Below, one piece after another: positions 1 through 64,000 of a DNA stretch of 64,000 nucleotides. The stretch comes from Devosia beringensis (GTDB lineage Bacteria > Pseudomonadota > Alphaproteobacteria > Rhizobiales > Devosiaceae). The notes below the pieces were generated by a model. It saw only the letters and a program-made list of their open reading frames with translations. It was not told the DNA's origin and did no database searches. A program made the translations under genes and the position numbers. How positions within the stretch are numbered: position 1 is the first letter of the stretch; every line of letters begins with the position of its first letter. The DNA is taken from NCBI RefSeq assembly GCF_014926585.1, contig NZ_CP045422.1, positions 1,590,501 through 1,654,500 on the forward strand, written 5' to 3'.

Positions 1-1984
1 GCTGGGCCTGATGGCCTATATGAGCATCACCTCGCTCGGCTCGACGCGGCAGGAACTGCGGCAGGGCGAGCTGATGGCCATCACCGACACAGCTTCGGCG
101 ATCATCCAGGGCGCCTATGATCGCAGCCAGAGCGGCGAGATGACCGTCGAGGTCGCCCAGGCCAGTGCCATGCAGGCGCTGCGCGACATCCGCTACCGTG
201 GCACCGAATACATGTTCGTGACCAGCGACACCGCAGTGATGCTGATGCATCCGATGAAGCCGGAGCTTGAGGGTACCGACCAGACGAATATGGAAGACCC
301 GACCGGCAAGAAGATCTTTCAGGAGATGGTCACGATCGCCAAGACGCAGGGCAGCGGATTTGTCGGCTACCAGTGGCCGCGCGGCCAGGAAACCGCCCCG
401 GTGGACAAGCTGAGCTATGTTGCCTATTTCGAGCCATGGGGCTGGGTGGTCGGCACCGGCGTCTATGTCGATGATCTGCGGGCGGCAAATTTCCAGACAC
501 TGCTGGTCCAACTCGGCATCACCGGCGGCATCTCCTTGGTGGTCCTGTTGCTCGCGACCGTGATCGGCCGCTCGATCACCAGACCGATCTCGGCGCTTAC
601 ACGCACGATGCAGTCGCTGATGGAAGGTGACTTCACGGTCGGTGTGGATGGCAAGGATCGCGGCGACGAAATCGGCAACATGGCGCGGGCGGTGGAAGTG
701 TTCCGCGAACAGGGCCTCAAGGTCAGCCAGATGACTGAGGCCGAGGCCGCCCGCATCGTGGCCGATGAGGCGCAGCGTCGCCTGATGATGAGCCAGCTGC
801 AGGGTGCATTCGGCGAAGTGGTGGATTCGGCGATCGCCGGCGACTTCTCCAAGCGGGTCAATGCCGAATTCCCCGATCAGGAACTCAACAGCCTGGCCGG
901 CAGCGTCAACAGCCTGGTCAAGACGGTCGAGGGCGGGTTGAGCGAAACCGGACGGGTGCTCAAGGCGCTGGCCAATACCGACCTGACCGAGCGTATGGAA
1001 GGCAATTACCAGGGCGCCTTTGCCCAGCTGCAGGGCGATACCAATGCCGTGGCCGACCGGCTGACCGACGTGGTCAACCGGCTGCAGAACACCTCGCAGT
1101 CGCTGCGCACGGCCACCAGCGAGATCCTGGCCGGTGCCAATGACCTCAGCGAACGCACCACCAAGCAGGCGGCGACGATCGAAGAGACCTCGGCGACCAT
1201 GGAACAGCTGGCCGCCACCGTGCTGGCCAATGCCAACAAGTCCGGCCAGGCCAGCGCCAAGTCGCAATCGGTGTCGCTGACGGCCGAAGAGGGCGGCCTG
1301 GTGATGGGCCAGGCGACCGGGGCCATGGAAAAGATCACCAGCTCCAGCGCCAAGATTTCCAACATTATTGGGCTGATCGACGACATCGCCTTCCAGACAA
1401 ACCTCCTGGCGCTGAACGCCTCGGTCGAAGCGGCGCGGGCGGGTGATGCCGGCAAGGGCTTTGCCGTGGTGGCCGTGGAAGTGCGGCGGCTGGCCCAATC
1501 GGCGGCCTCGGCCTCGGCCGACGTCAAGGTGCTGATCGAGCAGAGCGCGAGCGAAGTGGCCGGCGGCACCAAGCTGGTGGCGGAAGCGGCCGGCAAGCTC
1601 GAGGCGATCCTGATCGGGGTGCGCGAGACCAGTCAGGTCATGGAAGGCATTGCCCGCGACAGCCGCGAGCAGGCTTCGGCCATCGAGGAGGTCAATGTCG
1701 GCGTACGGCAGATGGACGAGATGACCCAGCACAATGCGGCGCTGGTCGAGGAGATCAACGCGGCCATCGAGCAGACCGAAAGCCAGGCCGGGGAACTCGA
1801 CGAGATCGTGGCGGTATTCGCCACCAATGGCTCGCCAAGCAGTGCGAGCATGGCGCGGGCCGCGGTCGCCAACCGGCCGGCGGCCAGGCCCGCGACCAGG
1901 CCAGCGGCCAAGCCGGCGAAGGCCGGGGGACAATATCTCAGCCAGGGCAATGCCGCCGTCGCCCAGGACTGGAACGAGTTCTAG
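1..1984 (+). CDS. Methyl-accepting chemotaxis protein, 5' end outside the window
   Basis: Transmembrane chemoreceptor that signals to CheA/CheW. The frame is open to the left edge and the first ATG (position 11) lies inside what looks like the first membrane helix, so the true start is upstream. Counting from that ATG, a periplasmic single-Cache (sCache_2-like) domain spans about residues 25-155, a second membrane helix 165-187, HAMP 188-240, and the long helical signalling domain 385-600. The conserved hairpin tip around residue 453 ([20 protein letters not shown]) is intact. The tail is rich in Ala, Pro and Arg and ends in DWNEF, resembling the C-terminal pentapeptide tether for CheR/CheB. 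The ligand cannot be told from the sequence. No chemotaxis genes lie beside it here. Confidence 0.93.
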
Positions 1985-2118
1985 CGCAAGGCTGACATGA
2001 TGGCGCGATGGCCCGGAGCGATCCAGGCCATCTGTTGTTGCCGAATGCTGGCAAACGCTTGAGATCAAGCCAGACTCTGGCGTAAACGAGAGTTCCTTCG
2101 TCTCCGCCGGGAGTCAGC

Positions 2119-3411
2119 ATGTCGCGCACCGATGCCATTCTCAAGCGCCTTGCGGCGCTGCACCCCAAGCTGATCGATCTCAGCCTTGACCGCATGCTGC
2201 CGCTGCTGGAAACGCTGGGGCGGCCGCAGGACCGGTTGCCACCGGTGATCCATGTGGCGGGCACCAATGCCAAGGGCTCGACGATCGCCTATCTGCGGGC
2301 CTTTCTCGAGGCGGCGGGCAAGAGCGTCCACGTCTATAATTCCCCCCATCTTGTGCGCTTCAACGAGCGGATCCGGCTGGGTGGCAAGCTGGTCGACACG
2401 CGGCGGCTCAATGCCGTGCTGGAGCGCGTCGAAGCGGTCAACGCGGGCCGGCCGATCACCTTTTTCGAGGTGACGACGGTGGCCGCCATGGTGCTCTATG
2501 CCGAGACGCCGGCCGACTACCTGCTGCTCGAAACGGGCATGGGCGGCACCTATGACACCACCAATATCGTCGATCACCCGCTGGGGGTGATCATCACCCC
2601 GGTCGATCTCGACCACCAGAGCTATCTGGGCAATACCATTGCCGAGATCGCGGTGAACAAGGCGGGCATTCTCAAGCGCGGCAGCAAGGCGGTGATCGGG
2701 CTGCAGCAGGAAGAGGGCCGCGCGGTGATCGAGCGCGCCGCGCACCGGCTGGGCGTGCGGCCGATCTGGCAAGGCCAGGACTTCCATGGCTCGGCGCAGG
2801 ATGGACGGCTGGTCTACCAGGACGAGGACGGGCTGCTCGACCTGCCGCCGCCGGCGCTGATCGGGGCGCACCAGTTCGACAATGCGGCGCTGGCCATTGC
2901 GGCGACGCGGCATTTCGGCCTGCCGGTGGACGAAGCGGCGATGGCCCGCGGGCTGCGCAGCGTGGTGTGGCCGGCGCGGATGATGCCGCTGCAGGGCAAG
3001 CTGCGCGACCTGCTGGGCCCCGGCGCCGAGCTGTGGCTGGATGGCGGGCACAATGTGCATGGCGCCACGGCTTTGGCCAAGGCCATGGCCGAAATGAACC
3101 GGGCGCGGCCGGCGCCGCTCGTGCTGATCATGGGGATGATGAATACCCGCAACCCGGCCGATTTCCTCGCCCCCTTTGCCGGACAGGTACAGGCCATCTT
3201 CACGCTGGGCGTACCGGGCGAGCCCAATGCGCACAAGGCCGACACCATTGCCCGGCAGGCGCGCGCAGCCGGCTTTGCCGCCAGCCCGAAGCGCTCGATC
3301 GTGTCGGCGCTGCAGGCCGCGGCCCAGGTCAGCGGAGCACGGGTGCTGATCTGCGGCTCGCTCTACCTGGCCGGCGATGTGCTGGCCAAGAATGGCACGC
3401 CGCCGGAGTGA
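2119..3411 (+). CDS. folC: Bifunctional folylpolyglutamate synthase / dihydrofolate synthase
   Basis: Cytoplasmic ATP-dependent ligase that joins dihydropteroate to glutamate and extends the polyglutamate tail of folates. It is 430 residues long, normal for FolC of the Mur ligase superfamily. The P-loop region HVAGTNAKGSTIAYL is near residue 45, the Mg-binding/omega-loop region ETGMGGTYDTTN near 139, and the C-terminal ligase-domain motif LWLDGGHNVHGA near 305. A good ribosome site (GGGAG) precedes the ATG by about six bases, which supports this start. It is followed by a convergent gene ten bases away. In many alphaproteobacteria folC is close to thioredoxin genes, and two of these lie about 2 kb downstream on the other strand. 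Confidence 0.95.
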   Translation: MSRTDAILKRLAALHPKLIDLSLDRMLPLLETLGRPQDRLPPVIHVAGTNAKGSTIAYLRAFLEAAGKSVHVYNSPHLVRFNERIRLGGKLVDTRRLNAVLERVEAVNAGRPITFFEVTTVAAMVLYAETPADYLLLETGMGGTYDTTNIVDHPLGVIITPVDLDHQSYLGNTIAEIAVNKAGILKRGSKAVIGLQQEEGRAVIERAAHRLGVRPIWQGQDFHGSAQDGRLVYQDEDGLLDLPPPALIGAHQFDNAALAIAATRHFGLPVDEAAMARGLRSVVWPARMMPLQGKLRDLLGPGAELWLDGGHNVHGATALAKAMAEMNRARPAPLVLIMGMMNTRNPADFLAPFAGQVQAIFTLGVPGEPNAHKADTIARQARAAGFAASPKRSIVSALQAAAQVSGARVLICGSLYLAGDVLAKNGTPPE

Positions 3412-3421
3412 GGCAGCGCTT

Positions 3422-5092
3422 TCAGTATTTGCCCTGGTCGCTGCCGATGAAGGGGTCGACCGGGCTGGTGCCGGTAAGGGGGGCGCGGCCCAGGATGGCC
3501 TCGACCACCGCTGCCTGCAGCGCCTCGCTCGAGCCATAGGCGTTGATATAAGCGGGCACTCGCGGCGCGTCGTAGAGATAATAGGGATAGCCGAAGGAGA
3601 TCATCAGCGTGGGCACATCGTGCCAGTAGCGGGTCATGCCGCCCAGGGTGGAACCGGTGAGCTTGACCCAGTCGATGAAGATGCGGCTGCGGCCCAGAGT
3701 GGTCTCTTCGGCAAACAGATACAGCACCAGGTCGAAGTCCTTGGGGCTGACGGTCATGCCGGGCTCAAAGACCGTGACGGCAAAGCCCTCTTCCTCAAGC
3801 CGCATCGGCACGCTGAGCGGCAGCGGCGCCGGCATGAAGGGCAGGATGACGCCGCCCGAATAGACCAGCACGCGGTGATGCTTGCCCGGCGAGAGCGGCA
3901 GCAGGTGGTTGACGTCCTTGACCAGGGTGGGAACGCGGGCGGTGACCGACGTGGCGGTGATCTGGTGTTCAGCACTGGCGACGATCTGGCGAGCCGTCTC
4001 CAGATCGGGCGCCGGACGGGCCTGGTGCAGGCCCTGGGCTGCCTTGAGGGCGAGGACGCGGGTGACGGCCTCGTCGACCCGCTCCTGGCTGAGGCGGCCA
4101 TCGGCAACGGCTTTGACCAGGCGCATCAGATCGGCATTGGGATCGTTGGAGAAGAGGATGACGTCGCAGCCGGCGATGATCACCTCGGGCAGGGTCTGGT
4201 CGCGCGGGCCCCAATCGCCGAGGCCGGCCATGCCGGTGGCGTCCGAGACGATGAGGCCATTAAAGCCCAGTTCGCGGCGCAGCAGGTCCTCGTTGAGAAT
4301 GCGGCTGAGCGAGGCCGGGCGATAGGCTTCAGCGCCGGCATCGGGATCGAGTGCCAGTGCATAGGCGGGCAGCGCGATATGGGCTGACATCACGCTCATG
4401 ACGCCGGCGGCGATGGCCTTACGGTAGAGCCGGCCGAAACTGGCCTCCCAGTCGCTCATCGACAGGGGATTGACGGTGGTGACCAGGTGCTGGTCGCGAT
4501 CGTCATAGCCTTCGCCCGGCCAGTGCTTGACGGTGGCGGCAATGCCATTGGCCTGGAAGGCGGCGATCTGGGCCATGGCATGGCGCTCGACCTTGTCGAT
4601 ATCGCTGCCAAAAGAGCGGGTGCCGACAATGGCGCTGCGCCAGGCGATGTTGAGATCGATGACGGGAGTAAAGCTCCAGTTGAGACCCACGGCAGCGGCT
4701 TCGCGCGCCATCAGGGTCGAGATGGCCGTGGTGGCATCGAGATCATCGACGGCAGCCAGTCCCAGGGGATTGGGCACGCTGGTGCCCAGCGGCAGGCTCA
4801 TGCGGCTGCCTTCGAGATCGGCACTGACCAGCAGGGGCAGCGGGCTGAGCGCCACCAGTTCGCGCGACAGGGCAATCTCGACGTCAAGATCGGCCGAATA
4901 CATGCGGGTAATGCCGCCGGGCTTGAAGCTGCGCACCTGCTCGGCGGTTTCGGCCGGGGTACCGCGGGCGATCAGGACGAAGAGCTGGGCCAGCTTGTCG
5001 CGCGGCGTCAGGGCGTCCCGCGTGGCATGCACCCAGGCCATGGCGTCATCGTCGAGATGGAATGGGGCGGCAGCGAGATCGAGTGGCGCCAT
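3422..5092 (-). CDS. Glycoside hydrolase family 3 protein
   Basis: Predicted retaining beta-glycosidase of family GH3, 556 residues, with the TIM-barrel N-terminal domain and a C-terminal alpha/beta sandwich. The catalytic nucleophile region GLIVSDATGM is near residue 284. KHWPGEGYDDRDQH near residue 189 matches the KHFPG-x-G...D-x-H loop that supplies the acid/base His-Asp dyad in beta-N-acetylglucosaminidases of the NagZ type. That favours an N-acetylglucosaminidase over a plain beta-glucosidase, although NagZ itself is shorter (about 340 residues) and lacks the C-terminal domain. No signal peptide is evident, so it is probably cytoplasmic. A ribosome site AGGGAG lies nine bases before the ATG. 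Substrate is inferred only. Confidence 0.85.
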   Translation of the reverse strand: MAPLDLAAAPFHLDDDAMAWVHATRDALTPRDKLAQLFVLIARGTPAETAEQVRSFKPGGITRMYSADLDVEIALSRELVALSPLPLLVSADLEGSRMSLPLGTSVPNPLGLAAVDDLDATTAISTLMAREAAAVGLNWSFTPVIDLNIAWRSAIVGTRSFGSDIDKVERHAMAQIAAFQANGIAATVKHWPGEGYDDRDQHLVTTVNPLSMSDWEASFGRLYRKAIAAGVMSVMSAHIALPAYALALDPDAGAEAYRPASLSRILNEDLLRRELGFNGLIVSDATGMAGLGDWGPRDQTLPEVIIAGCDVILFSNDPNADLMRLVKAVADGRLSQERVDEAVTRVLALKAAQGLHQARPAPDLETARQIVASAEHQITATSVTARVPTLVKDVNHLLPLSPGKHHRVLVYSGGVILPFMPAPLPLSVPMRLEEEGFAVTVFEPGMTVSPKDFDLVLYLFAEETTLGRSRIFIDWVKLTGSTLGGMTRYWHDVPTLMISFGYPYYLYDAPRVPAYINAYGSSEALQAAVVEAILGRAPLTGTSPVDPFIGSDQGKY

Positions 5093-5157
5093 GGGGCTTG
5101 CTCCCTAGAGTCTTTTTGTTAGCGCCAGACCTAGCAGAAGTGCCCGCATGTGCAAAC

Positions 5158-5481
5158 TCAAGCGGCGTGCGACTCCAGCCACTTGATCAGCTGCACGCGC
5201 GACTGGCCGGCGCCCACCTTCATGTCCACCGGCTGGCCCTGCTTGAAGACGATCAGCGTGGGCATGTTGCGCACATTGTACTGGCTGGTAATGGCGGGAT
5301 TGCCGGCGACGTCGAGCTTGACGATCTTGACGGTGCCGGCCAGCGTGACGGCGAGTTCATCCAGCGTCGGCGCCATGGCCAGGCATGGCGCGCACCATTC
5401 GGCCCAGAAATCGACGAGGACGGGTTGGTCGGCGGCGAGAACTTCGCGGGCGAAACTGGCATCATCAACGTCCAGGGCCAT
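5158..5481 (-). CDS. Thioredoxin (first of two)
   Basis: Small cytoplasmic disulfide reductase. The active site is WCAPC (in WAEWCAPCLAMAP) with the expected downstream cis-Pro (NMPTLIVF). I start it at the ATG at 5481, giving 107 residues, because GGGAG lies seven bases upstream and homology begins there; an upstream in-frame start would add 20 unrelated residues. The CAPC active site differs from the canonical CGPC of its neighbour at 5651-5977, suggesting a different redox potential or partner. It lies downstream of the canonical thioredoxin on the same strand, with a hairpin terminator between them. Confidence 0.9.
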   Translation of the reverse strand: MALDVDDASFAREVLAADQPVLVDFWAEWCAPCLAMAPTLDELAVTLAGTVKIVKLDVAGNPAITSQYNVRNMPTLIVFKQGQPVDMKVGAGQSRVQLIKWLESHAA

Positions 5482-5596
5482 ATGGCTGCTCCCAAGATTA
5501 AGCAGGGAGGCTAGACCTGGGGGCTGGCGCCGACAAGGCATACAGCATCTGGTTGCGGCCCGCGGTTAGAAAGTCTTTCCACCGGCGCGGCGCAAA

Positions 5597-5628
5597 GCAA
5601 AACGCCGCCGGATTGCTCCAGCGGCGTC
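5597..5628 (-). terminator. Rho-independent terminator of trxA
   Basis: On the minus strand a GC-rich hairpin (ACGCCGC pairing with GCGGCGT, arms at 5621-5627 and 5602-5608) is followed by TTTTGCTTT. It sits directly after the trxA stop codon, so it probably ends that transcript before the second thioredoxin. Confidence 0.75.
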
Positions 5629-5650
5629 AGAATTCTCGCGGCGCCGATGG

Positions 5651-5977
5651 TCAGGCGGCAGCGTGGCCTTCGAGCCATTTGGTGAGGCCTGCCTTGGGCG
5701 TGCCGGCACCGATCTTCATGTCGGCGGCTTCGCCGCCCTTGAAGAGGATCATGGTCGGGATGGAGCGGACACCATATTTGCTGGCGGTACCCGGATTGTC
5801 ATCGACGTTGAGCTTGACGATCTTGACCCGGCCGGCCAGTTCCGTGGAAAGCTCGTCGAGAACGGGCGCAATCGCGCGGCAGGGCCCGCACCACTCCGCC
5901 CAGAAATCCACGAGGACGGGCTCTTTGGAGTTGAGGACTTCCTCGCCAAAATTGGCGTCGGAAACATGAGTAGTCAT
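5651..5977 (-). CDS. trxA: Thioredoxin 1
   Basis: Canonical thioredoxin of 108 residues with active site WCGPC ([13 protein letters not shown]) and cis-Pro region SIPTMILF. It reduces protein disulfides such as ribonucleotide reductase and PAPS reductase using thioredoxin reductase. It lies about 80 bases downstream of addA on the same strand; trxA next to addA is a common alphaproteobacterial arrangement. It is followed by its own hairpin terminator and then by the CAPC-type paralogue. Confidence 0.95.
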
Positions 5978-6055
5978 GGGAATTTGCCTTTTGTTCTAAG
6001 CGGCGGTCTGTGTGCGCCCAAAGCTGGTGAGAGTCCAGCACGGGTACAACGCAGA

Positions 6056-9000
6056 TCACTGCAAGGTGAAGCCTTCAGTGCCCGCCGCCAGCGCGTCTGA
6101 GGGCAGTTTCATCAACGATTCCAGTGTTGTCCAGAGAATGGCCGCATGCGCGGTCCGTCCGGGGAAGAGCTGACTTGCAACCAATGCATACAATCCCAGC
6201 TGAGTAAGATAGTTCCCCGGCACGGCGCCCGGCCCCCCGGGCACGACCGCATCGGACTTGTAGTCGATCACCATTACCCCGTGGTCGTCAATCACCAGAC
6301 GATCGATGCGGCCACTGAGGCGCACGGGCTGGCCATGGCGGGAGATGTCCAGCAGGAAGGGCACTTCGGCGCGGCTGCCCGGACCAAAGATGGATGCCAG
6401 TTCGGGCCGGCTCAGGATGGCGATCGCCTTGGCGGCGAGACGGGGATGGTCGGCAGGCGAATCAGGCAAGAGGGCAGCCAGCGCCTTGTCGGCGATGGCG
6501 GGCCAGATATCCGGATCGAGCTTGCCCAGATGCTGCAGCAAAGCGTGCAGAGCAATGCCCTCGCGCCGGGCGGCATCGGCATCGCGCACCTGTTCGGCCA
6601 GGCTATCAAGCGCGGCGCCGGGACCGGTGGCCGTACCGGCCAGCGAGGGCGACAGCAGGGTAATAGTCTGCGCCTCGGGCAGCGGGGCAAAGCTCAGCGG
6701 CAGATGGCCGGGACCGGTGGCGGCACGGGCTGGGCCGGCCGGCAGCGGCGCGATGCGTTCGCGCGGATAGACCAGAGCCACTTCGGCGCCGCCGGCATCG
6801 GTCTGGCTCTGCGCCTGCGGGCGCAGGGCGGTGTCGATGGCGTCATACCAGCTGCCGGCCAGCTGGGTGGCCGCGTCCGAGCCGGGCGTGAGGGCGCCGG
6901 TGACATAGAGCTCGTCCTCGGCGCGAGTCATGGCGACATAGAGCTTGCGCCAGTATTCGCGCTCGAGATTGGCGTCGACCTCCTGCTTGATGGGCAGGGT
7001 CGTCGCCACGTGATCGGCAGTGCCCGCGGCGTGCATCAGCAAGGGCCCTGGCGCCTCGGCCAGGACATAGACCGGCTTGCCGATCATCTGCTTGCGCTGT
7101 TTGGCGGCGGCATCGGCGAGGATGACGATGGGGGCCTCGAGCCCCTTGGCGCCATGCACGGTCATGACGCGGACGCCGGCGCCCGATTCGGGCAGCTCGC
7201 GCTTGATGGTGCCCGAGCGCTGGCGCATGTCGGCGACAAAGCCCTGCAGCGAGGGCTGCGGCCCCTGCTCATGGTTGAGCGCCAGCTCCAGCAGTTCGGC
7301 CACCACGTCATCGACCTCGCCGCCAAAGCGGGTGTGGAAACGGCGCAGCCCGCCTTCGGCATAGAGAACTTCCGTCAGGAATTCGAAGGGGCGCTCGAAA
7401 TCGAGCTCTCCGCGCCACCGGGCGAGGCGGGCGGCGGCGGCGATCGCGGCGGGATGGGCGTGGGCGGCGAGCGCCTGCCAGAGGGTCTGGCCGCGGGCGC
7501 GGGGCTGGGCCAAGGCGAAGAGGGTTTCCTCGTCGATGTCGAACAGCGGCGAGCGCAAGAGGGCCGCCAGTTGCAGATCATCAGCGGGATTGAGCAGCAC
7601 GTCGCAGAGCGCCAGCAGGTCCATGACGGCGATATGGCTGGTGACGCCAAGGCGGTCGGCGCCCGGGGTGGGCAGGCCGGCATTGCGCAGGGCGCGGATG
7701 ACTTCCTGAAAGACCGGGCCGCGCGACTGCACCAGGATCAGCACATCGTCGGCGGTGACGGCGCGGCCGCGGCCGGTGAGCGGGCGGCGCTGGTCGATCC
7801 AGGCCTTGATCTGGGCGGCGATGCGCTCGGCCACCTGGCGCGGCGCGCTGCGCTCGGTTTCAAGCACCGTGGTGGGCCAGGCACTGCCGGCAGGAGCATC
7901 GGCCACCTGCTGGGCCGGCGGCCAGAGCGTCACCGAACCGCCGCGCATGGTGCGGGCGGTATTGTGGTGCAGCTTGTCGGCTTCGAGCAGAGCCGCCTGG
8001 ATATCCTCGCGATCGGCGACGAGATCCACCGCGGCGAGGATTTCGGGCAGGGTGCGGAAGCTGGTGCGCAGTGGCACGGGCTCAAAGGGCAGATCGACCA
8101 GGTCGGCCTTGGCGGCAAAATCCTGGCCGGTGGCGCCGAACAGAGCCGGCTCGGCGCCCTGGAAGGAATAGATGGACTGTTTCTGGTCGCCCACGGCAAA
8201 GAGCGAGCGCGGCCGGGTGACGGCCCCTGCCCCCGCAAAATACTCTTCGGCAATGGCGCGCACGACGCGCCATTGCTCGCCATTGGTATCCTGGCTTTCA
8301 TCGACCAGGATATGGTCGATGCCGGAATCGAGCTTGTAGCGCACCCAGTCGCCGGACTGGTGCTGGAAGAGATCGGCTAGACGTTCGACCAGATCGTCGA
8401 AATCGAGCAGCGAGCGGGCGCGCTTCTGCGCCTGGTAGCGCTGGCCGACGGCGGCGACGATATCGAGCAGGGCATCGCTGCGTTCGATCAGGGTGGCTGC
8501 ACGGCGGGCGGCGGCCAGTTCGGCCAGGCGTTCCGCTTCGGCGGTCAGCCGATCGGCTAGATCGGGATCGGCACTGCTGACCGCCTTGACGACGAGACGG
8601 GCGGGTACGGTTTCGTCGGCGGTGAGGAAGGCGCGCAGCCAGGCCGCGGGTGACGGATTGGCCGGGTCGATGGCGGCGAGCTTGTCCTCGAGCTTGCGAT
8701 TGCCGCCCGAGGGCGGGCAGAGGGCAAAGAGCTTGTTCAGGTCATCCTGCGTCACCAGGCGCTCGGCAATGATGGCGGCATCGAGTTCGGCCGGCGAGCG
8801 GCTGGCCGCCGCGCCGATCAGGGCGCGCAGATTGGCCTTGGCCCGCTCGGGCTCGGCCAGGACCAGCTTGAGTTTGCGGCCATCGGACAGTGCCGCATTG
8901 ATGGCATTCTTGATCTGCTCGTCGCTGAGGGTGCGAAACAAGGTTTCCACCGCGCCATCGACATCAAGCCCCTGCGACAGCACGGTTTCGCGGGCGGAGA

Positions 9001-9487
9001 GCAGCATGGCGGCGCGCTCGTCATCCTCGATGACAGCGAAATCAAAGGGCACGCCGGCCTCGAGCGGGAAGCGGTGCAGCACCGATTCGCAGAAGGCGTG
9101 GATGGTGACGATCTTGAGCCCGCCGGGGGTTTCGAGCGCCTTGGCAAAGAGCGTCCGGGCGCGCTCGCGCAGTTCCGGCGTCACGCCGGGGCCCTCGATT
9201 TTCGCCAGTTCGATATCGAGCTCGGCATCGTCCAGCAAAGCCCATTTGGCCAGCTCGCCGGCGACGCGGCGGCGCATTTCGGCGGCGGCGGCCTTGGTAT
9301 AGGTCAGGCACAGCACCGTTTCGGGCGCGGTGCCGGCCAGCAGCAGGCGCAGCACGCGGCGGGTGAGCACGAAGGTCTTGCCCGAGCCGGCATTGGCCGA
9401 CACCCAGATCGACCAGGCCGGATCGGCGGCGCGCGACTGGTGGGCGCTGGTATCGAAAGGGACGACGAGAGGGCCGCGATCGCTCAT
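6056..9487 (-). CDS. addA: Double-strand break repair helicase AddA
   Basis: Large subunit of the AddAB helicase-nuclease that resects DNA double-strand breaks up to Chi-like sites for RecA loading. It is a 1143-residue UvrD/Rep-type helicase. Walker A (NAGSGKTFVL) is near residue 30, the Walker B region DESQDTNGEQW near 395, TVHGAKGLEAP near 778, and AMTRAEDELYV near 852. A C-terminal RecB-family nuclease domain contains GRIDRLVIDDHGVMVIDYKSD-type catalytic residues near 1060-1080. I choose the ATG at 9487 because it overlaps the addB stop as ATGA, which means coupled translation; an upstream alternative would overlap addB by 37 bases. Confidence 0.95.
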   Translation of the reverse strand: MSDRGPLVVPFDTSAHQSRAADPAWSIWVSANAGSGKTFVLTRRVLRLLLAGTAPETVLCLTYTKAAAAEMRRRVAGELAKWALLDDAELDIELAKIEGPGVTPELRERARTLFAKALETPGGLKIVTIHAFCESVLHRFPLEAGVPFDFAVIEDDERAAMLLSARETVLSQGLDVDGAVETLFRTLSDEQIKNAINAALSDGRKLKLVLAEPERAKANLRALIGAAASRSPAELDAAIIAERLVTQDDLNKLFALCPPSGGNRKLEDKLAAIDPANPSPAAWLRAFLTADETVPARLVVKAVSSADPDLADRLTAEAERLAELAAARRAATLIERSDALLDIVAAVGQRYQAQKRARSLLDFDDLVERLADLFQHQSGDWVRYKLDSGIDHILVDESQDTNGEQWRVVRAIAEEYFAGAGAVTRPRSLFAVGDQKQSIYSFQGAEPALFGATGQDFAAKADLVDLPFEPVPLRTSFRTLPEILAAVDLVADREDIQAALLEADKLHHNTARTMRGGSVTLWPPAQQVADAPAGSAWPTTVLETERSAPRQVAERIAAQIKAWIDQRRPLTGRGRAVTADDVLILVQSRGPVFQEVIRALRNAGLPTPGADRLGVTSHIAVMDLLALCDVLLNPADDLQLAALLRSPLFDIDEETLFALAQPRARGQTLWQALAAHAHPAAIAAAARLARWRGELDFERPFEFLTEVLYAEGGLRRFHTRFGGEVDDVVAELLELALNHEQGPQPSLQGFVADMRQRSGTIKRELPESGAGVRVMTVHGAKGLEAPIVILADAAAKQRKQMIGKPVYVLAEAPGPLLMHAAGTADHVATTLPIKQEVDANLEREYWRKLYVAMTRAEDELYVTGALTPGSDAATQLAGSWYDAIDTALRPQAQSQTDAGGAEVALVYPRERIAPLPAGPARAATGPGHLPLSFAPLPEAQTITLLSPSLAGTATGPGAALDSLAEQVRDADAARREGIALHALLQHLGKLDPDIWPAIADKALAALLPDSPADHPRLAAKAIAILSRPELASIFGPGSRAEVPFLLDISRHGQPVRLSGRIDRLVIDDHGVMVIDYKSDAVVPGGPGAVPGNYLTQLGLYALVASQLFPGRTAHAAILWTTLESLMKLPSDALAAGTEGFTLQ

Positions 9488-12400
9488 GGTTCGCCCTCCG
9501 ATCCATCGACAGCAGTCCATTCGGCCAGCCGCGACAGGTGATCATAGGCGCCGGCAAAGCGCTGGCCGGGCAGCGGCAGTAGCCGGGCGGGCATGGGCGT
9601 GTCGCGCAGCAGGAAGAGTTCGACATGGCGCTGCATGCGCTGCGTGATCTCGTCGGCAGCGCCCATCAGGTCAAAGCCGTCGGCGGGGATGAAGGGCTTG
9701 GCCGTGAAGGCATCGGGGCCGAGGCCGACCTTGATATAGGTGAGGGCCGAGGTGGGCGCGGGGGCGATACCATCCTTGAGCGTACCGGCCTGGGCCATCT
9801 GGGCTTCGAGCAGCAATTGGGGGACCTCGAAGGCCTGCATGGCGCCCTTGGTGGGGGGCGAACCGGTCTTGAAGTCGATGATCTCAAGGGTGCCGTCAGC
9901 GAGCTCGTCGATGCGGTCGGCGCGGCCGCGCAGGGTGAAGGGCTCGCTCAGATGCAGCCTGAGCTCGCCATCGATCTCGGCGTGGCGCTGCGCCACCAGG
10001 GGTTCGCGGGCGCGCTCGAAAGCGAGGAACTGGATGGCGGCGGTATGGAAGCGGCGCAGCCAGATATCGCGGCGCTCGCCAATGGCGTCGAGGCCGGAAA
10101 ACTTGTCGGCGGCGATGGCCATCAGCGTGTCGATGGCATCGGGGGCCGTGACCGCGTGACGGCGGATGACGAAGGTGGCGAAGATGTCGTGGATGATGGT
10201 GCCGCGCTCGCGGCTGTCGGGACTGTCGCCCAGCGGATCGAGCGGCCGCAGACCCAGCACGTGCTTGGCATAGACATCATAGGGCGAGCGCATCAGGGTT
10301 TCGACTTCGGTGACCGAGAGGGCGCGCGGCCTTGTGCTGGCAGGCGGATTGGGCAGGGGACGCGGGGCTGGCCTGGTCTCCTCCACCGCATCGAGCCGGC
10401 GCGCCTGATCGAGCCAGATGGCGCCGGCGGCTTCCCAGGCATCGGCCGTGGCCTTGCCGGCGAAGGCCTGCAGCCGCTGCAGCAGGCGCGAGGCAATGGC
10501 AGGGCTGGCGCCGATGCGGTCGGCATGGGCGATGATGACCTGGGGATTGCCCATGGCCTGGGCAAAGTCATGCGCGGCCAGACCCTGGCGGCGCTCGGGC
10601 GGGTTGAGCCCGGCAGCCAGGCGCATGCCGCGGCTGAGCCAGGGGCCCGGATCGGCCGGTTCGGGCCATTTGTCCTCGTTGAGCGCGGCCAGGATCAGCA
10701 GATCGGGATTTTGCAGCCGGGCTTCGAGCTGGCCCCAGATGGCAATGTCCTGCCCCCGCTCTTCATGCGTGCGCACCTGGGCGCCCAGCATCAGCGCGCT
10801 GAGCACCCCGTCGAGCTGGCGCGGGCGGAAGCTGTGGCCCTCGCCACCAAGGCTCGCCATCTGCCCGGCCCAGTCGGCCAGTTCGCGGCGACCCGGGATC
10901 TCGGCGCCGTCGGCCACGGCGTCAAAGGCGCTGCAGAGGGAAGCGGCCAGGGCGCCGGCGCGGATGGATTTTTCCCCCAGCAGGGCAAAGAGGGGCGTCA
11001 GCGCCGTCTCGATCTGGTCGAACAGCGCCAGGATCGGCGCGCGATCGGCCTCGGTGAGGCGGCGGGCCGGATGGGTGGTGGTCTTGTCGATATTGGCGGC
11101 CAGCAATTGGCGCAGGCCGGCCAGACCGGGATTGGCGCGCTGGCCGCGCAACAGGCCCAGCTCTATGGCGTCGGCCAAGGCCGAAATGGCGGCGCGGCTC
11201 TGCCCGAAACGGGTGGCGCGGTTGCGCAGCAGGGCCATGAGATCGACGGCCGAGCAACCATTGTTCGCCAGCGCCAGGATCTGGCGCAACAGGCGCCCGG
11301 CGGCCGACTGGAATAGGGGCGCGCCGGCGGCATCGTCGACGGCAACGCCAAAGCGGCGCAGTTCGGCGGCGATGCGGCGGGCCAGATTACGATCGGGCGT
11401 GACGATGCCGACGGTTTTTTGGTCACTGAGGGCCTGGCGCGCGGCGAGAGCGATGGCGCGGGCCTCCTCGTCCTCGGTGCGAGCGCGGATGACGGACAGG
11501 CCATGGCTGGCAAGGGCGAGCTGGTCTGGCGTGAGGCGCTGGGTGGACCAGCGGGCGGTGTCGCGGGTGAGCGCGAGGGCGCGATGGACCAAAGTGGTGC
11601 GGGGATGGTCGGTGGGCGCCAGTTCGGTGACGTCGCTGATGGCAGCGCCCATGGCGCGAAGCAATTTAGCCAAGCCATATTGCGGATGGCCATGGGGATT
11701 GTTGGCCGGATCGAGCAAAGCCGCGTGATCGGCCGGGGTCATGGCGCAATCGAGGCCCGGCAGCACCACGGCGCCGCGCGGCAGGGCATTGATGGCGGCT
11801 AGGAGGCGCGCGGTGGCGACGATCGAGCCGGTGGAGCCGGCGGCAATGACCGGGCGGGTGCCATAGACCAGAGGGGTGGCCGACGCCTGGCGATCGAGGC
11901 GCTGGCCGCGCAAGGCGGCGATATCGGCCTGGCCGCTGGCGGCCAGTCGTAGCGGCCAATAGGTCAGGGCGATATCGAGAAAGGTCAGCGTCTGCTGCCA
12001 GTATTCGCCCAGATTAGCCTCGATCTCGGGCACGATGGCGCGGATCTCGGCGGCGCCGCGCTCCTCGGTATGCAGATCATCGATCAGTACGCCCAGCGAT
12101 TCGGCCATGGAGAGGATTTCCCCGGCCGTGGGGGGACTGGAAAAGGCGCGCTGGCCGGCGGGTGAATTGGCCCATTGATCGACGAGGCTGGAGAGCACTA
12201 GCCGGCGTTCGAGGCCCGAGGCCGCCGGCAGCGGAATGGGCGCGTCGAAGGGCGGCAGGAAAGGCTCTTCGTCCTCGACCTCGCCGCCAAAGGTGCGGAT
12301 ATCGGGCAACAGGCCATGGCCGCGGCGGGCAAATTCATCGGCCAGAGCCTGCTTGGCGCGGCGGGTGGGGAGGACAATGGTGACATCGGTGAGCCAGAAG

Positions 12401-12501
12401 GGCGCGGTCTGGTCGGCGCCGCCCAATAGCGTGCCATCGATGACCCGATCGGCCAGGGTAGCGATGAAGCGGGCATGTGGGGCGATGGAGAAGAGGGTCA
12501 T
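9484..12501 (-). CDS. addB: Double-strand break repair protein AddB
   Basis: Partner subunit of AddA, about 1005 residues, of the alphaproteobacterial AddB type. The N-terminal part is an inactivated helicase fold; the C-terminal nuclease domain carries the catalytic run LRGRADRIDEL...LEIIDFKTG near residues 855-880. The ATG at 12501 overlaps the stop of the upstream nucleotidyltransferase gene as ATGA, and its own stop overlaps the addA start as ATGA, so three genes form one coupled operon (nucleotidyltransferase, addB, addA). The longer reading frame upstream of 12501 overlaps the neighbour by 72 bases and looks like non-coding Arg/Pro-rich shadow. Confidence 0.93.
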   Translation of the reverse strand: MTLFSIAPHARFIATLADRVIDGTLLGGADQTAPFWLTDVTIVLPTRRAKQALADEFARRGHGLLPDIRTFGGEVEDEEPFLPPFDAPIPLPAASGLERRLVLSSLVDQWANSPAGQRAFSSPPTAGEILSMAESLGVLIDDLHTEERGAAEIRAIVPEIEANLGEYWQQTLTFLDIALTYWPLRLAASGQADIAALRGQRLDRQASATPLVYGTRPVIAAGSTGSIVATARLLAAINALPRGAVVLPGLDCAMTPADHAALLDPANNPHGHPQYGLAKLLRAMGAAISDVTELAPTDHPRTTLVHRALALTRDTARWSTQRLTPDQLALASHGLSVIRARTEDEEARAIALAARQALSDQKTVGIVTPDRNLARRIAAELRRFGVAVDDAAGAPLFQSAAGRLLRQILALANNGCSAVDLMALLRNRATRFGQSRAAISALADAIELGLLRGQRANPGLAGLRQLLAANIDKTTTHPARRLTEADRAPILALFDQIETALTPLFALLGEKSIRAGALAASLCSAFDAVADGAEIPGRRELADWAGQMASLGGEGHSFRPRQLDGVLSALMLGAQVRTHEERGQDIAIWGQLEARLQNPDLLILAALNEDKWPEPADPGPWLSRGMRLAAGLNPPERRQGLAAHDFAQAMGNPQVIIAHADRIGASPAIASRLLQRLQAFAGKATADAWEAAGAIWLDQARRLDAVEETRPAPRPLPNPPASTRPRALSVTEVETLMRSPYDVYAKHVLGLRPLDPLGDSPDSRERGTIIHDIFATFVIRRHAVTAPDAIDTLMAIAADKFSGLDAIGERRDIWLRRFHTAAIQFLAFERAREPLVAQRHAEIDGELRLHLSEPFTLRGRADRIDELADGTLEIIDFKTGSPPTKGAMQAFEVPQLLLEAQMAQAGTLKDGIAPAPTSALTYIKVGLGPDAFTAKPFIPADGFDLMGAADEITQRMQRHVELFLLRDTPMPARLLPLPGQRFAGAYDHLSRLAEWTAVDGSEGEP

Positions 12502-13214
12502 GGCGCGGTGGGGGCGGCGAGGCGCCGCTCGGCCTCGGCGAGCCCGGCCGGATCGCCAACATGAAACCAAGGGGCATTGAGCGCGACGCCATAGAGGGTT
12601 TCGCGCTCAAGGCAGGCATCGAACAGGTCATTGAGCGAGAAGGCGCCATCGGGCGTATCGGCGAAGAGCGCCTTGCCCATAACGGCGACGCCGCAATAGA
12701 TCACCGGGGCGCCATAGTCGCGGGTGATCTCGCCACTGGGGGCGAGGCAAAAATCATGGCTGCGGGCAAAGCCGGTGGCATCGCGCGGGTGCACGCAAAG
12801 CAGCACGATCTCGGCTTTTCCCGCGGCAAAGCGGGCGAGCAGCCGGGCCAGCGGCGCATCGCTGCCGGCAGGCCAGAAGGCATCGGTATTCATCACCAGG
12901 ATCGGGTCGGAATGCAGCATGGGCAGAGCCCGCTTGACCCCGCCACCGGTATTGAGCAGGTCCTCCTCGCGGCTGAGCTTGAGCAGGCCGCCGAAATGGG
13001 CCAGCAGCTGGTCGGCGCGATAATGGCCATTGGCGACGAAGCGCTTGGCGCCCTCGGCCCTGGCATTGTCCATGACCCGCTCGATCAGCGGCACGCCGGC
13101 CACCGGCACCAGCGGCTTGGGCATGGAATCGGTGATGGGCCGCAAGCGTGTGCCCAGGCCCGCGGCCAGCAGCATGACGTCGGGGAATCGGCTGGGTTCG
13201 GTGGTGTCGGTCAT
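12498..13214 (-). CDS. MurU-like sugar-1-phosphate nucleotidyltransferase
   Basis: Cytoplasmic nucleotidyltransferase of 238 residues with the signature LLAAGLGTRLRPITD...PKPLVPVAG (residues 15-45) of the NTP-transferase family. Position directly upstream of addB-addA is typical for the N-acetylmuramate-1-phosphate uridylyltransferase MurU of the peptidoglycan recycling pathway, where it usually follows tsaE and the kinase amgK. Here neither tsaE nor amgK is present; the gene is first in its operon and the next upstream gene is pheT, with an intergenic repeat between. Mannose-1-phosphate guanylyltransferase is the main alternative. The function rests on neighbourhood more than on diagnostic residues. 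Confidence 0.8.
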   Translation of the reverse strand: MTDTTEPSRFPDVMLLAAGLGTRLRPITDSMPKPLVPVAGVPLIERVMDNARAEGAKRFVANGHYRADQLLAHFGGLLKLSREEDLLNTGGGVKRALPMLHSDPILVMNTDAFWPAGSDAPLARLLARFAAGKAEIVLLCVHPRDATGFARSHDFCLAPSGEITRDYGAPVIYCGVAVMGKALFADTPDGAFSLNDLFDACLERETLYGVALNAPWFHVGDPAGLAEAERRLAAPTAP

Positions 13215-13284
13215 GGGCGGATAAGACCGATGTTAGCTCGCTTCGTCCACCCCTTCCCTGCCCCCTACCCGGGTCCCCGCCATT

Positions 13285-13360
13285 CGAGCGTAGCTCTCAT
13301 GGCCTCCTCACCTAAAATCGCTCCACTGGAGCGATTTGCCTGCGGCCGGTTCGAAGCCCC
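13285..13360. repeat. Intergenic palindromic repeat, copy A
   Basis: About 75 bases that closely resemble 18099-18172. The core is a perfect inverted repeat AAATCGCTCC-ACT-GGAGCGATTT at 13315-13337, preceded by a shared GAGCG...GCTCTCAT..CCT.CTCACCT stretch and followed by shared GCCT..GGC.GG.TCGAAG. It lies between the ends of pheT and the start of the MurU-like gene. No T-tract follows, so it does not look like a simple terminator. Confidence 0.75.
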
Positions 13361-13405
13361 CTGAAGGGGGAGGGGCGGTTCGGTGCGTGGGGTGAGTTCG
13401 CCGCG

Positions 13406-15826
13406 TCAGGTGCGCAGCACGCCGCCGGTGGACTTGGTGACGGCGGCGACGACGGCGGCGGAGACCTGGTCGATGTCTTCGTCGGTCAGGGTCTTGTCCA
13501 TGGGCTGGATGGTGACGGCGATGGCGACGGACTTCTTGCCGGCTCCGACATGGCTGCCTTCGAAGACGTCAAAGATATTGACGTCGCGGATCAGCGCCTT
13601 GTCGGCGCCGCGGGCGGCGCGCAGGATGGTGGCGGCGGTGACTGCGCTGTCGACGACAAAGGCAAAGTCACGGCTGAGCGGCATGAGCGCGGACAGCGCC
13701 AGAGCCGGCTTGGTGCGGGTAGCCTTCTTGCGCGACTCGGGCAGCGCGTCGAGATCGATCTCGAAGGCGGCGACCGGGCCGCTCAGATCGAGCGCTGTGG
13801 CCCAGGCCGGATGCAGTTCGCCGAACCAGCCCAGGGTGACCTTGGGGCCCAGGGCAATGCGGCCGCCGCGGCCGGGATGGCTCCAGGGTGCCGGTTCGGC
13901 CAGGATCTGCACCTTGTCGATATCGACGCCCAGCGCATCGAGCACGGCGGCCAGATCGGCCTTGGCGTCAAAGACACCAACCTTGTCGGCCTTGCCCGAC
14001 CAGTGACGACCCGAGCCATTCAGGCCGGCCGTGCCGGTGCGGATGCCGGTGGCATAGGTGTGCTGGCCCTCGGGGCTGGCCGAGAGGAAGACCTGGCCGA
14101 CTTCAAAGAGGCCGAGATCATCCAGGCCGCGATTGGTGTTGCGCAGGGCGGCCGCCAGCAGGCCGGGCAGCAGGGAAGGCCGCATGTCGGTCATGTCGGC
14201 GGCGATGGCATTGGCCAACTGCAGCTCTTCCTGGCCGCCACCGAAGCGGGTGGCTTCGGCATGGCTGATGAAGCTCCAGGTGACCGCCTCGTCCAGCCCG
14301 CGCGATGCCAAAGCCCGGCGGGCGATGCGGCGACGGTTCTGGATGGTGGTCAGCATGCGCGGGGCGACATGGCTCAGCCGAGCCAGCGGCTCGACCGGGA
14401 TATTGTCGACGCCGACCATGCGCATGACCTCCTCGACCAGATCGGCCTTGAGGGTGACATCGGGACGCCAGCTGGGGACTTTCACCGTGAAGACATCGCC
14501 CTTGGGGGTGAGCTCGAATCCGAGCTTGGAGAGGATGGCGGTGACGATCATCGGCTCGACATCGAGGCCGGTGAGGCGGCGCACTTCGCTGAGCGGGAAG
14601 TCGATGGTGGTATCAGCATAGACGTCCTCGCCCGACACAGCCGGCTCCATGGCCTGCCCGCCGCAGAGCTCGAGCACCAGGCGCGTCGCCAGCTCGAGGC
14701 CGGGATCGGTCAAGGCCGGATCAACATGGCGCTCGAGGCGATAGCGGGCATCGGAGACGATGCCGGTCTTGCGGCCGGTGCGGGCGATGAGATCAGGATC
14801 CCAGCTGGCGCATTCCATGAAGACATTGGTGGTGGCGTCGGTGACGCCGGAGCGGATGCCGCCCATGATACCGCCGAGGCAAAGCGGGCCGGTATCGTCG
14901 GCGATGACGGTCATGGTCTCGTCGAGGACATAGACCTTGTTGTCGAGCGCGTCGAAGCTCTCGTTGCGGGCATTTCGCAGCACGGGCTGGCCGTCGAGCT
15001 TGTCGGCATCATAGGCGTGCAGCGGCCGGCCCCAGCCGAGCGACACCCAATTGGTGATGTCGACAATGGCATTGATGGGGCGCAGGCCGACGGCGCGCAG
15101 GCGCTGCTGTAACCAGGCGGGGGACGGGCCGTTCTTGACGCCCTTGATATAGCGACCGCCGAAGCGGCGGATGGCCTTGGGCTCGTCCGCGCCGAACTGG
15201 TGCGGCAGCGGGGCGATGGGGCTTTTGCCCTGCGAGGGCACCGGGGACATATCAGTGGTCTTGAGCGTGCCCAGGCCATAGGCGGCCAGATCGCGGGCAA
15301 TGCCATAGACGCCGGTGGCGTCGCCACGATTGGGCGTAATGGAAATGTCAAAGACCACGCCGTCAATGCCGGCATAGCTGGGATAGCTGACGCCAATGGG
15401 GGCGTCGGCGGGCAGCTCGATAATGCCGTCGTGGTCCTCGGAGAGTTCGAGCTCGGCATTGGAGCAGAGCATGCCATTGGAGACCTGGCCGCGGATATTG
15501 CCCTTGCCGATGGTCATGTCCTTGCCCGGGATATAGGTGCCGGGGAAGGCAAAGACGGTCTTGAGGCCGGTGCGCGCATTGGGGGCGCCGCAGACCACGT
15601 CGATCAGCTCACCGGTGCCGGCATCGACCTTGCAGACGCGCAGGCGGTCGGCATCGGGGTGTTGCTCGGCCGAGACCACATGGGCGGTGACGAAATTGGC
15701 CAGCGCCTTGCCCTGGTCTTCCATGGCCTCGAGTTCGAGCCCGATCAGGGTCAGCGTCGTGCCGATTTCAGTGGCGGACGCATCGGTGTCGAGATGTTCC
15801 TTGAGCCAGTCGAGGGTGAATTTCAT
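13406..15826 (-). CDS. pheT: Phenylalanine-tRNA ligase beta subunit
   Basis: Beta subunit of the alpha2-beta2 phenylalanyl-tRNA synthetase, 806 residues, normal length. In order: N-terminal tRNA-binding (EMAP-like) domain at about 40-150, B3/B4 editing domain, B5 domain near 400-470, the inactive class II-like core, and a C-terminal FDX-ACB anticodon-binding domain at 712-805 ending at the stop. It starts 12 bases after the ASCH-exonuclease gene, so pheS, that gene and pheT are one transcription unit. Confidence 0.97.
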   Translation of the reverse strand: MKFTLDWLKEHLDTDASATEIGTTLTLIGLELEAMEDQGKALANFVTAHVVSAEQHPDADRLRVCKVDAGTGELIDVVCGAPNARTGLKTVFAFPGTYIPGKDMTIGKGNIRGQVSNGMLCSNAELELSEDHDGIIELPADAPIGVSYPSYAGIDGVVFDISITPNRGDATGVYGIARDLAAYGLGTLKTTDMSPVPSQGKSPIAPLPHQFGADEPKAIRRFGGRYIKGVKNGPSPAWLQQRLRAVGLRPINAIVDITNWVSLGWGRPLHAYDADKLDGQPVLRNARNESFDALDNKVYVLDETMTVIADDTGPLCLGGIMGGIRSGVTDATTNVFMECASWDPDLIARTGRKTGIVSDARYRLERHVDPALTDPGLELATRLVLELCGGQAMEPAVSGEDVYADTTIDFPLSEVRRLTGLDVEPMIVTAILSKLGFELTPKGDVFTVKVPSWRPDVTLKADLVEEVMRMVGVDNIPVEPLARLSHVAPRMLTTIQNRRRIARRALASRGLDEAVTWSFISHAEATRFGGGQEELQLANAIAADMTDMRPSLLPGLLAAALRNTNRGLDDLGLFEVGQVFLSASPEGQHTYATGIRTGTAGLNGSGRHWSGKADKVGVFDAKADLAAVLDALGVDIDKVQILAEPAPWSHPGRGGRIALGPKVTLGWFGELHPAWATALDLSGPVAAFEIDLDALPESRKKATRTKPALALSALMPLSRDFAFVVDSAVTAATILRAARGADKALIRDVNIFDVFEGSHVGAGKKSVAIAVTIQPMDKTLTDEDIDQVSAAVVAAVTKSTGGVLRT

Positions 15827-15838
15827 GGATATGGGCCT

Positions 15839-16882
15839 TTAGCGGAAGTCGCTGGCGCTGCCGGTAATGGCCGGCAGGCTGCGGGAAATCTTGAACAGTT
15901 CGACCAGCACATTGGCAAAGCCGCGGGCGTCGTCGATGGCACGGTGGGTATGGGCGATGTGACCGTAGAATTCGGCCGGCAGCTTGCTCATGCCCCAGTC
16001 GAGATAGGGCGCGCCACGCAGGGTGCCGGCCATGGTATAAAGGCAGATGCCGCCGCCGCGAAAAATCTGGCGGCCCTTGAACGGACCGGACAGGGCGCGG
16101 GTGCCGGCATATTCATCGAGATAATGATCCATCCACAGCCCGTCAAAGATCATCGGCGCGGCGACGAAGACCTTGGGGCCGGGCAGACTGTCGACCCAAT
16201 CGGCAAAGCGCGGCATGACCACGGCCGGGTCTTCGGCATTGGTCGTGGCGGCCGCCCAGGCCTCGGGCTGGGTTTCCCACCATTCCATGGTGGTCTCATT
16301 GGTGGTGCGGTCGGGGCGCTGCAGCAGCTGGGCCTCGAAGTCGCCATAGGAGGTGCCGTCGGCGGCGATGGCGACCGAGGCAAAGCTCAGCATGGAATTG
16401 TGCAGCGGGGTGGGGCCATCGCTTTCGATATCGGTGACGATGAAGATGGGCGTGGCGACCTGGTTATAGACGTCGCGCCCGGCCGGCAGCACGGTTACGA
16501 GGCGGAAGGTCTCGCAGACCAGCTCCATATCGGGCGAGAAGCCGCCATTGCGGGCGAAATAGGCCTCGTGGCCGGCGCGCCAGGCGGCGTAGTCGCCCTC
16601 GCCTTCCCTGTCGGTGAAGTCCGGGCCAACATCGTCGAAGCGCCTTGTTTCGACGCTGAGCGTCTCGATGACGCAGGCGGGCACACCCGCGCCATTGCGC
16701 ACCACATCGCGCCGCCCGGGCTCAGGCATGGGCTCGCCGCCGGGACCATAGTCGCGCAGCGCGCCACAGGTCGCGGTCTTCCTGCCGGCCAGCACCAAAG
16801 CCAGCAGTTCATCGGCCAGTTCGGGCGAGTCGCCGAAGCTGAACTGGACGGCGTCGGCATAAAGGGGCGGGAGGTCGACCAT
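15839..16882 (-). CDS. ASCH domain fused to a DEDDh 3'-5' exonuclease-like domain
   Basis: Single uninterrupted 347-residue frame lying between pheS (5-base gap) and pheT (12-base gap). Residues about 10-130 resemble an ASCH domain: FSFGDSPELADELLALVLAG followed by GRKTAT, then the VIETLSVETRRFDDV and EGDYAAWRAGHEAYF blocks. ASCH domains are a PUA-like fold linked to RNA binding or RNA/nucleoside hydrolysis. Residues about 145-325 look like a DnaQ/RNase T-type exonuclease with all five DEDDh residues readable: D-x-E in VTDIESDG (near 150), Asp in MIFDGLWMDHY (near 246) and HxAxxD in HRAIDD (309-316). A role on RNA or tRNA is inferred from the domains and position. The exact substrate is unknown, and I do not know this fusion as a described family. 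Confidence 0.8.
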   Translation of the reverse strand: MVDLPPLYADAVQFSFGDSPELADELLALVLAGRKTATCGALRDYGPGGEPMPEPGRRDVVRNGAGVPACVIETLSVETRRFDDVGPDFTDREGEGDYAAWRAGHEAYFARNGGFSPDMELVCETFRLVTVLPAGRDVYNQVATPIFIVTDIESDGPTPLHNSMLSFASVAIAADGTSYGDFEAQLLQRPDRTTNETTMEWWETQPEAWAAATTNAEDPAVVMPRFADWVDSLPGPKVFVAAPMIFDGLWMDHYLDEYAGTRALSGPFKGRQIFRGGGICLYTMAGTLRGAPYLDWGMSKLPAEFYGHIAHTHRAIDDARGFANVLVELFKISRSLPAITGSASDFR

Positions 16883-16886
16883 TGGT

Positions 16887-18017
16887 CTAGCTGCTCAAGC
16901 CGCCAAACAGGGTCGGCAGATCCAGCGGGCGGAAGCCGTAGTGGTCGAGCCAGCGCTGGTCGGCGTCGAAGAAGGCGCGCAGGTCCGGCATGCCGTATTT
17001 GAGCATGGCGATGCGATCGATGCCCATGCCCCAGGCAAAACCCTGGTAGATCTCCGGATCGAGCCCGGCATTGGCGATGACATTGGGATGGACCATTCCG
17101 CAGCCGAGGATTTCGAGCCAGTCGCTGCCTTCGCCGATCTTGACCTCGGCGCCGGAGCGATCGCACTGCACATCGACTTCCATAGATGGCTCGGTGAAGG
17201 GGAAGAAGCTGGGGCGGAAGCGCAGGGTGACGTTGGGGACCTCGAAATAGGCCTTGAGGAATTCCTCGAGCACCCAGCGCAGCTGGCCGATATGGCTGGA
17301 CTTGTCGATCACCAGGCCTTCGACCTGGTGGAACATGGGCGTGTGGGTCTGGTCGCTGTCATTGCGATAGGTGCGACCGGGCATGACCACCCGGATCGGC
17401 GGATCCATGGCGGGGGTCAGATAGGCGGCGGAAGGCTTGTCATTGGTCTTGTGCATGACGCGCATCTGCACCGGCGAGGTATGGGTGCGCAGCACCTTTT
17501 TGACGCCATCGGGGCCGGGCTTCATGAAGAAGGTATCGTGCATTTCCCGAGCCGGATGGCCCTCGGGGAAATTGAGCGCGGTGAAGTTGAGATAGTCGGT
17601 CTCGATATCGGGACCTTCGGCGATGGAAAAGCCCATGTCGGAAAAGATCGCGGTGATCTCGTCGATGGTCTGGCTGATCGGGTGGATGCGGCCACGCGCG
17701 GTGGGCGCCGGTTGCAGCGGCAGGGTGATGTCGAGGGTTTCAGCCGCGAGGCGGGCGTCGAGGGCGGCGGCGCCGAGCGCGGCGCTGCGGGCCTCGATGA
17801 GGCCCGCAATTTCGGCCTTGAGGCCGTTGATGGCCGGGCCGGCGCTCTTGCGCTCTTCTGGCGCCATGGAACCAAGCGAAGCCAGCAGCGCCGAGACACT
17901 GCCCTTCTTGCCCAGCGCGGCAACGCGGACGGCATCAAGCGCGGCCTCATCGGCGGCGGCGGCAATGGCCGCGCCAAGGTCGGTGCGCAGGGTATCGATC
18001 TGGGTATCCAGGGACAT
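16887..18017 (-). CDS. pheS: Phenylalanine-tRNA ligase alpha subunit
   Basis: Catalytic alpha subunit of phenylalanyl-tRNA synthetase, 376 residues. It has an N-terminal coiled coil (residues 1-90), class II motif 2 ([21 protein letters not shown] region) and motif 3 ([20 protein letters not shown]) near the C-terminus. I start at the ATG at 18017, where the family N-terminus [14 protein letters not shown] begins; the open frame runs 67 codons further upstream, through a terminator and a repeat, and is not expected to be translated. It lies downstream of rpmI-rplT, as is usual in alphaproteobacteria. Confidence 0.97.
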
Positions 18018-18098
18018 GGTATTTCTCGTCAATTCGGTTGGCTGCGTTAGAGCATTTTGAATGCGCGGAGTCAGGTGGAAAGTGCAGATTGGCCCTTT

Positions 18099-18172
18099 GA
18101 GCGCCGCTCTCATAGCCTTCTCACCTGAAGCGCTCCATCGGAGCGATTTGCCTATGGCAGGCTCGAAGGGCA
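18099..18172. repeat. Intergenic palindromic repeat, copy B
   Basis: Second copy of the element at 13285-13360, in the same orientation. It has the same CGCTCC-ATC-GGAGCG palindrome followed by ATTTGCCT, here in the leader of pheS, after the rplT terminator. Together the two copies bracket the pheS-pheT block. Confidence 0.75.
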
Positions 18173-18215
18173 AAGAAAAACGCCCCGCGCCAGCCCAAAG
18201 GGCAGCGCAAGGCGT
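18173..18215 (-). terminator. Rho-independent terminator after rplT
   Basis: On the minus strand a long hairpin pairs ACGCC..GCGC.GCCC with GGGC.GCGC..GGCGT (arms at 18196-18215 and 18180-18193), followed by TTTTTCTTT. It separates the ribosomal protein operon from the pheS leader. Confidence 0.8.
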
Positions 18216-18245
18216 CAAATTCGACCTCAGCAGGGCGGGGGAGAG

Positions 18246-18650
18246 TTAGGCGGCGGTGACGCGGGCGTGGGTAACGGTGTCCACGCTCTCGAGATATGCC
18301 AGAGCAGCCTTGGCCTTAGCGACCAGCACGTTGAACGCTTCAGGCTGGGTGATCGCGAGATCGCTCAGCACCTTACGATCGACGGCAATCTCAGCCTTGC
18401 TGAGGCCGTCGATAAATCGACCATAGGTCAGGCCCTGATCGCGCACGGCAGCGTTGATACGCTGGATCCAGAGGGCGCGGAAATTGCGCTTCTTGATACG
18501 ACGATCGCGATAGGCATACTGGCCGGCCTTTTCGACGGCCTGCTTGGCGATACGGATCGTCGACTTGCGGCGGCCATAATAGCCTTCTGCAGCCTTGAGA
18601 ACTTTTTTGTGGCGGGCGTGATTGGTAACGCCTCTTTTAACGCGTGACAT
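18246..18650 (-). CDS. rplT: 50S ribosomal protein L20
   Basis: Large-subunit ribosomal protein of 134 residues with the strongly basic N-terminus typical of L20 ([20 protein letters not shown]) and the conserved [21 protein letters not shown] block. L20 nucleates 50S assembly on 23S rRNA. It follows rpmI by 20 bases and is closed by a terminator. infC, often upstream of rpmI in other bacteria, is absent here. Confidence 0.98.
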
Positions 18651-18670
18651 GTGTCAGCTTCCTTTCAGCG

Positions 18671-18871
18671 TTAGCGATTGTACGGCATGTACCACTTGAC
18701 CAGACCCTCGTCGCCCTTGGACAGGATCTTGGTACCGCGGTTCGTGCGAATGTACTTGGCATTGTGGTTGATCAGGCGGTGGCGCTTGCCGGCGACGCCT
18801 GCCTTGACACGACCGGTCGCTGTGAAACTGAAACGCTTTTTGGCGCCAGATTTCGTCTTCATCTTGGGCAT
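18671..18871 (-). CDS. rpmI: 50S ribosomal protein L35
   Basis: Ribosomal protein of 66 residues, basic, with [20 protein letters not shown] at the start and [19 protein letters not shown] in the middle, as expected of L35. I use the ATG at 18871, preceded by an AGGAC ribosome site; the longer frame adds 15 residues before the conserved N-terminus. First gene of the rpmI-rplT pair. Confidence 0.97.
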
Positions 18872-19393
18872 TTTGCGGGTCCTTATAAGAGATTGGATGG
18901 ATTTGGCCCATCGCATTCAGAGATCGCCACGGCATGCCTGTTGGCCGGGCGATCCGGAGAAGTCGGCTCTATAGGCGGAAAGCGGGCGCAGAGCAAGAGC
19001 CCCAGGGGCTGCAAACGCGCGCTGGCCCCGCCTTGATCACCCCTGCCGGCAGCCGGTGGCCGGACCCGCGGCAAGTCAAGGGCGGCTCGGCCCCGTGCCA
19101 TGCCCGCGAACGGGTGACCGGGGGACCGGGTCGAGGTGGCAATCCAGACGGGATTGTCAGACGTAAACAAGAGGTCGGTCAAAAAGGCCGGTTTGGCGCG
19201 GCATGCGACAATCTGGCACCCGGGTGGCGCTAAACCCCGGAGCGCCCGGCAATTTCAGGAAACATTTTCGACGTTATCACGCGTGAGTGTTCAGTTTATA
19301 CGAACACCCAGTGAAACCTTTGTGGGGGGCTGAGCGTAACTCCTCCCGAGATCACAAACGACCTCTACCCAGCGTCACAAAGGATTACCCAAA
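18872..19393. other. Long intergenic region between divergent rpmI and the secreted-protein pair
   Basis: This 522-base stretch must hold the rpmI promoter and leader on the minus strand and the promoter of the 19394 gene on the plus strand. An inverted repeat GTGTTC...GAACAC with a 9-base spacer sits at 19287-19307, about 90 bases before the 19394 start. I see no tRNA, no convincing open frame and no clear sigma-70 hexamers. The infC gene expected next to rpmI is not here. Confidence 0.6.
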
Positions 19394-19714
19394 ATGAACA
19401 TCTTCAAGACCTTCGCCCTGACCGCAACCCTGTTGGCCGGCGGCGCCACTGCAACCCTGGCTGCCAGCCCCTATGACGTCATGGACGGCGTGAGCTCGCT
19501 CGGCTCGATCCAGGAAGCCCGCGGCGCTACCGTGCTGCAGGTCAATGCGAACGAAGCCTTCACGCTCAAGTTCGACAATGACGTCAGCTCTGTCCAGGCC
19601 CGCGTCAAGAACAACCCAAGCCTGATCGAGACCATCGAGCGCCAGGGCTATACGATCGAGCAGATCGTCGGTGTCGCCGGCGACTTGAACAGCCTGACCC
19701 TCTACGCACTGTAA
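19394..19714 (+). CDS. Small secreted protein, tandem copy 1
   Basis: 106-residue protein of unknown function with a clear Sec signal peptide (MNIFKTFALTATLLAGG, predicted cleavage near LAA-SP at residues 23-25). The mature part of about 82 residues has no cysteine and alternates polar and hydrophobic positions. It is followed 139 bases later by a paralogue of exactly the same length that differs at only about 17 positions, mainly at the extreme N-terminus and in the segment NNPSLIETIERQ. A hairpin without a T-tract lies between the two. I do not recognise the family. Export to periplasm or medium is inferred from the signal peptide. Confidence 0.85.
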   Translation: MNIFKTFALTATLLAGGATATLAASPYDVMDGVSSLGSIQEARGATVLQVNANEAFTLKFDNDVSSVQARVKNNPSLIETIERQGYTIEQIVGVAGDLNSLTLYAL

Positions 19715-19728
19715 GAAGTCGACAGCCA

Positions 19729-19748
19729 GGGGCGGCTTGAGCCGCCCC
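19729..19748 (+). terminator. Hairpin between the two secreted-protein genes
   Basis: Perfect 8-bp stem GGGGCGGC-TTGA-GCCGCCCC just after the first stop codon. The following CTCCCCTCTC is pyrimidine-rich but not a T-run, so it may be an attenuator or a 3' stabiliser that lets some transcripts continue into the second copy. Confidence 0.5.
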
Positions 19749-19853
19749 CTCCCCTCTCTGCAGACCAGAACTGCCCAGCGACCCGAGCGGGTCGACGGCC
19801 GGCCCATGCCGGTCCGCTTCGGGCAGTCCCATCATCACCCAAAGGATATCATC

Positions 19854-20174
19854 ATGACCACTCTCAAGATTCTCGCCCTGACCGCAACGCTGCTGGCCGG
19901 CGGCGCCACTGCAACCCTGGCTGCCAGCCCCTATGACGTCATGGACGGCGTGAGCTCGCTCGGCTCGATCCAGGAAGCCGGCAGCGCGACCGTGCTGCAG
20001 GTCAATGCCAACGAAGCCTTCACGCTCAAGTTCGACAATGACGTCGCCTCGGTCCAGGCCCGCGTCAAGAACAATGCCCGCCTGCTCAATGCCGTTGAAC
20101 GCCAGGGCTATACGCTCGAGCAGATCGTCGGCGTCAGCGGCGACCAGAACAGCCTGACCCTCTACGCGCTGTAA
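19854..20174 (+). CDS. Small secreted protein, tandem copy 2
   Basis: 106 residues, near-identical to the product of 19394-19714 (about 89 of 106 positions the same, counted by eye). The signal peptide core LALTATLLAGGATATLAA and the mature start SPYDVMDGVSSLGSIQEA are identical. I start it at the ATG at 19854, after AAAGGA, because this aligns with copy 1; the longer upstream frame is not shared. It is followed by a strong terminator at 20199-20225. Function unknown. The duplication is recent or maintained by gene conversion, since even silent sequence over the 5' half is almost the same. Confidence 0.85.
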   Translation: MTTLKILALTATLLAGGATATLAASPYDVMDGVSSLGSIQEAGSATVLQVNANEAFTLKFDNDVASVQARVKNNARLLNAVERQGYTLEQIVGVSGDQNSLTLYAL

Positions 20175-20198
20175 GACCTGATCCGTCGCGACAGCATG

Positions 20199-20225
20199 GC
20201 CGGCCCCTCGTGGGCCGGCTTTTTT
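20199..20225 (+). terminator. Rho-independent terminator after the secreted-protein pair
   Basis: Perfect 8-bp stem GCCGGCCC/GGGCCGGC with loop CTCGT, then six T residues. It ends the plus-strand unit just before the convergent glycosyltransferase gene. Confidence 0.9.
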
Positions 20226-20228
20226 CGT

Positions 20229-21062
20229 TCAGGCAAGGCGTGGCTCGAGGTGATCCTCGAACAGCAGGCCGGGCCGGGCGGCCAAAGCCGGGCCGTAAAG
20301 CGGCTCGGCGGTGAGGGAAATCTCGAGAAAGCGCGTCAGCCCGGGCAGTTCGGCTGCCGGCAGGCCATAGTGATTGCCGGCCAGGCGCTTCAGCAGGGTG
20401 GTCTTGGATTGCATCATGCCGGCGGCAACATTGGCGCCGTTGCTCATCGAGGCGGCGCGCTTGATGTAGTCATGCAGCGGCGTGCCGAGATGGAAAGAAG
20501 CCGGCACCTGGCCATAGAGCTGCAGCAGAAATTCCAGATCGGTCATGTTGCTCATGGTGGGGTCATAGCGGCCATCGGCGCGGCGGCGATCCCAGACCAG
20601 CATGGAATCCATCGACAGGCTCACCCATTTGTGCTGGCCGGGGGTCAGGAGACGGTCTGGCCCCTGCCCGACAAAGCGCAGGTGCCGAAAGCTGTCATCC
20701 ATGACATCGAGGGCGGTGGTGACGATGGCATGGTCAGCCAGAGCGGCCACGGCGCGTTCGAGCTTTTGCGGCTTGAAGCGATCATCGGCGTCGAGAATGG
20801 CGGCATAGGGGGTAGCGAGGCGGTCGAGCGCCACATTGCGGGCACGCGAGGCGCCCAGGCCCAGACCGCCACTCTCCAGGCAGATGATGCGGGGATCGGC
20901 GATGCCCGCGGCGGCCAGGAAGGCGGCATAGTCAAAGCCGTCATCGGCGACCAGCCAGAGCTGCCAATCGGCATGGGTCTGGGCCAGCACGCTCTGCACG
21001 GTGGTGACAATGGTGGCCTGCGCCTTGAAGGCCGGCGTGATGATGGAAACAGCCTGCGACAT
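20229..21062 (-). CDS. Family 2 glycosyltransferase
   Basis: Inverting GT-A glycosyltransferase of 277 residues. It starts with VSIITPAFKAQATIVTTVQSVLAQTH, typical of GT2, followed by VADDG, then ARNVAL and the metal-binding AILDADDRF. I start at the ATG at 21062; the longer frame to 21131 would run through the sigma-32 promoter of hsp20 and lacks homology. No membrane helix, so it is probably cytoplasmic, adding sugars to an envelope glycan. Acceptor and donor cannot be told. Confidence 0.87.
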   Translation of the reverse strand: MSQAVSIITPAFKAQATIVTTVQSVLAQTHADWQLWLVADDGFDYAAFLAAAGIADPRIICLESGGLGLGASRARNVALDRLATPYAAILDADDRFKPQKLERAVAALADHAIVTTALDVMDDSFRHLRFVGQGPDRLLTPGQHKWVSLSMDSMLVWDRRRADGRYDPTMSNMTDLEFLLQLYGQVPASFHLGTPLHDYIKRAASMSNGANVAAGMMQSKTTLLKRLAGNHYGLPAAELPGLTRFLEISLTAEPLYGPALAARPGLLFEDHLEPRLA

Positions 21063-21079
21063 GGCGACCAGATCCTGAC

Positions 21080-21109
21080 CTTGAACGAAGCGCGTTGAGG
21101 TCCCATATT
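21080..21109 (+). promoter_or_regulatory. Heat-shock sigma-32 (RpoH) promoter of hsp20
   Basis: CTTGAAC at 21080-21086 and CCCATATTT at 21102-21109 match the RpoH consensus (CTTGAA then about 13-17 bases then CCCATNT). The predicted transcript begins near 21116, leaving a leader of about 67 bases before hsp20. Confidence 0.75.
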
Positions 21110-21159
21110 TCAGCCAGACGCGCGATGCCACACTTATCGGGTCGCGGGTCGATACGTTG

Positions 21160-21174
21160 CTTGATGATCAAGGA
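21160..21174 (+). promoter_or_regulatory. Hairpin partly covering the hsp20 ribosome site
   Basis: CTTGAT-G-ATCAAG (21160-21172) folds back on itself and its 3' arm includes the first bases of the AAGGA ribosome site (21170-21174), nine bases before the ATG. This could act as a simple RNA thermometer, as in ROSE-type leaders of alphaproteobacterial small heat-shock genes, but the stem is short. Confidence 0.4.
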
Positions 21175-21182
21175 CGGCTGGC

Positions 21183-21602
21183 ATGTCGCGTATTTCGGTA
21201 TTTTCCGCCCCATTTCTCCTCGGCTTCGACAGCTTCGAGGAGCGTGTCGACCGGTTGGCCAAATCCGCCGACGGGTATCCGCCGTACAATATAGAGCGCA
21301 CCGTCGATGCAGCGGGCACCGAGCAGTTTCTGGTGTCCATTGCGGTCGCCGGCTTTGGTGCTCACGAGCTCGAAGTGATGGCCGAAGACAACCAGATCAT
21401 CGTGCGCGGCAAGCAGAAGGATGAAACCGGGCGGGAGTTCCTGCATCGCGGCATTGCCGCACGGCAGTTCCAGCGCGCCTTCCTGCTGGCCGACGGCATG
21501 ATCGTGAAGGATGCAACTTTGGGGCATGGTATGCTCGTTATTGCCATAGAGCGCCCACAGACGCCCAAGATCGCTCGCCGTATCGAAATTCGCTCAGTCT
21601 GA
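21183..21602 (+). CDS. Small heat-shock protein Hsp20
   Basis: ATP-independent holdase chaperone of 139 residues, IbpA-like. The alpha-crystallin domain (about residues 35-125) begins at YPPYNIERT and includes LVSIAVAGFGAHELEV, IIVRGKQ, and the C-terminal GMLVIAIER. A short C-terminal extension PKIARRIEI supplies the I-x-I-like motif. It is read from a sigma-32 promoter and followed 15 bases later by a DUF1150 gene, a standard pair in Hyphomicrobiales. Confidence 0.95.
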   Translation: MSRISVFSAPFLLGFDSFEERVDRLAKSADGYPPYNIERTVDAAGTEQFLVSIAVAGFGAHELEVMAEDNQIIVRGKQKDETGREFLHRGIAARQFQRAFLLADGMIVKDATLGHGMLVIAIERPQTPKIARRIEIRSV

Positions 21603-21617
21603 GGAAAGGGCCGACCC

Positions 21618-21905
21618 ATGCATGAAAAACGAAATGAAATGGCCGCCGCCAATCGCGTCATCCATCCGCTGAAATCGCTGACCCGCGCGCAATTTGCCGC
21701 GCTGGGCGGGGACGCCGTCGCCTATATGCGGCCCGTCAGCGGCGCCGTGCTTGGCACGATGATCACAGACGCGGTGTTCGAGGCCGAGGCGGAGTATCAG
21801 CTGCTGATGGGTGCCGATGGCACGCCGCTGCTGGTGACCGATACCGAAGATTCCGTCAGCGACTGGCTGGGCGAGAACAATCTGGGCCTGGCGACGCTGC
21901 ATTAG
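21618..21905 (+). CDS. DUF1150 family protein
   Basis: 95-residue protein of the DUF1150 family, which occurs almost only in alphaproteobacteria next to hsp20 genes. The conserved features AYMRPVSGAVLG and LLVTDTEDSVSDWLGENNLGLATLH are present. No biochemical role is known to me; its place in the heat-shock transcript suggests a chaperone-linked function. It ends the operon, followed by a strong terminator. Confidence 0.85.
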   Translation: MHEKRNEMAAANRVIHPLKSLTRAQFAALGGDAVAYMRPVSGAVLGTMITDAVFEAEAEYQLLMGADGTPLLVTDTEDSVSDWLGENNLGLATLH

Positions 21906-21930
21906 CCGCTCTTCTCCCGAAACGACAAAA

Positions 21931-21957
21931 CCCTCCGGACACGCCGGAGGGTTTTTT
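21931..21957 (+). terminator. Rho-independent terminator of the hsp20 operon
   Basis: Stem CCCTCCGG/CCGGAGGG with loop ACACG, preceded by AAAA and followed by six T residues. The flanking A and T runs make it usable in both directions, so it may also serve the convergent ptsN transcript. Confidence 0.92.
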
Positions 21958-21975
21958 GTTGGCCGGCACCCAAGC

Positions 21976-22443
21976 TCAGGCGGCGTAGGTGACGGGCAGC
22001 GGCGCGGTGAGGATGGCATAGAGGCCGACCGGATCAGCGGTGGCGCGCAGCGCGTCGACAACCGATTCGGTGCGCAGCAGGCGGGCGACGCGCGACAGCG
22101 CCTTGAGGTGATCGGCGCCGGCCCCCGTGGGGGCCAGCAGCATGACGACCAGATCGACGGGCTGGTCGTCGACCGCATCGAAGTCGATGGGTTGATCGAG
22201 TCGGGCAAACAGGGCAGTCACGCTGCCCAGGCCGCCCAGCTTGCCATGCGGAATGGCGATGCCGTTACCGAGCCCCGTCGAGCCGAGGGCCTCGCGGCTG
22301 GTGATAGCCTCGAGGATCTCGGCCTGCGGGTGCCCGGTCAATGCAGCGGCACGAACGGCAAGGGTTTCAAAGAGCTGGCGTTTCGCGGTGATGTCCGTGC
22401 AAAACAGCACGGCACGCTCAGCCAGAATATCGGCCAGTTCCAT
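21976..22443 (-). CDS. ptsN: PTS nitrogen regulatory protein IIA-Ntr
   Basis: Regulatory phosphoacceptor of the nitrogen PTS (EI-Ntr, NPr, IIA-Ntr), 155 residues. The phosphorylated histidine is H66 in GNGIAIPHGK. It does not transport sugar; in relatives it modulates potassium uptake, envelope and stringent responses. It follows hpf and rpoN on the same strand, the usual order in proteobacteria. Confidence 0.95.
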   Translation of the reverse strand: MELADILAERAVLFCTDITAKRQLFETLAVRAAALTGHPQAEILEAITSREALGSTGLGNGIAIPHGKLGGLGSVTALFARLDQPIDFDAVDDQPVDLVVMLLAPTGAGADHLKALSRVARLLRTESVVDALRATADPVGLYAILTAPLPVTYAA

Positions 22444-22490
22444 TCAAATCGCCTTGAGATCAACTGCGCATATTGCGGCTCAAGGAGCGA

Positions 22491-23057
22491 TCAATTCGCC
22501 CCCAGGGCTGGATCAATCCAGCCAATATTGCCATCGGAGCGGCGGTAGACCACATTGAGCCCGCCATGTCCAGCATGGCGGAACATCACAACCTGGCTAC
22601 CGGTCAGATCAAGCTCCATCACAGCCTCCTCGACGCTGAGCTGGCGCAGGTTCTTGGTGCTTTCGGCGATGACTGGCGGTGCATAATCGGCATCGAGCTC
22701 GTCAAACTGGCTGCCGGCGTCAAAGACGGTGTACTGGGCGGTCACATCGTCGCCATTGCCGCGGCGAATCTGCTTGAGCTTGCGATTGTAGCGGCGCAGG
22801 CGCTTTTCGATGTTGAGCGCCATGACTTCGTAGGCGGCGGTCGGTTCGCCCCCCTGGGCGCTGGCCTGCAGGGTCGCGCCGGAATCGAGGTGAACCACGC
22901 AATCGGCGCGGAAGCCGATGCCGTCGGGGGTGAGGGTGAGATGCCCGTCATAACCACCATCGAAATATTTTCCGACGACGGCGGCGAAATGATCTTCGGC
23001 TTTACCCCGCAGGGCATCGCCGACATCCATGTTCTTTCCCGATACGCGTAAGGTCAT
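22491..23057 (-). CDS. hpf: Long-form ribosome hibernation promoting factor
   Basis: Stationary-phase factor that pairs and silences 70S ribosomes. It has 188 residues, so it is the long form: an N-terminal S30AE domain (residues 1-105) and a C-terminal dimerisation domain (about 125-185, with QLSVEEAVMELDLTGSQVVMFRHA). The start ATG at 23057 gives the family N-terminus MTLRVSGKNMDVGDALRG; the ORF extends 53 codons upstream without homology. A weak EcfG-like sequence lies in the leader but fails in the -10 element. Confidence 0.93.
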   Translation of the reverse strand: MTLRVSGKNMDVGDALRGKAEDHFAAVVGKYFDGGYDGHLTLTPDGIGFRADCVVHLDSGATLQASAQGGEPTAAYEVMALNIEKRLRRYNRKLKQIRRGNGDDVTAQYTVFDAGSQFDELDADYAPPVIAESTKNLRQLSVEEAVMELDLTGSQVVMFRHAGHGGLNVVYRRSDGNIGWIDPALGAN

Positions 23058-23303
23058 GGCTTGTCTTTCCTTCTTGTCGTTGTGCGACGTCAGGACCTCC
23101 GAAAGCCGTTCCCGGTCTTCGGGATGACGCCTGTCGCCTGCCTTTTGGATATGGGTAGACGACAGGGGCAATGCTAGACCTGCGTGCCCTGCCGGTGCAA
23201 TGCGCAAGTCCGGCATGAGGTTGGTTTATTGTGCAGACAGGACAAACAAAGCAGACTAACTTCTGCGGCGGCCCTTATCGCTTTGGCAAGCAAACCGGGG
23301 CGC

Positions 23304-24812
23304 TCAGGCCATCTGCTGGGCGTTCTTCATGCGGCGGCGGCGCATGACCGATGAGGGAATATTCATGCCCTCGCGGTATTTGGCGACGGTGCGACGGGCC
23401 AGTTCAATGCCCTGTTCCTGCTTGAGCAGGTCGGCAATGGTGTCGTCGCTGAGCACGGCAGTGACCAGTTCGGCCTCGATCAGCTGCCGGATGCGGTGAC
23501 GCACGGCCTCGGCGGAATGATCATTGCCACCATCGCTGGCGGCAATGGCGGTGGTAAAGAAATACTTCATCTCGAACAGGCCGCGCGGGGTGGCCATGTA
23601 TTTGTTGGCGGTGACCCGGCTGACGGTGGATTCGTGCATGTCGATGGCTTCGGCCACCATGCGCAGGGTCATCGGCTTGAGATGGGCGATGCCATGGGTG
23701 AGAAAGCCGTCCTGCTGGCGGACGATTTCGGCGGAGGCCTTGAGAATGGTCTGGGCGCGCTGGTCGAGGCTCTTGGTGAGCCAGTTGGCGGTGGCCAGGC
23801 AATCGGAGAGGAAGGCCTTTTCACCGGGGCCGCGGGCCTGACGGGTGACGCTGGCATAGTAGACGCGGTTGACCAGAACGCGCGGCAGCACCTCGGAATT
23901 GAGCTCGATCTGCCATGCGCCGTCAGGGCCGCGCCGCACGAAGACGTCGGGCACCACGGTTTCGACCGGCCCGCTATCAAAGGCCAAGCCGGGGCGTGGA
24001 TCGAGCCGGCGCAATTCGCCCAGCATGTCGAGCAGGTCCTCGCGGTCGCAGCCGAGGACGCGCATCAGACCGGCCATGTCGTGTTCGGCGACCATGCCGA
24101 GATTGCCGAGCAGGGCCTGCATCATCGGATCGAGGCGGTTGCGCTCGCGCAGCTGGATGGCAAGGCATTCGGGCACGGTGCGGGCAAAGACACCGACGGG
24201 ATCGCAACCCTGCAGGGCCGCGAGCACGGCCTCGATATCGGCCAGCTCGGCGCCCAGCTGATCGGCCAGCGCCTCCAGGTCGGTGGTCAGGTAGCCGGCC
24301 TCGTTGAGGCCGTCGATCAGATGGCGGGCGATCAGACGGTCGGCGGGGGTGCGCAGGATGAAGTTGGACTGGCCTTCCAGATGCTCGCTCAGGACCGGGC
24401 GGGAGGCGACGAACTGGTCAATATCGGGGGCCTCGCCGGCCGCGCTGGCGCCATTGCGATCGAGCCGGCTGGCGGGATTGAGCTGGTCCTGCGCGCTCTG
24501 GTCGGGAAAGACATTGTCCACCGCCGTATCATAGCCATCGGCAATGGAATCGGCGTCCTGGATGCGGTCGCCGCGATCGACGGTGTCCTCATAGGCGCTG
24601 ATCTCGGTGGAGCGCTCGGGCGCCTCGGCGGGCTCGGCATCGGGCGCGGCGCCATCCTCGCGCTCGAGCAGCGGATTGCGCAGCAGCTCTTCCTCGACGA
24701 AGCTGTTGAGCTCAAGATGGCTGAGCTGAAGCAGACGAATGGACTGCATCAGTTGCGGCGTCAGGGTCAGGCTCTGGGCCTGCCGGAATTCCAGACGCGG
24801 CGAAAGTGCCAT
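23304..24812 (-). CDS. rpoN: RNA polymerase sigma-54 factor
   Basis: Alternative sigma factor for -24/-12 promoters activated by enhancer-binding ATPases. It has 502 residues. Region I (1-50) is rich in Gln and Leu (LTPQLMQSIRLLQLSHLEL), region II (50-120) is acidic, then the core-binding domain, the helix-turn-helix around ESTVSRVTANKYM, and the RpoN box ARRTVAKYRE near residue 478. All parts look complete. It sits upstream of hpf and ptsN and downstream of the lpt genes. Confidence 0.97.
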   Translation of the reverse strand: MALSPRLEFRQAQSLTLTPQLMQSIRLLQLSHLELNSFVEEELLRNPLLEREDGAAPDAEPAEAPERSTEISAYEDTVDRGDRIQDADSIADGYDTAVDNVFPDQSAQDQLNPASRLDRNGASAAGEAPDIDQFVASRPVLSEHLEGQSNFILRTPADRLIARHLIDGLNEAGYLTTDLEALADQLGAELADIEAVLAALQGCDPVGVFARTVPECLAIQLRERNRLDPMMQALLGNLGMVAEHDMAGLMRVLGCDREDLLDMLGELRRLDPRPGLAFDSGPVETVVPDVFVRRGPDGAWQIELNSEVLPRVLVNRVYYASVTRQARGPGEKAFLSDCLATANWLTKSLDQRAQTILKASAEIVRQQDGFLTHGIAHLKPMTLRMVAEAIDMHESTVSRVTANKYMATPRGLFEMKYFFTTAIAASDGGNDHSAEAVRHRIRQLIEAELVTAVLSDDTIADLLKQEQGIELARRTVAKYREGMNIPSSVMRRRRMKNAQQMA

Positions 24813-24966
24813 TAAGCTCTAGACCTTTAGCGCAAGGATAGGCCGCATGCGGCCGGGTTCGGAGGCAAAGCATGACGCATTATCGGGCAGCGGGCAAGCA
24901 GGCGGCAAAGGCGGCGGCAAAATTCGTGCCAAGTCCGATCACGCCATCGTGCGCCGAACCGCGGCG

Positions 24967-25731
24967 TCAGATGGCGAAATTCTCGCCGAGATAGACGCGG
25001 CGGGCATCGGGATCGGCGCTGATGACTTCAGGGGAGCCCTGAATCATCACCTTGCCGCCATGGATGACATAGGCGCGATCGACCAGGCCCAGCGTCTCGC
25101 GCACGGCGTGATCGGTGATCAGCACGCCGATGCCGCGCTGGGTGAGCTGGCGCACCAGGCCCTTGACCTCGGCCACGGCGATGGGATCGACGCCGGCAAA
25201 GGGCTCGTCGAGCAGCATGAAGGCCGGATCTGCAGCCAGGGCGCGGGCGAGCTCGACGCGGCGGCGCTCGCCGCCCGACAGGGCCAGCGCATTGGACTTG
25301 GCCAGATGCTGGATGGAGAATTCGGCCAGCAGCGCGGCGAGGCGAGCCTGGCGCGCTGCCTTGCCGCTGATATGGTTTTCCAGCACGGCCAGAATATTGC
25401 CGGCAACGGTGAGGCCGCGAAAGATCGAGGGCTCCTGCGGCAGATAGCCGATGCCGAGCTGGCCACGCTGGAACAAAGGCAGATGGGTGATGGCGCGGCC
25501 ATCGAGCTGGATGGAGCCCGAATCGGGTTTGACAAGGCCCATGATCATGGTGAAGACGGTGGTCTTGCCGGCGCCATTGGGGCCGAGCAGGCCCACCGCC
25601 TCGCCACGGCGCACGGCAATGGAGACGTCGCGCACGACGACGCGCTTGCCAAAGCTCTTGGCGAGGCTATGGGCGACGAGCCAGCCGGACTGATCGACGC
25701 GCGGCTGTGACGGCTGGGTGGACAGGGTCAT
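24967..25731 (-). CDS. lptB: LPS export ABC transporter ATP-binding protein LptB
   Basis: Cytoplasmic ATPase of the LptB2FGC complex that drives lipopolysaccharide from the inner membrane to the Lpt bridge. 254 residues with Walker A GPNGAGKTT (near 53), Q-loop YLPQEPSIF, signature LSGGERRRVELARAL and Walker B PAFMLLDEPFAG. Its ATG overlaps the lptA stop as ATGA. Confidence 0.96.
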   Translation of the reverse strand: MTLSTQPSQPRVDQSGWLVAHSLAKSFGKRVVVRDVSIAVRRGEAVGLLGPNGAGKTTVFTMIMGLVKPDSGSIQLDGRAITHLPLFQRGQLGIGYLPQEPSIFRGLTVAGNILAVLENHISGKAARQARLAALLAEFSIQHLAKSNALALSGGERRRVELARALAADPAFMLLDEPFAGVDPIAVAEVKGLVRQLTQRGIGVLITDHAVRETLGLVDRAYVIHGGKVMIQGSPEVISADPDARRVYLGENFAI

Positions 25732-26180
25732 TGTGAGGAAAAAGTTCCGGTAACCCGGCCGCTCTGGCCACTGGTGAAGGTCGAGACATTGGTCTCCAGA
25801 TTGACCACGAGCTCGTCGGCATTGACGGTGCCGCCGGCATTGATGACCACGACATTGCCGGTCAGCCGCAGCAACTGGTCGCCGGGGGTGAAGACGGCGT
25901 GCTCGCCGGTGGCCTCCTGGTCATCGGTCTTGAGGCGGACATCGCCGGTAGCGTCGAAGGTCTTGAGGTCCGTGGTGCCGCCGGCGCCATAGGTGGCTTC
26001 CACCTTGGTGGCCCAGACCGTCACGGTGGGGTGGACGACCACGACATTGCCGGTGAACACGGCCGTGTTGGAGGTCTCGTCGAGGGTGAAGAGAGCGGCG
26101 GTGATATTGACCGCCTGCTGGGCAAAAGCCGGGGCAGCGAACAAGGTGAGCGCGAAGAACGCAATCAGGCGCAGCATCAT
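25728..26180 (-). CDS. lptA: LPS transport periplasmic protein LptA
   Basis: 150-residue periplasmic protein with a signal peptide (MMLRLIAFFALTLFAAPAFAQQ) and an OstA-like beta-jellyroll built from strand repeats such as VFTGNVVVVHPTVTVWA and LRLTGNVVVINAGGTVNADELVV. LptA units form the bridge across the periplasm for LPS. It overlaps lptC upstream and lptB downstream by ATGA, so the three are translationally coupled. Confidence 0.93.
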   Translation of the reverse strand: MMLRLIAFFALTLFAAPAFAQQAVNITAALFTLDETSNTAVFTGNVVVVHPTVTVWATKVEATYGAGGTTDLKTFDATGDVRLKTDDQEATGEHAVFTPGDQLLRLTGNVVVINAGGTVNADELVVNLETNVSTFTSGQSGRVTGTFSSQ

Positions 26181-26830
26181 GGGGTTTCCGATCCAGGCGT
26201 CGACGGCAGCGTGACGTTCACGCGGGAGAAAGTCCAGACTGCCTCGGTGACATCATAGGTCATGCCGATGCCGTCAAGCGAGGACCCATCGGCATAGTCG
26301 ACATGCACCCGCCCCCTGGCCACCAGGGTCTGGGCGGCGTAGTCGAACACTAAATCCACAACCGTCGCGGTGGTTCCGGTGGATTCGGCGATGATGGCGA
26401 CGCCCGGGATGGTCACGGTCTCGGCGCCGCTGTCGAGCCGGGCTGCGTGGGCGGTTACCTCGGTCACCACCCCGCCGGGCCGGTTCATGGAGAGCGCTGC
26501 CTCCTCGAGGTCGATCTCGTTAGCGGCCGTAATGGCGGCCTGGGCCGATCGGGCCCAGACGCGGTAGCTGGTGCCATCGTCAAGCACGCCGGAATATTGC
26601 GGGGTTTCGATGGTGACCGCCTCGCGCGACACCTCGATGCGGCCGACGCCGAAGCGGGCCGAGAGGCTTGAGAGGTAGATCTGCCCGACCAGCAGGACGA
26701 GCACCAGGATGCCGAGCGCCGGCACGCCGACGCGCAGGATGGCCACCAGGCGGTTGCGGCGCGCCAGGCGCTGATAGATGGCCTCGCGCTGGGCGGCATC
26801 GGCCTGCAGGTTCATCACCGTCATGGCCAT
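26177..26830 (-). CDS. lptC: LPS export protein LptC
   Basis: 217-residue bitopic inner-membrane protein. One membrane helix at about residues 30-52 (VAILRVGVPALGILVLVLLVG) is followed by a periplasmic jellyroll resembling LptA. It passes LPS from LptB2FG to LptA. The ATG at 26830 overlaps the nrnC stop by one base (TGATG), and the end overlaps lptA as ATGA. Confidence 0.9.
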   Translation of the reverse strand: MAMTVMNLQADAAQREAIYQRLARRNRLVAILRVGVPALGILVLVLLVGQIYLSSLSARFGVGRIEVSREAVTIETPQYSGVLDDGTSYRVWARSAQAAITAANEIDLEEAALSMNRPGGVVTEVTAHAARLDSGAETVTIPGVAIIAESTGTTATVVDLVFDYAAQTLVARGRVHVDYADGSSLDGIGMTYDVTEAVWTFSRVNVTLPSTPGSETP

Positions 26831-27447
26831 CAGCTATGGGCGAAGATGTCGATCTCGCCCCAGCCCAGCAGATCGAGTTCGCAGCGCGTCTTGAGAAAGT
26901 CAAAGCACTGCCGGGCGAGCTCGGTGCGGCCTTCGCGCGCCAGCATGCGATCGAGATGGCGCTTGAGATCGTGCAGGTAGAGCACGTCGGAAGCGGCATA
27001 TTCGAGCTGGGCGTCGCTGAGCTTGTCGGCGCCCCAGTCCGAGCTCTGCTGCTGCTTGGACAAGTCGACGCCGAGCAGTTCGCGGGTGATGTCTTTCAGG
27101 CCGTGGCGATCGGTATAGGTGCGGACCAGCTTGCTGGCGATCTTGGTGCAGTAGATCGGGCCGGTGACGACGTCGAAGCGGTTCTTGAGCGCCGCCACGT
27201 CGAAGCGGGCATAGTGGAAGATCTTGGTGACGGCGGGATCGGCCAGCAGCTTGACCAGATTGGGGGCCTGGCTGACATCCTTGGGGAGCTGGACGATATC
27301 GGCGCTGCCGTCGCCGGGCGAGAGCTGGATGACGCAGAGCCGATCGCGATGGGGGTGTAGGCCCATGGTCTCGGTATCAATCGCGACTTCGCGGCCGTCG
27401 TAATTGGACAGGTTGGGCAGATCGCCGCGGTGCAGACGGATGGCCAT
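26830..27447 (-). CDS. nrnC: Short RNase D-like exoribonuclease, NrnC type
   Basis: 205-residue DEDDy 3'-5' exoribonuclease. The catalytic residues are D24 and E26 (VAIDTETMGL), Asp in FHYARFDVAAL, and Tyr and Asp in YAASD. There is no HRDC domain, so it is not full-length RNase D. Length and motifs fit NrnC, the alphaproteobacterial enzyme that degrades di- and short oligoribonucleotides (including pGpG) where Orn is missing. I use the ATG at 27447; the longer frame adds 94 residues that run into the lnt region. It leads the lptC-lptA-lptB run, a common arrangement in the order. Confidence 0.88.
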   Translation of the reverse strand: MAIRLHRGDLPNLSNYDGREVAIDTETMGLHPHRDRLCVIQLSPGDGSADIVQLPKDVSQAPNLVKLLADPAVTKIFHYARFDVAALKNRFDVVTGPIYCTKIASKLVRTYTDRHGLKDITRELLGVDLSKQQQSSDWGADKLSDAQLEYAASDVLYLHDLKRHLDRMLAREGRTELARQCFDFLKTRCELDLLGWGEIDIFAHS

Positions 27448-27535
27448 GGAAATCCTCGCAGGAAGAGTAGCTCCCTGATGCCACAGCATCACGGCATTGG
27501 AAAGGCTGGGCAGGGGACGGGCGGCAGTGCCGCGA

Positions 27536-29146
27536 TCACAAAGCCGGGCGGCGGCGCCGGCGCACCAGGACGGACAGGCCGAGGCCCAGCAGCAGGGCAA
27601 TGAGCAGGGGCCAGTAGCGGAGCTGGCTGAACGGGGTGGCAGCGAGCCGTTCATCGGGACGCACGTCGAGGGCATCCATCTGCAAGACCGGCAATTGCGC
27701 GGTAATGCGGCCGAGCGGATCGGTGGCAAAGGTCAGGCCAGAATTGGCGGCGCGAACCAGGCTCATGCCCTCCTCGACGGCCCGGATGCGGGCATGATGG
27801 GCGTGCTGGGCCGGGCCGATGGAGTGATCGAACCAGGCATCATTGGTGATGTTGAAGAGGAACTGGGCCCCTGCCGTATCGCCCAGATCGCCGGAAAACA
27901 GGATTTCGTAGCAGATCAGCGCCAGCAGAGCGGGCTTGCCGGGCAGGCTCATCAGGCGGCGGCGGGCGTCGCCATGGCTCCAGCCTTCGGCGCCGGGCAC
28001 GAACTGCTTGATGCCCAGGCTGGCAAAGAAGGGGGCGAAGGGCAGGAATTCGCCGAAGGGTACCAGATGGGCCTTGTCGTAGCTGGCAATGATCTCGCCA
28101 TTGCTGTCGATGGCCAGGATGGCATTGAAGGGCGGGCCGGAAGGCGTGGTGGTGCCGGGCTCATATTGCAGGCGCGGCGCCCCGGCCAGCAGGGTGGTGC
28201 GCTCGGGCAGCAGGCGGGCAATGCGGGCCAGCGCCTCGGGATAGGTGGAGAGATAAAAGGGCAGGCTGGATTCGGGCCAGACCAAAAGGTCGATATCGCC
28301 GAGACCCTGATCATCGGGGCCGGTGCGCATGTCCGAGAGCATGAGCAGGCGATCGATCAACGCCACCGGATCGGCATTGTTCCAGTCGGCATGCTCATAG
28401 ACCAGCGGCTGCACCAGCCGCAGGGCCGTATCGATGCGTGGGGTGACCGTGGTGCCGGTGAGGCGGTTGTGGCCATAGCCGAGCTGGGCAGCGATGACAG
28501 CAATAGCGATGAAGAAGGGCAGGAGGCGCCGGCTGAGGCTGCGCTGGTCGGCCGGCCAGATCAGCGCCGGGGTCATGGCCAACAGCGCGGCCAGCAGGGT
28601 CAGGCCATAGATGCCGATAACGGCGGCCAGCTGCATCATCTCGTCATTGGGGGTGAGGGCATAGCCGAGCAGATCGAAGGGGAAGCCGGTCAGCACGTGA
28701 CCGCGGGCCCATTCGGCCATGGTGAGGAAGGTGGCCAGAGTGACGATGCGCCAGGGGCCGTGGCTCCACAGCAGGTGGGCCAAGGCGCTGGCCAGGCCCC
28801 AGAATAGGGCGATCAGGGCGGCCAGCGCCAGGATGGCGAAGGGCATGATGACCAGCATGACCCCGCCCTCGACGAAGAAGGCGGCGCCCAGCCAGTGAAA
28901 GGCGACGGTGAAATAGCCCCAGCCAAAGGCAAAGCCGATGGTGAAGGCCGGGCCGAACAGGCGGCGCCAGCCACGGACGGTTTCGGCGCCATCGAGGCAC
29001 CAGATCCAGACCGGAAAGGCAATGAACAGCGCCGGCAGGACAAAGAGCGGCGGCACCGACAGGCCCGCCAAAGCACCGGCCACCAGCAGCAGCACGAAGC
29101 GCCGCCAGCCATGACTGAGCATGGCGGTCTCGGCGAGCCAGGTCAT
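27536..29146 (-). CDS. lnt: Apolipoprotein N-acyltransferase
   Basis: Inner-membrane enzyme that adds the third acyl chain to the N-terminal cysteine of lipoproteins. 536 residues: an N-terminal set of six to seven membrane helices, then a periplasmic nitrilase-like domain, then a final helix near the C-terminus (YWPLLIALLLGLGLSVLV). The catalytic triad can be read as Glu in LLVWPESSLPFY, Lys in YDKAHLVPFGEF and Cys in ALICYEILF. It is separated from nrnC by 88 bases and faces a divergent LysR gene. Confidence 0.95.
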   Translation of the reverse strand: MTWLAETAMLSHGWRRFVLLLVAGALAGLSVPPLFVLPALFIAFPVWIWCLDGAETVRGWRRLFGPAFTIGFAFGWGYFTVAFHWLGAAFFVEGGVMLVIMPFAILALAALIALFWGLASALAHLLWSHGPWRIVTLATFLTMAEWARGHVLTGFPFDLLGYALTPNDEMMQLAAVIGIYGLTLLAALLAMTPALIWPADQRSLSRRLLPFFIAIAVIAAQLGYGHNRLTGTTVTPRIDTALRLVQPLVYEHADWNNADPVALIDRLLMLSDMRTGPDDQGLGDIDLLVWPESSLPFYLSTYPEALARIARLLPERTTLLAGAPRLQYEPGTTTPSGPPFNAILAIDSNGEIIASYDKAHLVPFGEFLPFAPFFASLGIKQFVPGAEGWSHGDARRRLMSLPGKPALLALICYEILFSGDLGDTAGAQFLFNITNDAWFDHSIGPAQHAHHARIRAVEEGMSLVRAANSGLTFATDPLGRITAQLPVLQMDALDVRPDERLAATPFSQLRYWPLLIALLLGLGLSVLVRRRRRPAL

Positions 29147-29313
29147 GGCAATGGGCTCAGCGAATCAAAATCCATGGGCGCAAGCTGGCTGGTGGGGCAG
29201 AGAGCGTCAAGACGGGCAGGTTACAGCAGGCGGCTTGCCGGTGTCAGCATTGCAAAAGCCAATGCATGGTGTCAAAATCCGCTGCAATATCGATAGAAAG
29301 ATAAGCCAAACCG

Positions 29314-30231
29314 ATGGACCTCGACCAGCTACGAACCTTTGACAGAATCGTGCGGGAGCAGAGCTTCACCCGCGCGGCGGCCCATCTCAACATTACCCAG
29401 GCCACCGCCTCGATGCGGATGCGGGCGCTGGAGGGGTTGCTGGGCGTGACGCTGTTCCGGCGCGGACGCACGGTGACGCTGACCGACCAGGGCATGACCT
29501 TCCTGCCGTTTGCGCGGCGCATCATCGGCACGGCGCAGGAGGGGCGCGAAGCGCTGCGGCGGGTGGAGCGCGGCCGGATAGCCGTCGCCTCGCTGCGCAG
29601 CCTTGTCACCCCGCTGGTGACCGAGCCGCTGCTGCGCTTTCAGGCGAAATATCCGGGCGTCGACGTGGTGGTCAATGAAGGGCGGCAAAGCCAGATCGTG
29701 GCCATGCTGCATGAGCGCGAGGTGGAGATGGGCATCTTGTGCTGGCCCAATATCGATCCGCTGGTGGTGGACCTGGTGCCGCTATTGGTGATGCGCGAAC
29801 GGGTGCCGCTGGTGGTTTCGCCCGAGATCGCGGCGCAGCTGTCGGCAGAGCCGAGCATCGAAGAGGTGCTGGCGCTGGTGCCGCGGGTGATCTCGCTGCG
29901 CTGGTGGCAGGCCGAGCCTGAGACGGCGGCGGCGCTGGTGCGGCTGGCCCAGACCAGCGTCGAACTGCCCACCGGGCCGGCGCGACGGCTGGCCACCAAG
30001 GGCCAGGGGCTGGGCTTTTTCGTGCATTCAGCGATTGCTGAGGATGTGGCGGCCGGCCGGCTGGTAGAGATTGCCCCGGTCAATTTTGCGCCGCTGCACC
30101 GCGACACCGCCATGGTGGTGCGCTCGACCAGCGCGCTGGAGCGCCCCATGCTGGCCGATTTCGTCGCCGAGATCGCGGCCGAATGCGCCGAGGTCGGCAT
30201 GATCGTGGAAAACCGGCTGGGCAGCCTGTAA
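29314..30231 (+). CDS. LysR family transcriptional regulator
   Basis: 305-residue LTTR. The winged helix-turn-helix is at residues 1-60 (MDLDQLRTFDRIVREQSFTRAAAHLNITQATASMR region), followed by a periplasmic-binding-like effector domain (about 90-295). It is divergent from lnt, which is unlikely to be its target given the essential role of lnt; the intergenic 167 bases hold whatever operator it uses. Inducer and regulon are unknown. Confidence 0.9.
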   Translation: MDLDQLRTFDRIVREQSFTRAAAHLNITQATASMRMRALEGLLGVTLFRRGRTVTLTDQGMTFLPFARRIIGTAQEGREALRRVERGRIAVASLRSLVTPLVTEPLLRFQAKYPGVDVVVNEGRQSQIVAMLHEREVEMGILCWPNIDPLVVDLVPLLVMRERVPLVVSPEIAAQLSAEPSIEEVLALVPRVISLRWWQAEPETAAALVRLAQTSVELPTGPARRLATKGQGLGFFVHSAIAEDVAAGRLVEIAPVNFAPLHRDTAMVVRSTSALERPMLADFVAEIAAECAEVGMIVENRLGSL

Positions 30232-30281
30232 GTGCAGCGACTGGGTGGGCAAGGGGATAGCCGCCGACATCGTCGCCGCCG

Positions 30282-31046
30282 TCAGGTCAGCAGGCCGGCG
30301 GCTTTGACAGCCGTCAGGTAACTCCGGCTGATGGGCACAGTGGTACCGTCTTCGAGCTCCAGTACCGGCTTGCCCGCATGGCGGCTCGTCCTGCGCACGG
30401 CATCAAGGGCGATCCAGTGAGAGCGGTGGACCTGGAGACCGCGTACCGGGGCGGTTTCGCGGATGGCGTCGGAAAGACGAAGCAGCAGCAATGCGCGCCC
30501 CTTATCGGTGATGACCTCGACATAGTGGTCGGCCACAGCCAGATGTAGCAGCCTTCCCCGTTGCGGATGCGGCAACCGCTCAAGCAAGGCTGGCAAGGCT
30601 GACGCCTGCAATGCCGGAGGCGGGGCGACCTGGCGCCCGAGCAGGAAGGAGGCGGTAGTGACACCCAGCGAAACCAGCGGGCAATAGACCAATAGCGTGA
30701 CGAGGCCCATCAGGTCCGCCTGCCCGAAGCCAAAGCTCAACCCGTTGATGAGAAAGACCATCAGGGCAATAGGAATGCCCGGCAGCACACCCGCTACCGC
30801 TATGCGCAGCCATACAGGTCGCAGTCTGCCCTCCAGCCAGGCGCCAAGGCCGGTGGCCACGGCAAAGCCGGCGGCATAGCTGAGAGCACAGACGGCCAGC
30901 CAGTAAAGCAGCCGCGGCAGCGGGTCGATAAAGGCAAAGGTGCCGAAGGGGCCGACCAGGCCGACCAGCACGCCTACGATCAGAATGCCCAGCCAGGTCC
31001 GCCGGTCCACGAAATGGGCCTGCGTTTGGCGCAGCGTGAAATGCAT
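30282..31046 (-). CDS. Membrane-bound LytTR family regulator
   Basis: 254-residue protein with four membrane helices in residues 15-135 followed by a cytoplasmic LytTR DNA-binding domain (about 155-254: LHLAVADHYVEVITDKG, LLRLSDAIRETAPVRGLQVHRSHWI, TVPISRSYL). This layout, lacking a receiver domain, is found in membrane-anchored LytTR regulators. I start at the ATG at 31046; the frame extends 96 codons upstream over the divergent gene. Promoter control of the divergent DUF2306-like gene (start 31150) is a reasonable guess. Confidence 0.85.
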   Translation of the reverse strand: MHFTLRQTQAHFVDRRTWLGILIVGVLVGLVGPFGTFAFIDPLPRLLYWLAVCALSYAAGFAVATGLGAWLEGRLRPVWLRIAVAGVLPGIPIALMVFLINGLSFGFGQADLMGLVTLLVYCPLVSLGVTTASFLLGRQVAPPPALQASALPALLERLPHPQRGRLLHLAVADHYVEVITDKGRALLLLRLSDAIRETAPVRGLQVHRSHWIALDAVRRTSRHAGKPVLELEDGTTVPISRSYLTAVKAAGLLT

Positions 31047-31149
31047 GGCTTTGTCGTTCACGTATGGCAACGTCCATCGGCGCAGGGGTTCTTGCCGGGG
31101 CAATCTAGTCGCGGCATGGCCAAGGGCAAGTGCTAACGGGAACCTTGCC

Positions 31150-31656
31150 ATGTCGCTCACACCGCTGCTTGCCGCAGACCTCGCCATCCAGATCCACGCC
31201 TTTGCCGCCATCGCCGCCTTTGGCATCGGCGGCCTCGTGCTCTGGCGCCATAAAGGCACCGCCCTGCACAAGGCGCTGGGGCGGATCTGGGTGCTGTTGA
31301 TGCTGGTGGTGGCGACCAGTTCGCTCTTCATCAACGAGATCAGAATGATCGGCCCGTTCAGCCCGATCCATCTTTTTGCGGCCCTGACCTATCTTGGCAT
31401 CGGCCAGGGGCTGTGGGCCATAATGGTGAGGCGGGACGTGCGCGCGCACAAGGCGGCGATGCAGGCCGTCTACATGGGCGCGCTGATGCTGGCTGGAGCC
31501 TTCACTTTCCTGCCGGGCCGGCGCATGCATGACGTGCTGTTTGGCGCCGAGGCGGGCTGGATACCGTCACTGGTGCTCATAGCCATCGCCCTGGTGGCGA
31601 CTGGCACGCTGTGGTTCCGCCTGACGCCGAAGCGGGCCGGCCCGGTGGCCCGCTGA
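31150..31656 (+). CDS. DUF2306-like membrane protein
   Basis: 168-residue integral membrane protein with four or five helices (DLAIQIHAFAAIAAFGIGGLVLW, VLLMLVVATSSLFI, PIHLFAALTYLGIGQGLWAIMV, AALMLAGAFTFL-type, SLVLIAIALVATGTLWF). Features H-A in the first helix, HK-LGR in the first loop and RAHKAAMQAVYMG fit the DUF2306 family. Function is unknown. Starts at the ATG at 31150, divergent from the LytTR gene by about 100 bases. Confidence 0.8.
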   Translation: MSLTPLLAADLAIQIHAFAAIAAFGIGGLVLWRHKGTALHKALGRIWVLLMLVVATSSLFINEIRMIGPFSPIHLFAALTYLGIGQGLWAIMVRRDVRAHKAAMQAVYMGALMLAGAFTFLPGRRMHDVLFGAEAGWIPSLVLIAIALVATGTLWFRLTPKRAGPVAR

Positions 31657-31657
31657 A

Positions 31658-32638
31658 CTAGGCCATGCCGATGAATATGCCCGCAGCAAAGACCAGGGCG
31701 CCGCCGACCACGACCTGCAGGGCAGCCCGCCAGAACGGGGTCTGCATGTAGCGGTTCTGGATGAAGGCGATGGCCCAGAGCTCGATGAGCACCACAATCA
31801 CGGCGATGGTGGTGGCAATGGCGAAATCGTGGATCAGATAGGGCAGCGCGTGGCCGAGGCCACCAAGGGTGGTCATGATGCCGGCGGCAAAGCCGCGCTT
31901 GATGGGGGAGCCACGGCCGGTGAGCTTGCCATCGTCAGAGGCCGCTTCGGTAAAGCCCATGGAAATGCCGGCGCCGACCGCGGCGGCGAGGCCCACCAGA
32001 AAGGTCTGATGCGTATCGCCGGTGGCAAAGGCAGCGGCAAAAACCGGGGCCAAGGTGGAAACCGAGCCATCCATCAGGCCGGCCAGGCCCGGCTGCACAT
32101 AGGTCAGCACGAACTGGCGATGGGCCTCGCTCTTTTCGGCGTCGCGGCCGGTTTCACCCAAGACCTCGGCGTCGATGCGATCGGCGGCCTTGGCGTGCTT
32201 GCGCTCCTGTTCGGCCAGATCGCCGAGCAGTTTGCGGATGGCAGCGTCGGTGGTCTGCTGAGCGGCGGCGAGATAGAAGCGATAGGCGCTTTCCTCCATC
32301 TCCCAGGCCTGCTGGCGGACCGCTTCCAGCTTCATGGTGGCCATCAGCCAGAGCGGCTTGCGGGTCAGAAAGCCGCGCACATGTTCGCGCCGGATCGGCA
32401 CGAGATGGGGCCCGAAGCGGGTGACATAAAGATCGAGCAGGCGCCTGCGGTGCTCATTTTCTTCGGCCGCCATGCCCTCGAACAGGGCGCCAGACCCGGG
32501 ATAGGTCGGGCGGAGGCGGGTCGCAAACTCGATATAGATGCGGGCGTCCTCCTCCTCGGCCGAGATCGCCAAGGCGAGGATTTCACGTTCGGAGAGGGAG
32601 GAAAAGGCACGACGATTATCGGGCAGGAAGCTGAGCAT
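31658..32638 (-). CDS. mbfA: Membrane-bound ferritin-like iron exporter MbfA
   Basis: 326-residue protein that joins an N-terminal ferritin-like rubrerythrin domain (residues 10-170; di-iron ligands in [32 protein letters not shown] and [11 protein letters not shown]) to a C-terminal VIT1/CCC1-type membrane domain (about 180-326). In Agrobacterium and Bradyrhizobium MbfA exports iron and protects against iron plus peroxide, and is repressed by Irr. Two Irr-type palindromes lie 12 to 50 bases before this ATG, which fits. The gene is 82 bases from the upstream reductase gene and probably has its own promoter. Confidence 0.93.
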
Positions 32639-32649
32639 AGCGGCAACTT

Positions 32650-32688
32650 ATTAGAATGGTTCTAAACAATGTTTAGAACCATTCCAAA
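32650..32688 (-). promoter_or_regulatory. Tandem Irr-type iron control elements upstream of mbfA
   Basis: TTAGAATGGTTCTAAA (32651-32666) and TTTAGAACCATTCCAAA (32672-32688) each resemble the Irr ICE palindrome TTTAGAA..TTCTAAA. They also pair with each other as a larger inverted repeat: GAATGGTTCTAAAC, AAT, GTTTAGAACCATTC, perfect over 14 bases per arm. Position directly before the mbfA start supports repression by Irr. Confidence 0.8.
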
Positions 32689-32720
32689 GTGAAGGCAAGT
32701 GCCTCGGCGCTGCTCTGCCG

Positions 32721-33611
32721 CTAGACCAGCATGGACTGCTGGGCAAAGATTCCGGCCATGGCGCCATGCGACGAGGCCAGGGTAACGCTGGCCATGGGAT
32801 TGGCGAGATCGCCGGCGGCATAGATGCCCGGCAGGCTGGTCTGGCGCTGGTCATCGACCTTGAGGGCGATGCCGACGGGGGTCTCCACGGTCTCAAGACC
32901 CAGGGCCGCGTGCAGGCTGGCCGATGGCTGGTTGCGCGGATGGGCGAACAGCACGTCCAGCGCGACATGGCGACCGGTGTCGAGATTGACGCTGGCGATC
33001 TGGCCGGCCGTGTGGGCGATCTCGACCAGCTTGCCATCGACGACATCGACTTGGCGGGCCACCAGATCAGCGCGAATGTCGGGCGCAATGTCGTGGCCAT
33101 CGGCAAAGACCGTCAGATGGTCGGTCCAGTCGTGGAACAACGCCACGGCATGCTGGGACTGCGGGCCGGACCAGAGCAGACCCCAATGCTTGTCCGCCAC
33201 TTCAAAGCCATCGCAATAGGGGCAGGGCACGATGGTCTTACCCCAGCATTCGGCAAAGCCGGGAATGGGGGGCATCTGGTCGGCGACGCCATAGCTGAGC
33301 AGGACACGACGGCCCCTGAGGCTGTCGCCGGCATCGGTATGGACGGCAAAATCGTCGATAGTGCCGGTGAGGCTGTCGGCGCGGGCGCTGACCAGCTTCA
33401 CCGTGACGTAGCGGGCGAGCTGCTGGCGCGCCGCAGCCAGGATATCGAGCGGCGACTTGTGGTCGTGGCCGAGCAGGCCATGGGAATGGGCGGCGAAGCG
33501 ATTGCGCGGCATGCCGGTGTCCAGCACGGTGACCTGGCGGCGGGCGCGGCCAAGCTGGAGGGCCGCGGCGAGGCCGGCAAAGCTGCCGCCGATGATGATG
33601 ACGTCATCCAT
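32721..33611 (-). CDS. Thioredoxin reductase-like NAD(P)/FAD-dependent oxidoreductase
   Basis: 296-residue flavoprotein. FAD-binding GGSFAGLAAALQLGRARR is at the N-terminus, the redox-active pair is CPYC (in CPYCDGFE), NAD(P)H-binding follows, and GIYAAGDLANP is near the C-terminus. It resembles TrxB-type reductases, but the VLDTGMPRNRFA and HGLLGHD features place it in the divergent family often paired with Rrf2 regulators. It overlaps the Rrf2 gene by eight bases. The substrate is unknown. Confidence 0.88.
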   Translation of the reverse strand: MDDVIIIGGSFAGLAAALQLGRARRQVTVLDTGMPRNRFAAHSHGLLGHDHKSPLDILAAARQQLARYVTVKLVSARADSLTGTIDDFAVHTDAGDSLRGRRVLLSYGVADQMPPIPGFAECWGKTIVPCPYCDGFEVADKHWGLLWSGPQSQHAVALFHDWTDHLTVFADGHDIAPDIRADLVARQVDVVDGKLVEIAHTAGQIASVNLDTGRHVALDVLFAHPRNQPSASLHAALGLETVETPVGIALKVDDQRQTSLPGIYAAGDLANPMASVTLASSHGAMAGIFAQQSMLV

Positions 33612-34059
33612 GAGGGGAGGCTCCGAGAGAGGGATGCAGGGGATGGGGGGTAGCCTGTTTGGCAATGTCGGCGAGCGAGACCCGGGCCAGGCGCGCGGCG
33701 AGCAGGGCCTCGGCATCGGCGAGGAAGTCGCCCATGACGGAATCGACGGCGCGCACGATGCCGCAACCCTGGTCGCCCGGATCGCTGGCCGTGCGGATCA
33801 GCAGGCTTTCACCCATGGCGGCATAGATGGCGTATAGGCTGATGGCTGTGGCGGGCTGCAGCAGGCGCCAGCCGCCGTCATGGCCCTTGGTGGCGCCGAC
33901 AATGCCGGCTTCGCGCAGGGTGCCCAGCACGCGGCGCACGACGACCGGATTGGTCATCAGGCATTGCGCCAGGGTGGCCGAGGTCATGGCGGCATCGGGC
34001 TGCAGGTGCAGATGTACCAGAGCGTGCAAGGCGAGTGAAAGGCGGCTGGATCGTTTCAT
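33604..34059 (-). CDS. Rrf2 family transcriptional regulator
   Basis: 151-residue winged-helix regulator (MKRSSRLSLALHALVHL, TSATLAQCLMTNPVVVRRVLGTLREAGIV, KGHDGGWRLL). Only scattered cysteines are present (AQCLMTN and GCGIVRAV), so the three-cysteine Fe-S site of IscR/NsrR appears absent; it is closer to the YwnA-like branch that senses electrophiles. Its start codon lies within a palindrome (34057-34079), suggesting autoregulation. It is coupled to the flavoreductase gene, the probable regulated partner. Confidence 0.87.
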   Translation of the reverse strand: MKRSSRLSLALHALVHLHLQPDAAMTSATLAQCLMTNPVVVRRVLGTLREAGIVGATKGHDGGWRLLQPATAISLYAIYAAMGESLLIRTASDPGDQGCGIVRAVDSVMGDFLADAEALLAARLARVSLADIAKQATPHPLHPSLGASPHG

Positions 34060-34079
34060 GTAACAATAATAGTTACATG
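34057..34079 (-). promoter_or_regulatory. Palindromic operator overlapping the Rrf2 start codon
   Basis: CATGTAAC, spacer AATAATA, GTTACATG: perfect 8-bp arms in an AT-rich stretch that stands out from the GC-rich surroundings. It covers the start codon of the Rrf2 gene, consistent with autorepression. Confidence 0.65.
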
Positions 34080-34175
34080 TGATCCGACCTGTCAACCGTA
34101 TCGACAGGGACTTGTTTCTGCCGCCACAGGCCGATGCTATGGTGCACTGAGCCTGTGCCAGCCCAAGGGGAGCCA

Positions 34176-34784
34176 ATGCCGATGAAGACCCTGCTTGCCG
34201 CGATTGCCCTGAGTCTGGCGTCTGTCGTGACCGCCCACGCGTTCGATGCGGCGACCGAGGCAGTGATCGACGCCCAGAAGACCGGCAAGCCGATGGCGAT
34301 CGAGGATGTGGCCGCTTTGATGCAGGCGAGCGAGCGCTGGTGCTATCTCGAGGAGGCCGGAAGCTGCGCCTGGACCGATGTCTATCTGGATGTCAGCCCG
34401 GACGGGGCGGAATATGAAACCGGCAATGCCTGGGACGAAACGGTCGACATTGCCCTGATCGACCGCGGCCGCTTCGAGAATGGCCGGGCGATCTGCGAGA
34501 CCCACAGAGACTGGATGCCCAGCCTGCGGGCGACGCGGCGGACCGATGCCAGCCTCGTGAGTGGCCGCGCCCTGCGCGACCTCAAGGCCGAGATCGCCGC
34601 GGTGGTGGGCCCACCGAGCCAAGACTGCTTTGACTATGTGTTCCGCGGCGCCAACACGGCGACGCAGACGATTACCCTGCTGCAGCGACAGTCAAGCGAG
34701 GGCGTGCATGACCCGGCGCAGGATACGCTGGTGACGCTGCATTTCGACCCCGATACGGCAGCACGGCTGAGCCTGCGCTGGTAG
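34176..34784 (+). CDS. Secreted protein of unknown function
   Basis: 202 residues with a signal peptide (MPMKTLLAAIALSLASVVTAHA, cleavage near residue 22). The mature part contains four cysteines (CYLEEAGSC, ICETH, DCFDY) that could form two disulfides in the periplasm. I choose ATG 34176, five bases after AAGGGG; ATG 34182 is also possible. It is divergent from the Rrf2 gene and precedes the O-antigen ligase-like gene by 79 bases. Family not recognised. Confidence 0.75.
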   Translation: MPMKTLLAAIALSLASVVTAHAFDAATEAVIDAQKTGKPMAIEDVAALMQASERWCYLEEAGSCAWTDVYLDVSPDGAEYETGNAWDETVDIALIDRGRFENGRAICETHRDWMPSLRATRRTDASLVSGRALRDLKAEIAAVVGPPSQDCFDYVFRGANTATQTITLLQRQSSEGVHDPAQDTLVTLHFDPDTAARLSLRW

Positions 34785-34863
34785 GCGGCGGGCGGGTGGC
34801 GTCTGGGCGGTTGACGCCCCGGCGCTGAAACGACATTGTCCGGCCAAATCGAGCCCCGGACCC

Positions 34864-36081
34864 ATGAACTTGCTGCCCAAACTGGTTGTTATCCTTGCCT
34901 GGGCGGCGCTGCTCGCCGGGCTGACCCTGCCCACGCCGACCCCCGAAGTGGCCAATATTACGACGCTGGTGCTGATGGGCGTGGGAATGCTGGTGCTGGC
35001 CGTGGTGCCGGCGTCGCGCGCCGTGTTGCGGCAGCCCGCCATCGCGCTGTCGCTGGGGGCGGGCCTGGTGCTGCTGGTGGCGCTGGCGTTCACCGCGACC
35101 TCGCCGCTGCATATCGCGGTCATCATGGTGCTGGCGCCGCTCTGGCTGGCCGGGGCGCATGCGGGCCTGCTGACGCGACTGGGCGAGACGCTGACGCCGC
35201 TGGCGATTGCCAGCTTTGCCCTGCCCGGGGCGGCGGCGGGCGCCGGCATTGCCGGTTATGACGTGCTGGTGCGCCAGTTCGACCGCGGCGGCATGCTGGT
35301 GAACAACCCCATCCATCTGGCCGACCTGACCCTGATGCTGGGCTTTGTCGCGCTGGTCGGCCTGCTCGACCGCCGGCCGGTGCGCTTCGTGTTTCTGCTC
35401 GGCCCGCTGCTGGCGCTGGTCGCCGTGTGGTTTTCCGGCTCGCGCGGCCCGCTGCTGGCCTTTGTGCCCATGCTGCTGGTGGGGACCGCCATGCTGGCGG
35501 CGATGACGCTGCCGCGCCGGCAGGTTGTCATGGTGCTGGTCGCCGTGGTGGCGCTGATCGGGCTGGCGGGTACGGCGGTGCTTGGACTGGGGCTGGGCGG
35601 AAGGCTGGGCGAGCTGGGCGGGGCGGCCGTGGCGCTGGTCACGGGCGGGGCGACCGACGGGGCAATCGGGGAACGACTCTACATGTACCAGACCGCCTGG
35701 AATGCCTTTTGGGCCTCCCCCCTTTACGGATATGGCATGATCGAGTTCACCACCAGCGCCGCGCCCTTCGCGCCGCCGGGGCCGGGCTATGCCCCCTCCT
35801 CGCACCTGCACAATGACTTGGCCGATTTTGCGGTGATCGGCGGGCTTTTAGGCCTGATCAGCTATGGTCTGCTGCTGGCGGCGCCGATTGCCGGGGGGCT
35901 GGCCACGCGTGGACGGCACCGCCAAGCCGCGCTCTATCTGGGCGTGCTGGCGAGTCTGGGCTATTTCGCCATGGGCATGACCAATGCCATGTTCGGCATC
36001 CTGACGCAGACGGTGGTCTATGGCGTGCTGCTGGCGCTAATCGCGGCGCTGGCGCAGATCGGACAGGAAGACCAGGCATGA
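34864..36081 (+). CDS. O-antigen ligase/polymerase-like membrane protein
   Basis: 405-residue inner-membrane protein with ten or more helices of the Wzy_C/WaaL superfamily. The long periplasmic loop contains AWNAFWASPLYGYGM and ends in the HLHND motif preceding a helix; FSGSRGPLLAF carries the conserved Arg. Such enzymes transfer or polymerise undecaprenyl-linked glycans on lipid A-core or other acceptors. It overlaps the following GT8 gene as ATGA, so the two likely act on the same surface glycan. Confidence 0.87.
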   Translation: MNLLPKLVVILAWAALLAGLTLPTPTPEVANITTLVLMGVGMLVLAVVPASRAVLRQPAIALSLGAGLVLLVALAFTATSPLHIAVIMVLAPLWLAGAHAGLLTRLGETLTPLAIASFALPGAAAGAGIAGYDVLVRQFDRGGMLVNNPIHLADLTLMLGFVALVGLLDRRPVRFVFLLGPLLALVAVWFSGSRGPLLAFVPMLLVGTAMLAAMTLPRRQVVMVLVAVVALIGLAGTAVLGLGLGGRLGELGGAAVALVTGGATDGAIGERLYMYQTAWNAFWASPLYGYGMIEFTTSAAPFAPPGPGYAPSSHLHNDLADFAVIGGLLGLISYGLLLAAPIAGGLATRGRHRQAALYLGVLASLGYFAMGMTNAMFGILTQTVVYGVLLALIAALAQIGQEDQA

Positions 36082-36956
36082 CCGGCACACCGATCCATAT
36101 CGCCCTGACCTTTGACGATAATTTCTGGGCCCCAGCCTATGCGCTGATGCGCTCGATATGCCTGGCCAGCAAGCGGCGCGCCGACATTGTGTTCCACCTG
36201 CTGCACCTGCCGCTGACCGAGGCGCATCTGGACGATCTCAGGCGCATCGAGAGCGAGTTCGGGGCGACGCTGGTCTGGTACAACCTGGCGCACAATGCCG
36301 AATTCGACGCCTTCGTCGCCGGCCTGCCCACCAGCACGCAATGGCCCAAAGTGGTTTATGGGCGGCTGATGCTGGGACGACTGCTGCCCGAGACGGTAAC
36401 CCGCGTGATCTATCTCGATTGCGACATGATGGTGCGCGATCCGATCGAGGCGCTGTTCGATACGGACCTCAAGGGCTTTCCGCTCGGGGCGGTGCGCGAT
36501 TCGGTGCATCCCTTCATCGTGGGCAAGCGCGACATGGCCCAAAATAGCGACCTGTTCGACTATGCCGACCCCTATTTCAACTCGGGCATGCTGCTGATCG
36601 ACCTGGTTGCCTGGCGCGCCATCGACATCCAGGCCGAAGTGAGGGCCCTGGCGGGACGCGGCATCATGGACCGGCTCTATTACGACCAGGACATGCTGAA
36701 CCTGATCTTCAGGAACAATTGGCTGGAACTGAACTGGCGCTGGAACACCATCGATGCCCATGCCGCCCATGAGGGGATGAACCCGGCTATCCTGCACTAT
36801 ACGCGCAAGAGCAAGCCCTGGGGGATCATGTCAGGGATCTTCCATTCCAGCGCCCATGCCCGGTTCTACCGACATGTGATGACCAATGAACTGTTCTACC
36901 GCTTCGCCCGGCACCGCTGGCAGCGCTGGTGGAAGAAGCTGCTGCGGCTGCGCTGA
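36078..36956 (+). CDS. Family 8 glycosyltransferase
   Basis: Retaining GT-A glycosyltransferase of 292 residues, similar to LPS galactosyl/glucosyltransferases (RfaJ/LgtC). ALTFDDNFWAPAYALMRSI at the start and the DxD motif in VIYLDCDMMVRDP near residue 113 are diagnostic, with FNSGMLLIDL and YYDQDMLNLIF downstream. The C-terminus is basic and aromatic (FYRFARHRWQRWWKKLLRLR), suitable for binding the membrane surface. It is translationally coupled to the O-antigen ligase-like gene. Confidence 0.92.
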   Translation: MTGTPIHIALTFDDNFWAPAYALMRSICLASKRRADIVFHLLHLPLTEAHLDDLRRIESEFGATLVWYNLAHNAEFDAFVAGLPTSTQWPKVVYGRLMLGRLLPETVTRVIYLDCDMMVRDPIEALFDTDLKGFPLGAVRDSVHPFIVGKRDMAQNSDLFDYADPYFNSGMLLIDLVAWRAIDIQAEVRALAGRGIMDRLYYDQDMLNLIFRNNWLELNWRWNTIDAHAAHEGMNPAILHYTRKSKPWGIMSGIFHSSAHARFYRHVMTNELFYRFARHRWQRWWKKLLRLR

Positions 36957-36962
36957 CAGCTA

Positions 36963-37781
36963 TCAGCCGAGGGCAATGCCTTCGCGCTGGCACAGGGTCC
37001 AGAGGGCGCTGCCCGGCTCGGGCAGCGGCATGTCGGCCCGGCCGCGCCGGGTCAGCTGGCTGCGCCAGAGATGGACGGCCAGGGTATCGGGACCGATGGC
37101 GCCATCCACGCTGGAGCCAGACTGCATCAGCGCAGGAATGCCTTCATAGGGAATGGGGTAGAGCGCCGAACTGGGCCGCACCAGATGCTCAAGGCCACGC
37201 TGGCGCATGTAATGGGTCAGCGCCATGGGGCCGGTGGCGCCATATTGCATATCCTCGGGCGCGATCTTTTCCCCGAGCAGGCGCCTGGCGGCGACTTCGA
37301 GGCGGCGGAACAGCGGCAGGTGAGGCTCCAGCAATGGCCGTTTGCTATCGGTGAAGATCGAGAGCAGGTCGGCCAGCAGCGGCGCGTCGGCCGGAATGTG
37401 CAGCACGGCGCCATTGATCGAGCCGGTCCGCTCATAGGCCATCAGGTAGTCGGGCGGGCCCTCAATGGGGCGCACACAATAGACATCAAGATCGGCATAG
37501 ACCCCCCTGCCCTGGGCCAGCACTGCCATGCGGAAATAATCGGAGAAGACGCCGGGCGTACCCTTGCCCTTGTAGAAAACCAGCTTGTCGCGCGGCAGGA
37601 CTTCGGTGGCGTCGCACTGGAGGGCGCCGGCGGGCAGGTTGTCGATGGGATCGAAGGAATAGACTTCCACGGCGTGACCGTGGCGGCGGAACGACGCGAT
37701 GGAGAGCGCCTCCAGCCAGCTCATGGGGCCGTGCCAGAAGCTGACAATGGTGGGCAATTGGGTGGTCAGCGACGTGGGCAT
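36963..37781 (-). CDS. Glycosyltransferase with sugar-binding DXD motif (GT32-like)
   Basis: 272-residue glycosyltransferase. PTIVSFWHGPMSWLEALSIASFRRHGHAV at the start, then VFSDYFRMAVLAQGRGVYADLDVYCVRP, which is the DXD block of the Gly_transf_sug/capsular synthesis family, and a C-terminal AVHLWRSQLT. It is convergent with the GT8 gene, six bases apart, so it is in a separate unit but in the same glycan neighbourhood. Confidence 0.87.
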   Translation of the reverse strand: MPTSLTTQLPTIVSFWHGPMSWLEALSIASFRRHGHAVEVYSFDPIDNLPAGALQCDATEVLPRDKLVFYKGKGTPGVFSDYFRMAVLAQGRGVYADLDVYCVRPIEGPPDYLMAYERTGSINGAVLHIPADAPLLADLLSIFTDSKRPLLEPHLPLFRRLEVAARRLLGEKIAPEDMQYGATGPMALTHYMRQRGLEHLVRPSSALYPIPYEGIPALMQSGSSVDGAIGPDTLAVHLWRSQLTRRGRADMPLPEPGSALWTLCQREGIALG

Positions 37782-37857
37782 GGCAGTCCGGGGTGACGAT
37801 GGGCCTGCGCTGTGCTTAGCCCAGCGCGGTCCACTCTGTCACCCCGGCGCTATTCGG

Positions 37858-38985
37858 TCAGGCCAGCACGCCGTCTTTCAGCGAGGTCGCCAGCGGCGCC
37901 GGCCGCTCGACGGGCGTCTTGATGTCAATGGTCCGACCCTCGCGCGACGCCGTCTCGAAGGCTTCCATGACCTCAAGCACGTGCAAGGCGAGATCGCCAT
38001 TGGCGCGGTGCGGCCGGTTGTCGAGAATGCCCAGGGCCATGTCGGCGACGCCGAGCGAGCGGTAATTGCCGTCGGCATAGGGCGCGGTCACCGGGACCGG
38101 GGTCCAGGGCTCGTCGCGGCCGCGTTTCTTCATCTCGACATCGCCGCCGAAGAAATTGGGATCGGGGACGATGAGGCTGGCCTCGGTGCCATAGAGTTCG
38201 AGCGGCACATGCTTGTGGCCGGCCACGTCAAAGCTCATGGCGACCTGGACGATGGCGCCATTGGCAAAGCCGAGCGCGCCGGTGACATGGGTATCGACAT
38301 GCACGTCCATGATCTGGCCCTTCTTGGGCTCGGACAGGACCGGGCGCTGCAGGCGCAGGCGCGAGGCCATGGCCGAGACGCGGGCGACCGGGCCCAGCAG
38401 GTTGACCAGGTCGGTGATGTAATAGGGGCCCATATCGAGCACCGGGCCGCCGCCGATATCGTAGTAGAAGGCCGGATCGGGGTGCCAGGCCTCGTGGCCG
38501 GGGGCCTGCATGAAGGCGGTGCCGCCCACCAGCTGGCCCAAAGCGCCGCTATCGACGACGGCGCGGGCCTGCTGGTGCGAGCCGCCCAGGAAGGTGTCGG
38601 GCGCCGAGCCGATGCGCAGGCCGGCCTTGTTGGCAGCGTCGAGCAGGGTGCGGCCCTCGGCAAAATTGATGCCGAGCGGCTTTTCCGAATAGACGTGCTT
38701 GCCGGCGGCGAGGCAGCGCAGGCCGACCTCGACATGGGCGCGCGGAATGGTGAGGTTGACGATCAGCCCGATCTCGGGATCGGCCAGCATGGCTTCGATG
38801 GACATCGATTTCAGGCCGAACTCGGCAGCGCGCGCCTGCGACGCCTCTGGCCGCATATCGGCCAGGCCCTTGATGTCGAGCACGGGAAAGCCGGCCATGG
38901 TCTCGTGGCCGGTCATGGCCCTCAAGTAGGCCGACGAAATATTGCCGGTACCGATAAAGCCGATACCGAGGCGCTTGGTGGTCAC
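37858..38985 (-). CDS. Gfo/Idh/MocA family oxidoreductase
   Basis: 375-residue NAD(P)-dependent sugar or polyol dehydrogenase. Rossmann GIGFIGTGNISSAYLRAM at the start, EKPLGINFAEG (the catalytic Lys block EKP) near residue 122, and the C-terminal alpha/beta domain with HPDPAFYYDIGGGPVLDMGPYYI. The start codon is GTG at 38985, eight bases after AGGGAGGA; no better ATG fits the family N-terminus MTTKRLGIG. Substrate unknown; no transporter accompanies it. Confidence 0.9.
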   Translation of the reverse strand: MTTKRLGIGFIGTGNISSAYLRAMTGHETMAGFPVLDIKGLADMRPEASQARAAEFGLKSMSIEAMLADPEIGLIVNLTIPRAHVEVGLRCLAAGKHVYSEKPLGINFAEGRTLLDAANKAGLRIGSAPDTFLGGSHQQARAVVDSGALGQLVGGTAFMQAPGHEAWHPDPAFYYDIGGGPVLDMGPYYITDLVNLLGPVARVSAMASRLRLQRPVLSEPKKGQIMDVHVDTHVTGALGFANGAIVQVAMSFDVAGHKHVPLELYGTEASLIVPDPNFFGGDVEMKKRGRDEPWTPVPVTAPYADGNYRSLGVADMALGILDNRPHRANGDLALHVLEVMEAFETASREGRTIDIKTPVERPAPLATSLKDGVLA

Positions 38986-39057
38986 TATGCTGTCCTCCCT
39001 GACATGTTAGTGGCAAACTAACGGGGAGCGCCGCGCGGCGCCAGAGCGGGGAAAGGT

Positions 39058-39477
39058 TTATTTGGCTGCTGCAGCCTGTTCGGCAAGCCAGGCCGCGTCA
39101 GGCGGGATCGGCGTGATGATGTCGAGCAGCACGCCATCGGGATCCATGGCGATGACGTGGCGCTGACCGAAGACTTCGTCGCGCAGCGGCTGAAGGATCG
39201 GCACGCCGGCGGCCGCCAGGCGCGCCGCCTCAATGGCGGCGTCCTCGACCTCGAAGCTGAGAATCAAGCTCCGAGTCGGGCCGCGCCCACGGGCCGGGAT
39301 GGTTTCATGGTCGTTGGCGATCACCGCCAGTTCGATGGCCGGTCGGGCTGTTGAGCGCAGCTGCACATACCAATTGCTGGAAAACACCCGCTCGAAGCCG
39401 AGATGGGTCTCATAGAAGCTGGCACTGGCCTCGACATCGGCGACCTGCAGCAGTGGATAAAAGCCGGTGGTGCGCAT
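39058..39477 (-). CDS. VOC (glyoxalase/bleomycin resistance) family protein
   Basis: 139-residue single VOC domain with the paired beta-alpha-beta3 modules ([24 protein letters not shown] and [28 protein letters not shown], ending in [17 protein letters not shown]). The metal-ligand positions are only partly typical. It faces a TetR gene across a shared palindromic operator, so it is probably the TetR-controlled target, possibly in detoxification. Confidence 0.85.
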
Positions 39478-39503
39478 GGGATCTCCTTGCTTTACCGATC
39501 AAT

Positions 39504-39526
39504 TAGATACATTCTGCGTGTATCTA
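39504..39526. promoter_or_regulatory. Palindromic operator between the VOC and TetR genes
   Basis: TAGATACA, spacer TTCTGCG, TGTATCTA: perfect 8-bp arms in the 72-base divergent intergenic region. The size and position fit a TetR dimer operator controlling both genes. Confidence 0.75.
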
Positions 39527-39549
39527 TCCGTAAAATGCAAGGTGTATGT

Positions 39550-40131
39550 ATGCAGGTGCGCCAGAGTCAGAGGGAACGGCGCGAGGGAACGCAGCGGGTG
39601 TTGATTGCTGCGGCGCGGCGGCTGTTTGCCAGCCAGGGTTTTGCCGCGACCGGCACGCCGGAGATCGTGGCGGCGGCGGGGGTAACGCGCGGCGCGCTCT
39701 ATCACCACTTTGCCGACAAGGCGGCGCTGTTCCAGGTGGTGGTGGAGGAAGAGCATGCCCTGCTGGCCATGGCCATCAATGGCGCAACCGCGGGCGAGGA
39801 CGAGCCCGGCCCGGTCAAGGCGCTGATCGCCGGGGGCGATGCCTTTCTCGACGCCATGCAGGACGAGGGGCGGCGGCGCATTCTGCTGGTCGATGCCCCT
39901 TCTGTACTAGGCCGGGCGGCGGTCGACGCCATCGACGCGCGGCATGGGCTGCGCACGCTGATCGAGGGTGTTGCTGCCGCCATCGAGGCCAAGGCCATCC
40001 GGGACCTGCCCGTGCTGCCGCTGGCGTATCTGCTCAATGCCCTGTTCGACCGGGCCGCCCTGGCAGCGCCGGCGGAGCTGGCCGACTACCGCAAGACTAT
40101 CAAGGCACTGATCCGCGGGCTCAAGATCTAG
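39550..40131 (+). CDS. TetR family transcriptional regulator
   Basis: 193-residue regulator. The N-terminal helix-turn-helix is clear (VLIAAARRLFASQGFAATGTPEIVAAAGVTRGALYHHFADKAALF), followed by a helical ligand domain. The ATG at 39550 has AAGGTG six bases upstream; an ATG at 39535 is the alternative. It probably represses itself and the divergent VOC gene through the 39504-39526 palindrome. Its end overlaps the convergent tail-fibre-like gene by 11 bases. Confidence 0.9.
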   Translation: MQVRQSQRERREGTQRVLIAAARRLFASQGFAATGTPEIVAAAGVTRGALYHHFADKAALFQVVVEEEHALLAMAINGATAGEDEPGPVKALIAGGDAFLDAMQDEGRRRILLVDAPSVLGRAAVDAIDARHGLRTLIEGVAAAIEAKAIRDLPVLPLAYLLNALFDRAALAAPAELADYRKTIKALIRGLKI

Positions 40132-41176
40132 AGTCGAGCGCGGCCAGGCGCGCCGCCAGGGTCTGTACAGCGGCGATCAAGGGGGCGATGAACTGGTCAT
40201 AACGCAGGCCCTGTTCGCTCTGTGGATCGGCCGGATCGACCAGAACGTGGCCGGCGAAGTCACGTTCGCCCAGCACGGCCTGTACCTGCTGGGCCAGCAG
40301 GCCATAATGGGTGCGGCCACCTTTGATCGGCGTGCCATCGACTGCCTGACCGCCCACGGCGTAGCGGAACCTCACGGGCTCCAGCGCCAGGATGAAGTCG
40401 AGCCCGAGATCGGTGGGCGCGATGGCGGTCTTCTGCCTGATATCGGAGGTCTGGATGGTGCCGGTGGCCGCCCAGATGGCGGACCAGCGGGCGCCGGAAC
40501 CGCCCAGGGTCATGGCATTGTCGGTGGCGGGACGCAGGGTGGCCGCGACCGTGGTCGCCCCGGTGGTGGCGTTGACGGCGAGCGCCGTGATCCAGCTGCT
40601 GCCATCGGGGCTGACCTTGAGAGACCAGTTGTCGCTGCCGGCCAGACCCATTTCGGCCCGGCCGGACCAATTGGTCTGGAACAGCAGGCTCGCCGTATCG
40701 CCCGGTGCCGCCTTGTTGAGCTTGAGCTGATGGCCGGCGCCGGCATGGGTGAAGAGGCTGGCCGGGGAGGCCACGGCGAGACGGTTGGTGGTATCGGCGC
40801 CGGTGTTGACGCCCAGGCGCGGCAGGCTGCTGCCGAGCGAGGCCAGGGGGTGCCAGCTGCCGGAATCAAAGACCAGGCCGGTTTGATCGGCCTTGCAGTA
40901 GAGCTGCCAGCCAGGCGCCGGATAGAGGAACAGCCAGGCGCCGGACTGGAAGCTGGCGATTTCATCCGCGTGACCGGCCCAAGCGCCGGTGGCGCCGGCG
41001 GGCACCAGATAGGTCTGCCCTTCGATCGGGGTAAGTGGCGGGGTGGTCAGGGTGCGGCTTTCGATGGCGGGCTGCACCAGGGCGTCGAGCGCCTGCAGCG
41101 CCTCGTTGTGGGTGATGTGCTTTTGCGCCTGGCCCGGCATGATGAAGGGCAGCGTGAGGCGGGGGGTGTGGTCCAT
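40121..41176 (-). CDS. DUF2793 protein with C-terminal S74 peptidase/chaperone domain (tail-fibre-like)
   Basis: 351 residues. The N-terminal half matches DUF2793 (LPFIMPGQAQKHITHNEALQALDALV, then LFLYPAPGWQLYCKADQTGLVFDSGSWHPL), a domain of alphaproteobacterial phage and gene-transfer-agent surface proteins. The C-terminal 110 residues carry the intramolecular chaperone signature SDIRQKT...GLDFILALEPVRFRY...HYGLLAQQVQAVL and a final helix, which trimerise the fibre and cut themselves off. The start is set at the ATG at 41176 with AAAGGAGA upstream; the open frame continues 1.1 kb further through the antisense of the ABC permease, which I reject. No other phage genes are nearby. Confidence 0.87.
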   Translation of the reverse strand: MDHTPRLTLPFIMPGQAQKHITHNEALQALDALVQPAIESRTLTTPPLTPIEGQTYLVPAGATGAWAGHADEIASFQSGAWLFLYPAPGWQLYCKADQTGLVFDSGSWHPLASLGSSLPRLGVNTGADTTNRLAVASPASLFTHAGAGHQLKLNKAAPGDTASLLFQTNWSGRAEMGLAGSDNWSLKVSPDGSSWITALAVNATTGATTVAATLRPATDNAMTLGGSGARWSAIWAATGTIQTSDIRQKTAIAPTDLGLDFILALEPVRFRYAVGGQAVDGTPIKGGRTHYGLLAQQVQAVLGERDFAGHVLVDPADPQSEQGLRYDQFIAPLIAAVQTLAARLAALDSRS

Positions 41177-41280
41177 GGCGGTCTCCTTTGGCAAGGAGTA
41201 TCCGGCCGGTGGGCGGGGTCGGGGATAAGTGGATGCTAGAGTGCCACCCGCGGGGGTCATCGCGGGTGGACTGCTTGCGC

Positions 41281-42123
41281 TCAGGTCGTGGCGAGATCCA
41301 CGGATCGCCGCGTCGTGGTGACGATTAAGGTCACGATGAAGGTGGCGCTCATCAGCAGCACGATGGTGGGGGCCGGGGCGCTGTCGATGAAGAAGCTGAG
41401 ATAGATGCCGAGAAGGGAACTGAGCACCGAGATGGTGACGGCGATCAGCATCATGGGCGCGAAGCGCCTGGAGATGAGGAAGGCGATGGCGCCGGGCGCC
41501 ACCAGCAGGGCAATGACCAGCACGATGCCCACTGCGGTAAGGGCGGCGACGATGGTCAGCGACAGCAGAGCCAGCAGGCCATAATGCAGCAGCCGCACCG
41601 GCAGGCCGATGGCCCCGGCCTGCTGCGGATCGAAAATGAACAGCAGCAGGTCGCGCCATTTGGCAAGGACGATGAGGGTGACCGCCAAGGCAATGATGCC
41701 GGTCTGCAGCAGGTCGGCCGGGCTGATGCCCAGGATATCTCCGAAGAGGATGTGATCGAGATGCACGTCGGTCTGGATGGAGGTGTAGAGCACGATACCA
41801 AGGCCAAAGAGGCCCGAAAACACCACGCCCATGACGGTATCCTCCTTGATGCGGCTGTTTTCCTTGAGGAAGCCGACCGAGAGGGCGCAGGCCATGCCGG
41901 CGGCAAAGGCGCCCACGCCGAGCGGCAGGCCGACAATATAGGCCAGGACCACGCCGGGCAGAACGGCATGAGATATGGCGTCGCCCATCAGCGACCAGCC
42001 CTTGAGCACGAGAAAGCAGCTGAGCAGGGCCGTCGGCACCGCGACCATGACCGCGATAGCCATGGCATTGGTCATGAAAGGAAACTGGAACGGCCAGAGG
42101 GCGTAGATCAGAACCTCGTTCAT
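41281..42123 (-). CDS. sitD: Manganese/iron ABC transporter permease (second)
   Basis: 280-residue permease of the ABC-3 family with eight or nine helices (FLVLKGWSLMGDAISHAVLPGVVLAYIVGLPLGVGAFAAGM is typical). Its ATG overlaps the preceding permease gene as ATGA. Together with the next three genes it forms a coupled sitABCD-like operon for divalent manganese or ferrous iron uptake. Gene symbols follow the order binding protein, ATPase, permease, permease; MntABC/ZnuBC assignments are possible alternatives. Confidence 0.85.
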   Translation of the reverse strand: MNEVLIYALWPFQFPFMTNAMAIAVMVAVPTALLSCFLVLKGWSLMGDAISHAVLPGVVLAYIVGLPLGVGAFAAGMACALSVGFLKENSRIKEDTVMGVVFSGLFGLGIVLYTSIQTDVHLDHILFGDILGISPADLLQTGIIALAVTLIVLAKWRDLLLFIFDPQQAGAIGLPVRLLHYGLLALLSLTIVAALTAVGIVLVIALLVAPGAIAFLISRRFAPMMLIAVTISVLSSLLGIYLSFFIDSAPAPTIVLLMSATFIVTLIVTTTRRSVDLATT

Positions 42124-42986
42124 GGCGTGAGCTCGCTGGCAATATTGGCGTCGCGGCGGCGGCGCGAGGCCAGCATGCCGTGCTTGGGGGCAAAGAAGAA
42201 GGCGGCGAGGAAGACGGCGGTCTGCAGCACGACGATGATGCCGCCGGTGGCGCCATCGAGGAAGAAGGAGAGATAGGCGCCAACCAGCGAGGACAGCGCG
42301 CCCACCGCAATCGCGATCAGGATCAGGCGGGGGAAGCGGTCGGTCAGCAGATAGGCGGTGGCGCCGGGGGTCACCACCATGGCGATGACGAGAAAGGCGC
42401 CGACGGTCTGCATGGCCGCAACGGTGCAGGCGGCCAAGAGGGTGAAGAAGATCACCCGCAGCAAGGGCGGATTGAGCCCGATGGTGCGGGCATGGCTTTC
42501 ATCGAAGAAGGTAACCATGAGGTCCTTCCAGATGACCAGCATAACGGCCAGCGTCACCATAGCGATGATGACGAGCTGGATGGTGTCCTCGGGAGTGACG
42601 GCCAGGATATTGCCCATGACAATGGTCTGGATGTTGACCGAGGTGGGCGATAGCGAAATCATGAACAGGCCGAGGCCGAAAAAGGCGGTGAAGATCAGCC
42701 CGATCACCGCATCTTCCTTGAGCTTCGTGCGCTGGGTGAGAAACAGCATGGCCGCCGCGGCCAGACCACCGGAAAAGAAGGCGCCCAGCGAAAAGGGCAG
42801 GCCCAGCATATAGGCGCCGGCAACGCCGGGGACGATGGAATGGCTGAGGGCATCGCCGATCAGCGACCAGCCCTTGAGCATGAGATAGGCCGAGAGGAAG
42901 GCACAGACGCCGCCGACCAGAGCCGAGACCCAGATGGCGTTGACCATGTAGCCATAGTTGAACGGCAGCAGCAGGGTTTCGATCAT
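42120..42986 (-). CDS. sitC: Manganese/iron ABC transporter permease (first)
   Basis: 288-residue ABC-3 permease, paralogous to the next gene ([41 protein letters not shown]). Two different permeases in one operon are typical of SitCD and not of ZnuB, which is normally alone. Overlaps of 4 bases on both sides couple its translation to the ATPase and the second permease. Confidence 0.85.
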
Positions 42987-43864
42987 TTGCCATCCACCGG
43001 ATCGGACTGGCGCGTGGTCATCTTGCCCTTCTCGCCATACATGACCAAGGGCCGCTCGTCGTCGGTCAGCACCGAGATGTGGCGCGGATCGTCGTCATCG
43101 TGCAGGCCGGCGCCGGCCAGCACGAAGTGGCGCAGGGCGCCGCCAAAGGTCTTTTCCAGCCATTCGCGGGTAAAGATCTCGCTGGTCGGGCCGGAGGCCA
43201 GCACGGTGCCCTTGACCAGCACGGTGCGATCGCAGAATTCGGGCACCGAGCCCAGATTGTGGGTCGAGACCAGCATGACCTTGCCCTCGTCGCGCAGGCC
43301 GCGCAGCAGGGCGACGATGGCGTCCTCGGTCTGCACATCGACGCCGGTAAAGGGTTCGTCGAGCAGGATGACCTCGCTCTGCTGGGCCAGGGCCCGGGCG
43401 AGGAAGACGCGCTTTTTCTGGCCGCCCGAGAGCTCGCCGATCTGGCGATGGCGGAACTCGACCAGGTTCACCCGCTCAAGCGCCTGGGTGACCATGGCGT
43501 GGTCGATGGCCTTGGGGCGGCGCAGTGGACCCATATGGCCATAGCGCCCCATCATCACCACGTCCTCGACCAGCACGGGGAAGTTCCAGTCGACGTCTTC
43601 CGATTGCGGCACATAGGCGACCAGATTGCGCTTGAGCGCCTGCTTGCCCGGCACGCCGAGGATCTCGACCGAACCGCCGGACAGCGGGACAAAGCCCATA
43701 ATGGCCTTGAACAGGGTGGACTTGCCCGAGCCATTGACCCCGACCAGAGCGGTGATGGAGCCGCGTGGAATGGCAAAGCTGGCCTGCTTCATGGCCGTGG
43801 TGCCATTGCGATAGGCGACGGTGATGTCGCTGACGACGAGGCCGCTGGCGGCAAGGTCATTCAT
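42983..43864 (-). CDS. sitB: Manganese/iron ABC transporter ATP-binding protein
   Basis: 293-residue ABC ATPase with Walker [12 protein letters not shown] (near residue 43), Q-loop [10 protein letters not shown], signature [15 protein letters not shown] and Walker [13 protein letters not shown]. The C-terminal 50 residues beyond the ATPase core are acidic and His/Asp-rich ([21 protein letters not shown]), as in some SitB proteins. It is coupled to sitA and sitC by ATGA overlaps. Confidence 0.88.
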
Positions 43865-44763
43865 GGGGCAAGGCCTTTGACGATGGTGGAGGTGGTCACC
43901 GACAGCAGGTCGAGAAAAGTGGGGACCGGACCGTCGGCTTCGGACAGGGAATCCACGTAGAGCACGCCGCCATAGGCCGCGCCGGTTTCCCAGGCGACCT
44001 GCTCGGCCGGCTTGGGCGAGATGGTGGATTCCGAAAAGATCGCCGGAATGGCGTGTTCGCGCATGGCGTCGATGACCAGGCGGACCTGTTGCGGCGTGCC
44101 CTGCTGATCAGCATTGATCGGCCAGAGATAGAGCTCCCTGAGGCCGAAATCGCGCGCCAGGTAGGAAAAGGCGCCCTCGGACGTGGCGAGCCAGCGGCGC
44201 TCCTCAGGGATGGCGGCAATGGCGGCGCGGATCGGCTCGACGGTGGCGGTGATGGCGGCGCCATAGGCGGCGGCATTGGCATCATAGATGGCGGCATTGG
44301 CCGGATCGGCAGCGCCGAAAGCGGCGCGGATATTGTCGACATAGACCAAGGCGTCGCTGGGCGACATCCAGGCATGCGGATTGGGCTTGCCGGCATAGGG
44401 CCCGTCGCCAATGCCCATGGGCGCGATGCCATCGGTCACCACAACGGAGGGCACGTCGCCCAGATTGGCAAGGAACTGCTCGAACCACTGCTCGAGATTG
44501 AGTCCGTTCCACAGGATGAGGTCGGCGTCCTGGGCGGCGATCAGGTCGCCCGGGGTGGGCTGGTAATTGTGGATTTCCGAGCCGGGCTTGGTGATGGAAA
44601 CCACGTCGGCCGCGTCGCCGGCCACATTGGCCGCCATGTCGGCGATGATGGTGAAGGTGGTGACCACCTTGAGGCGCTTGGGCGGCGCGTCCTGGGCCAT
44701 AGACGGCAGGGCAGCAAAGATGGCGGACGAGATGAGCAGGGCAGAAAACAGGCGACGATGCAT
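43861..44763 (-). CDS. sitA: Manganese/iron ABC transporter substrate-binding protein
   Basis: 300-residue periplasmic cluster A-I binding protein with a signal peptide (residues 1-23, cut after SMAQ). Likely metal ligands: His in [11 protein letters not shown] (near 67), His in [11 protein letters not shown] (near 128), an acidic residue in [10 protein letters not shown] and its partner. There is no His-rich loop, which argues for Mn/Fe rather than Zn. First gene of the operon, with a Fur-family box about 40 bases upstream. Confidence 0.88.
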
Positions 44764-44802
44764 CTGGCACTCCGAACCGGCGAGGCTTCGTATCTAGTGC
44801 AA

Positions 44803-44819
44803 TTGCAAATCATTCGCAA
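44803..44819 (-). promoter_or_regulatory. Mur/Fur-type operator upstream of sitA
   Basis: TTGCAAAT-C-ATTCGCAA is a near-perfect palindrome (one mismatch) 40 bases before the sitA ATG. In alphaproteobacteria sitABCD is repressed by Mur, a manganese-responsive Fur homologue, at palindromes rich in TGCAA/TTGCA, which this resembles. Confidence 0.6.
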
Positions 44820-44863
44820 GAAGCAAGTTGATTCCGCAATTGGGTTGGGCGGTCGCTCTAAGC

Positions 44864-44898
44864 AAAGAAAACCAGACCGGCAGGCCATGCCGGTCTGG
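44864..44898 (-). terminator. Rho-independent terminator of the host-attachment-family gene
   Basis: Perfect 11-bp stem CCAGACCGGCA/TGCCGGTCTGG with loop of five, followed on the minus strand by TTTTCTTTGC. It ends the transcript of 44926-45339 just upstream of the sit promoter. Confidence 0.85.
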
Positions 44899-44925
44899 TG
44901 ATACGGTCAACGCTCGACCGGCAGA

Positions 44926-45339
44926 TCAGGCGGCGTTGCGGATGATGGCGGCGATATCGCCGGCGCTGTGATTGGTGAGTTCCTTGTCGAGTGTCAGCGC
45001 AATACTGGCCTCGACGGTCTTGTGCATGGCACTGCGCAACTGGCCCAAGGTCTGGGGGTCGGCGACCAGGACCATGTGGTCAAACTTGTTGGCCTGCTTG
45101 AGGCTGAAAAGTTCTGCCGCCAGCTGCTTGGCAAAGGTGGCCTCGTCGGTCTGGCGCGGGCTCTGCTCTTCGGGGCGCGAACCGGACGGACCTTCGGCGG
45201 CCAGGTTCTGCGGCGTGAGCTGGCGCTCTTCTGTCAGGGTCATGGCGTCATTGACGCCATGGGTGCGGAACAGCACGGCACGATGCCCATCGGCCACCAC
45301 GACAAGGGTCTGCTCGGGGATGGTCTTTGACTCGGTCAT
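44926..45339 (-). CDS. Host attachment protein family protein
   Basis: 137-residue protein of the host-attachment (Host_attach, AtsE-like) family found in plant-associated alphaproteobacteria. TLVVVADGHRAVLFRTHG at the start, then a linker rich in Gly, Ser, Pro and Glu, FAKQLAAELFSLKQANKFDHMVLVADPQTLGQLR, and a final KELTNHSAGDIAAII. The fold relates to the release-factor eRF1 domain. The name comes from an Agrobacterium attachment phenotype; the biochemical function is unknown. I use the ATG at 45339, preceded by GGAGCC; in-frame ATG at 45351 is less well placed. Confidence 0.82.
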   Translation of the reverse strand: MTESKTIPEQTLVVVADGHRAVLFRTHGVNDAMTLTEERQLTPQNLAAEGPSGSRPEEQSPRQTDEATFAKQLAAELFSLKQANKFDHMVLVADPQTLGQLRSAMHKTVEASIALTLDKELTNHSAGDIAAIIRNAA

Positions 45340-45422
45340 GGCAGGCTCCATTGGTTTGTTGCCCGAAATCCGGGCTCTCAACTCAACGGCTGGCGGCAGT
45401 GAACGTTCCGGCGCGGCGGAGC

Positions 45423-45453
45423 CCAGGCCACCCCGCCTGATGGGGTGGCCTGG
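45423..45453 (-). terminator. Hairpin after the ABC-2 permease gene
   Basis: Very stable perfect 12-bp stem CCAGGCCACCCC/GGGGTGGCCTGG right after the permease stop. No T-run follows on the minus strand, so termination is inferred from position only. Confidence 0.6.
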
Positions 45454-45467
45454 GGTGAGGCAGGCGG

Positions 45468-46385
45468 CTAGTTGTCGTTGACACGGCGGCGATATTCGCT
45501 GGCGAGGTAGATCACGGCCAGGGCAAAAACCACGCCGATGCCGACCTGGGTCCAGTCCAGGCCGCCCAATAGATCGCCGGCAAAGGCAAAGCCGTCAAAG
45601 CGGGCGGCGCTCATATTGGGCTCGAAGCGATCGCCCAGGCTGGCGATCCAGTTATCGGCATAGTTGGTGGCCGGCGCGGCGGAGCGGTACTCCATGAAGG
45701 CCCAGGTGCGGGTGGCAAAGGGGTGCAGTCCGCCCAAAGTCACCCATTCGAGCGCCGAGATGATGGTGGGCAGCAGCAGGGCGATGGGAATGGCCCAGCG
45801 CCCGACCACTGTGGCAATGGCGCCGACCAAAGCGATGAAGGGCAGATACCAGATCAGGCCCGCCAGCAGCACGGTGAACAAGGCCAAAGCGACCTGGCCA
45901 TAGATGACGACGATATCGCCCAAAGCGGCAAAGCCGGCCGTGCCATTGATCAGCATGGTGACGAAGGCGACTGTAAACAGCAGCACGCCGCTGAGCAGGG
46001 CCACGGCGAAAACCGTGAATGGCAGCAGGGTGATGGCGGCCACCAGCTTGCTGAGCAGAACCTTGAAATCGCTGACCGGCATGGACTTCCAGAACAGCAT
46101 GGCATTGTTGCGCTTGTCGGCGGCAAAGCCGTCGGCGCAGTAGAAAAACAGCGTCGCGGCCAGATAGAGCGACCAGCCGAAACCCAGACCGAGAAAGCCC
46201 AGTTCATAGACGATCAGCGGCACCACGGTGAGCATGGCGCCCGACAGGTGCACATCGACCCGGCCGACGGTGAAGGCCAGAATGACCAGGCCGAAGATGA
46301 TGGCCAGCAGCAGCAAGGGTCCGGTCAGGAAGGCGCCCCTGTGCTCGATGAACTCGCGATGGACGAGTGCGGTGAAAGCCTTCAT
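45468..46385 (-). CDS. ABC-2 type transporter permease
   Basis: 305-residue membrane protein with six or more helices (LLLLAIIFGLVILAFTVG, MLTVVPLIVYELGFLGLGFGWSLYLAATLFFY, LVAAITLLPFTVFAVALLSGVLLF, FALAVIYLASEYRRRV at the end). The motif ADKRNNAMLFWKSMPVSD is typical of bacitracin/YtrB-type export permeases. It is coupled to the ATPase gene by ATGA and belongs to a GntR-ATPase-permease operon, probably an exporter or envelope stress system. Substrate unknown. Confidence 0.83.
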   Translation of the reverse strand: MKAFTALVHREFIEHRGAFLTGPLLLLAIIFGLVILAFTVGRVDVHLSGAMLTVVPLIVYELGFLGLGFGWSLYLAATLFFYCADGFAADKRNNAMLFWKSMPVSDFKVLLSKLVAAITLLPFTVFAVALLSGVLLFTVAFVTMLINGTAGFAALGDIVVIYGQVALALFTVLLAGLIWYLPFIALVGAIATVVGRWAIPIALLLPTIISALEWVTLGGLHPFATRTWAFMEYRSAAPATNYADNWIASLGDRFEPNMSAARFDGFAFAGDLLGGLDWTQVGIGVVFALAVIYLASEYRRRVNDN

Positions 46386-47296
46386 CGCGCGGTCTCCGGA
46401 TTGGCGGTGGGCCGCTGCATCAGCGCCACGAAAAGATCGGAAAGGGTCGGGGTCGAGAGCTGGCCGAATGGCTCGAGCAGGTTGCGATCGACGCCATCAA
46501 AGATCAGCACGGTCTGGCCGAAGCGGGTTTCCTCAAAGACCGGGCCCAAGGCGCGAGCCGGCGCCAGGCGGGCAGGATCGGTTACCACCAGCTGGGTGAA
46601 CTTGTCGTTGACGGTTTCCATCTGCATGTGCAGCACCAGATTGCCATCGCGGATGAACATGATGTCGGAGAGCATGAACTCGATCTCGTCCACCTGATGG
46701 GTGGTGATGAGCAGAGTGCGCTCCTCGGTCATGTAGTCTTCGAGCAGGCGGCGGTAGAAGCGCTTGCGATAGGTGATATCCAAACCAAGCGTGGGCTCGT
46801 CGAGGACCAGCAGCTTGGCGTCGATGGCCATGACCACCGCCAGATGCAGCTGGGCCATCATACCCTTGGAAAGGTGCTTGACCTTCATTTCGGGACGGAT
46901 ATCGGTGCCTTCGAGGAAGCTGCGCGCCTTGTCCTGGCTGAAATTGGGATGGATATTGGTGAGCAAAGCAAACAGTTCGCGCACCCGCAGGAAGCGCGGC
47001 AGGCTGGCAACGTCGGAAATGAAGGCGACGTTTTCCATCAGTTTGGCACGCTGGGCAAAGGGGTCCTCGCCCAGGACGCGGATGGTGCCCTCGCAATTGG
47101 TGAGACCCAGCATGGCGTTGAGCGCAGTGGTCTTGCCGGCGCCATTGTGGCCGATCAGGCCATAGATGCGGCCGGCGGGGATGTCGAAATCGAGCCCGTG
47201 CAGCACTTCCTTGCGGCCAAAGCTCTTGCGCAGACCGCGCGCCGAGACGATGGGGGTGCCGCCCTGCGGCAGGGTGTCGAGGGAAAGCTCATTCAT
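46382..47296 (-). CDS. ABC transporter ATP-binding protein
   Basis: 304-residue ABC ATPase. Walker A GHNGAGKTTALNAMLG (near residue 50), signature region HLSKGMMAQLHLAVVMA and Walker B KLLVLDEPTLGLD; the signature (LSKGM) is the variant found in YtrB/BcrA-type exporters. The ATG at 47296 overlaps the GntR gene by eight bases. Paired with the ABC-2 permease downstream. Confidence 0.9.
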   Translation of the reverse strand: MNELSLDTLPQGGTPIVSARGLRKSFGRKEVLHGLDFDIPAGRIYGLIGHNGAGKTTALNAMLGLTNCEGTIRVLGEDPFAQRAKLMENVAFISDVASLPRFLRVRELFALLTNIHPNFSQDKARSFLEGTDIRPEMKVKHLSKGMMAQLHLAVVMAIDAKLLVLDEPTLGLDITYRKRFYRRLLEDYMTEERTLLITTHQVDEIEFMLSDIMFIRDGNLVLHMQMETVNDKFTQLVVTDPARLAPARALGPVFEETRFGQTVLIFDGVDRNLLEPFGQLSTPTLSDLFVALMQRPTANPETAR

Positions 47297-47663
47297 GGGT
47301 CTGCCCCTGGTCGGTGTTGGCTGGTGTGAGTAGGCTTTTGAGATCGAGGTCGAGCGCCCTGATCTGGGCGGCGATGCGCGGCCAGTCCTGCTTGAGGAAC
47401 TTGTCCCGCTCATGAGCCAGCAGTTGCGCGCGTGCGCCCGATTTGACGAACATCCCCAGTCCCCTGCGTTTTTCCACCACACCGATATCGACCAGGGCAT
47501 CGAAGGCCTTGGTGACCGTCAGCGGATTGACCGAGAGCTCGCCGGCAATCTGGCGGACCGAGGGCAGTGCCTCACCCTCCGCCACATTGCCAGCCAGGAT
47601 CATCTCGGCCAGCCGCTGGCGGATCTGGACGAAGATCGGCTGGCTGGTGTGAAAGTCATCCAT
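47289..47663 (-). CDS. GntR family regulator, YtrA subfamily
   Basis: 124-residue regulator: GntR winged helix (PIFVQIRQRLAEMILAGNVAEGEALPSVRQIAGELSVNPLTVTKAFDALVDIGVVEKRRGLGMFV) and a short C-terminal helical dimerisation part, the YtrA layout. YtrA-type genes regulate the ABC operon that follows them. A GTGT-GCT-ACAC element at 47680-47690, just before the start, is a candidate site. Confidence 0.9.
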   Translation of the reverse strand: MDDFHTSQPIFVQIRQRLAEMILAGNVAEGEALPSVRQIAGELSVNPLTVTKAFDALVDIGVVEKRRGLGMFVKSGARAQLLAHERDKFLKQDWPRIAAQIRALDLDLKSLLTPANTDQGQTHE

Positions 47664-47679
47664 GTGTCTTGCCTAACTA

Positions 47680-47690
47680 GTGTGCTACAC
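47680..47690 (-). promoter_or_regulatory. Candidate YtrA-type operator
   Basis: GTGT-GCT-ACAC in an AT-richer stretch 17 bases upstream of the GntR start, resembling the paired GTGT/ACAC half-sites of YtrA regulators. Arms are only four bases, so support is modest. Confidence 0.4.
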
Positions 47691-47785
47691 ACCTAACACA
47701 CCAATGCAGCCTGTCAACGGGATTTTTCAGCTTGCCGCGCGGCCGCGCCGATACTATCCAATACAATACCAATTGGAGACCACTC

Positions 47786-48547
47786 ATGAGCAGCCACCCG
47801 TTCAGAATAGAAATCTGCGTCGAAGGCACCGATGGCCTGATCGCGGCGCAGAATGCCGGGGCGGACCGGGTGGAACTCTGCGCCAGCCTGATCGAAGGCG
47901 GGCTGACGCCCAGCCTGGGCGTGATCCGCGAGGCGCTGCGGGTGGCGACCATTCCCTTCCACGTGATCATCCGGCCGCGCGGCGGCGACTTTTTATACTC
48001 GGATGTCGAGTTCAATTCGATGCTGGAAGACATCAAGGCGCTGCGCGACATGGGCAGTGTTGCCGGCGTGGTGATCGGGTGCCTGACCGCCGATGGCCGG
48101 ATCGACGAGGCGCGGACCACGGCGCTGGTCGAGGCTGCCCGGCCGATGAACGTCACCTGCCATCGCGCCTTTGACATGACGGCCGATTATCGCGAGGCGA
48201 TCGAGGCGCTGGTGCGCTGCGGCGTTGACCGGGTGCTGACCAGCGGCCAGCGCGACACGGCCATCGAGGGCAGCGCCATTCTCAAGGACAGCGTAGCGCT
48301 TGCCGCTGGCCGCATCGTCATCATGGGCTGCGGCGAGCTCAATGCCGGCAATATTGCCCAGGTGCGCCGCGAGACCGGCGTCGACGAGATGCATTTTGCC
48401 GCGCTCAAGACGCTCAAAAGCGCCATGACGTTCCGCAACCCGCATGTGGGCATGGGCGGCACGGCCATCGAGCGCGAATATGAGGTCACGGTGACCGACG
48501 AGGCGGCCGTCCGGGCCACCATTGACGCGGCCCGCGCGGCGGCCTGA
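47786..48547 (+). CDS. CutC family protein
   Basis: 253-residue TIM-barrel protein of the CutC family (IEICVEGTDGLIAAQNAGADRVELCASLIEGGLTPSLG, then FHVIIRPRGGDFLYS, GVVIGCLTADGRID, TCHRAFDMTADYREA). Named for copper homeostasis in E. coli, but the role is disputed and many homologues may act on small organic substrates. The start ATG at 47786 has TTGGAGAC before it. Upstream, CCAATACAATACC (47758-47770) forms repeated CAATA units typical of regulator sites. Monocistronic, closed by a terminator. Confidence 0.88.
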   Translation: MSSHPFRIEICVEGTDGLIAAQNAGADRVELCASLIEGGLTPSLGVIREALRVATIPFHVIIRPRGGDFLYSDVEFNSMLEDIKALRDMGSVAGVVIGCLTADGRIDEARTTALVEAARPMNVTCHRAFDMTADYREAIEALVRCGVDRVLTSGQRDTAIEGSAILKDSVALAAGRIVIMGCGELNAGNIAQVRRETGVDEMHFAALKTLKSAMTFRNPHVGMGGTAIEREYEVTVTDEAAVRATIDAARAAA

Positions 48548-48552
48548 CACCA

Positions 48553-48585
48553 AGGGCCGGCCCTGCGGCAGGGCGGCCCTTTTTT
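48553..48585 (+). terminator. Rho-independent terminator after cutC
   Basis: Hairpin AGGGCCG.CCCTGC / GGGC.GGCCCT followed by TTTTTTC, directly after the cutC stop codon. Confidence 0.85.
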
Positions 48586-48615
48586 CTTTGCTCCGGTGGC
48601 GCTAGAAGCGGTGCC

Positions 48616-49401
48616 ATGACCCGCAATTATCTCTTCGCCCAGGACGCAGCCGACGCCGCCACGACGCGGCTGATCGCGACCGCGGCGCAGGTGACCGGCT
48701 TCATGAAGGGCGAGCCCGGCCCGGCGCGGGAAGGCTGGTATGTGGCCGGTGGCGACAATGCCTATTTCATGGCGGCGCTGCACCAGGCGCTGGCGGCGAC
48801 CTATCGGGACGCCGGCCCCCCACTCTGGGCGGTGCGGCTTTGGACCAATCTGATCTGGCAGCCGGCCTATCTGGCTGTCATCGCCACCCATATCCATGGC
48901 GCCCTGCCCGACCTCGCCCAGCTCAGCCAGCAGCGGCGCGGCGTTTACGTCGATGGCTACCGACTGGTGCCGGGCATGCAGAGCGGGGGTAGCGAGACAG
49001 AGCGCATTGCCCGGGCCACTGCCATGCTCAACACGTTCACTGCGCAGCTGCTCGAAGAGGTCAATGGCCTGGTCAAGCTGCGCCCCCTGAACGCGCGGCG
49101 CCTGCTGGCCGACCGCATGCTCAGCCTGATGGTCTGGCTCAGCCAGAAGCGGCGCGACCTGCCGCCGGCGGTGATCGAGGACTATTGCAACCAGTGGCTG
49201 GCCGGCATGGGGCTGAGTGGCCAGGGTGCGTTGCAGACCATTGTTGCGCCGGACGGGCGGGCCGTGCTGATCGTCAAGCGCAAGGGCTGTTGCCTGGATT
49301 ACCTGCTCGATCCGGACCGGCTCTGCGCCAGTTGCCCCAAGCAGGCCGAAAATGTGCGCGTGGCGCGGCAAAGCGCCAATGCGCTGGCGGAACTGGATTA
49401 G
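48616..49401 (+). CDS. FhuF-like siderophore ferric iron reductase
   Basis: 261-residue protein that ends with the FhuF iron-sulfur signature C-C-x10-C-x2-C (CCLDYLLDPDRLCASC). Such proteins carry a [2Fe-2S] cluster and reduce ferric iron released from siderophores in the cytoplasm. The N-terminal part (FMKGEPGPAREGWYVAGGDNAYFMAALHQAL) matches the AHA_1954-type branch of the family. It stands alone here without siderophore transport genes, and is convergent with the SH3 gene by a 4-base overlap. Confidence 0.82.
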   Translation: MTRNYLFAQDAADAATTRLIATAAQVTGFMKGEPGPAREGWYVAGGDNAYFMAALHQALAATYRDAGPPLWAVRLWTNLIWQPAYLAVIATHIHGALPDLAQLSQQRRGVYVDGYRLVPGMQSGGSETERIARATAMLNTFTAQLLEEVNGLVKLRPLNARRLLADRMLSLMVWLSQKRRDLPPAVIEDYCNQWLAGMGLSGQGALQTIVAPDGRAVLIVKRKGCCLDYLLDPDRLCASCPKQAENVRVARQSANALAELD

Positions 49402-49982
49402 TCGAAGACCTCGTCGGGATAGACACCCCAGAGCTCTTCCTGGCGGACATAGCCGGCATAGCTGGCGGCGCGGCCATTGCCGGCAGGGCTGGTGGCGCTG
49501 ACATCGCACCAGGCCCCGTCACACTCGCGGATGATGACCTTGAAACCGGCGCCCAGCCGGGCGCGCAGGCTGGCGGTATCGGACGGGGTGGCGCGGATGG
49601 CGACCTCGCCATTGGCCAGCAGCGGGGTGGCATAGCCGGCGCGGGTGCCCTGCAGCAGGTTCTGGTGCACCCAGCCTTCGGTGCCATCCATGTCGCGAAT
49701 CTTGCGCCAGGTGTCGAATTCCTGGACGATCTCGACCGGAATGACCGATTGCAGGTAGGTCCAGGCGACCTCGTATTTGGTGCCGGGGCCGACGCGCACA
49801 TTGATGGGATCCGACCGGGTCGAGGCAAAGCGCGGCAGCGGCAGGCCACTGGGATTGCCTGCCTGGGCCAGCACCGGCGGCACACAGAGCAGCAGCGCCA
49901 GCAGCAGCCCGACAAGGACGCGCAGCAGAGTAATGGGGCTGGTGTGACGGCCAAAGCCGCCATGAAGGGGCTGGTCAAACAT
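49398..49982 (-). CDS. Secreted protein with SH3-like repeats
   Basis: 194-residue protein with an N-terminal membrane segment or signal peptide (LRVLVGLLLALLLCVPPVLAQAG, cleavage near residue 40) and bacterial SH3b-like repeats (DPINVRVGPGTKYEVAWTYLQSVIPVEIVQEFDTWRKIRDMDGTEGWVHQNLL; then VAIRATPSDTASLRARLGAGFKVII). It ends with SYAGYVRQEELWGVYPDEVF, typical of alphaproteobacterial DUF1058/SH3_4 proteins. Probably acts at the cell wall; ligand unknown. Start at ATG 49982. Confidence 0.83.
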   Translation of the reverse strand: MFDQPLHGGFGRHTSPITLLRVLVGLLLALLLCVPPVLAQAGNPSGLPLPRFASTRSDPINVRVGPGTKYEVAWTYLQSVIPVEIVQEFDTWRKIRDMDGTEGWVHQNLLQGTRAGYATPLLANGEVAIRATPSDTASLRARLGAGFKVIIRECDGAWCDVSATSPAGNGRAASYAGYVRQEELWGVYPDEVFD

Positions 49983-50086
49983 GGCTTTGCAGATGAATTC
50001 GAATTGCCTTATCACTAGCCGATGATCCTTAATGGGCACTGAAGGGCGTGGTTTTCCACAGCCCGCGGCCCGCACCCCGGAACCTC

Positions 50087-51100
50087 ATGGCCAGCCACAA
50101 ACCCAAAATCCTCGTGACCCGGCGCCTGCCCGAGACCATCGAGGCGCGGATGGCGACACTGTTCGAGACCGACGTCAACGAGGCCGACGTCACCCTGACG
50201 CAGGACGATATCATTACCGGGCTCGAGGGCAAGGAAGTGCTAGTCTGCTCGATCACTGACACTGTCGATGCCGGGCTGATCGCGCGCCTGCCCAAGAGCG
50301 TGCGGCTGATCGCCCAGTTCGGCAATGGCGTGGACAATATCGACGTCGAGGCCGCCTGGGCCGCCGGGCTGACGGTGACCAATACGCCATCGGTACTGAC
50401 CGAGGACACGGCCGACATGGCCATGGTGCTGATGCTGGCACTGCCGCGGCGGCTGGTGGAAGGCACGCAGATGCTGGTGCGCGACGGGGTCTGGGCCGGC
50501 TGGTCGCCGACCTCGATGCTGGGACACCGGCTGCGCGGCAAGGCGCTGGGCATTGTCGGCATGGGCCGCATTGGCACGGCGGTGGCGCAGCGCGCCCGGG
50601 CCTTTGGCCTGCATATCCATTATTATTCGCGCAACCGCCGCCCGCCGGCGATCGAAACGCCGCTCGAGGCCACCTACTGGCCCGACCTCGATGCCATGCT
50701 GGCGGCGGTCGACATCGTCTCGCTGCATACGCCGCATACGCGCGAGACCTTCCACCTGCTGTCGGCCGAACGGCTGGCGGCGATGAAGCCGGACAGTTTC
50801 GTGGTCAATGTCAGCCGGCCCGAACTGCTCGACGAGGCCGCGCTGGTGGCGCAGATCGAGGCCGGTCATCTAAGCGGCGCGGCGCTCGACGTGTTCGAGA
50901 ACAAGCATGGCATCAATCCGCGGCTGCTGGCGCTGGCCGAGGCCAACAAGGTGGTGCTGACCGCCCATATGGCGTCGGCAACGCTCGAAGCGCGGGTGGA
51001 GATGGGCGAGACGGTGATCGTCAATATCCGCGCCTTTATGGACGGGCACCAGCCGCCGCACCGGGTGCTGCCCGAGGGCGGGCGCGGCTCGTTGAGCTGA
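50087..51100 (+). CDS. D-isomer-specific 2-hydroxyacid dehydrogenase
   Basis: 337-residue NAD(P)-dependent dehydrogenase of the glyoxylate/hydroxypyruvate reductase type. Cofactor motif GIVGMGRIGTAVA, catalytic Arg in VVNVSRPELLDEAAL, Glu in DVFENKHGINPRLL and His in LTAHMASAT are all present. The family usually has SRG and FE-x-EP; here SRP and FENKHG are variants. The 50087 ATG is preceded only by a weak ribosome site; an ATG at 50048 would add 13 residues. Confidence 0.9.
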   Translation: MASHKPKILVTRRLPETIEARMATLFETDVNEADVTLTQDDIITGLEGKEVLVCSITDTVDAGLIARLPKSVRLIAQFGNGVDNIDVEAAWAAGLTVTNTPSVLTEDTADMAMVLMLALPRRLVEGTQMLVRDGVWAGWSPTSMLGHRLRGKALGIVGMGRIGTAVAQRARAFGLHIHYYSRNRRPPAIETPLEATYWPDLDAMLAAVDIVSLHTPHTRETFHLLSAERLAAMKPDSFVVNVSRPELLDEAALVAQIEAGHLSGAALDVFENKHGINPRLLALAEANKVVLTAHMASATLEARVEMGETVIVNIRAFMDGHQPPHRVLPEGGRGSLS

Positions 51101-51187
51101 CCGCCGGACGCGACACGCCCGCCGCGCATTGGGGGGCAGATGCGCTGGCGGATTGACGCGGGCCCGCCGAGGGCATAATTCCCGCCC

Positions 51188-51595
51188 ATGAGCAAAGATA
51201 ACAAGCAAACCGGCCCGACCCAGCGCTCGCTGCGCATGGGTGAACTGGTCCGCCATGCGATGGCGGACATATTCGCCCGCGGCGACATCGATGACGATGC
51301 CCTGCGCGGCACGGTGATCACCGTGCCCGAAGTGCGCATGAGCACAGATCTCAAGCTGGCCAATGTCTATATCATGCCGCTGGGCGGCCAGCATGCCGAC
51401 GAGATCGTCGCGGCGCTGAACCGACACCGCAAATATGTCCGCGGCCGGGTGTCGCCGGCGCTCAACGTCAAATTCGCGCCCGAAGTGCGGTTCTTCGTCG
51501 ACGAAACCTTCGAGGAAGCCGGCCGTATCGATGCGCTGCTGCGCTCGGAAAAGGTCAAGCGTGACCTGGCCGACGATGACGGCGAGACCGATTGA
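51188..51595 (+). CDS. rbfA: Ribosome-binding factor A
   Basis: 135-residue 30S maturation factor with a type II KH domain (RSLRMGELVRHAMADIFARGDI, then ITVPEVRMSTDLKLANVYIMPLGG and VSPALNVKFAPEVRFFVDETFEEAGRID). It helps 16S rRNA 5' end processing and cold adaptation. Its stop overlaps the truB start as TTGA, the usual rbfA-truB coupling. Confidence 0.95.
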   Translation: MSKDNKQTGPTQRSLRMGELVRHAMADIFARGDIDDDALRGTVITVPEVRMSTDLKLANVYIMPLGGQHADEIVAALNRHRKYVRGRVSPALNVKFAPEVRFFVDETFEEAGRIDALLRSEKVKRDLADDDGETD

Positions 51596-52494
51596 GCGCC
51601 CCCAAACGCGTCAAACGCGCGATTTCCGGTTGGGTTGTCCTCAACAAGCCCTATGACATGACCTCGACCCAGGCGGTGGGCAAGGTGCGCTGGCTGTTCA
51701 GCGCGGCCAAGGCCGGCCATGCCGGCACGCTCGATCCGCTGGCCACCGGCATCCTGCCGATCGCGCTGGGCGAGGCGACCAAGGCTGTGCCGCAGGTGCA
51801 GGACGGCACCAAGGTCTATCGCTTTGCCATTGCCTGGGGCAGCGCCACCACCACCGACGATACCGAAGGCGCGGTGATCGCTACCTCCGACGTGCGACCC
51901 GACAGGGCAGCGCTCGAAGCGGTGCTGCCGGCCTTTACCGGCACGATCCTGCAGCGGCCGCCGATCTTTTCGGCGCTCAAGATCGATGGCGAGCGGGCCT
52001 ATGACCTGGCGCGGGCCGGTGAAGTCGTCGAGCTGGCGCCGCGCGAAATCGATGTCGACGCCATCACGCTGCTCGAGCATGGCAGCGAAAGCTCGGTGCT
52101 GGAGGTAACCTGCGGCAAGGGCACCTATGTGCGATCGCTGGCGCGCGATATCGGCGAGGCGCTGGGTACGCGGGGCCATGTCAGCCTGCTGCACCGCTCC
52201 GCCGTCGGGCCGTTCAACGATGCCGATGCACTGACCATCGACCAGCTGGAAGCGCTTACCCTTGAGGAACGCGACCGGCTGCTCAAGCCGGTCTGGTCCG
52301 GCTTTGTCGACCTGCCCGAAGTGCGGCTCGATGCGCTGCAGGCCACCGCGGTGCGGCATGGCAATAGCGTGCTGCTGACGGGGGCCGGTGCGCCGGTGAC
52401 GCTGGACGAGTGCTGGGCCAGCTTCAAGGGCGAGGTGCTGGCAACCGGCTGGGTCGAATTCGGCCAGTTCCAGCCGCGACGCGTATTCAACTGA
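51592..52494 (+). CDS. truB: tRNA pseudouridine(55) synthase
   Basis: 300-residue enzyme forming pseudouridine-55 in the T loop of tRNAs. The catalytic Asp is in GHAGTLDPLATGILPIALGEATK (near residue 48). The start codon is TTG at 51592, overlapping the rbfA stop (TTGA). It is accepted because the family N-terminus (RAISGWVVLNKPYDMTSTQA) begins shortly after and the first in-frame ATG would cut it off. Closed by a hairpin terminator. Confidence 0.95.
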   Translation: MSAPKRVKRAISGWVVLNKPYDMTSTQAVGKVRWLFSAAKAGHAGTLDPLATGILPIALGEATKAVPQVQDGTKVYRFAIAWGSATTTDDTEGAVIATSDVRPDRAALEAVLPAFTGTILQRPPIFSALKIDGERAYDLARAGEVVELAPREIDVDAITLLEHGSESSVLEVTCGKGTYVRSLARDIGEALGTRGHVSLLHRSAVGPFNDADALTIDQLEALTLEERDRLLKPVWSGFVDLPEVRLDALQATAVRHGNSVLLTGAGAPVTLDECWASFKGEVLATGWVEFGQFQPRRVFN

Positions 52495-52503
52495 AAATGA
52501 AAA

Positions 52504-52525
52504 AGGCGGGGATTGCTCCCCGCCT
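52504..52525 (+). terminator. Terminator after truB
   Basis: Perfect 9-bp stem AGGCGGGGA/TCCCCGCCT with loop TTGC, preceded by AAAA; only a weak T-rich tail (CGGTCTTG) follows. The A-run makes it usable for the minus-strand unit that converges here as well. Confidence 0.75.
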
Positions 52526-52540
52526 CGGTCTTGTCGTCTC

Positions 52541-52618
52541 TTAGTTGATAAAGAAGACGATGATGATGATCAGCCAGATCGGCACGCCGAGCAGCCAGAG
52601 TCCAATGCCTCGAAACAT
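52541..52618 (-). CDS. 25-residue single-helix membrane protein
   Basis: Tiny reading frame MFRGIGLWLLGVPIWLIIIIVFFIN with ribosome site AAGGAAA six bases before the ATG. Almost the whole product is one membrane helix. It is the last gene of a unit with the membrane protein at 52633-53526 and the 24-residue protein at 53570-53644. Small proteins of this kind are easily missed. Support is the ribosome site, the hydrophobic composition and the gene order; it cannot be proved from sequence alone. Confidence 0.65.
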   Translation of the reverse strand: MFRGIGLWLLGVPIWLIIIIVFFIN

Positions 52619-52632
52619 CTGATTTCCTTTCC

Positions 52633-53526
52633 TTAGAACCGGCGGAACACGTCAGCAAAGACGCTGTTGTTGTCGCGATGATTGCCACCCTTCTGGGCAG
52701 CCCAAAAGGCACCAATGGCCGAGATCAGCAGCGATGCTGCGAGCAGGAAAGCGGCGATGATGGCGGTGTTGCGGGCAATGCGGGCAGCCTCGATGGCTTC
52801 CTGGCGGGCAGCTTCAACGCTGGTGATGGCCTGGTCGACGCGGGTTTCGGCTTCAGCCTGGGCAAGACCGGTATTGGCAGCCACGACGCTGGCCAGATAG
52901 GTCCGGTCGGCATCGGCAACGGTGCCATCGCCTAGCGCAGCCTGGGCAAAGATACGACCGGCTTCAGCGCGGGCCTGCCCTGCTTCAACCGGCTGGGTGG
53001 AGCGGAACATGGTGTCGATGAAGTAGGCGTTCGGATCCATGGCTTCAGCCGAACCTTCGGCCACATTGGAGGCGGCCGTTGTCGCAGTCGCGGCAACATT
53101 GCCGGCGGTGGACACAGCAGCGCCAATACCGCCAATAGCAATGACGGAGCCCAGAATGGCGGCGCCAGCCCAGACGAGCAGGCCATGCGCACCGTCGCGC
53201 AGGTCACTTTCGTCTTCATTGGCGTCGAAGTGGCGACGGCGCAGGCGGCCGGTCAGGTAGCCGCCAGCCATGAAGCTGGAAATCTGCACCCAGAGGAACC
53301 AGCTGGCTGCCACAATGCCGATGACCAGCGGGTTGGCATCGGTGCCATAGCCGAAGTCGAGGAAATTGAGGCCAACGGCGGAGCCAAAGCTGATCAGCAC
53401 GAGGCTGATGGCGGTGGCCAGCGCAATGCCGGCAAAGATGGCAGGCCAGTCAACATAGCTGGACTGGTCGCGATCGGTGGATTCAGATTCGATAATGGCG
53501 ACGCCCGCGGGCGCATCAATGCTCAT
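52633..53526 (-). CDS. Membrane protein of unknown function
   Basis: 297-residue protein with four clear membrane helices: two at residues 25-95 (IFAGIALATAISLVLISFGSAVGL and IGIVAASWFLWVQISSFMAGG), one near 120-140 (LLVWAGAAILGSVIAIGGIG) and one near the C-terminus (AIIAAFLLAASLLISAIGAFWA). Between the last two is an Ala/Glu-rich helical region of about 120 residues, probably a periplasmic coiled segment. Start at ATG 53526 after AGGAGC. It lies between two tiny membrane protein genes and downstream of an EcfG-type promoter, so general stress expression is likely. Confidence 0.75.
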   Translation of the reverse strand: MSIDAPAGVAIIESESTDRDQSSYVDWPAIFAGIALATAISLVLISFGSAVGLNFLDFGYGTDANPLVIGIVAASWFLWVQISSFMAGGYLTGRLRRRHFDANEDESDLRDGAHGLLVWAGAAILGSVIAIGGIGAAVSTAGNVAATATTAASNVAEGSAEAMDPNAYFIDTMFRSTQPVEAGQARAEAGRIFAQAALGDGTVADADRTYLASVVAANTGLAQAEAETRVDQAITSVEAARQEAIEAARIARNTAIIAAFLLAASLLISAIGAFWAAQKGGNHRDNNSVFADVFRRF

Positions 53527-53569
53527 TGTGGCAGCTCCTGAAAAGGTGGGGTTCGGATGGCCGGAAGGC

Positions 53570-53644
53570 TCAAGCCAGACCAATGAAAGACAGGATTGCC
53601 ATGACGACAACGACCAGACCGACGAGGTAAATAATGGAGTTCAT
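53570..53644 (-). CDS. 24-residue single-helix membrane protein
   Basis: Reading frame MNSIIYLVGLVVVVMAILSFIGLA, one membrane helix, with AAGGC nine bases before the ATG. Very similar tiny proteins are seen near general-stress genes in Hyphomicrobiales. It is the first gene after the EcfG-type promoter at 53682-53706 and precedes the 52633-53526 membrane protein by 43 bases. Confidence 0.7.
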   Translation of the reverse strand: MNSIIYLVGLVVVVMAILSFIGLA

Positions 53645-53681
53645 TTTCAAATGCCTTGTTGAGTGACGCAGGTGCCGTATC

Positions 53682-53706
53682 AACAGGGCGTGAGCAAATT
53701 CGTTCC
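53682..53706 (-). promoter_or_regulatory. EcfG-type general stress promoter
   Basis: On the minus strand GGAAC (53702-53706) is followed after 16 bases by TGTT (53685-53682), matching the alphaproteobacterial EcfG consensus GGAAC, 16-17 bases, cGTT with one change. It lies about 40 bases upstream of the 24-residue protein gene. Confidence 0.65.
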
Positions 53707-53745
53707 CGGAGCGCAGCAAATATGTGCAGAACAAGGCAAGCAAAA

Positions 53746-53767
53746 AGGCGGGACTTGCGCCCCGCCT
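53746..53767 (-). terminator. Hairpin after the pyrimidine transporter operon
   Basis: AGGCGGG/CCCGCCT arms with a GC-containing loop of eight, followed on the minus strand by TTTTTGCTTGC. It lies 25 bases after the substrate-binding protein stop. Confidence 0.75.
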
Positions 53768-53792
53768 CTGCTGTTTTGGCAGCCGGAAAAGC

Positions 53793-54770
53793 CTATTTCA
53801 GCGCGTCGGTGACGACGGTGGAATAAGCGCCTTCAGGCTGGGCTTTGATGATCTTCTGGTCGAGCAGGGCCTTGACCGTGCGCTCATAAGTAGCCGTGTC
53901 GAGGGCCGGGTCCGTAGCGTCGACCAGCTTGGAGACCTCGCCGGTCATATAGAGCTGATGCTCGAGCGTGGCGGCGCCGGTCTCATCCATATCGACGACG
54001 ATCTGGGCGGCTTCTTCGGGGTTTTCCAGGGCATAGGCCCAGCCCTGCATGGAGGCCTTCACGAAGCGGGTATAGGCATCGACCTTGGCGGGATCGGCCA
54101 GGGTATCTTCCATGACATAGAGCCCGTCTTCGAGCAGGTCATTGCCCATTTCGGAATAGTTGAAGATGGTCAGGTTGTCCGGGCCGTAGCCGGCGTCGAG
54201 GGCCTGGCCATATTCGTTATAGGTCATGACCGAAATGCAGTCGGCCTGGCCCTGGATCATGGGCTGGATGTCAAAGCTCTGCTGCAGCACGGTGACGCCG
54301 CCTTCCGAACCGTCGGTGGCAATGCCTTCCTTGTTCATCCAGGCAAAGAACGGATATTCATTGCCGAAGAACCAGACGCCCAGCGTGTGGCCGGGGAAAT
54401 CGGCAGCCGTCTTGATGCCGGTTTCGGTGGGGCAGATCATCATCAGACCCGAGCGCTTGAAGGGCTGGGCGATATTGACCAGCGGCACGCCGGTTTCGCG
54501 CGCGGCCATGCCGGCGGCCATCCAGGTGACGATGATGTCGGCACCACCGCCGGCGATCACCTGTTCGGGGGCGATATTGGGGCCGCCCGGCAGAATGGTG
54601 ACGTCGAGATTTTCCGCGTCATAGAAGCCCTTGGATTCGGCGACCAGATAGCCGGCGAACTGCGCCTGGGTGACCCATTTGAGCTGCAGGGTCAGCGCGT
54701 CCTGTGCGAATGCCGGCGTGGCCGCAAGCGCCAGGGCGCTGACGAGCAGACCTCCGATAAGTTTGTTCAT
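53793..54770 (-). CDS. ABC transporter substrate-binding protein, NMT1/THI5-like
   Basis: 325-residue periplasmic binding protein with signal peptide MNKLIGGLLVSALALAATPAFAQ. The mature part begins LTLQLKWVTQAQFAGYLVAESKGFY, the usual opening of NMT1/THI5-like proteins that bind thiamine pyrimidine precursors, pyrimidines, taurine or hydantoins. Last gene of an 11-gene minus-strand operon for pyrimidine degradation. Given the neighbours, a pyrimidine or dihydropyrimidine ligand is probable. Start at ATG 54770. Confidence 0.88.
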   Translation of the reverse strand: MNKLIGGLLVSALALAATPAFAQDALTLQLKWVTQAQFAGYLVAESKGFYDAENLDVTILPGGPNIAPEQVIAGGGADIIVTWMAAGMAARETGVPLVNIAQPFKRSGLMMICPTETGIKTAADFPGHTLGVWFFGNEYPFFAWMNKEGIATDGSEGGVTVLQQSFDIQPMIQGQADCISVMTYNEYGQALDAGYGPDNLTIFNYSEMGNDLLEDGLYVMEDTLADPAKVDAYTRFVKASMQGWAYALENPEEAAQIVVDMDETGAATLEHQLYMTGEVSKLVDATDPALDTATYERTVKALLDQKIIKAQPEGAYSTVVTDALK

Positions 54771-54789
54771 TGTCGTTCCCTTTTCCCTG

Positions 54790-55902
54790 TTACGCCCGTC
54801 CACCACGGACAGACGGATGCCAGAAAGTGACCCCGCGCTCGATGAGCGCGATCACCCCGTAGAAGGCGGACCCCGCGATCGCGGCAACCGCGATCTCCGC
54901 CCAGACCAGGTCGATGGCGAGACGCCCCACCCCGGTCGATATCCGGAAGCCCATTCCCACAACGGGCGTCCCGAAGAATTCCGCTACGATGGCGCCGATC
55001 AAGGCCAGAGTCGAATTGATCTTGAGGGCGTTGAAAATGAAGGGGGCGGCAGCGGGCAGCCGCAACTTCAAGAGCGTCTGCCGATAGGAGGCAGCATAGG
55101 TGGCCATGAGGTCGCGCTCGATTGCCGAGGCGGCGTTGAGCCCCGCCACGGTGTTGACCAGCATGGGAAAGAACGTCATGGCGACGACAACGGCAGCCTT
55201 GGATTGCCAGTCAAAGCCGAACCACATGACCATGATCGGGGCGATGCCGATAATGGGCAGAGCCGACATGAAATTGCCGATCGGCATGATGCCGGCCTTG
55301 AGGAAGGGCGAGCGGTCGACCAGGATGGCGACGCCCAGGCCGGCGAGGCACCCGATGGCATAGCCGGGCAGCACCGACTTGACGAAAGTCTGCACGAAAT
55401 CGGCCCAGAGGATGGGGATTTCCGTGACGAAGCGCGCGCCGATGGCCGAGGGCGGCGGCAGGATGACCGGGGGCACATTGGCGCCGCGCGTCACCACTTC
55501 CCAGATGACCAGCAAGGCCAGGCCGAAAACGGTGGGGATGAGCAGGCTGGTACCGGTTTCAGGGAGGCTGCCGGCGCGGATGGCCGCGGCGAGGCGTTCG
55601 ACAAAGAGCCAGGCAAAGGCCCAGCCGGCCAGCAAAGCCAGCCAGTGATGACCGGGCAGCGTAACTCCGGTTGTGAGGCCGGCCAGCAGCGCGATGGCAG
55701 CCAGAACCGCCAGGGCGCCATCGAGCCATACAGTCAAGGGCAGGACGAAGCGCGCCAGCGACACGGTCGACAGGGCGAAAAACAGCGCCAGCAGCGGCGC
55801 AGCGCCCAGGCTGGGCAGACTGAGAACCAAGCCCACCAGGCCGGTCAGCCCAGCAGCGAGGGCCAGCACCATCTGCAGGCGCGAGAGGCCAGCGCGGTTC
55901 AT
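54790..55902 (-). CDS. ABC transporter permease with N-terminal extension
   Basis: 370-residue permease. Residues about 120-370 are an ordinary SsuC/TauC-type permease (EAA loop IERDLMATYAASYRQTLLKLRLPAAAPFIFNALKI). Unusually, the first 115 residues add about four extra helices (LQMVLALAAGLTGLVGLVLSL, ALFFALSTVSLARFVLPLTVW, ALAVLAAIALLAGLTTGV, WLALLAGWAFAWLFVERL). The ATG overlaps the previous permease stop as ATGA. It pairs with the other permease and the ATPase in a heterodimeric transporter. Confidence 0.87.
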   Translation of the reverse strand: MNRAGLSRLQMVLALAAGLTGLVGLVLSLPSLGAAPLLALFFALSTVSLARFVLPLTVWLDGALAVLAAIALLAGLTTGVTLPGHHWLALLAGWAFAWLFVERLAAAIRAGSLPETGTSLLIPTVFGLALLVIWEVVTRGANVPPVILPPPSAIGARFVTEIPILWADFVQTFVKSVLPGYAIGCLAGLGVAILVDRSPFLKAGIMPIGNFMSALPIIGIAPIMVMWFGFDWQSKAAVVVAMTFFPMLVNTVAGLNAASAIERDLMATYAASYRQTLLKLRLPAAAPFIFNALKINSTLALIGAIVAEFFGTPVVGMGFRISTGVGRLAIDLVWAEIAVAAIAGSAFYGVIALIERGVTFWHPSVRGGRA

Positions 55903-56765
55903 ACCCGCACCCCCATGCGCGCATTGACCCAGCGCTCGGCGCTACCGACGATGGCGACCAGAATGGCGGCGAGGCCAGCAGCAATGAACAAAGCCGCCCA
56001 GATCTGCACCGTCTGGCCGTTATAGGAACCGGTCAGCAGGCGCACACCCAGGCCACCGCCGGCGGCATTTGAAAGCTCGGCCACCACGGCGCCGATCAGC
56101 GAAATGGCGATGCCCACCTTCATCGAGGCAAAGAGGAACGGCATGGCAGCGGGCCAGCGCAGCTTCCAGAAGACCTGCCAGGAGCTGGCATCATAGGTGC
56201 GGAGCAGGTCGAGCTGGATGGCCTCGGGCGAGCGCAGGCCCTTGACCATGCCGACGACCACCGGGAAGAAGCTGAGATACATCGAGATCAACGATTTGGG
56301 CACCAGCCCGGTCAGGCCCATGGCGCCGAGGCCGACCACGACCATGGGCGCCACCGCCAGGATGGGAATGGTCTGGCTGGCAATGATCCAGGGCATGAGC
56401 GAGCGGTCCGACGCGTCATTGTGGATGATGGCGACGGCCAGGCCCACACCGAGCACAGTGCCCAAGGCAAAGCCCAGCAAGGTCGCCGACAGGGTAATCC
56501 AGGCGTGAAAGGCCAGCGAGCGGCGCGAGGTGAATTCGAGCGCCACGGTGGCGTTCCAGATCTCGCCGACCACCTGATGGGGCGCCGGCAGCACCGGCTT
56601 GTCCTGGTTCCAGGTCTGGGTGGCAAAGCTGGCAAAGGACAGATCGACCAGTTCGGCGCGGGTGTTTAGCGTGGTCTGCCAGGCCGCATTCATCGGGATC
56701 GCCGCCGCGTACCAGATGACGAGGATGGCCAGAACAATGGTGAGGACGGGGATGAAGCGGTTCAT
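55899..56765 (-). CDS. ABC transporter permease
   Basis: 288-residue permease with the SsuC-type fold and EAA loop (QLDLLRTYDASSWQVFWKLRWPAAMPFLFASMKVGI). Five or six helices, first one at residues 5-25. I use the ATG at 56765, which shares one base with the upstream gene's stop (TGATG). The nominal extra residue upstream comes from a TTG and is unlikely. Works with the 54790-55902 permease. Confidence 0.9.
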   Translation of the reverse strand: MNRFIPVLTIVLAILVIWYAAAIPMNAAWQTTLNTRAELVDLSFASFATQTWNQDKPVLPAPHQVVGEIWNATVALEFTSRRSLAFHAWITLSATLLGFALGTVLGVGLAVAIIHNDASDRSLMPWIIASQTIPILAVAPMVVVGLGAMGLTGLVPKSLISMYLSFFPVVVGMVKGLRSPEAIQLDLLRTYDASSWQVFWKLRWPAAMPFLFASMKVGIAISLIGAVVAELSNAAGGGLGVRLLTGSYNGQTVQIWAALFIAAGLAAILVAIVGSAERWVNARMGVRV

Positions 56766-57280
56766 CAACGCGCCCCCTGGGTGAAGAAGACATCGAGGGT
56801 AACGGCGCGTCCCGAATGGGCATCGCGCAGCTTGACCGAAAATCCGGCCTGTCCGGCCGGTTCGCCCTCGCCGGTTTCAAAACGCAGGTCCAGCAGGGCC
56901 GGATGGAGTATATTGGGGCCCAAATAGGGGCCTTCATAGCAGACTGCATCGGCGGCTACCTGCCGCGCGCCCGCCGGATCGCGCGCGGTGATGTCGCACA
57001 GCACGCGTACGGTGCCGTCACGCGGCTCGGGATTGCTGAAGATGATGGCCAGGGACCCCTGTTCGCCGGGGCCATAATGGCTCTTGCCATCGAACTGAGG
57101 CGGCTCGGGCCGCTGGAACATGTCGTACCAGTTCATATTGTCCGTTACCACGACAATGCCGGTGAACCTGCCATCGCTCTGCTTGTCCATGCCGGTATCG
57201 GCCGCTTGCGACAAAGCCGCGCCGGCGCCACCGAGCGCCAGGAGCATGGCCAAGGCAATGGCACGGATCAAGCCGGACAT
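56765..57280 (-). CDS. Secreted protein coupled to the pyrimidine transporter
   Basis: 171-residue protein with a signal peptide (MSGLIRAIALAMLLALGGAGAALSQAA) and a beta-rich mature part containing DNMNWYDMFQRPEPPQFDGKSHYGPGEQGSLAIIFSNPEPRDGTVRV and two cysteines that could pair. It lies four bases after the ATPase gene and one base into the first permease. Its position inside the transport genes suggests a periplasmic accessory factor. I do not recognise the family. Confidence 0.75.
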   Translation of the reverse strand: MSGLIRAIALAMLLALGGAGAALSQAADTGMDKQSDGRFTGIVVVTDNMNWYDMFQRPEPPQFDGKSHYGPGEQGSLAIIFSNPEPRDGTVRVLCDITARDPAGARQVAADAVCYEGPYLGPNILHPALLDLRFETGEGEPAGQAGFSVKLRDAHSGRAVTLDVFFTQGAR

Positions 57281-57284
57281 GGGC

Positions 57285-58067
57285 CTAAACCTCGTCATAG
57301 CTGTGCCCGGCCCGCAACCCGTCGCGGACGCGGGCCGCGATGGCCAGAAATTCGGGGGTTTCGCGGATGTCGAGCGGGCGCTCGGGCGGCAGGGTGCTCT
57401 CGATGATGTCGGTGACGCGGCCGGGGCGCGGCGACATGACCACGATCTTGGTCGAGAGATAGACCGCCTCGGGAATGGAGTGGGTGACAAAGCAGATGGT
57501 CTTCTGCGTCCGCGCCCAGAGCTTGAGCAGTTCGGAATTGAGGTGGTCGCGGACGATTTCGTCGAGCGCGCCAAAGGGCTCGTCCATCAGCAGCAGATCG
57601 GCATCAAAGCTCAGCGCCCGGGCGATGGAGGCGCGCTGCTGCATGCCGCCCGACAGCTGCCAGGGATATTTCTGCTCGAAGCCGGTCAGGTTCACCAGTT
57701 CCATGGTGCGGGCGATGCGCTCCGTCTGCTCGGCCTGGGCATAGCCCATGATTTCGAGCGGCAGGGCGATGTTGCGGGCGATGGTGCGCCAGGGATAGAG
57801 CGCCGGCGCCTGGAACACATAGCCATAGGCCCGGTCCTTGCGCGCATTTTCGGGCGTCTGGCCATTGATGGTCAGCGTGCCCGAGGTGGGCTGTTCGAGA
57901 TCGGCAATGGTGCGCAGGAAGGTGGTCTTGCCACAGCCGGAAGGCCCGATGAAGGAGACGAACTCGCCCTTATTGATCGTCAGGTTCACATCGCTGAGGG
58001 CAATGACGTCGCCATCATTGGTGGGAAAGGTGAGGCCAAGATTTTGGGCCGAGACGACCAAACTCAT
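57285..58067 (-). CDS. ABC transporter ATP-binding protein, SsuB/TauB type
   Basis: 260-residue ATPase: Walker A GPSGCGKTTFL (near residue 40), Q-loop YVFQAPALYPW, signature LSGGMQQRASIARAL, Walker B LLMDEPFGALDEI, switch His in FVTHSIPEAVYLS. It energises the two permeases downstream. Its ATG overlaps the stop of the preceding 133-residue protein as ATGA. Confidence 0.94.
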   Translation of the reverse strand: MSLVVSAQNLGLTFPTNDGDVIALSDVNLTINKGEFVSFIGPSGCGKTTFLRTIADLEQPTSGTLTINGQTPENARKDRAYGYVFQAPALYPWRTIARNIALPLEIMGYAQAEQTERIARTMELVNLTGFEQKYPWQLSGGMQQRASIARALSFDADLLLMDEPFGALDEIVRDHLNSELLKLWARTQKTICFVTHSIPEAVYLSTKIVVMSPRPGRVTDIIESTLPPERPLDIRETPEFLAIAARVRDGLRAGHSYDEV

Positions 58068-58465
58068 GTCAGCGTCCCCGCCGCCTGAGGGAGGCAGAGG
58101 GTGAGCGGCCCCATGGGGCCAAGGCCATCGAATTGTACAAAGAACGCCTCATCGGCACTGCCCATCACGGTCACCGTATCAATCCGGCTCTCTTCCTCAC
58201 CCTCTTCAAAACAGACGCCGCTGACCACCAGGACGTCGTCACTGGACGATACCAAGTCGGCAAAGTCGCAGGCCGAGGCATAGGCAGAAAAGGTATCGGG
58301 GGTCAGCAGGAGATAGGCGTCGTCGTCGAAATTGCCGGTGAAATAGGCCTGACAGCCGGCGGGATTGCCATAGATGCCCACAATGGGCAGCACAGCGGCC
58401 GACGCGGTACCGCTGAGGCCCATGATGGTCGCAACGGTTGTCAGCGTGAAATGCAAGCTTGCCAT
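58064..58465 (-). CDS. Small secreted protein of unknown function
   Basis: 133-residue protein with a signal peptide (MASLHFTLTTVATIMGLSGTASA). The mature part is acidic and has four cysteines (AGCQAYF, ASACDF, SGVCFEE, LTLCLP), suggesting two disulfides in the periplasm. The start shares one base with the dihydropyrimidinase stop (TGATG) and the end overlaps the ATPase start (ATGA). No family recognised. It may be a second accessory protein of the uptake system or a passenger. Confidence 0.75.
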   Translation of the reverse strand: MASLHFTLTTVATIMGLSGTASAAVLPIVGIYGNPAGCQAYFTGNFDDDAYLLLTPDTFSAYASACDFADLVSSSDDVLVVSGVCFEEGEEESRIDTVTVMGSADEAFFVQFDGLGPMGPLTLCLPQAAGTLT

Positions 58466-59916
58466 CAGACCCCCGACGCCGGAATGCCGCTGCGCTCGAC
58501 CTTGCGCGGGGCAACGAGGTCTTTCCACTGGCTGAGTGCCTGGTTGACCGGGTTCTTGGCCTCGCGGGCGACGAACTGGCCATGGCCGGGCCGGTGGCGC
58601 ATCTCGTTTTCCACCACCGCGACCTGACCGCGGCTCAGCACGAAGCGCGGCAGGCCGGTGACCTTAAAGCCCTCAAAGACATTGTAGTCGATGGCCGACT
58701 GCTGGCTGGCCGCCGTGATGGTCTTGCTGCGCGCCGGATCCCAGACCACGAGGTCGGCATCGGCGCCGACCAGCACGGCGCCCTTTTTGGGATAGAGGTT
58801 GAGTATCTTGGCGATATTGGTCGAGGTCACGGCAACGAACTCGTTCATGGTCAGCCGCCCGGTGGCGACGCCACGGCTCCACAGCACGGCGAGGCGATCT
58901 TCGACACCGCCAGTGCCATTGGGGATCTTGGAAAAATCGCCAATGCCATTGCGCTTTTGCGCGGTGGTGAAGGCGCAGTGATCTGTTGCGACCACCGAGA
59001 GCGAGCCCGACTGCAGGCCGGCCCAGAGCGAATCCTGGTGCCGCTTGTTGCGGAAGGGCGGCGACATGACGCGACGGGCGGCGTGATCCCAATCGGGATT
59101 GGCATATTCGCTGTCGTCGAGCGTCAGATGCTGCACCAAAGGCTCGCCATAGACGCGCATGCCGTTCTGGCGGGCGCGGCGAATGGCTTCATGGGCCTGT
59201 TCGGAAGAGACGTGCACGACATAGAGCGGCACGCCGGCCATGTCGGCGATCATGATGGCGCGGTTGGTGGCTTCGCCCTCGACCTCGGGGGGCCGGGAAT
59301 AGGCGTGCCCCTCGGGGCCATTATTACCCTCAGAAAGCAGCTTCGCGGTCAGCGCGGCGACGACGTCGCCATTTTCGGCATGCACCAGCGGTAGCGCGCC
59401 CAGTTCGGCGCAGCGGGAGAAGGACGCGAACATCTCATCGTCATTGACCATGAGCGCACCCTTATAGGCCATGAAATGCTTGAAGCTGGTAATGCCGCGT
59501 TTGACCACCTCGTCCATCTCGCGCCAGACCTGCTCGTCCCACCAGGTGATGGCCATGTGGAAGCTGTAATCGGCGCTGGCCTTGCCCGATTTGTTGTCCC
59601 ACATGGAGAGCGCCTCGAGCAGGCTCTGGCCGGGGCTGGGCAGGCAGAAATCGACCACCATGGTCGTGCCGCCCGACAGGGCGGCGCGGGTGCCGCTCTC
59701 GAAATCATCGGCCGAATAGGTGCCCATGAAGGGCATTTCCAGATGGGTGTGCGGGTCGATGCCGCCGGGCATGATGTAGCAACCGGTCGCGTCGAGCACT
59801 TCGTCACCGCTCAGGTTCGGGCCGATCTCGACGATGATATCGCCCTCGATCTTCACATCGGCCTTGTAGGTGAGGTCGGCGGTGACGACGGTGCCGTTCT
59901 TGATGACTTTTGTCAT
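58465..59916 (-). CDS. Dihydropyrimidinase (hydantoinase)
   Basis: 483-residue cyclic amidohydrolase that opens dihydrouracil or dihydrothymine to N-carbamoyl-beta-amino acids. All metal ligands can be read: HxH in PHTHLEMPF, the carbamylated Lys in SFKHFMAYKGAL, His in PLVHAENGD and VVHVSSEQA, and Asp in ATDHCAFTT. Start at ATG 59916. It is second enzyme of the reductive pyrimidine pathway; the neighbouring beta-ureidopropionase, aminotransferase and MmsA fit. A D-hydantoinase role is the alternative. Confidence 0.93.
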   Translation of the reverse strand: MTKVIKNGTVVTADLTYKADVKIEGDIIVEIGPNLSGDEVLDATGCYIMPGGIDPHTHLEMPFMGTYSADDFESGTRAALSGGTTMVVDFCLPSPGQSLLEALSMWDNKSGKASADYSFHMAITWWDEQVWREMDEVVKRGITSFKHFMAYKGALMVNDDEMFASFSRCAELGALPLVHAENGDVVAALTAKLLSEGNNGPEGHAYSRPPEVEGEATNRAIMIADMAGVPLYVVHVSSEQAHEAIRRARQNGMRVYGEPLVQHLTLDDSEYANPDWDHAARRVMSPPFRNKRHQDSLWAGLQSGSLSVVATDHCAFTTAQKRNGIGDFSKIPNGTGGVEDRLAVLWSRGVATGRLTMNEFVAVTSTNIAKILNLYPKKGAVLVGADADLVVWDPARSKTITAASQQSAIDYNVFEGFKVTGLPRFVLSRGQVAVVENEMRHRPGHGQFVAREAKNPVNQALSQWKDLVAPRKVERSGIPASGV

Positions 59917-59944
59917 GGTTTGCCCCTTACTGGTAGTGTTCACC

Positions 59945-60565
59945 TCAGCACGAAAAACTGATCCGCACCGATACCCCATCATTTGCTTTGATCACGTTCT
60001 CTACTAAGAGATCACACTCGGCTAGACGACCAGAAGTAGCGGCTCCGGAAGAGCCAATTTCCGTCATAACTCCGTCCAATGTCACAGGAATTATGTTCTT
60101 CTCTTCGTCGTAGTTTCCAATGAGCGCTCTGGTGCCAAAAGCGTGACACGTTGAAACCGCCGAGCCCGCCCTAACAAGCGCGGATACGCCGTCGGGCAGA
60201 CAGTCAGGTGGGGAAACGGCCAGAAGAGCAGATGGTAGCGCGTCCGCTGCCGCTCTTAAATCACCTTTCTGAATGGCAGCTGAGGCTACCTCCAATGACT
60301 CATTGGTTTCGGCAGGCAGGACTTGCTGTACTTCTGGTGATCGCACCACAGCTAGCAAACTTGCCAGTGTTTGGTCCCTATACTCAGCGTTCTCGTACTC
60401 TAGTCGAACGTCGTTGCCGCCCTGCGAGTATGAGAGGGCCTTTTCCATCGCGAGCTTCTCACTGATGCCCGCGCCAGCCCAAGCATACCCACCCAAGAAA
60501 GAGCCAAGGAGTGCACTACCACCGCCGATCGATCCCCAAAATACCTTCCAGAATGAACCGCTCAC
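59945..60565 (-). CDS. AT-richer gene of unknown function inside the pyrimidine operon
   Basis: 206-residue protein whose GTG start at 60565 overlaps the amidase stop (GTGA). The N-terminus has a glycine-rich membrane segment (FWGSIGGGSALLGSFLGGYAWAG); the rest is soluble and carries four Cys (PPDCLPD, STCHAF, AECDLL, SFSC). Base composition is visibly less GC-rich than its neighbours and codon choice is less biased (many TTT, AAA, TCT, ACT), which suggests a gene acquired recently and inserted between two pathway enzymes. It has no recognised family. The alternative ATG at 60682 would overlap the amidase by 121 bases. Confidence 0.7.
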   Translation of the reverse strand: MSGSFWKVFWGSIGGGSALLGSFLGGYAWAGAGISEKLAMEKALSYSQGGNDVRLEYENAEYRDQTLASLLAVVRSPEVQQVLPAETNESLEVASAAIQKGDLRAAADALPSALLAVSPPDCLPDGVSALVRAGSAVSTCHAFGTRALIGNYDEEKNIIPVTLDGVMTEIGSSGAATSGRLAECDLLVENVIKANDGVSVRISFSC

Positions 60566-61812
60566 TCCACGATCTCCGCCGTCTCGACCACGGCGTGGAA
60601 CAGCACGTCGGCGCCGGCTGCGGCCCAGTCGCGGGAAATCTCCTCGGCCTCGTTGTGGCTGAGGCCCCCGACGCAGGGGCACATGACCATCGTGGACGGC
60701 GCAACGCGGTTGGTCCAGCAGGCGTCGTGGCCAGCGCCGGAAATGATGTCCATATGGCTATAGCCGAGCTTTTCGGCGGCGGCGCGGACGCGGTTGACCA
60801 GGGTCGGATCGAAGGCGACCGGGTCGAAATGGCCCACAGCTTCCATCGCATAGCCGACGCCGAGTTCGGCGCAGATCGCCTGCGCCCTGGCCTCGATCTG
60901 CTCGCGCATGGAGGTCAGCTTGTCCAGACTGGGCGAGCGGATGTCGACGGTAAAGACCACGCTGCCGGGCAGCACATTGCGCGAATTGGGCGAAAACTTC
61001 ATCTGGCCGACACCGCCGACAGCGCCGGGCTGGTGCGCCATGGCGATCTCCTGCACCGCCTCGATGGTTCGCGCCGTGGCCAGACCCGCATTGACGCGCA
61101 TATTCATAGGGGTGGATCCGGTATGGGCTTCCTTGCCGGTGAGGGTGAATTCGAGCCACCACAGGCCCTGGCCATGGGTGACGACGCCGATCTGCCTGTT
61201 CTCGGCCTCGAGAATCGGGCCCTGCTCGATGTGATATTCGAAATAGGCGTGCATCTTGCGGGCGCCGACTTCTTCTTCACCACGCCAGCCGATGCGGGCG
61301 AGTTCGTCGCCATAGGTCAGGCCCGCCTGGTCCTGGCGGGCATAGGCATAGTCCTGGGTGTGGATGCCGGCAAAGACGCCCGAGGCCAGCATGGCGGGCG
61401 CAAAGCGGGCGCCCTCTTCATTGGCCCAGTTGGTGACGACGATGGGGTGGCGGGTTTTGATGCCGAGGTCGTTCATCGAGCGGACCAGTTCGAGCCCGGC
61501 GAGGACGCCGAGCACGCCGTCATATTTGCCGCCGGTGGGCTGGGTATCGAGATGGGAGCCGACATAGACCGGCAGCGCCTCGGGGTCGGTGCCCGGCCTT
61601 GTCATGAACATGGTGCCCATCTGGTCGACGCCCATGGTGAGCCCGGCTTCGGTGCACCAGCGCTGGAACAGGCGGCGACCTTCGCCGTCTTCATCGGTCA
61701 GGGTCTGGCGGTTATTGCCCCCGGCAATGCCGGGGCCAATCCTGGCCATATCCATCAGGCTGTCCCAGAGCCGAACACCATTGATGCGAAGGTTTTCTCC
61801 TGGGGCAGACAT
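60562..61812 (-). CDS. Beta-ureidopropionase / N-carbamoyl-amino acid amidohydrolase
   Basis: 416-residue M20-family amidohydrolase of the HyuC/allantoate amidohydrolase type. Metal ligands: His and Asp in VGSHLDTQPTGGKYDG, Glu in NWANEEGARF, His in SGAGHDACWT and further His in CPCVGGLSHNEAEE. It removes the carbamoyl group of N-carbamoyl-beta-alanine to give beta-alanine, ammonia and carbon dioxide. Closely related enzymes act on allantoate; the presence of dihydropyrimidinase and beta-alanine enzymes favours the pyrimidine role. Confidence 0.92.
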   Translation of the reverse strand: MSAPGENLRINGVRLWDSLMDMARIGPGIAGGNNRQTLTDEDGEGRRLFQRWCTEAGLTMGVDQMGTMFMTRPGTDPEALPVYVGSHLDTQPTGGKYDGVLGVLAGLELVRSMNDLGIKTRHPIVVTNWANEEGARFAPAMLASGVFAGIHTQDYAYARQDQAGLTYGDELARIGWRGEEEVGARKMHAYFEYHIEQGPILEAENRQIGVVTHGQGLWWLEFTLTGKEAHTGSTPMNMRVNAGLATARTIEAVQEIAMAHQPGAVGGVGQMKFSPNSRNVLPGSVVFTVDIRSPSLDKLTSMREQIEARAQAICAELGVGYAMEAVGHFDPVAFDPTLVNRVRAAAEKLGYSHMDIISGAGHDACWTNRVAPSTMVMCPCVGGLSHNEAEEISRDWAAAGADVLFHAVVETAEIVE

Positions 61813-61824
61813 GATGGCCTATTC

Positions 61825-63317
<1,493 letters not shown>

Positions 63318-63318
<1 letters not shown>

Positions 63319-64000
63319 CAGTCGATGCTCCGCAGGGCTGTGCGGACGCCATCGATCAGCTCGCCGATCTGGGATTCCGAAATGATCAGGGGTGGGCTCA
63401 TGGCGATGATGTCGCCGGTGGTGCGCACCAGGAAGCCATCGTCATAGCATTTCAGGAAGGCCGAGAATGCGCGCTTGGTGGGCGCCCCGGCAATGGGCTC
63501 GAGCTCGATGGCGCCGACCAGGCCGATATTGCGGATGTCGATGACATGCGGCTCGCCCTTGAGCGAATGCAGCGCGTCCTGGAAGATGGGCGCCAGTTCG
63601 GCGCCCCGGGTGAGCAGACCCTCTTCCTTGTAGGTTTCGAGCGTGGCCAGACCCGCCGCCGAAGCCATGGGGTTACCCGAATAGGTATAGCCATGGAAGA
63701 ACTCGATCATGTGCTCGGGTCCCTGCATGAAGGCATCGTGGATTTCGCCGGACACCAGCACCGCGCCCATGGGAATGACGCCATTGGTCAGGCCCTTGGC
63801 GGTGACCATGATATCGGGGGTGACGCCGAAATAGTCGGCGCCAAAGGGGGTGCCGAGGCGCCCGAAGCCGGTGATGACCTCGTCAAAGATCAGCAGGATG
63901 CCATGCTTCTTGGTGATGTCACGCAGGCGCTGCAGATAGGCCATGGGCGGGATCAGCACGCCGGTGGAGCCGGCGACGGGCTCGACGATGACGGCGGCAA
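63318..64000 (-). CDS. Class III aminotransferase (beta-alanine-pyruvate type), 5' end outside the window
   Basis: PLP-dependent omega-amino acid aminotransferase, seen only from the [16 protein letters not shown] block to the C-terminus; the start lies beyond base 64000. PLP-binding features: [25 protein letters not shown] and the Schiff-base Lys in [18 protein letters not shown]. In this context beta-alanine to malonate semialdehyde is the likely reaction. It is the first seen gene of the transcript, translated into mmsA by a one-base overlap. Confidence 0.92.

What the first reader, a model, noticed from the sequence alone, without database searches (positions are those of the whole stretch)
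15839..16882. ASCH domain fused to a complete DEDDh exonuclease inside the pheS-pheT operon
One continuous frame joins a PUA-like ASCH domain to an exonuclease domain with all five DEDDh residues, and it is placed with 5- and 12-base gaps between the two subunits of phenylalanyl-tRNA synthetase. ASCH domains have been linked to RNA binding, ribonuclease activity and modified-nucleoside hydrolysis. The combination suggests an enzyme acting on RNA ends or on tRNA, produced together with PheRS. That would be a new type of tRNA or translation quality-control factor. The domains and motifs are seen; the function is inference.
Basis: partly seen in the sequence, partly recalled or inferred. Interest (0 to 1): 0.85.

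Follow-up and report, generated by a model that had tools for sequence, protein, structure and literature searches.

The report
ASCH-exonuclease fusion inside pheS-pheT operon
In Devosia bacteria one gene lying between the two genes for phenylalanyl-tRNA synthetase encodes a single protein that joins an ASCH domain to an exonuclease domain; it would likely trim the ends of RNA, perhaps tRNA, but no activity has been tested.

Summary
ORF 15839-16882 (minus strand, 347 aa) joins an ASCH domain to a DEDDh exonuclease domain, 4 bases after pheS and 12 before pheT. It is no artefact: the fusion recurs in 24 of 37 genus genomes, both halves are under purifying selection, and all five DEDDh residues are present in 86 of 86 relatives. 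Of the 80 closest exonuclease relatives kept from named genomes, 77 lie between pheS and pheT, and the exonuclease tree follows the PheT tree (r 0.86). There the two domains occur as single genes, as two genes, fused ASCH-exonuclease (Devosia), and fused the other way round (Maritalea). The exonuclease fold is nearest Cap18 and RNase T; the ASCH lacks the arginine that YqfB needs. Against a specific link to PheRS: the pheS-pheT gap also holds unrelated genes in other genera, distant relatives in the same order lie elsewhere, close relatives have lost the gene, and both domains are acidic. Most likely an RNase T-like RNA 3'-end trimmer co-expressed with PheRS, tRNA being the leading but untested substrate. 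A new variant of known kinds; not found in the papers searched.

The parts
15839..16882 (-). Fused ASCH-exonuclease gene, 347 aa plus stop
   Evidence: fusion recurs in 24 of 37 genus genomes
16490..16882 (-). ASCH (PUA-like; DUF984/YhfF-type by record names) domain, residues 1-131
   Evidence: PF04266 63.7 bits; PDB 1t62 and 3s9x by sequence and fold
16766..16786 (-). ASCH motif GRKTATC, residues 33-39 (K35, T38, C39)
   Evidence: K35 and C39 in 51 of 51, T38 in 50 of 51 (one Ser)
16598..16606 (-). ASCH E93-G94-E95
   Evidence: invariant in 51 of 51
16451..16489 (-). Link between the domains, residues 132-144, mostly one predicted helix (133-142), no methionine
15839..16450 (-). DEDDh exonuclease domain, residues 145-347 plus stop
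16424..16432 (-). Exo motif I, D151-I152-E153
   Evidence: D and E in 86 of 86
16142..16144 (-). Exo motif II aspartate, D247
   Evidence: 86 of 86
15929..15946 (-). Exo motif III, H313-x4-D318
   Evidence: 86 of 86
16887..18218 (-). pheS (ORF as listed; true start probably the internal ATG of MSLDTQ)
   Evidence: TIGR00468 over cut-off
13406..15826 (-). pheT
   Evidence: TIGR00472 over cut-off
18246..18650 (-). rplT, upstream on the same strand
   Evidence: TIGR01032 over cut-off
18671..18916 (-). rpmI, upstream on the same strand
   Evidence: TIGR00001 over cut-off

Best explanation
This gene encodes one protein that joins an ASCH (PUA-like) domain to an RNase T/Cap18-like DEDDh exonuclease domain; it lies between pheS and pheT, is likely made together with PheRS, and is predicted to trim RNA 3' ends, most likely those of tRNA. 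Shown: the single frame, the folds (predicted models with clear matches), the complete DEDDh residues, purifying selection on both halves, an old and largely vertically inherited place between pheS and pheT, and the joining of the same two domains in both orders. Inferred: two-metal 3'-to-5' hydrolysis by the exonuclease; the conserved ASCH residues (K35, T38, C39, E93, E95, H105, R111) forming a pocket that holds a base of the substrate and so gives the exonuclease its choice; RNA rather than DNA; tRNA as main substrate, by analogy to RNase T, of which no copy of the usual type was found in this genome.
Against: No substrate was tested. The pheS-pheT gap is a permissive slot: of 57 fetched regions with both genes resolved, 24 have a gap of 150 bases or more; 16 of these inserts were scanned and 11 matched Pfam, among them DUF559, TIR, DUF421, ABM and cation-efflux families. 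The 60 regions were picked mostly because they lacked our gene. In the same order, relatives at about 40% identity (L041-L043) lie away from pheS and pheT. The gene is missing from 6 of 37 genus genomes and from G199, 90% identical in PheT, so it is not essential there. On the pheS side the spacing is 300 bases or more in 20 of 77. ASCH is very acidic (pI 4.2-5.0) and the exonuclease median pI is 5.1, which does not suggest strong RNA binding. YqfB-type ASCH proteins showed no tRNA binding in EMSA (PMC9599836, abstract and passages). The exonuclease is below the curated cut-offs of PF16473 and PF00929. The PF00929 genome search did not list our own exonuclease, so it could miss other divergent ones.
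Confidence: 0.35

Rival explanations
1. Hitch-hiker: a general RNA or oligonucleotide exonuclease with an ASCH partner that settled in a permissive, well expressed slot. Its function has nothing to do with PheRS or tRNA, and the two domains fused because they were neighbours in a short gap.
For: Unrelated genes fill the same gap in other genera. Vertical inheritance alone explains the conserved place. Fusion in two orders is what neighbouring genes in one slot could give. More distant relatives (mostly 33-42% identity) lie elsewhere, in the same order (L041-L043) and in others, with mixed neighbours.
Against: ASCH of the same family is also next to pheT from the other side in eight genomes of family f43. 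Both families are found here far more often than a random place would give. The fusion has been kept across much of Devosia with the DEDDh and ASCH residues intact.
Confidence: 0.35
2. Modified-nucleotide clearance: the exonuclease releases nucleotides from RNA and the ASCH domain hydrolyses a modified base, as YqfB does with N4-acetylcytidine.
For: K35 and T38 line up with YqfB K21 and T24, and several polar residues are invariant in 51 of 51. The acid pI suits a small ligand better than RNA.
Against: YqfB R26, whose change to Ala abolishes activity (PMC6972931, passages), is Gly in 48, Asp in 2 and Asn in 1 of 51 here. The profile match to YqfB is weak (probability 14.5%).
Confidence: 0.12
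3. Defence or stress effector: a Cap18-like nuclease kept in an essential operon and used against foreign nucleic acid.
For: Closest solved structure is Cap18 of a CBASS operon (E 5e-19); PADLOC 'Effector, Exonuclease' matches 11 of 12 exonuclease members. A TIR protein of a candidate defence family (PDC-S35) uses the same slot in one other genome (L076).
Against: Old, largely vertical inheritance with a housekeeping operon is unlike most defence genes. In the Cap18 system itself the catalytic mutant did not change phage protection (PMC9122588, passages). Of 10 other slot inserts scanned with PADLOC only the TIR protein gave a strong match.
Confidence: 0.12
4. Assembly artefact that joins two separate genes.
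For: In 8 of 80 loci the two are separate genes.
Against: The same single frame in 43 of 120 family genomes and in many protein records; reversed fusions in six Maritalea loci.
Confidence: 0.01

Closest known systems
Cap18 3'-5' exonuclease of E. coli upec-117 CBASS (PDB 7t2s)
   Different: No ASCH domain; sits in a CBASS operon, not in pheST; its own role is unknown (catalytic mutant neutral in phage assay, PMC9122588 passages).
RNase T (E. coli rnt; PF00929)
   Different: About 14% identity; profile comparison with the E. coli sequence does not reach significance (hhalign probability 1.2%); PF00929 below cut-off.
Rv2179c-like exoribonucleases (PF16473; RNase AS)
   Same: The Pfam family most often matched: 11 of 12 members at E 0.01, one Cucumibacter copy over the cut-off (30.2 of 27 bits); many listed records carry the domain and one the name (P0141).
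DUF984/YhfF-type ASCH proteins (PDB 1t62, 3s9x)
   Different: Those entries are single-domain and named hypothetical or by domain only; here the domain is fused to an exonuclease.
YqfB N4-acetylcytidine amidohydrolase (ASCH)
   Same: Lys and Thr of the motif GRKT-T.
   Different: Essential Arg26 is replaced (never Arg in 51); weak profile match.

Membership tests
ASCH domain (PF04266) | score over Pfam's curated cut-off | tested here: met
   63.7 bits, cut-off 21.2
ASCH domain (PF04266) | PUA-like beta-barrel fold | tested here: met
YqfB-type amidohydrolase | Lys21 and Thr24 of the triad | tested here: met
   K35 51/51, T38 50/51 plus one Ser; register from a weak hhalign match
YqfB-type amidohydrolase | Arg26 (R26A inactive, PMC6972931 passages) | tested here: not met
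   Gly40 in the window; Gly 48, Asp 2, Asn 1 of 51, same weak register
YqfB-type amidohydrolase | Glu74 | tested here: inconclusive
   alignment ends at residue 94; E93 and E95 invariant but not shown to correspond
DEDDh exonuclease (DnaQ/RNase T superfamily) | D, E, D, H and D of motifs I-III | tested here: met
   86 of 86
DEDDh exonuclease (DnaQ/RNase T superfamily) | RNase H-like exonuclease fold | tested here: met
DEDDh exonuclease (DnaQ/RNase T superfamily) | 3'-to-5' exonuclease activity | not testable with these tools
   needs purified protein
Rv2179c-like (PF16473) | score over curated cut-off | tested here: not met
   20.3 (whole) and 22.6 (half) of 27 bits for the window protein; a homologue passes (L219)
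RNase T / PF00929 | score over curated cut-off | tested here: not met
   18.8 (whole) and 21 (half) of 24 bits
Cap18 (CBASS) | homology to Cap18 | tested here: met
   profile E 5e-19 over profile positions 141-334
Cap18 (CBASS) | place in a CBASS operon | tested here: not met
   flanked by pheS and pheT in the window and in 77 of 80 relatives

The most novel reading that the evidence does not exclude
A PheRS-coupled tRNA 3'-end surveillance enzyme of the Hyphomicrobiales: the ASCH domain reads a base near the tRNA end and the RNase T-like exonuclease trims or condemns tRNAs as they are charged, kept in step with PheRS by sitting between its two genes, and fused at least twice independently in opposite orders.
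Probability: 0.15. Interest if true: 0.85.

Novelty: new variant of a known kind. Interest (0 to 1): 0.55.

Why it matters
A nuclease between the two subunit genes of an aminoacyl-tRNA synthetase would be unexpected to most specialists. Here one nuclease family has stayed between pheS and pheT over a long stretch of the order's history, and has been joined to the same small domain in two orders. If the substrate is tRNA, this is an undescribed tRNA-end factor tied to a synthetase, in a genome where no RNase T of the usual type was found. Even if the link to PheRS is passive, the pheS-pheT gap is a useful example of a permissive slot inside an essential operon.

Tried and rejected
Artefact of assembly: rejected, since the same single frame occurs in 43 of 120 family genomes. 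YqfB-type amidohydrolase: weakened by the missing arginine. RNase T and Orn membership by profile-profile comparison: no significant match with single E. coli sequences (hhalign probability 1.2% and 0.8%). Neighbours of distant exonuclease relatives (L117-L127, L205, L210): no shared theme seen by eye, no model run on them. Promoter and terminator scan of 13300-19400: 2 promoter-like sites (shuffles 1.0, sd 1.1), one of them before rpmI, and 3 terminator-like sites (shuffles 3.9, sd 2.1), one of them inside our gene on its own strand; nothing above chance. An alignment that mixed ASCH-only rows with fusions looked misaligned and was dropped (A3); A4 left out the ASCH-only rows. Protein searches list only the best 120 of 899 and of 1357 hits, and the named-genome scan keeps the best 80 of 216, so distant relatives are under-sampled. 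The ASCH-next-to-pheT count was read by hand: of 32 genomes outside family f1 with an ASCH match at 1e-20 or better, 18 are next to pheT, 10 are not and 4 could not be decided; for two of the 18 (G274, G224) only the pheT side was seen. Literature: no paper for 'between pheS and pheT', pheT+exonuclease+ASCH or Rv2179c-like+exoribonuclease; YhfF+ASCH gave one paper on another topic; at least three of ASCH domain, exonuclease, fusion and DEDD gave 194 papers, 15 listed, none showing such a protein in its title or abstract start. Only open-licence papers are held, and I saw passages, not whole papers.

Full report

The fusion is real and conserved. In the genus set 24 of 37 genomes have a full-length match in one frame, 7 have the exonuclease alone and 6 have neither. 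In the family set 94 of 120 genomes have a match and 43 have the whole fusion in one frame. Against the window gene, dN/dS (Nei-Gojobori) has a median of 0.17 for ASCH and 0.12 for the exonuclease over 23 orthologues, so both halves are maintained.

Where the family lives. A scan of named genomes with the exonuclease profile confirmed 216 relatives and kept the best 80. Of these 80, 77 lie between pheS and pheT: 28 as ASCH-exonuclease fusions (Devosia and a few MAGs with other labels), 35 as exonuclease alone (Devosia, Arsenicitalea, Rhizobium, Ciceribacter, Mesorhizobium, Bauldia and others), 8 as two separate genes, and 6 as exonuclease-ASCH fusions, all in Maritalea. Of the other three, one contig begins too close to tell the upstream side (pheT follows), and two actinobacterial records (Isoptericola, Paractinoplanes) have the gene elsewhere. 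These 77 share ancestry and are not independent. The stop of the exonuclease frame is a median of 11 bases before pheT, at most 30 bases in 72 of 77; on the pheS side the first matched base is a median of 40 bases away but 300 or more in 20 of 77. The exonuclease tree follows the PheT tree (FastTree; r 0.86 over 80 rows, some of them the same genome twice; largest of 200 permutations 0.22; 0.72 over the 42 rows outside core Devosia and 0.91 over 12 rows outside the family). The simplest reading is an old pheS-exonuclease-pheT block with many losses; on the sampled PheT tree presence or absence needs at least 14 changes, and the four architectures at least 20. More distant relatives live elsewhere: in the same order L041-L043 (about 40% identity) have no pheS or pheT within 1.5 kb, and in a class-wide sample 15 of 387 genomes, the own one included, match at 1e-8, with no pheS or pheT in the 1.5-kb flanks of the 14 others.

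ASCH has its own tie to pheST. Outside the window's family, 32 order genomes have a match to the ASCH half at 1e-20 or better; reading together, 18 lie next to pheT (10 on the pheS side, 8 downstream of pheT in family f43), 10 do not, and 4 could not be decided.

The main caution. The gap between pheS and pheT is a permissive slot. I fetched 60 regions, chosen mostly because they lacked our gene; in 57 both genes were resolved, and 24 of those have a gap of at least 150 bases, two of them (L092, L094) with ASCH of our family. I scanned inserts from 16 of the 24 with Pfam: 11 matched (DUF559 in four; TIR, DUF421, ABM, cation efflux, DUF6173, DUF2283 and DUF2442 in one each) and 5 did not. So position does not by itself prove a function with PheRS, and two genes in one short slot can fuse in either order simply because they are neighbours. 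Also, the gene is lost in some close relatives: G199, whose PheT is 90% identical, has a gap of only 69 bases.

How it may work. The exonuclease half is predicted to be a two-metal 3'-to-5' nuclease. By fold it is nearest to Cap18 and RNase T, which tie, ahead of oligoribonuclease and 4hec (Rv2179c by recall). In the own genome PF00929 lists only DnaQ, and PF01612 lists RNase D, an NrnC-like protein in this window, a match in a 1082-codon frame that I take to be DNA polymerase I, and a weak match over DnaQ (the names NrnC and DNA polymerase I are recalled, no model passed its cut-off). So no oligoribonuclease or RNase T of the usual type was found; but the PF00929 search did not list our own exonuclease either, so divergent ones could be missed. 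An RNase T-like role in trimming RNA 3' ends, with tRNA as the likely substrate, is my leading inference, at about one in three. The ASCH half keeps K35, C39, E93, E95, W101, H105 and R111 in 51 of 51, and T38 in 50 with one Ser, which suggests a binding or catalytic pocket; their spacing in the model was not measured. The arginine essential in YqfB (PMC6972931, passages) is not there in any row, so YqfB-type deacetylation is not supported. Both halves are acidic, and YqfB-like proteins did not bind tRNA in EMSA (PMC9599836, abstract and passages), so ASCH may hold a single base or small ligand rather than grip RNA. Another ASCH protein, ZmASCH, was reported to cut single-stranded RNA (PMC5615036, passages, one from the abstract).

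Comparison with what is known. Each domain is of a known kind; the architecture, its two opposite orders and its home in pheST were not found in the papers searched. Cap18 is the closest solved relative of the nuclease, but in its own system a catalytic mutant did not change phage protection (PMC9122588, passages), so it lends no function. Rv2179c, named in a review as a divergent RNase T orthologue (PMC8628891, passages), gives its name to the Pfam family most often matched. I file the finding as a new variant of a known kind, interest 0.55: the pattern is striking and easily tested, and the mechanism is still open.

Noticed in passing
L056-L115 (pheS-pheT gaps of other Hyphomicrobiales): The pheS-pheT gap is a recurrent insertion slot: 24 of 57 resolved regions have 150 bases or more there, with DUF559 proteins, a TIR protein (PADLOC PDC-S35), DUF421, ABM, cation efflux and others.
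   Followed up: partly
   Followed up: partly
L045, L046, L048, L050, L052, L054, L223: In family f43 the same ASCH family sits within about 110 bases downstream of pheT instead of between pheS and pheT.
   Followed up: partly
L205 (Isoptericola), L210 (Paractinoplanes): Actinobacterial records carry close relatives of the exonuclease (50-52% identity) away from pheST, perhaps by transfer.
   Followed up: no
window 26830-27729 (-): An RNase D-family gene in the same window, NrnC-like by recall; PF01612 over cut-off, NCBIfam models below theirs.
   Followed up: no
L056 and L220 (G199): The best PheT match after the own genome has no gene in the pheS-pheT gap but a distant exonuclease (30-33% identity) elsewhere.
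   Followed up: no
protein records P0093, P0102, P0114: Public records name this exonuclease 'DNA polymerase III subunit epsilon'; the true DnaQ lies elsewhere in this genome.
   Followed up: no
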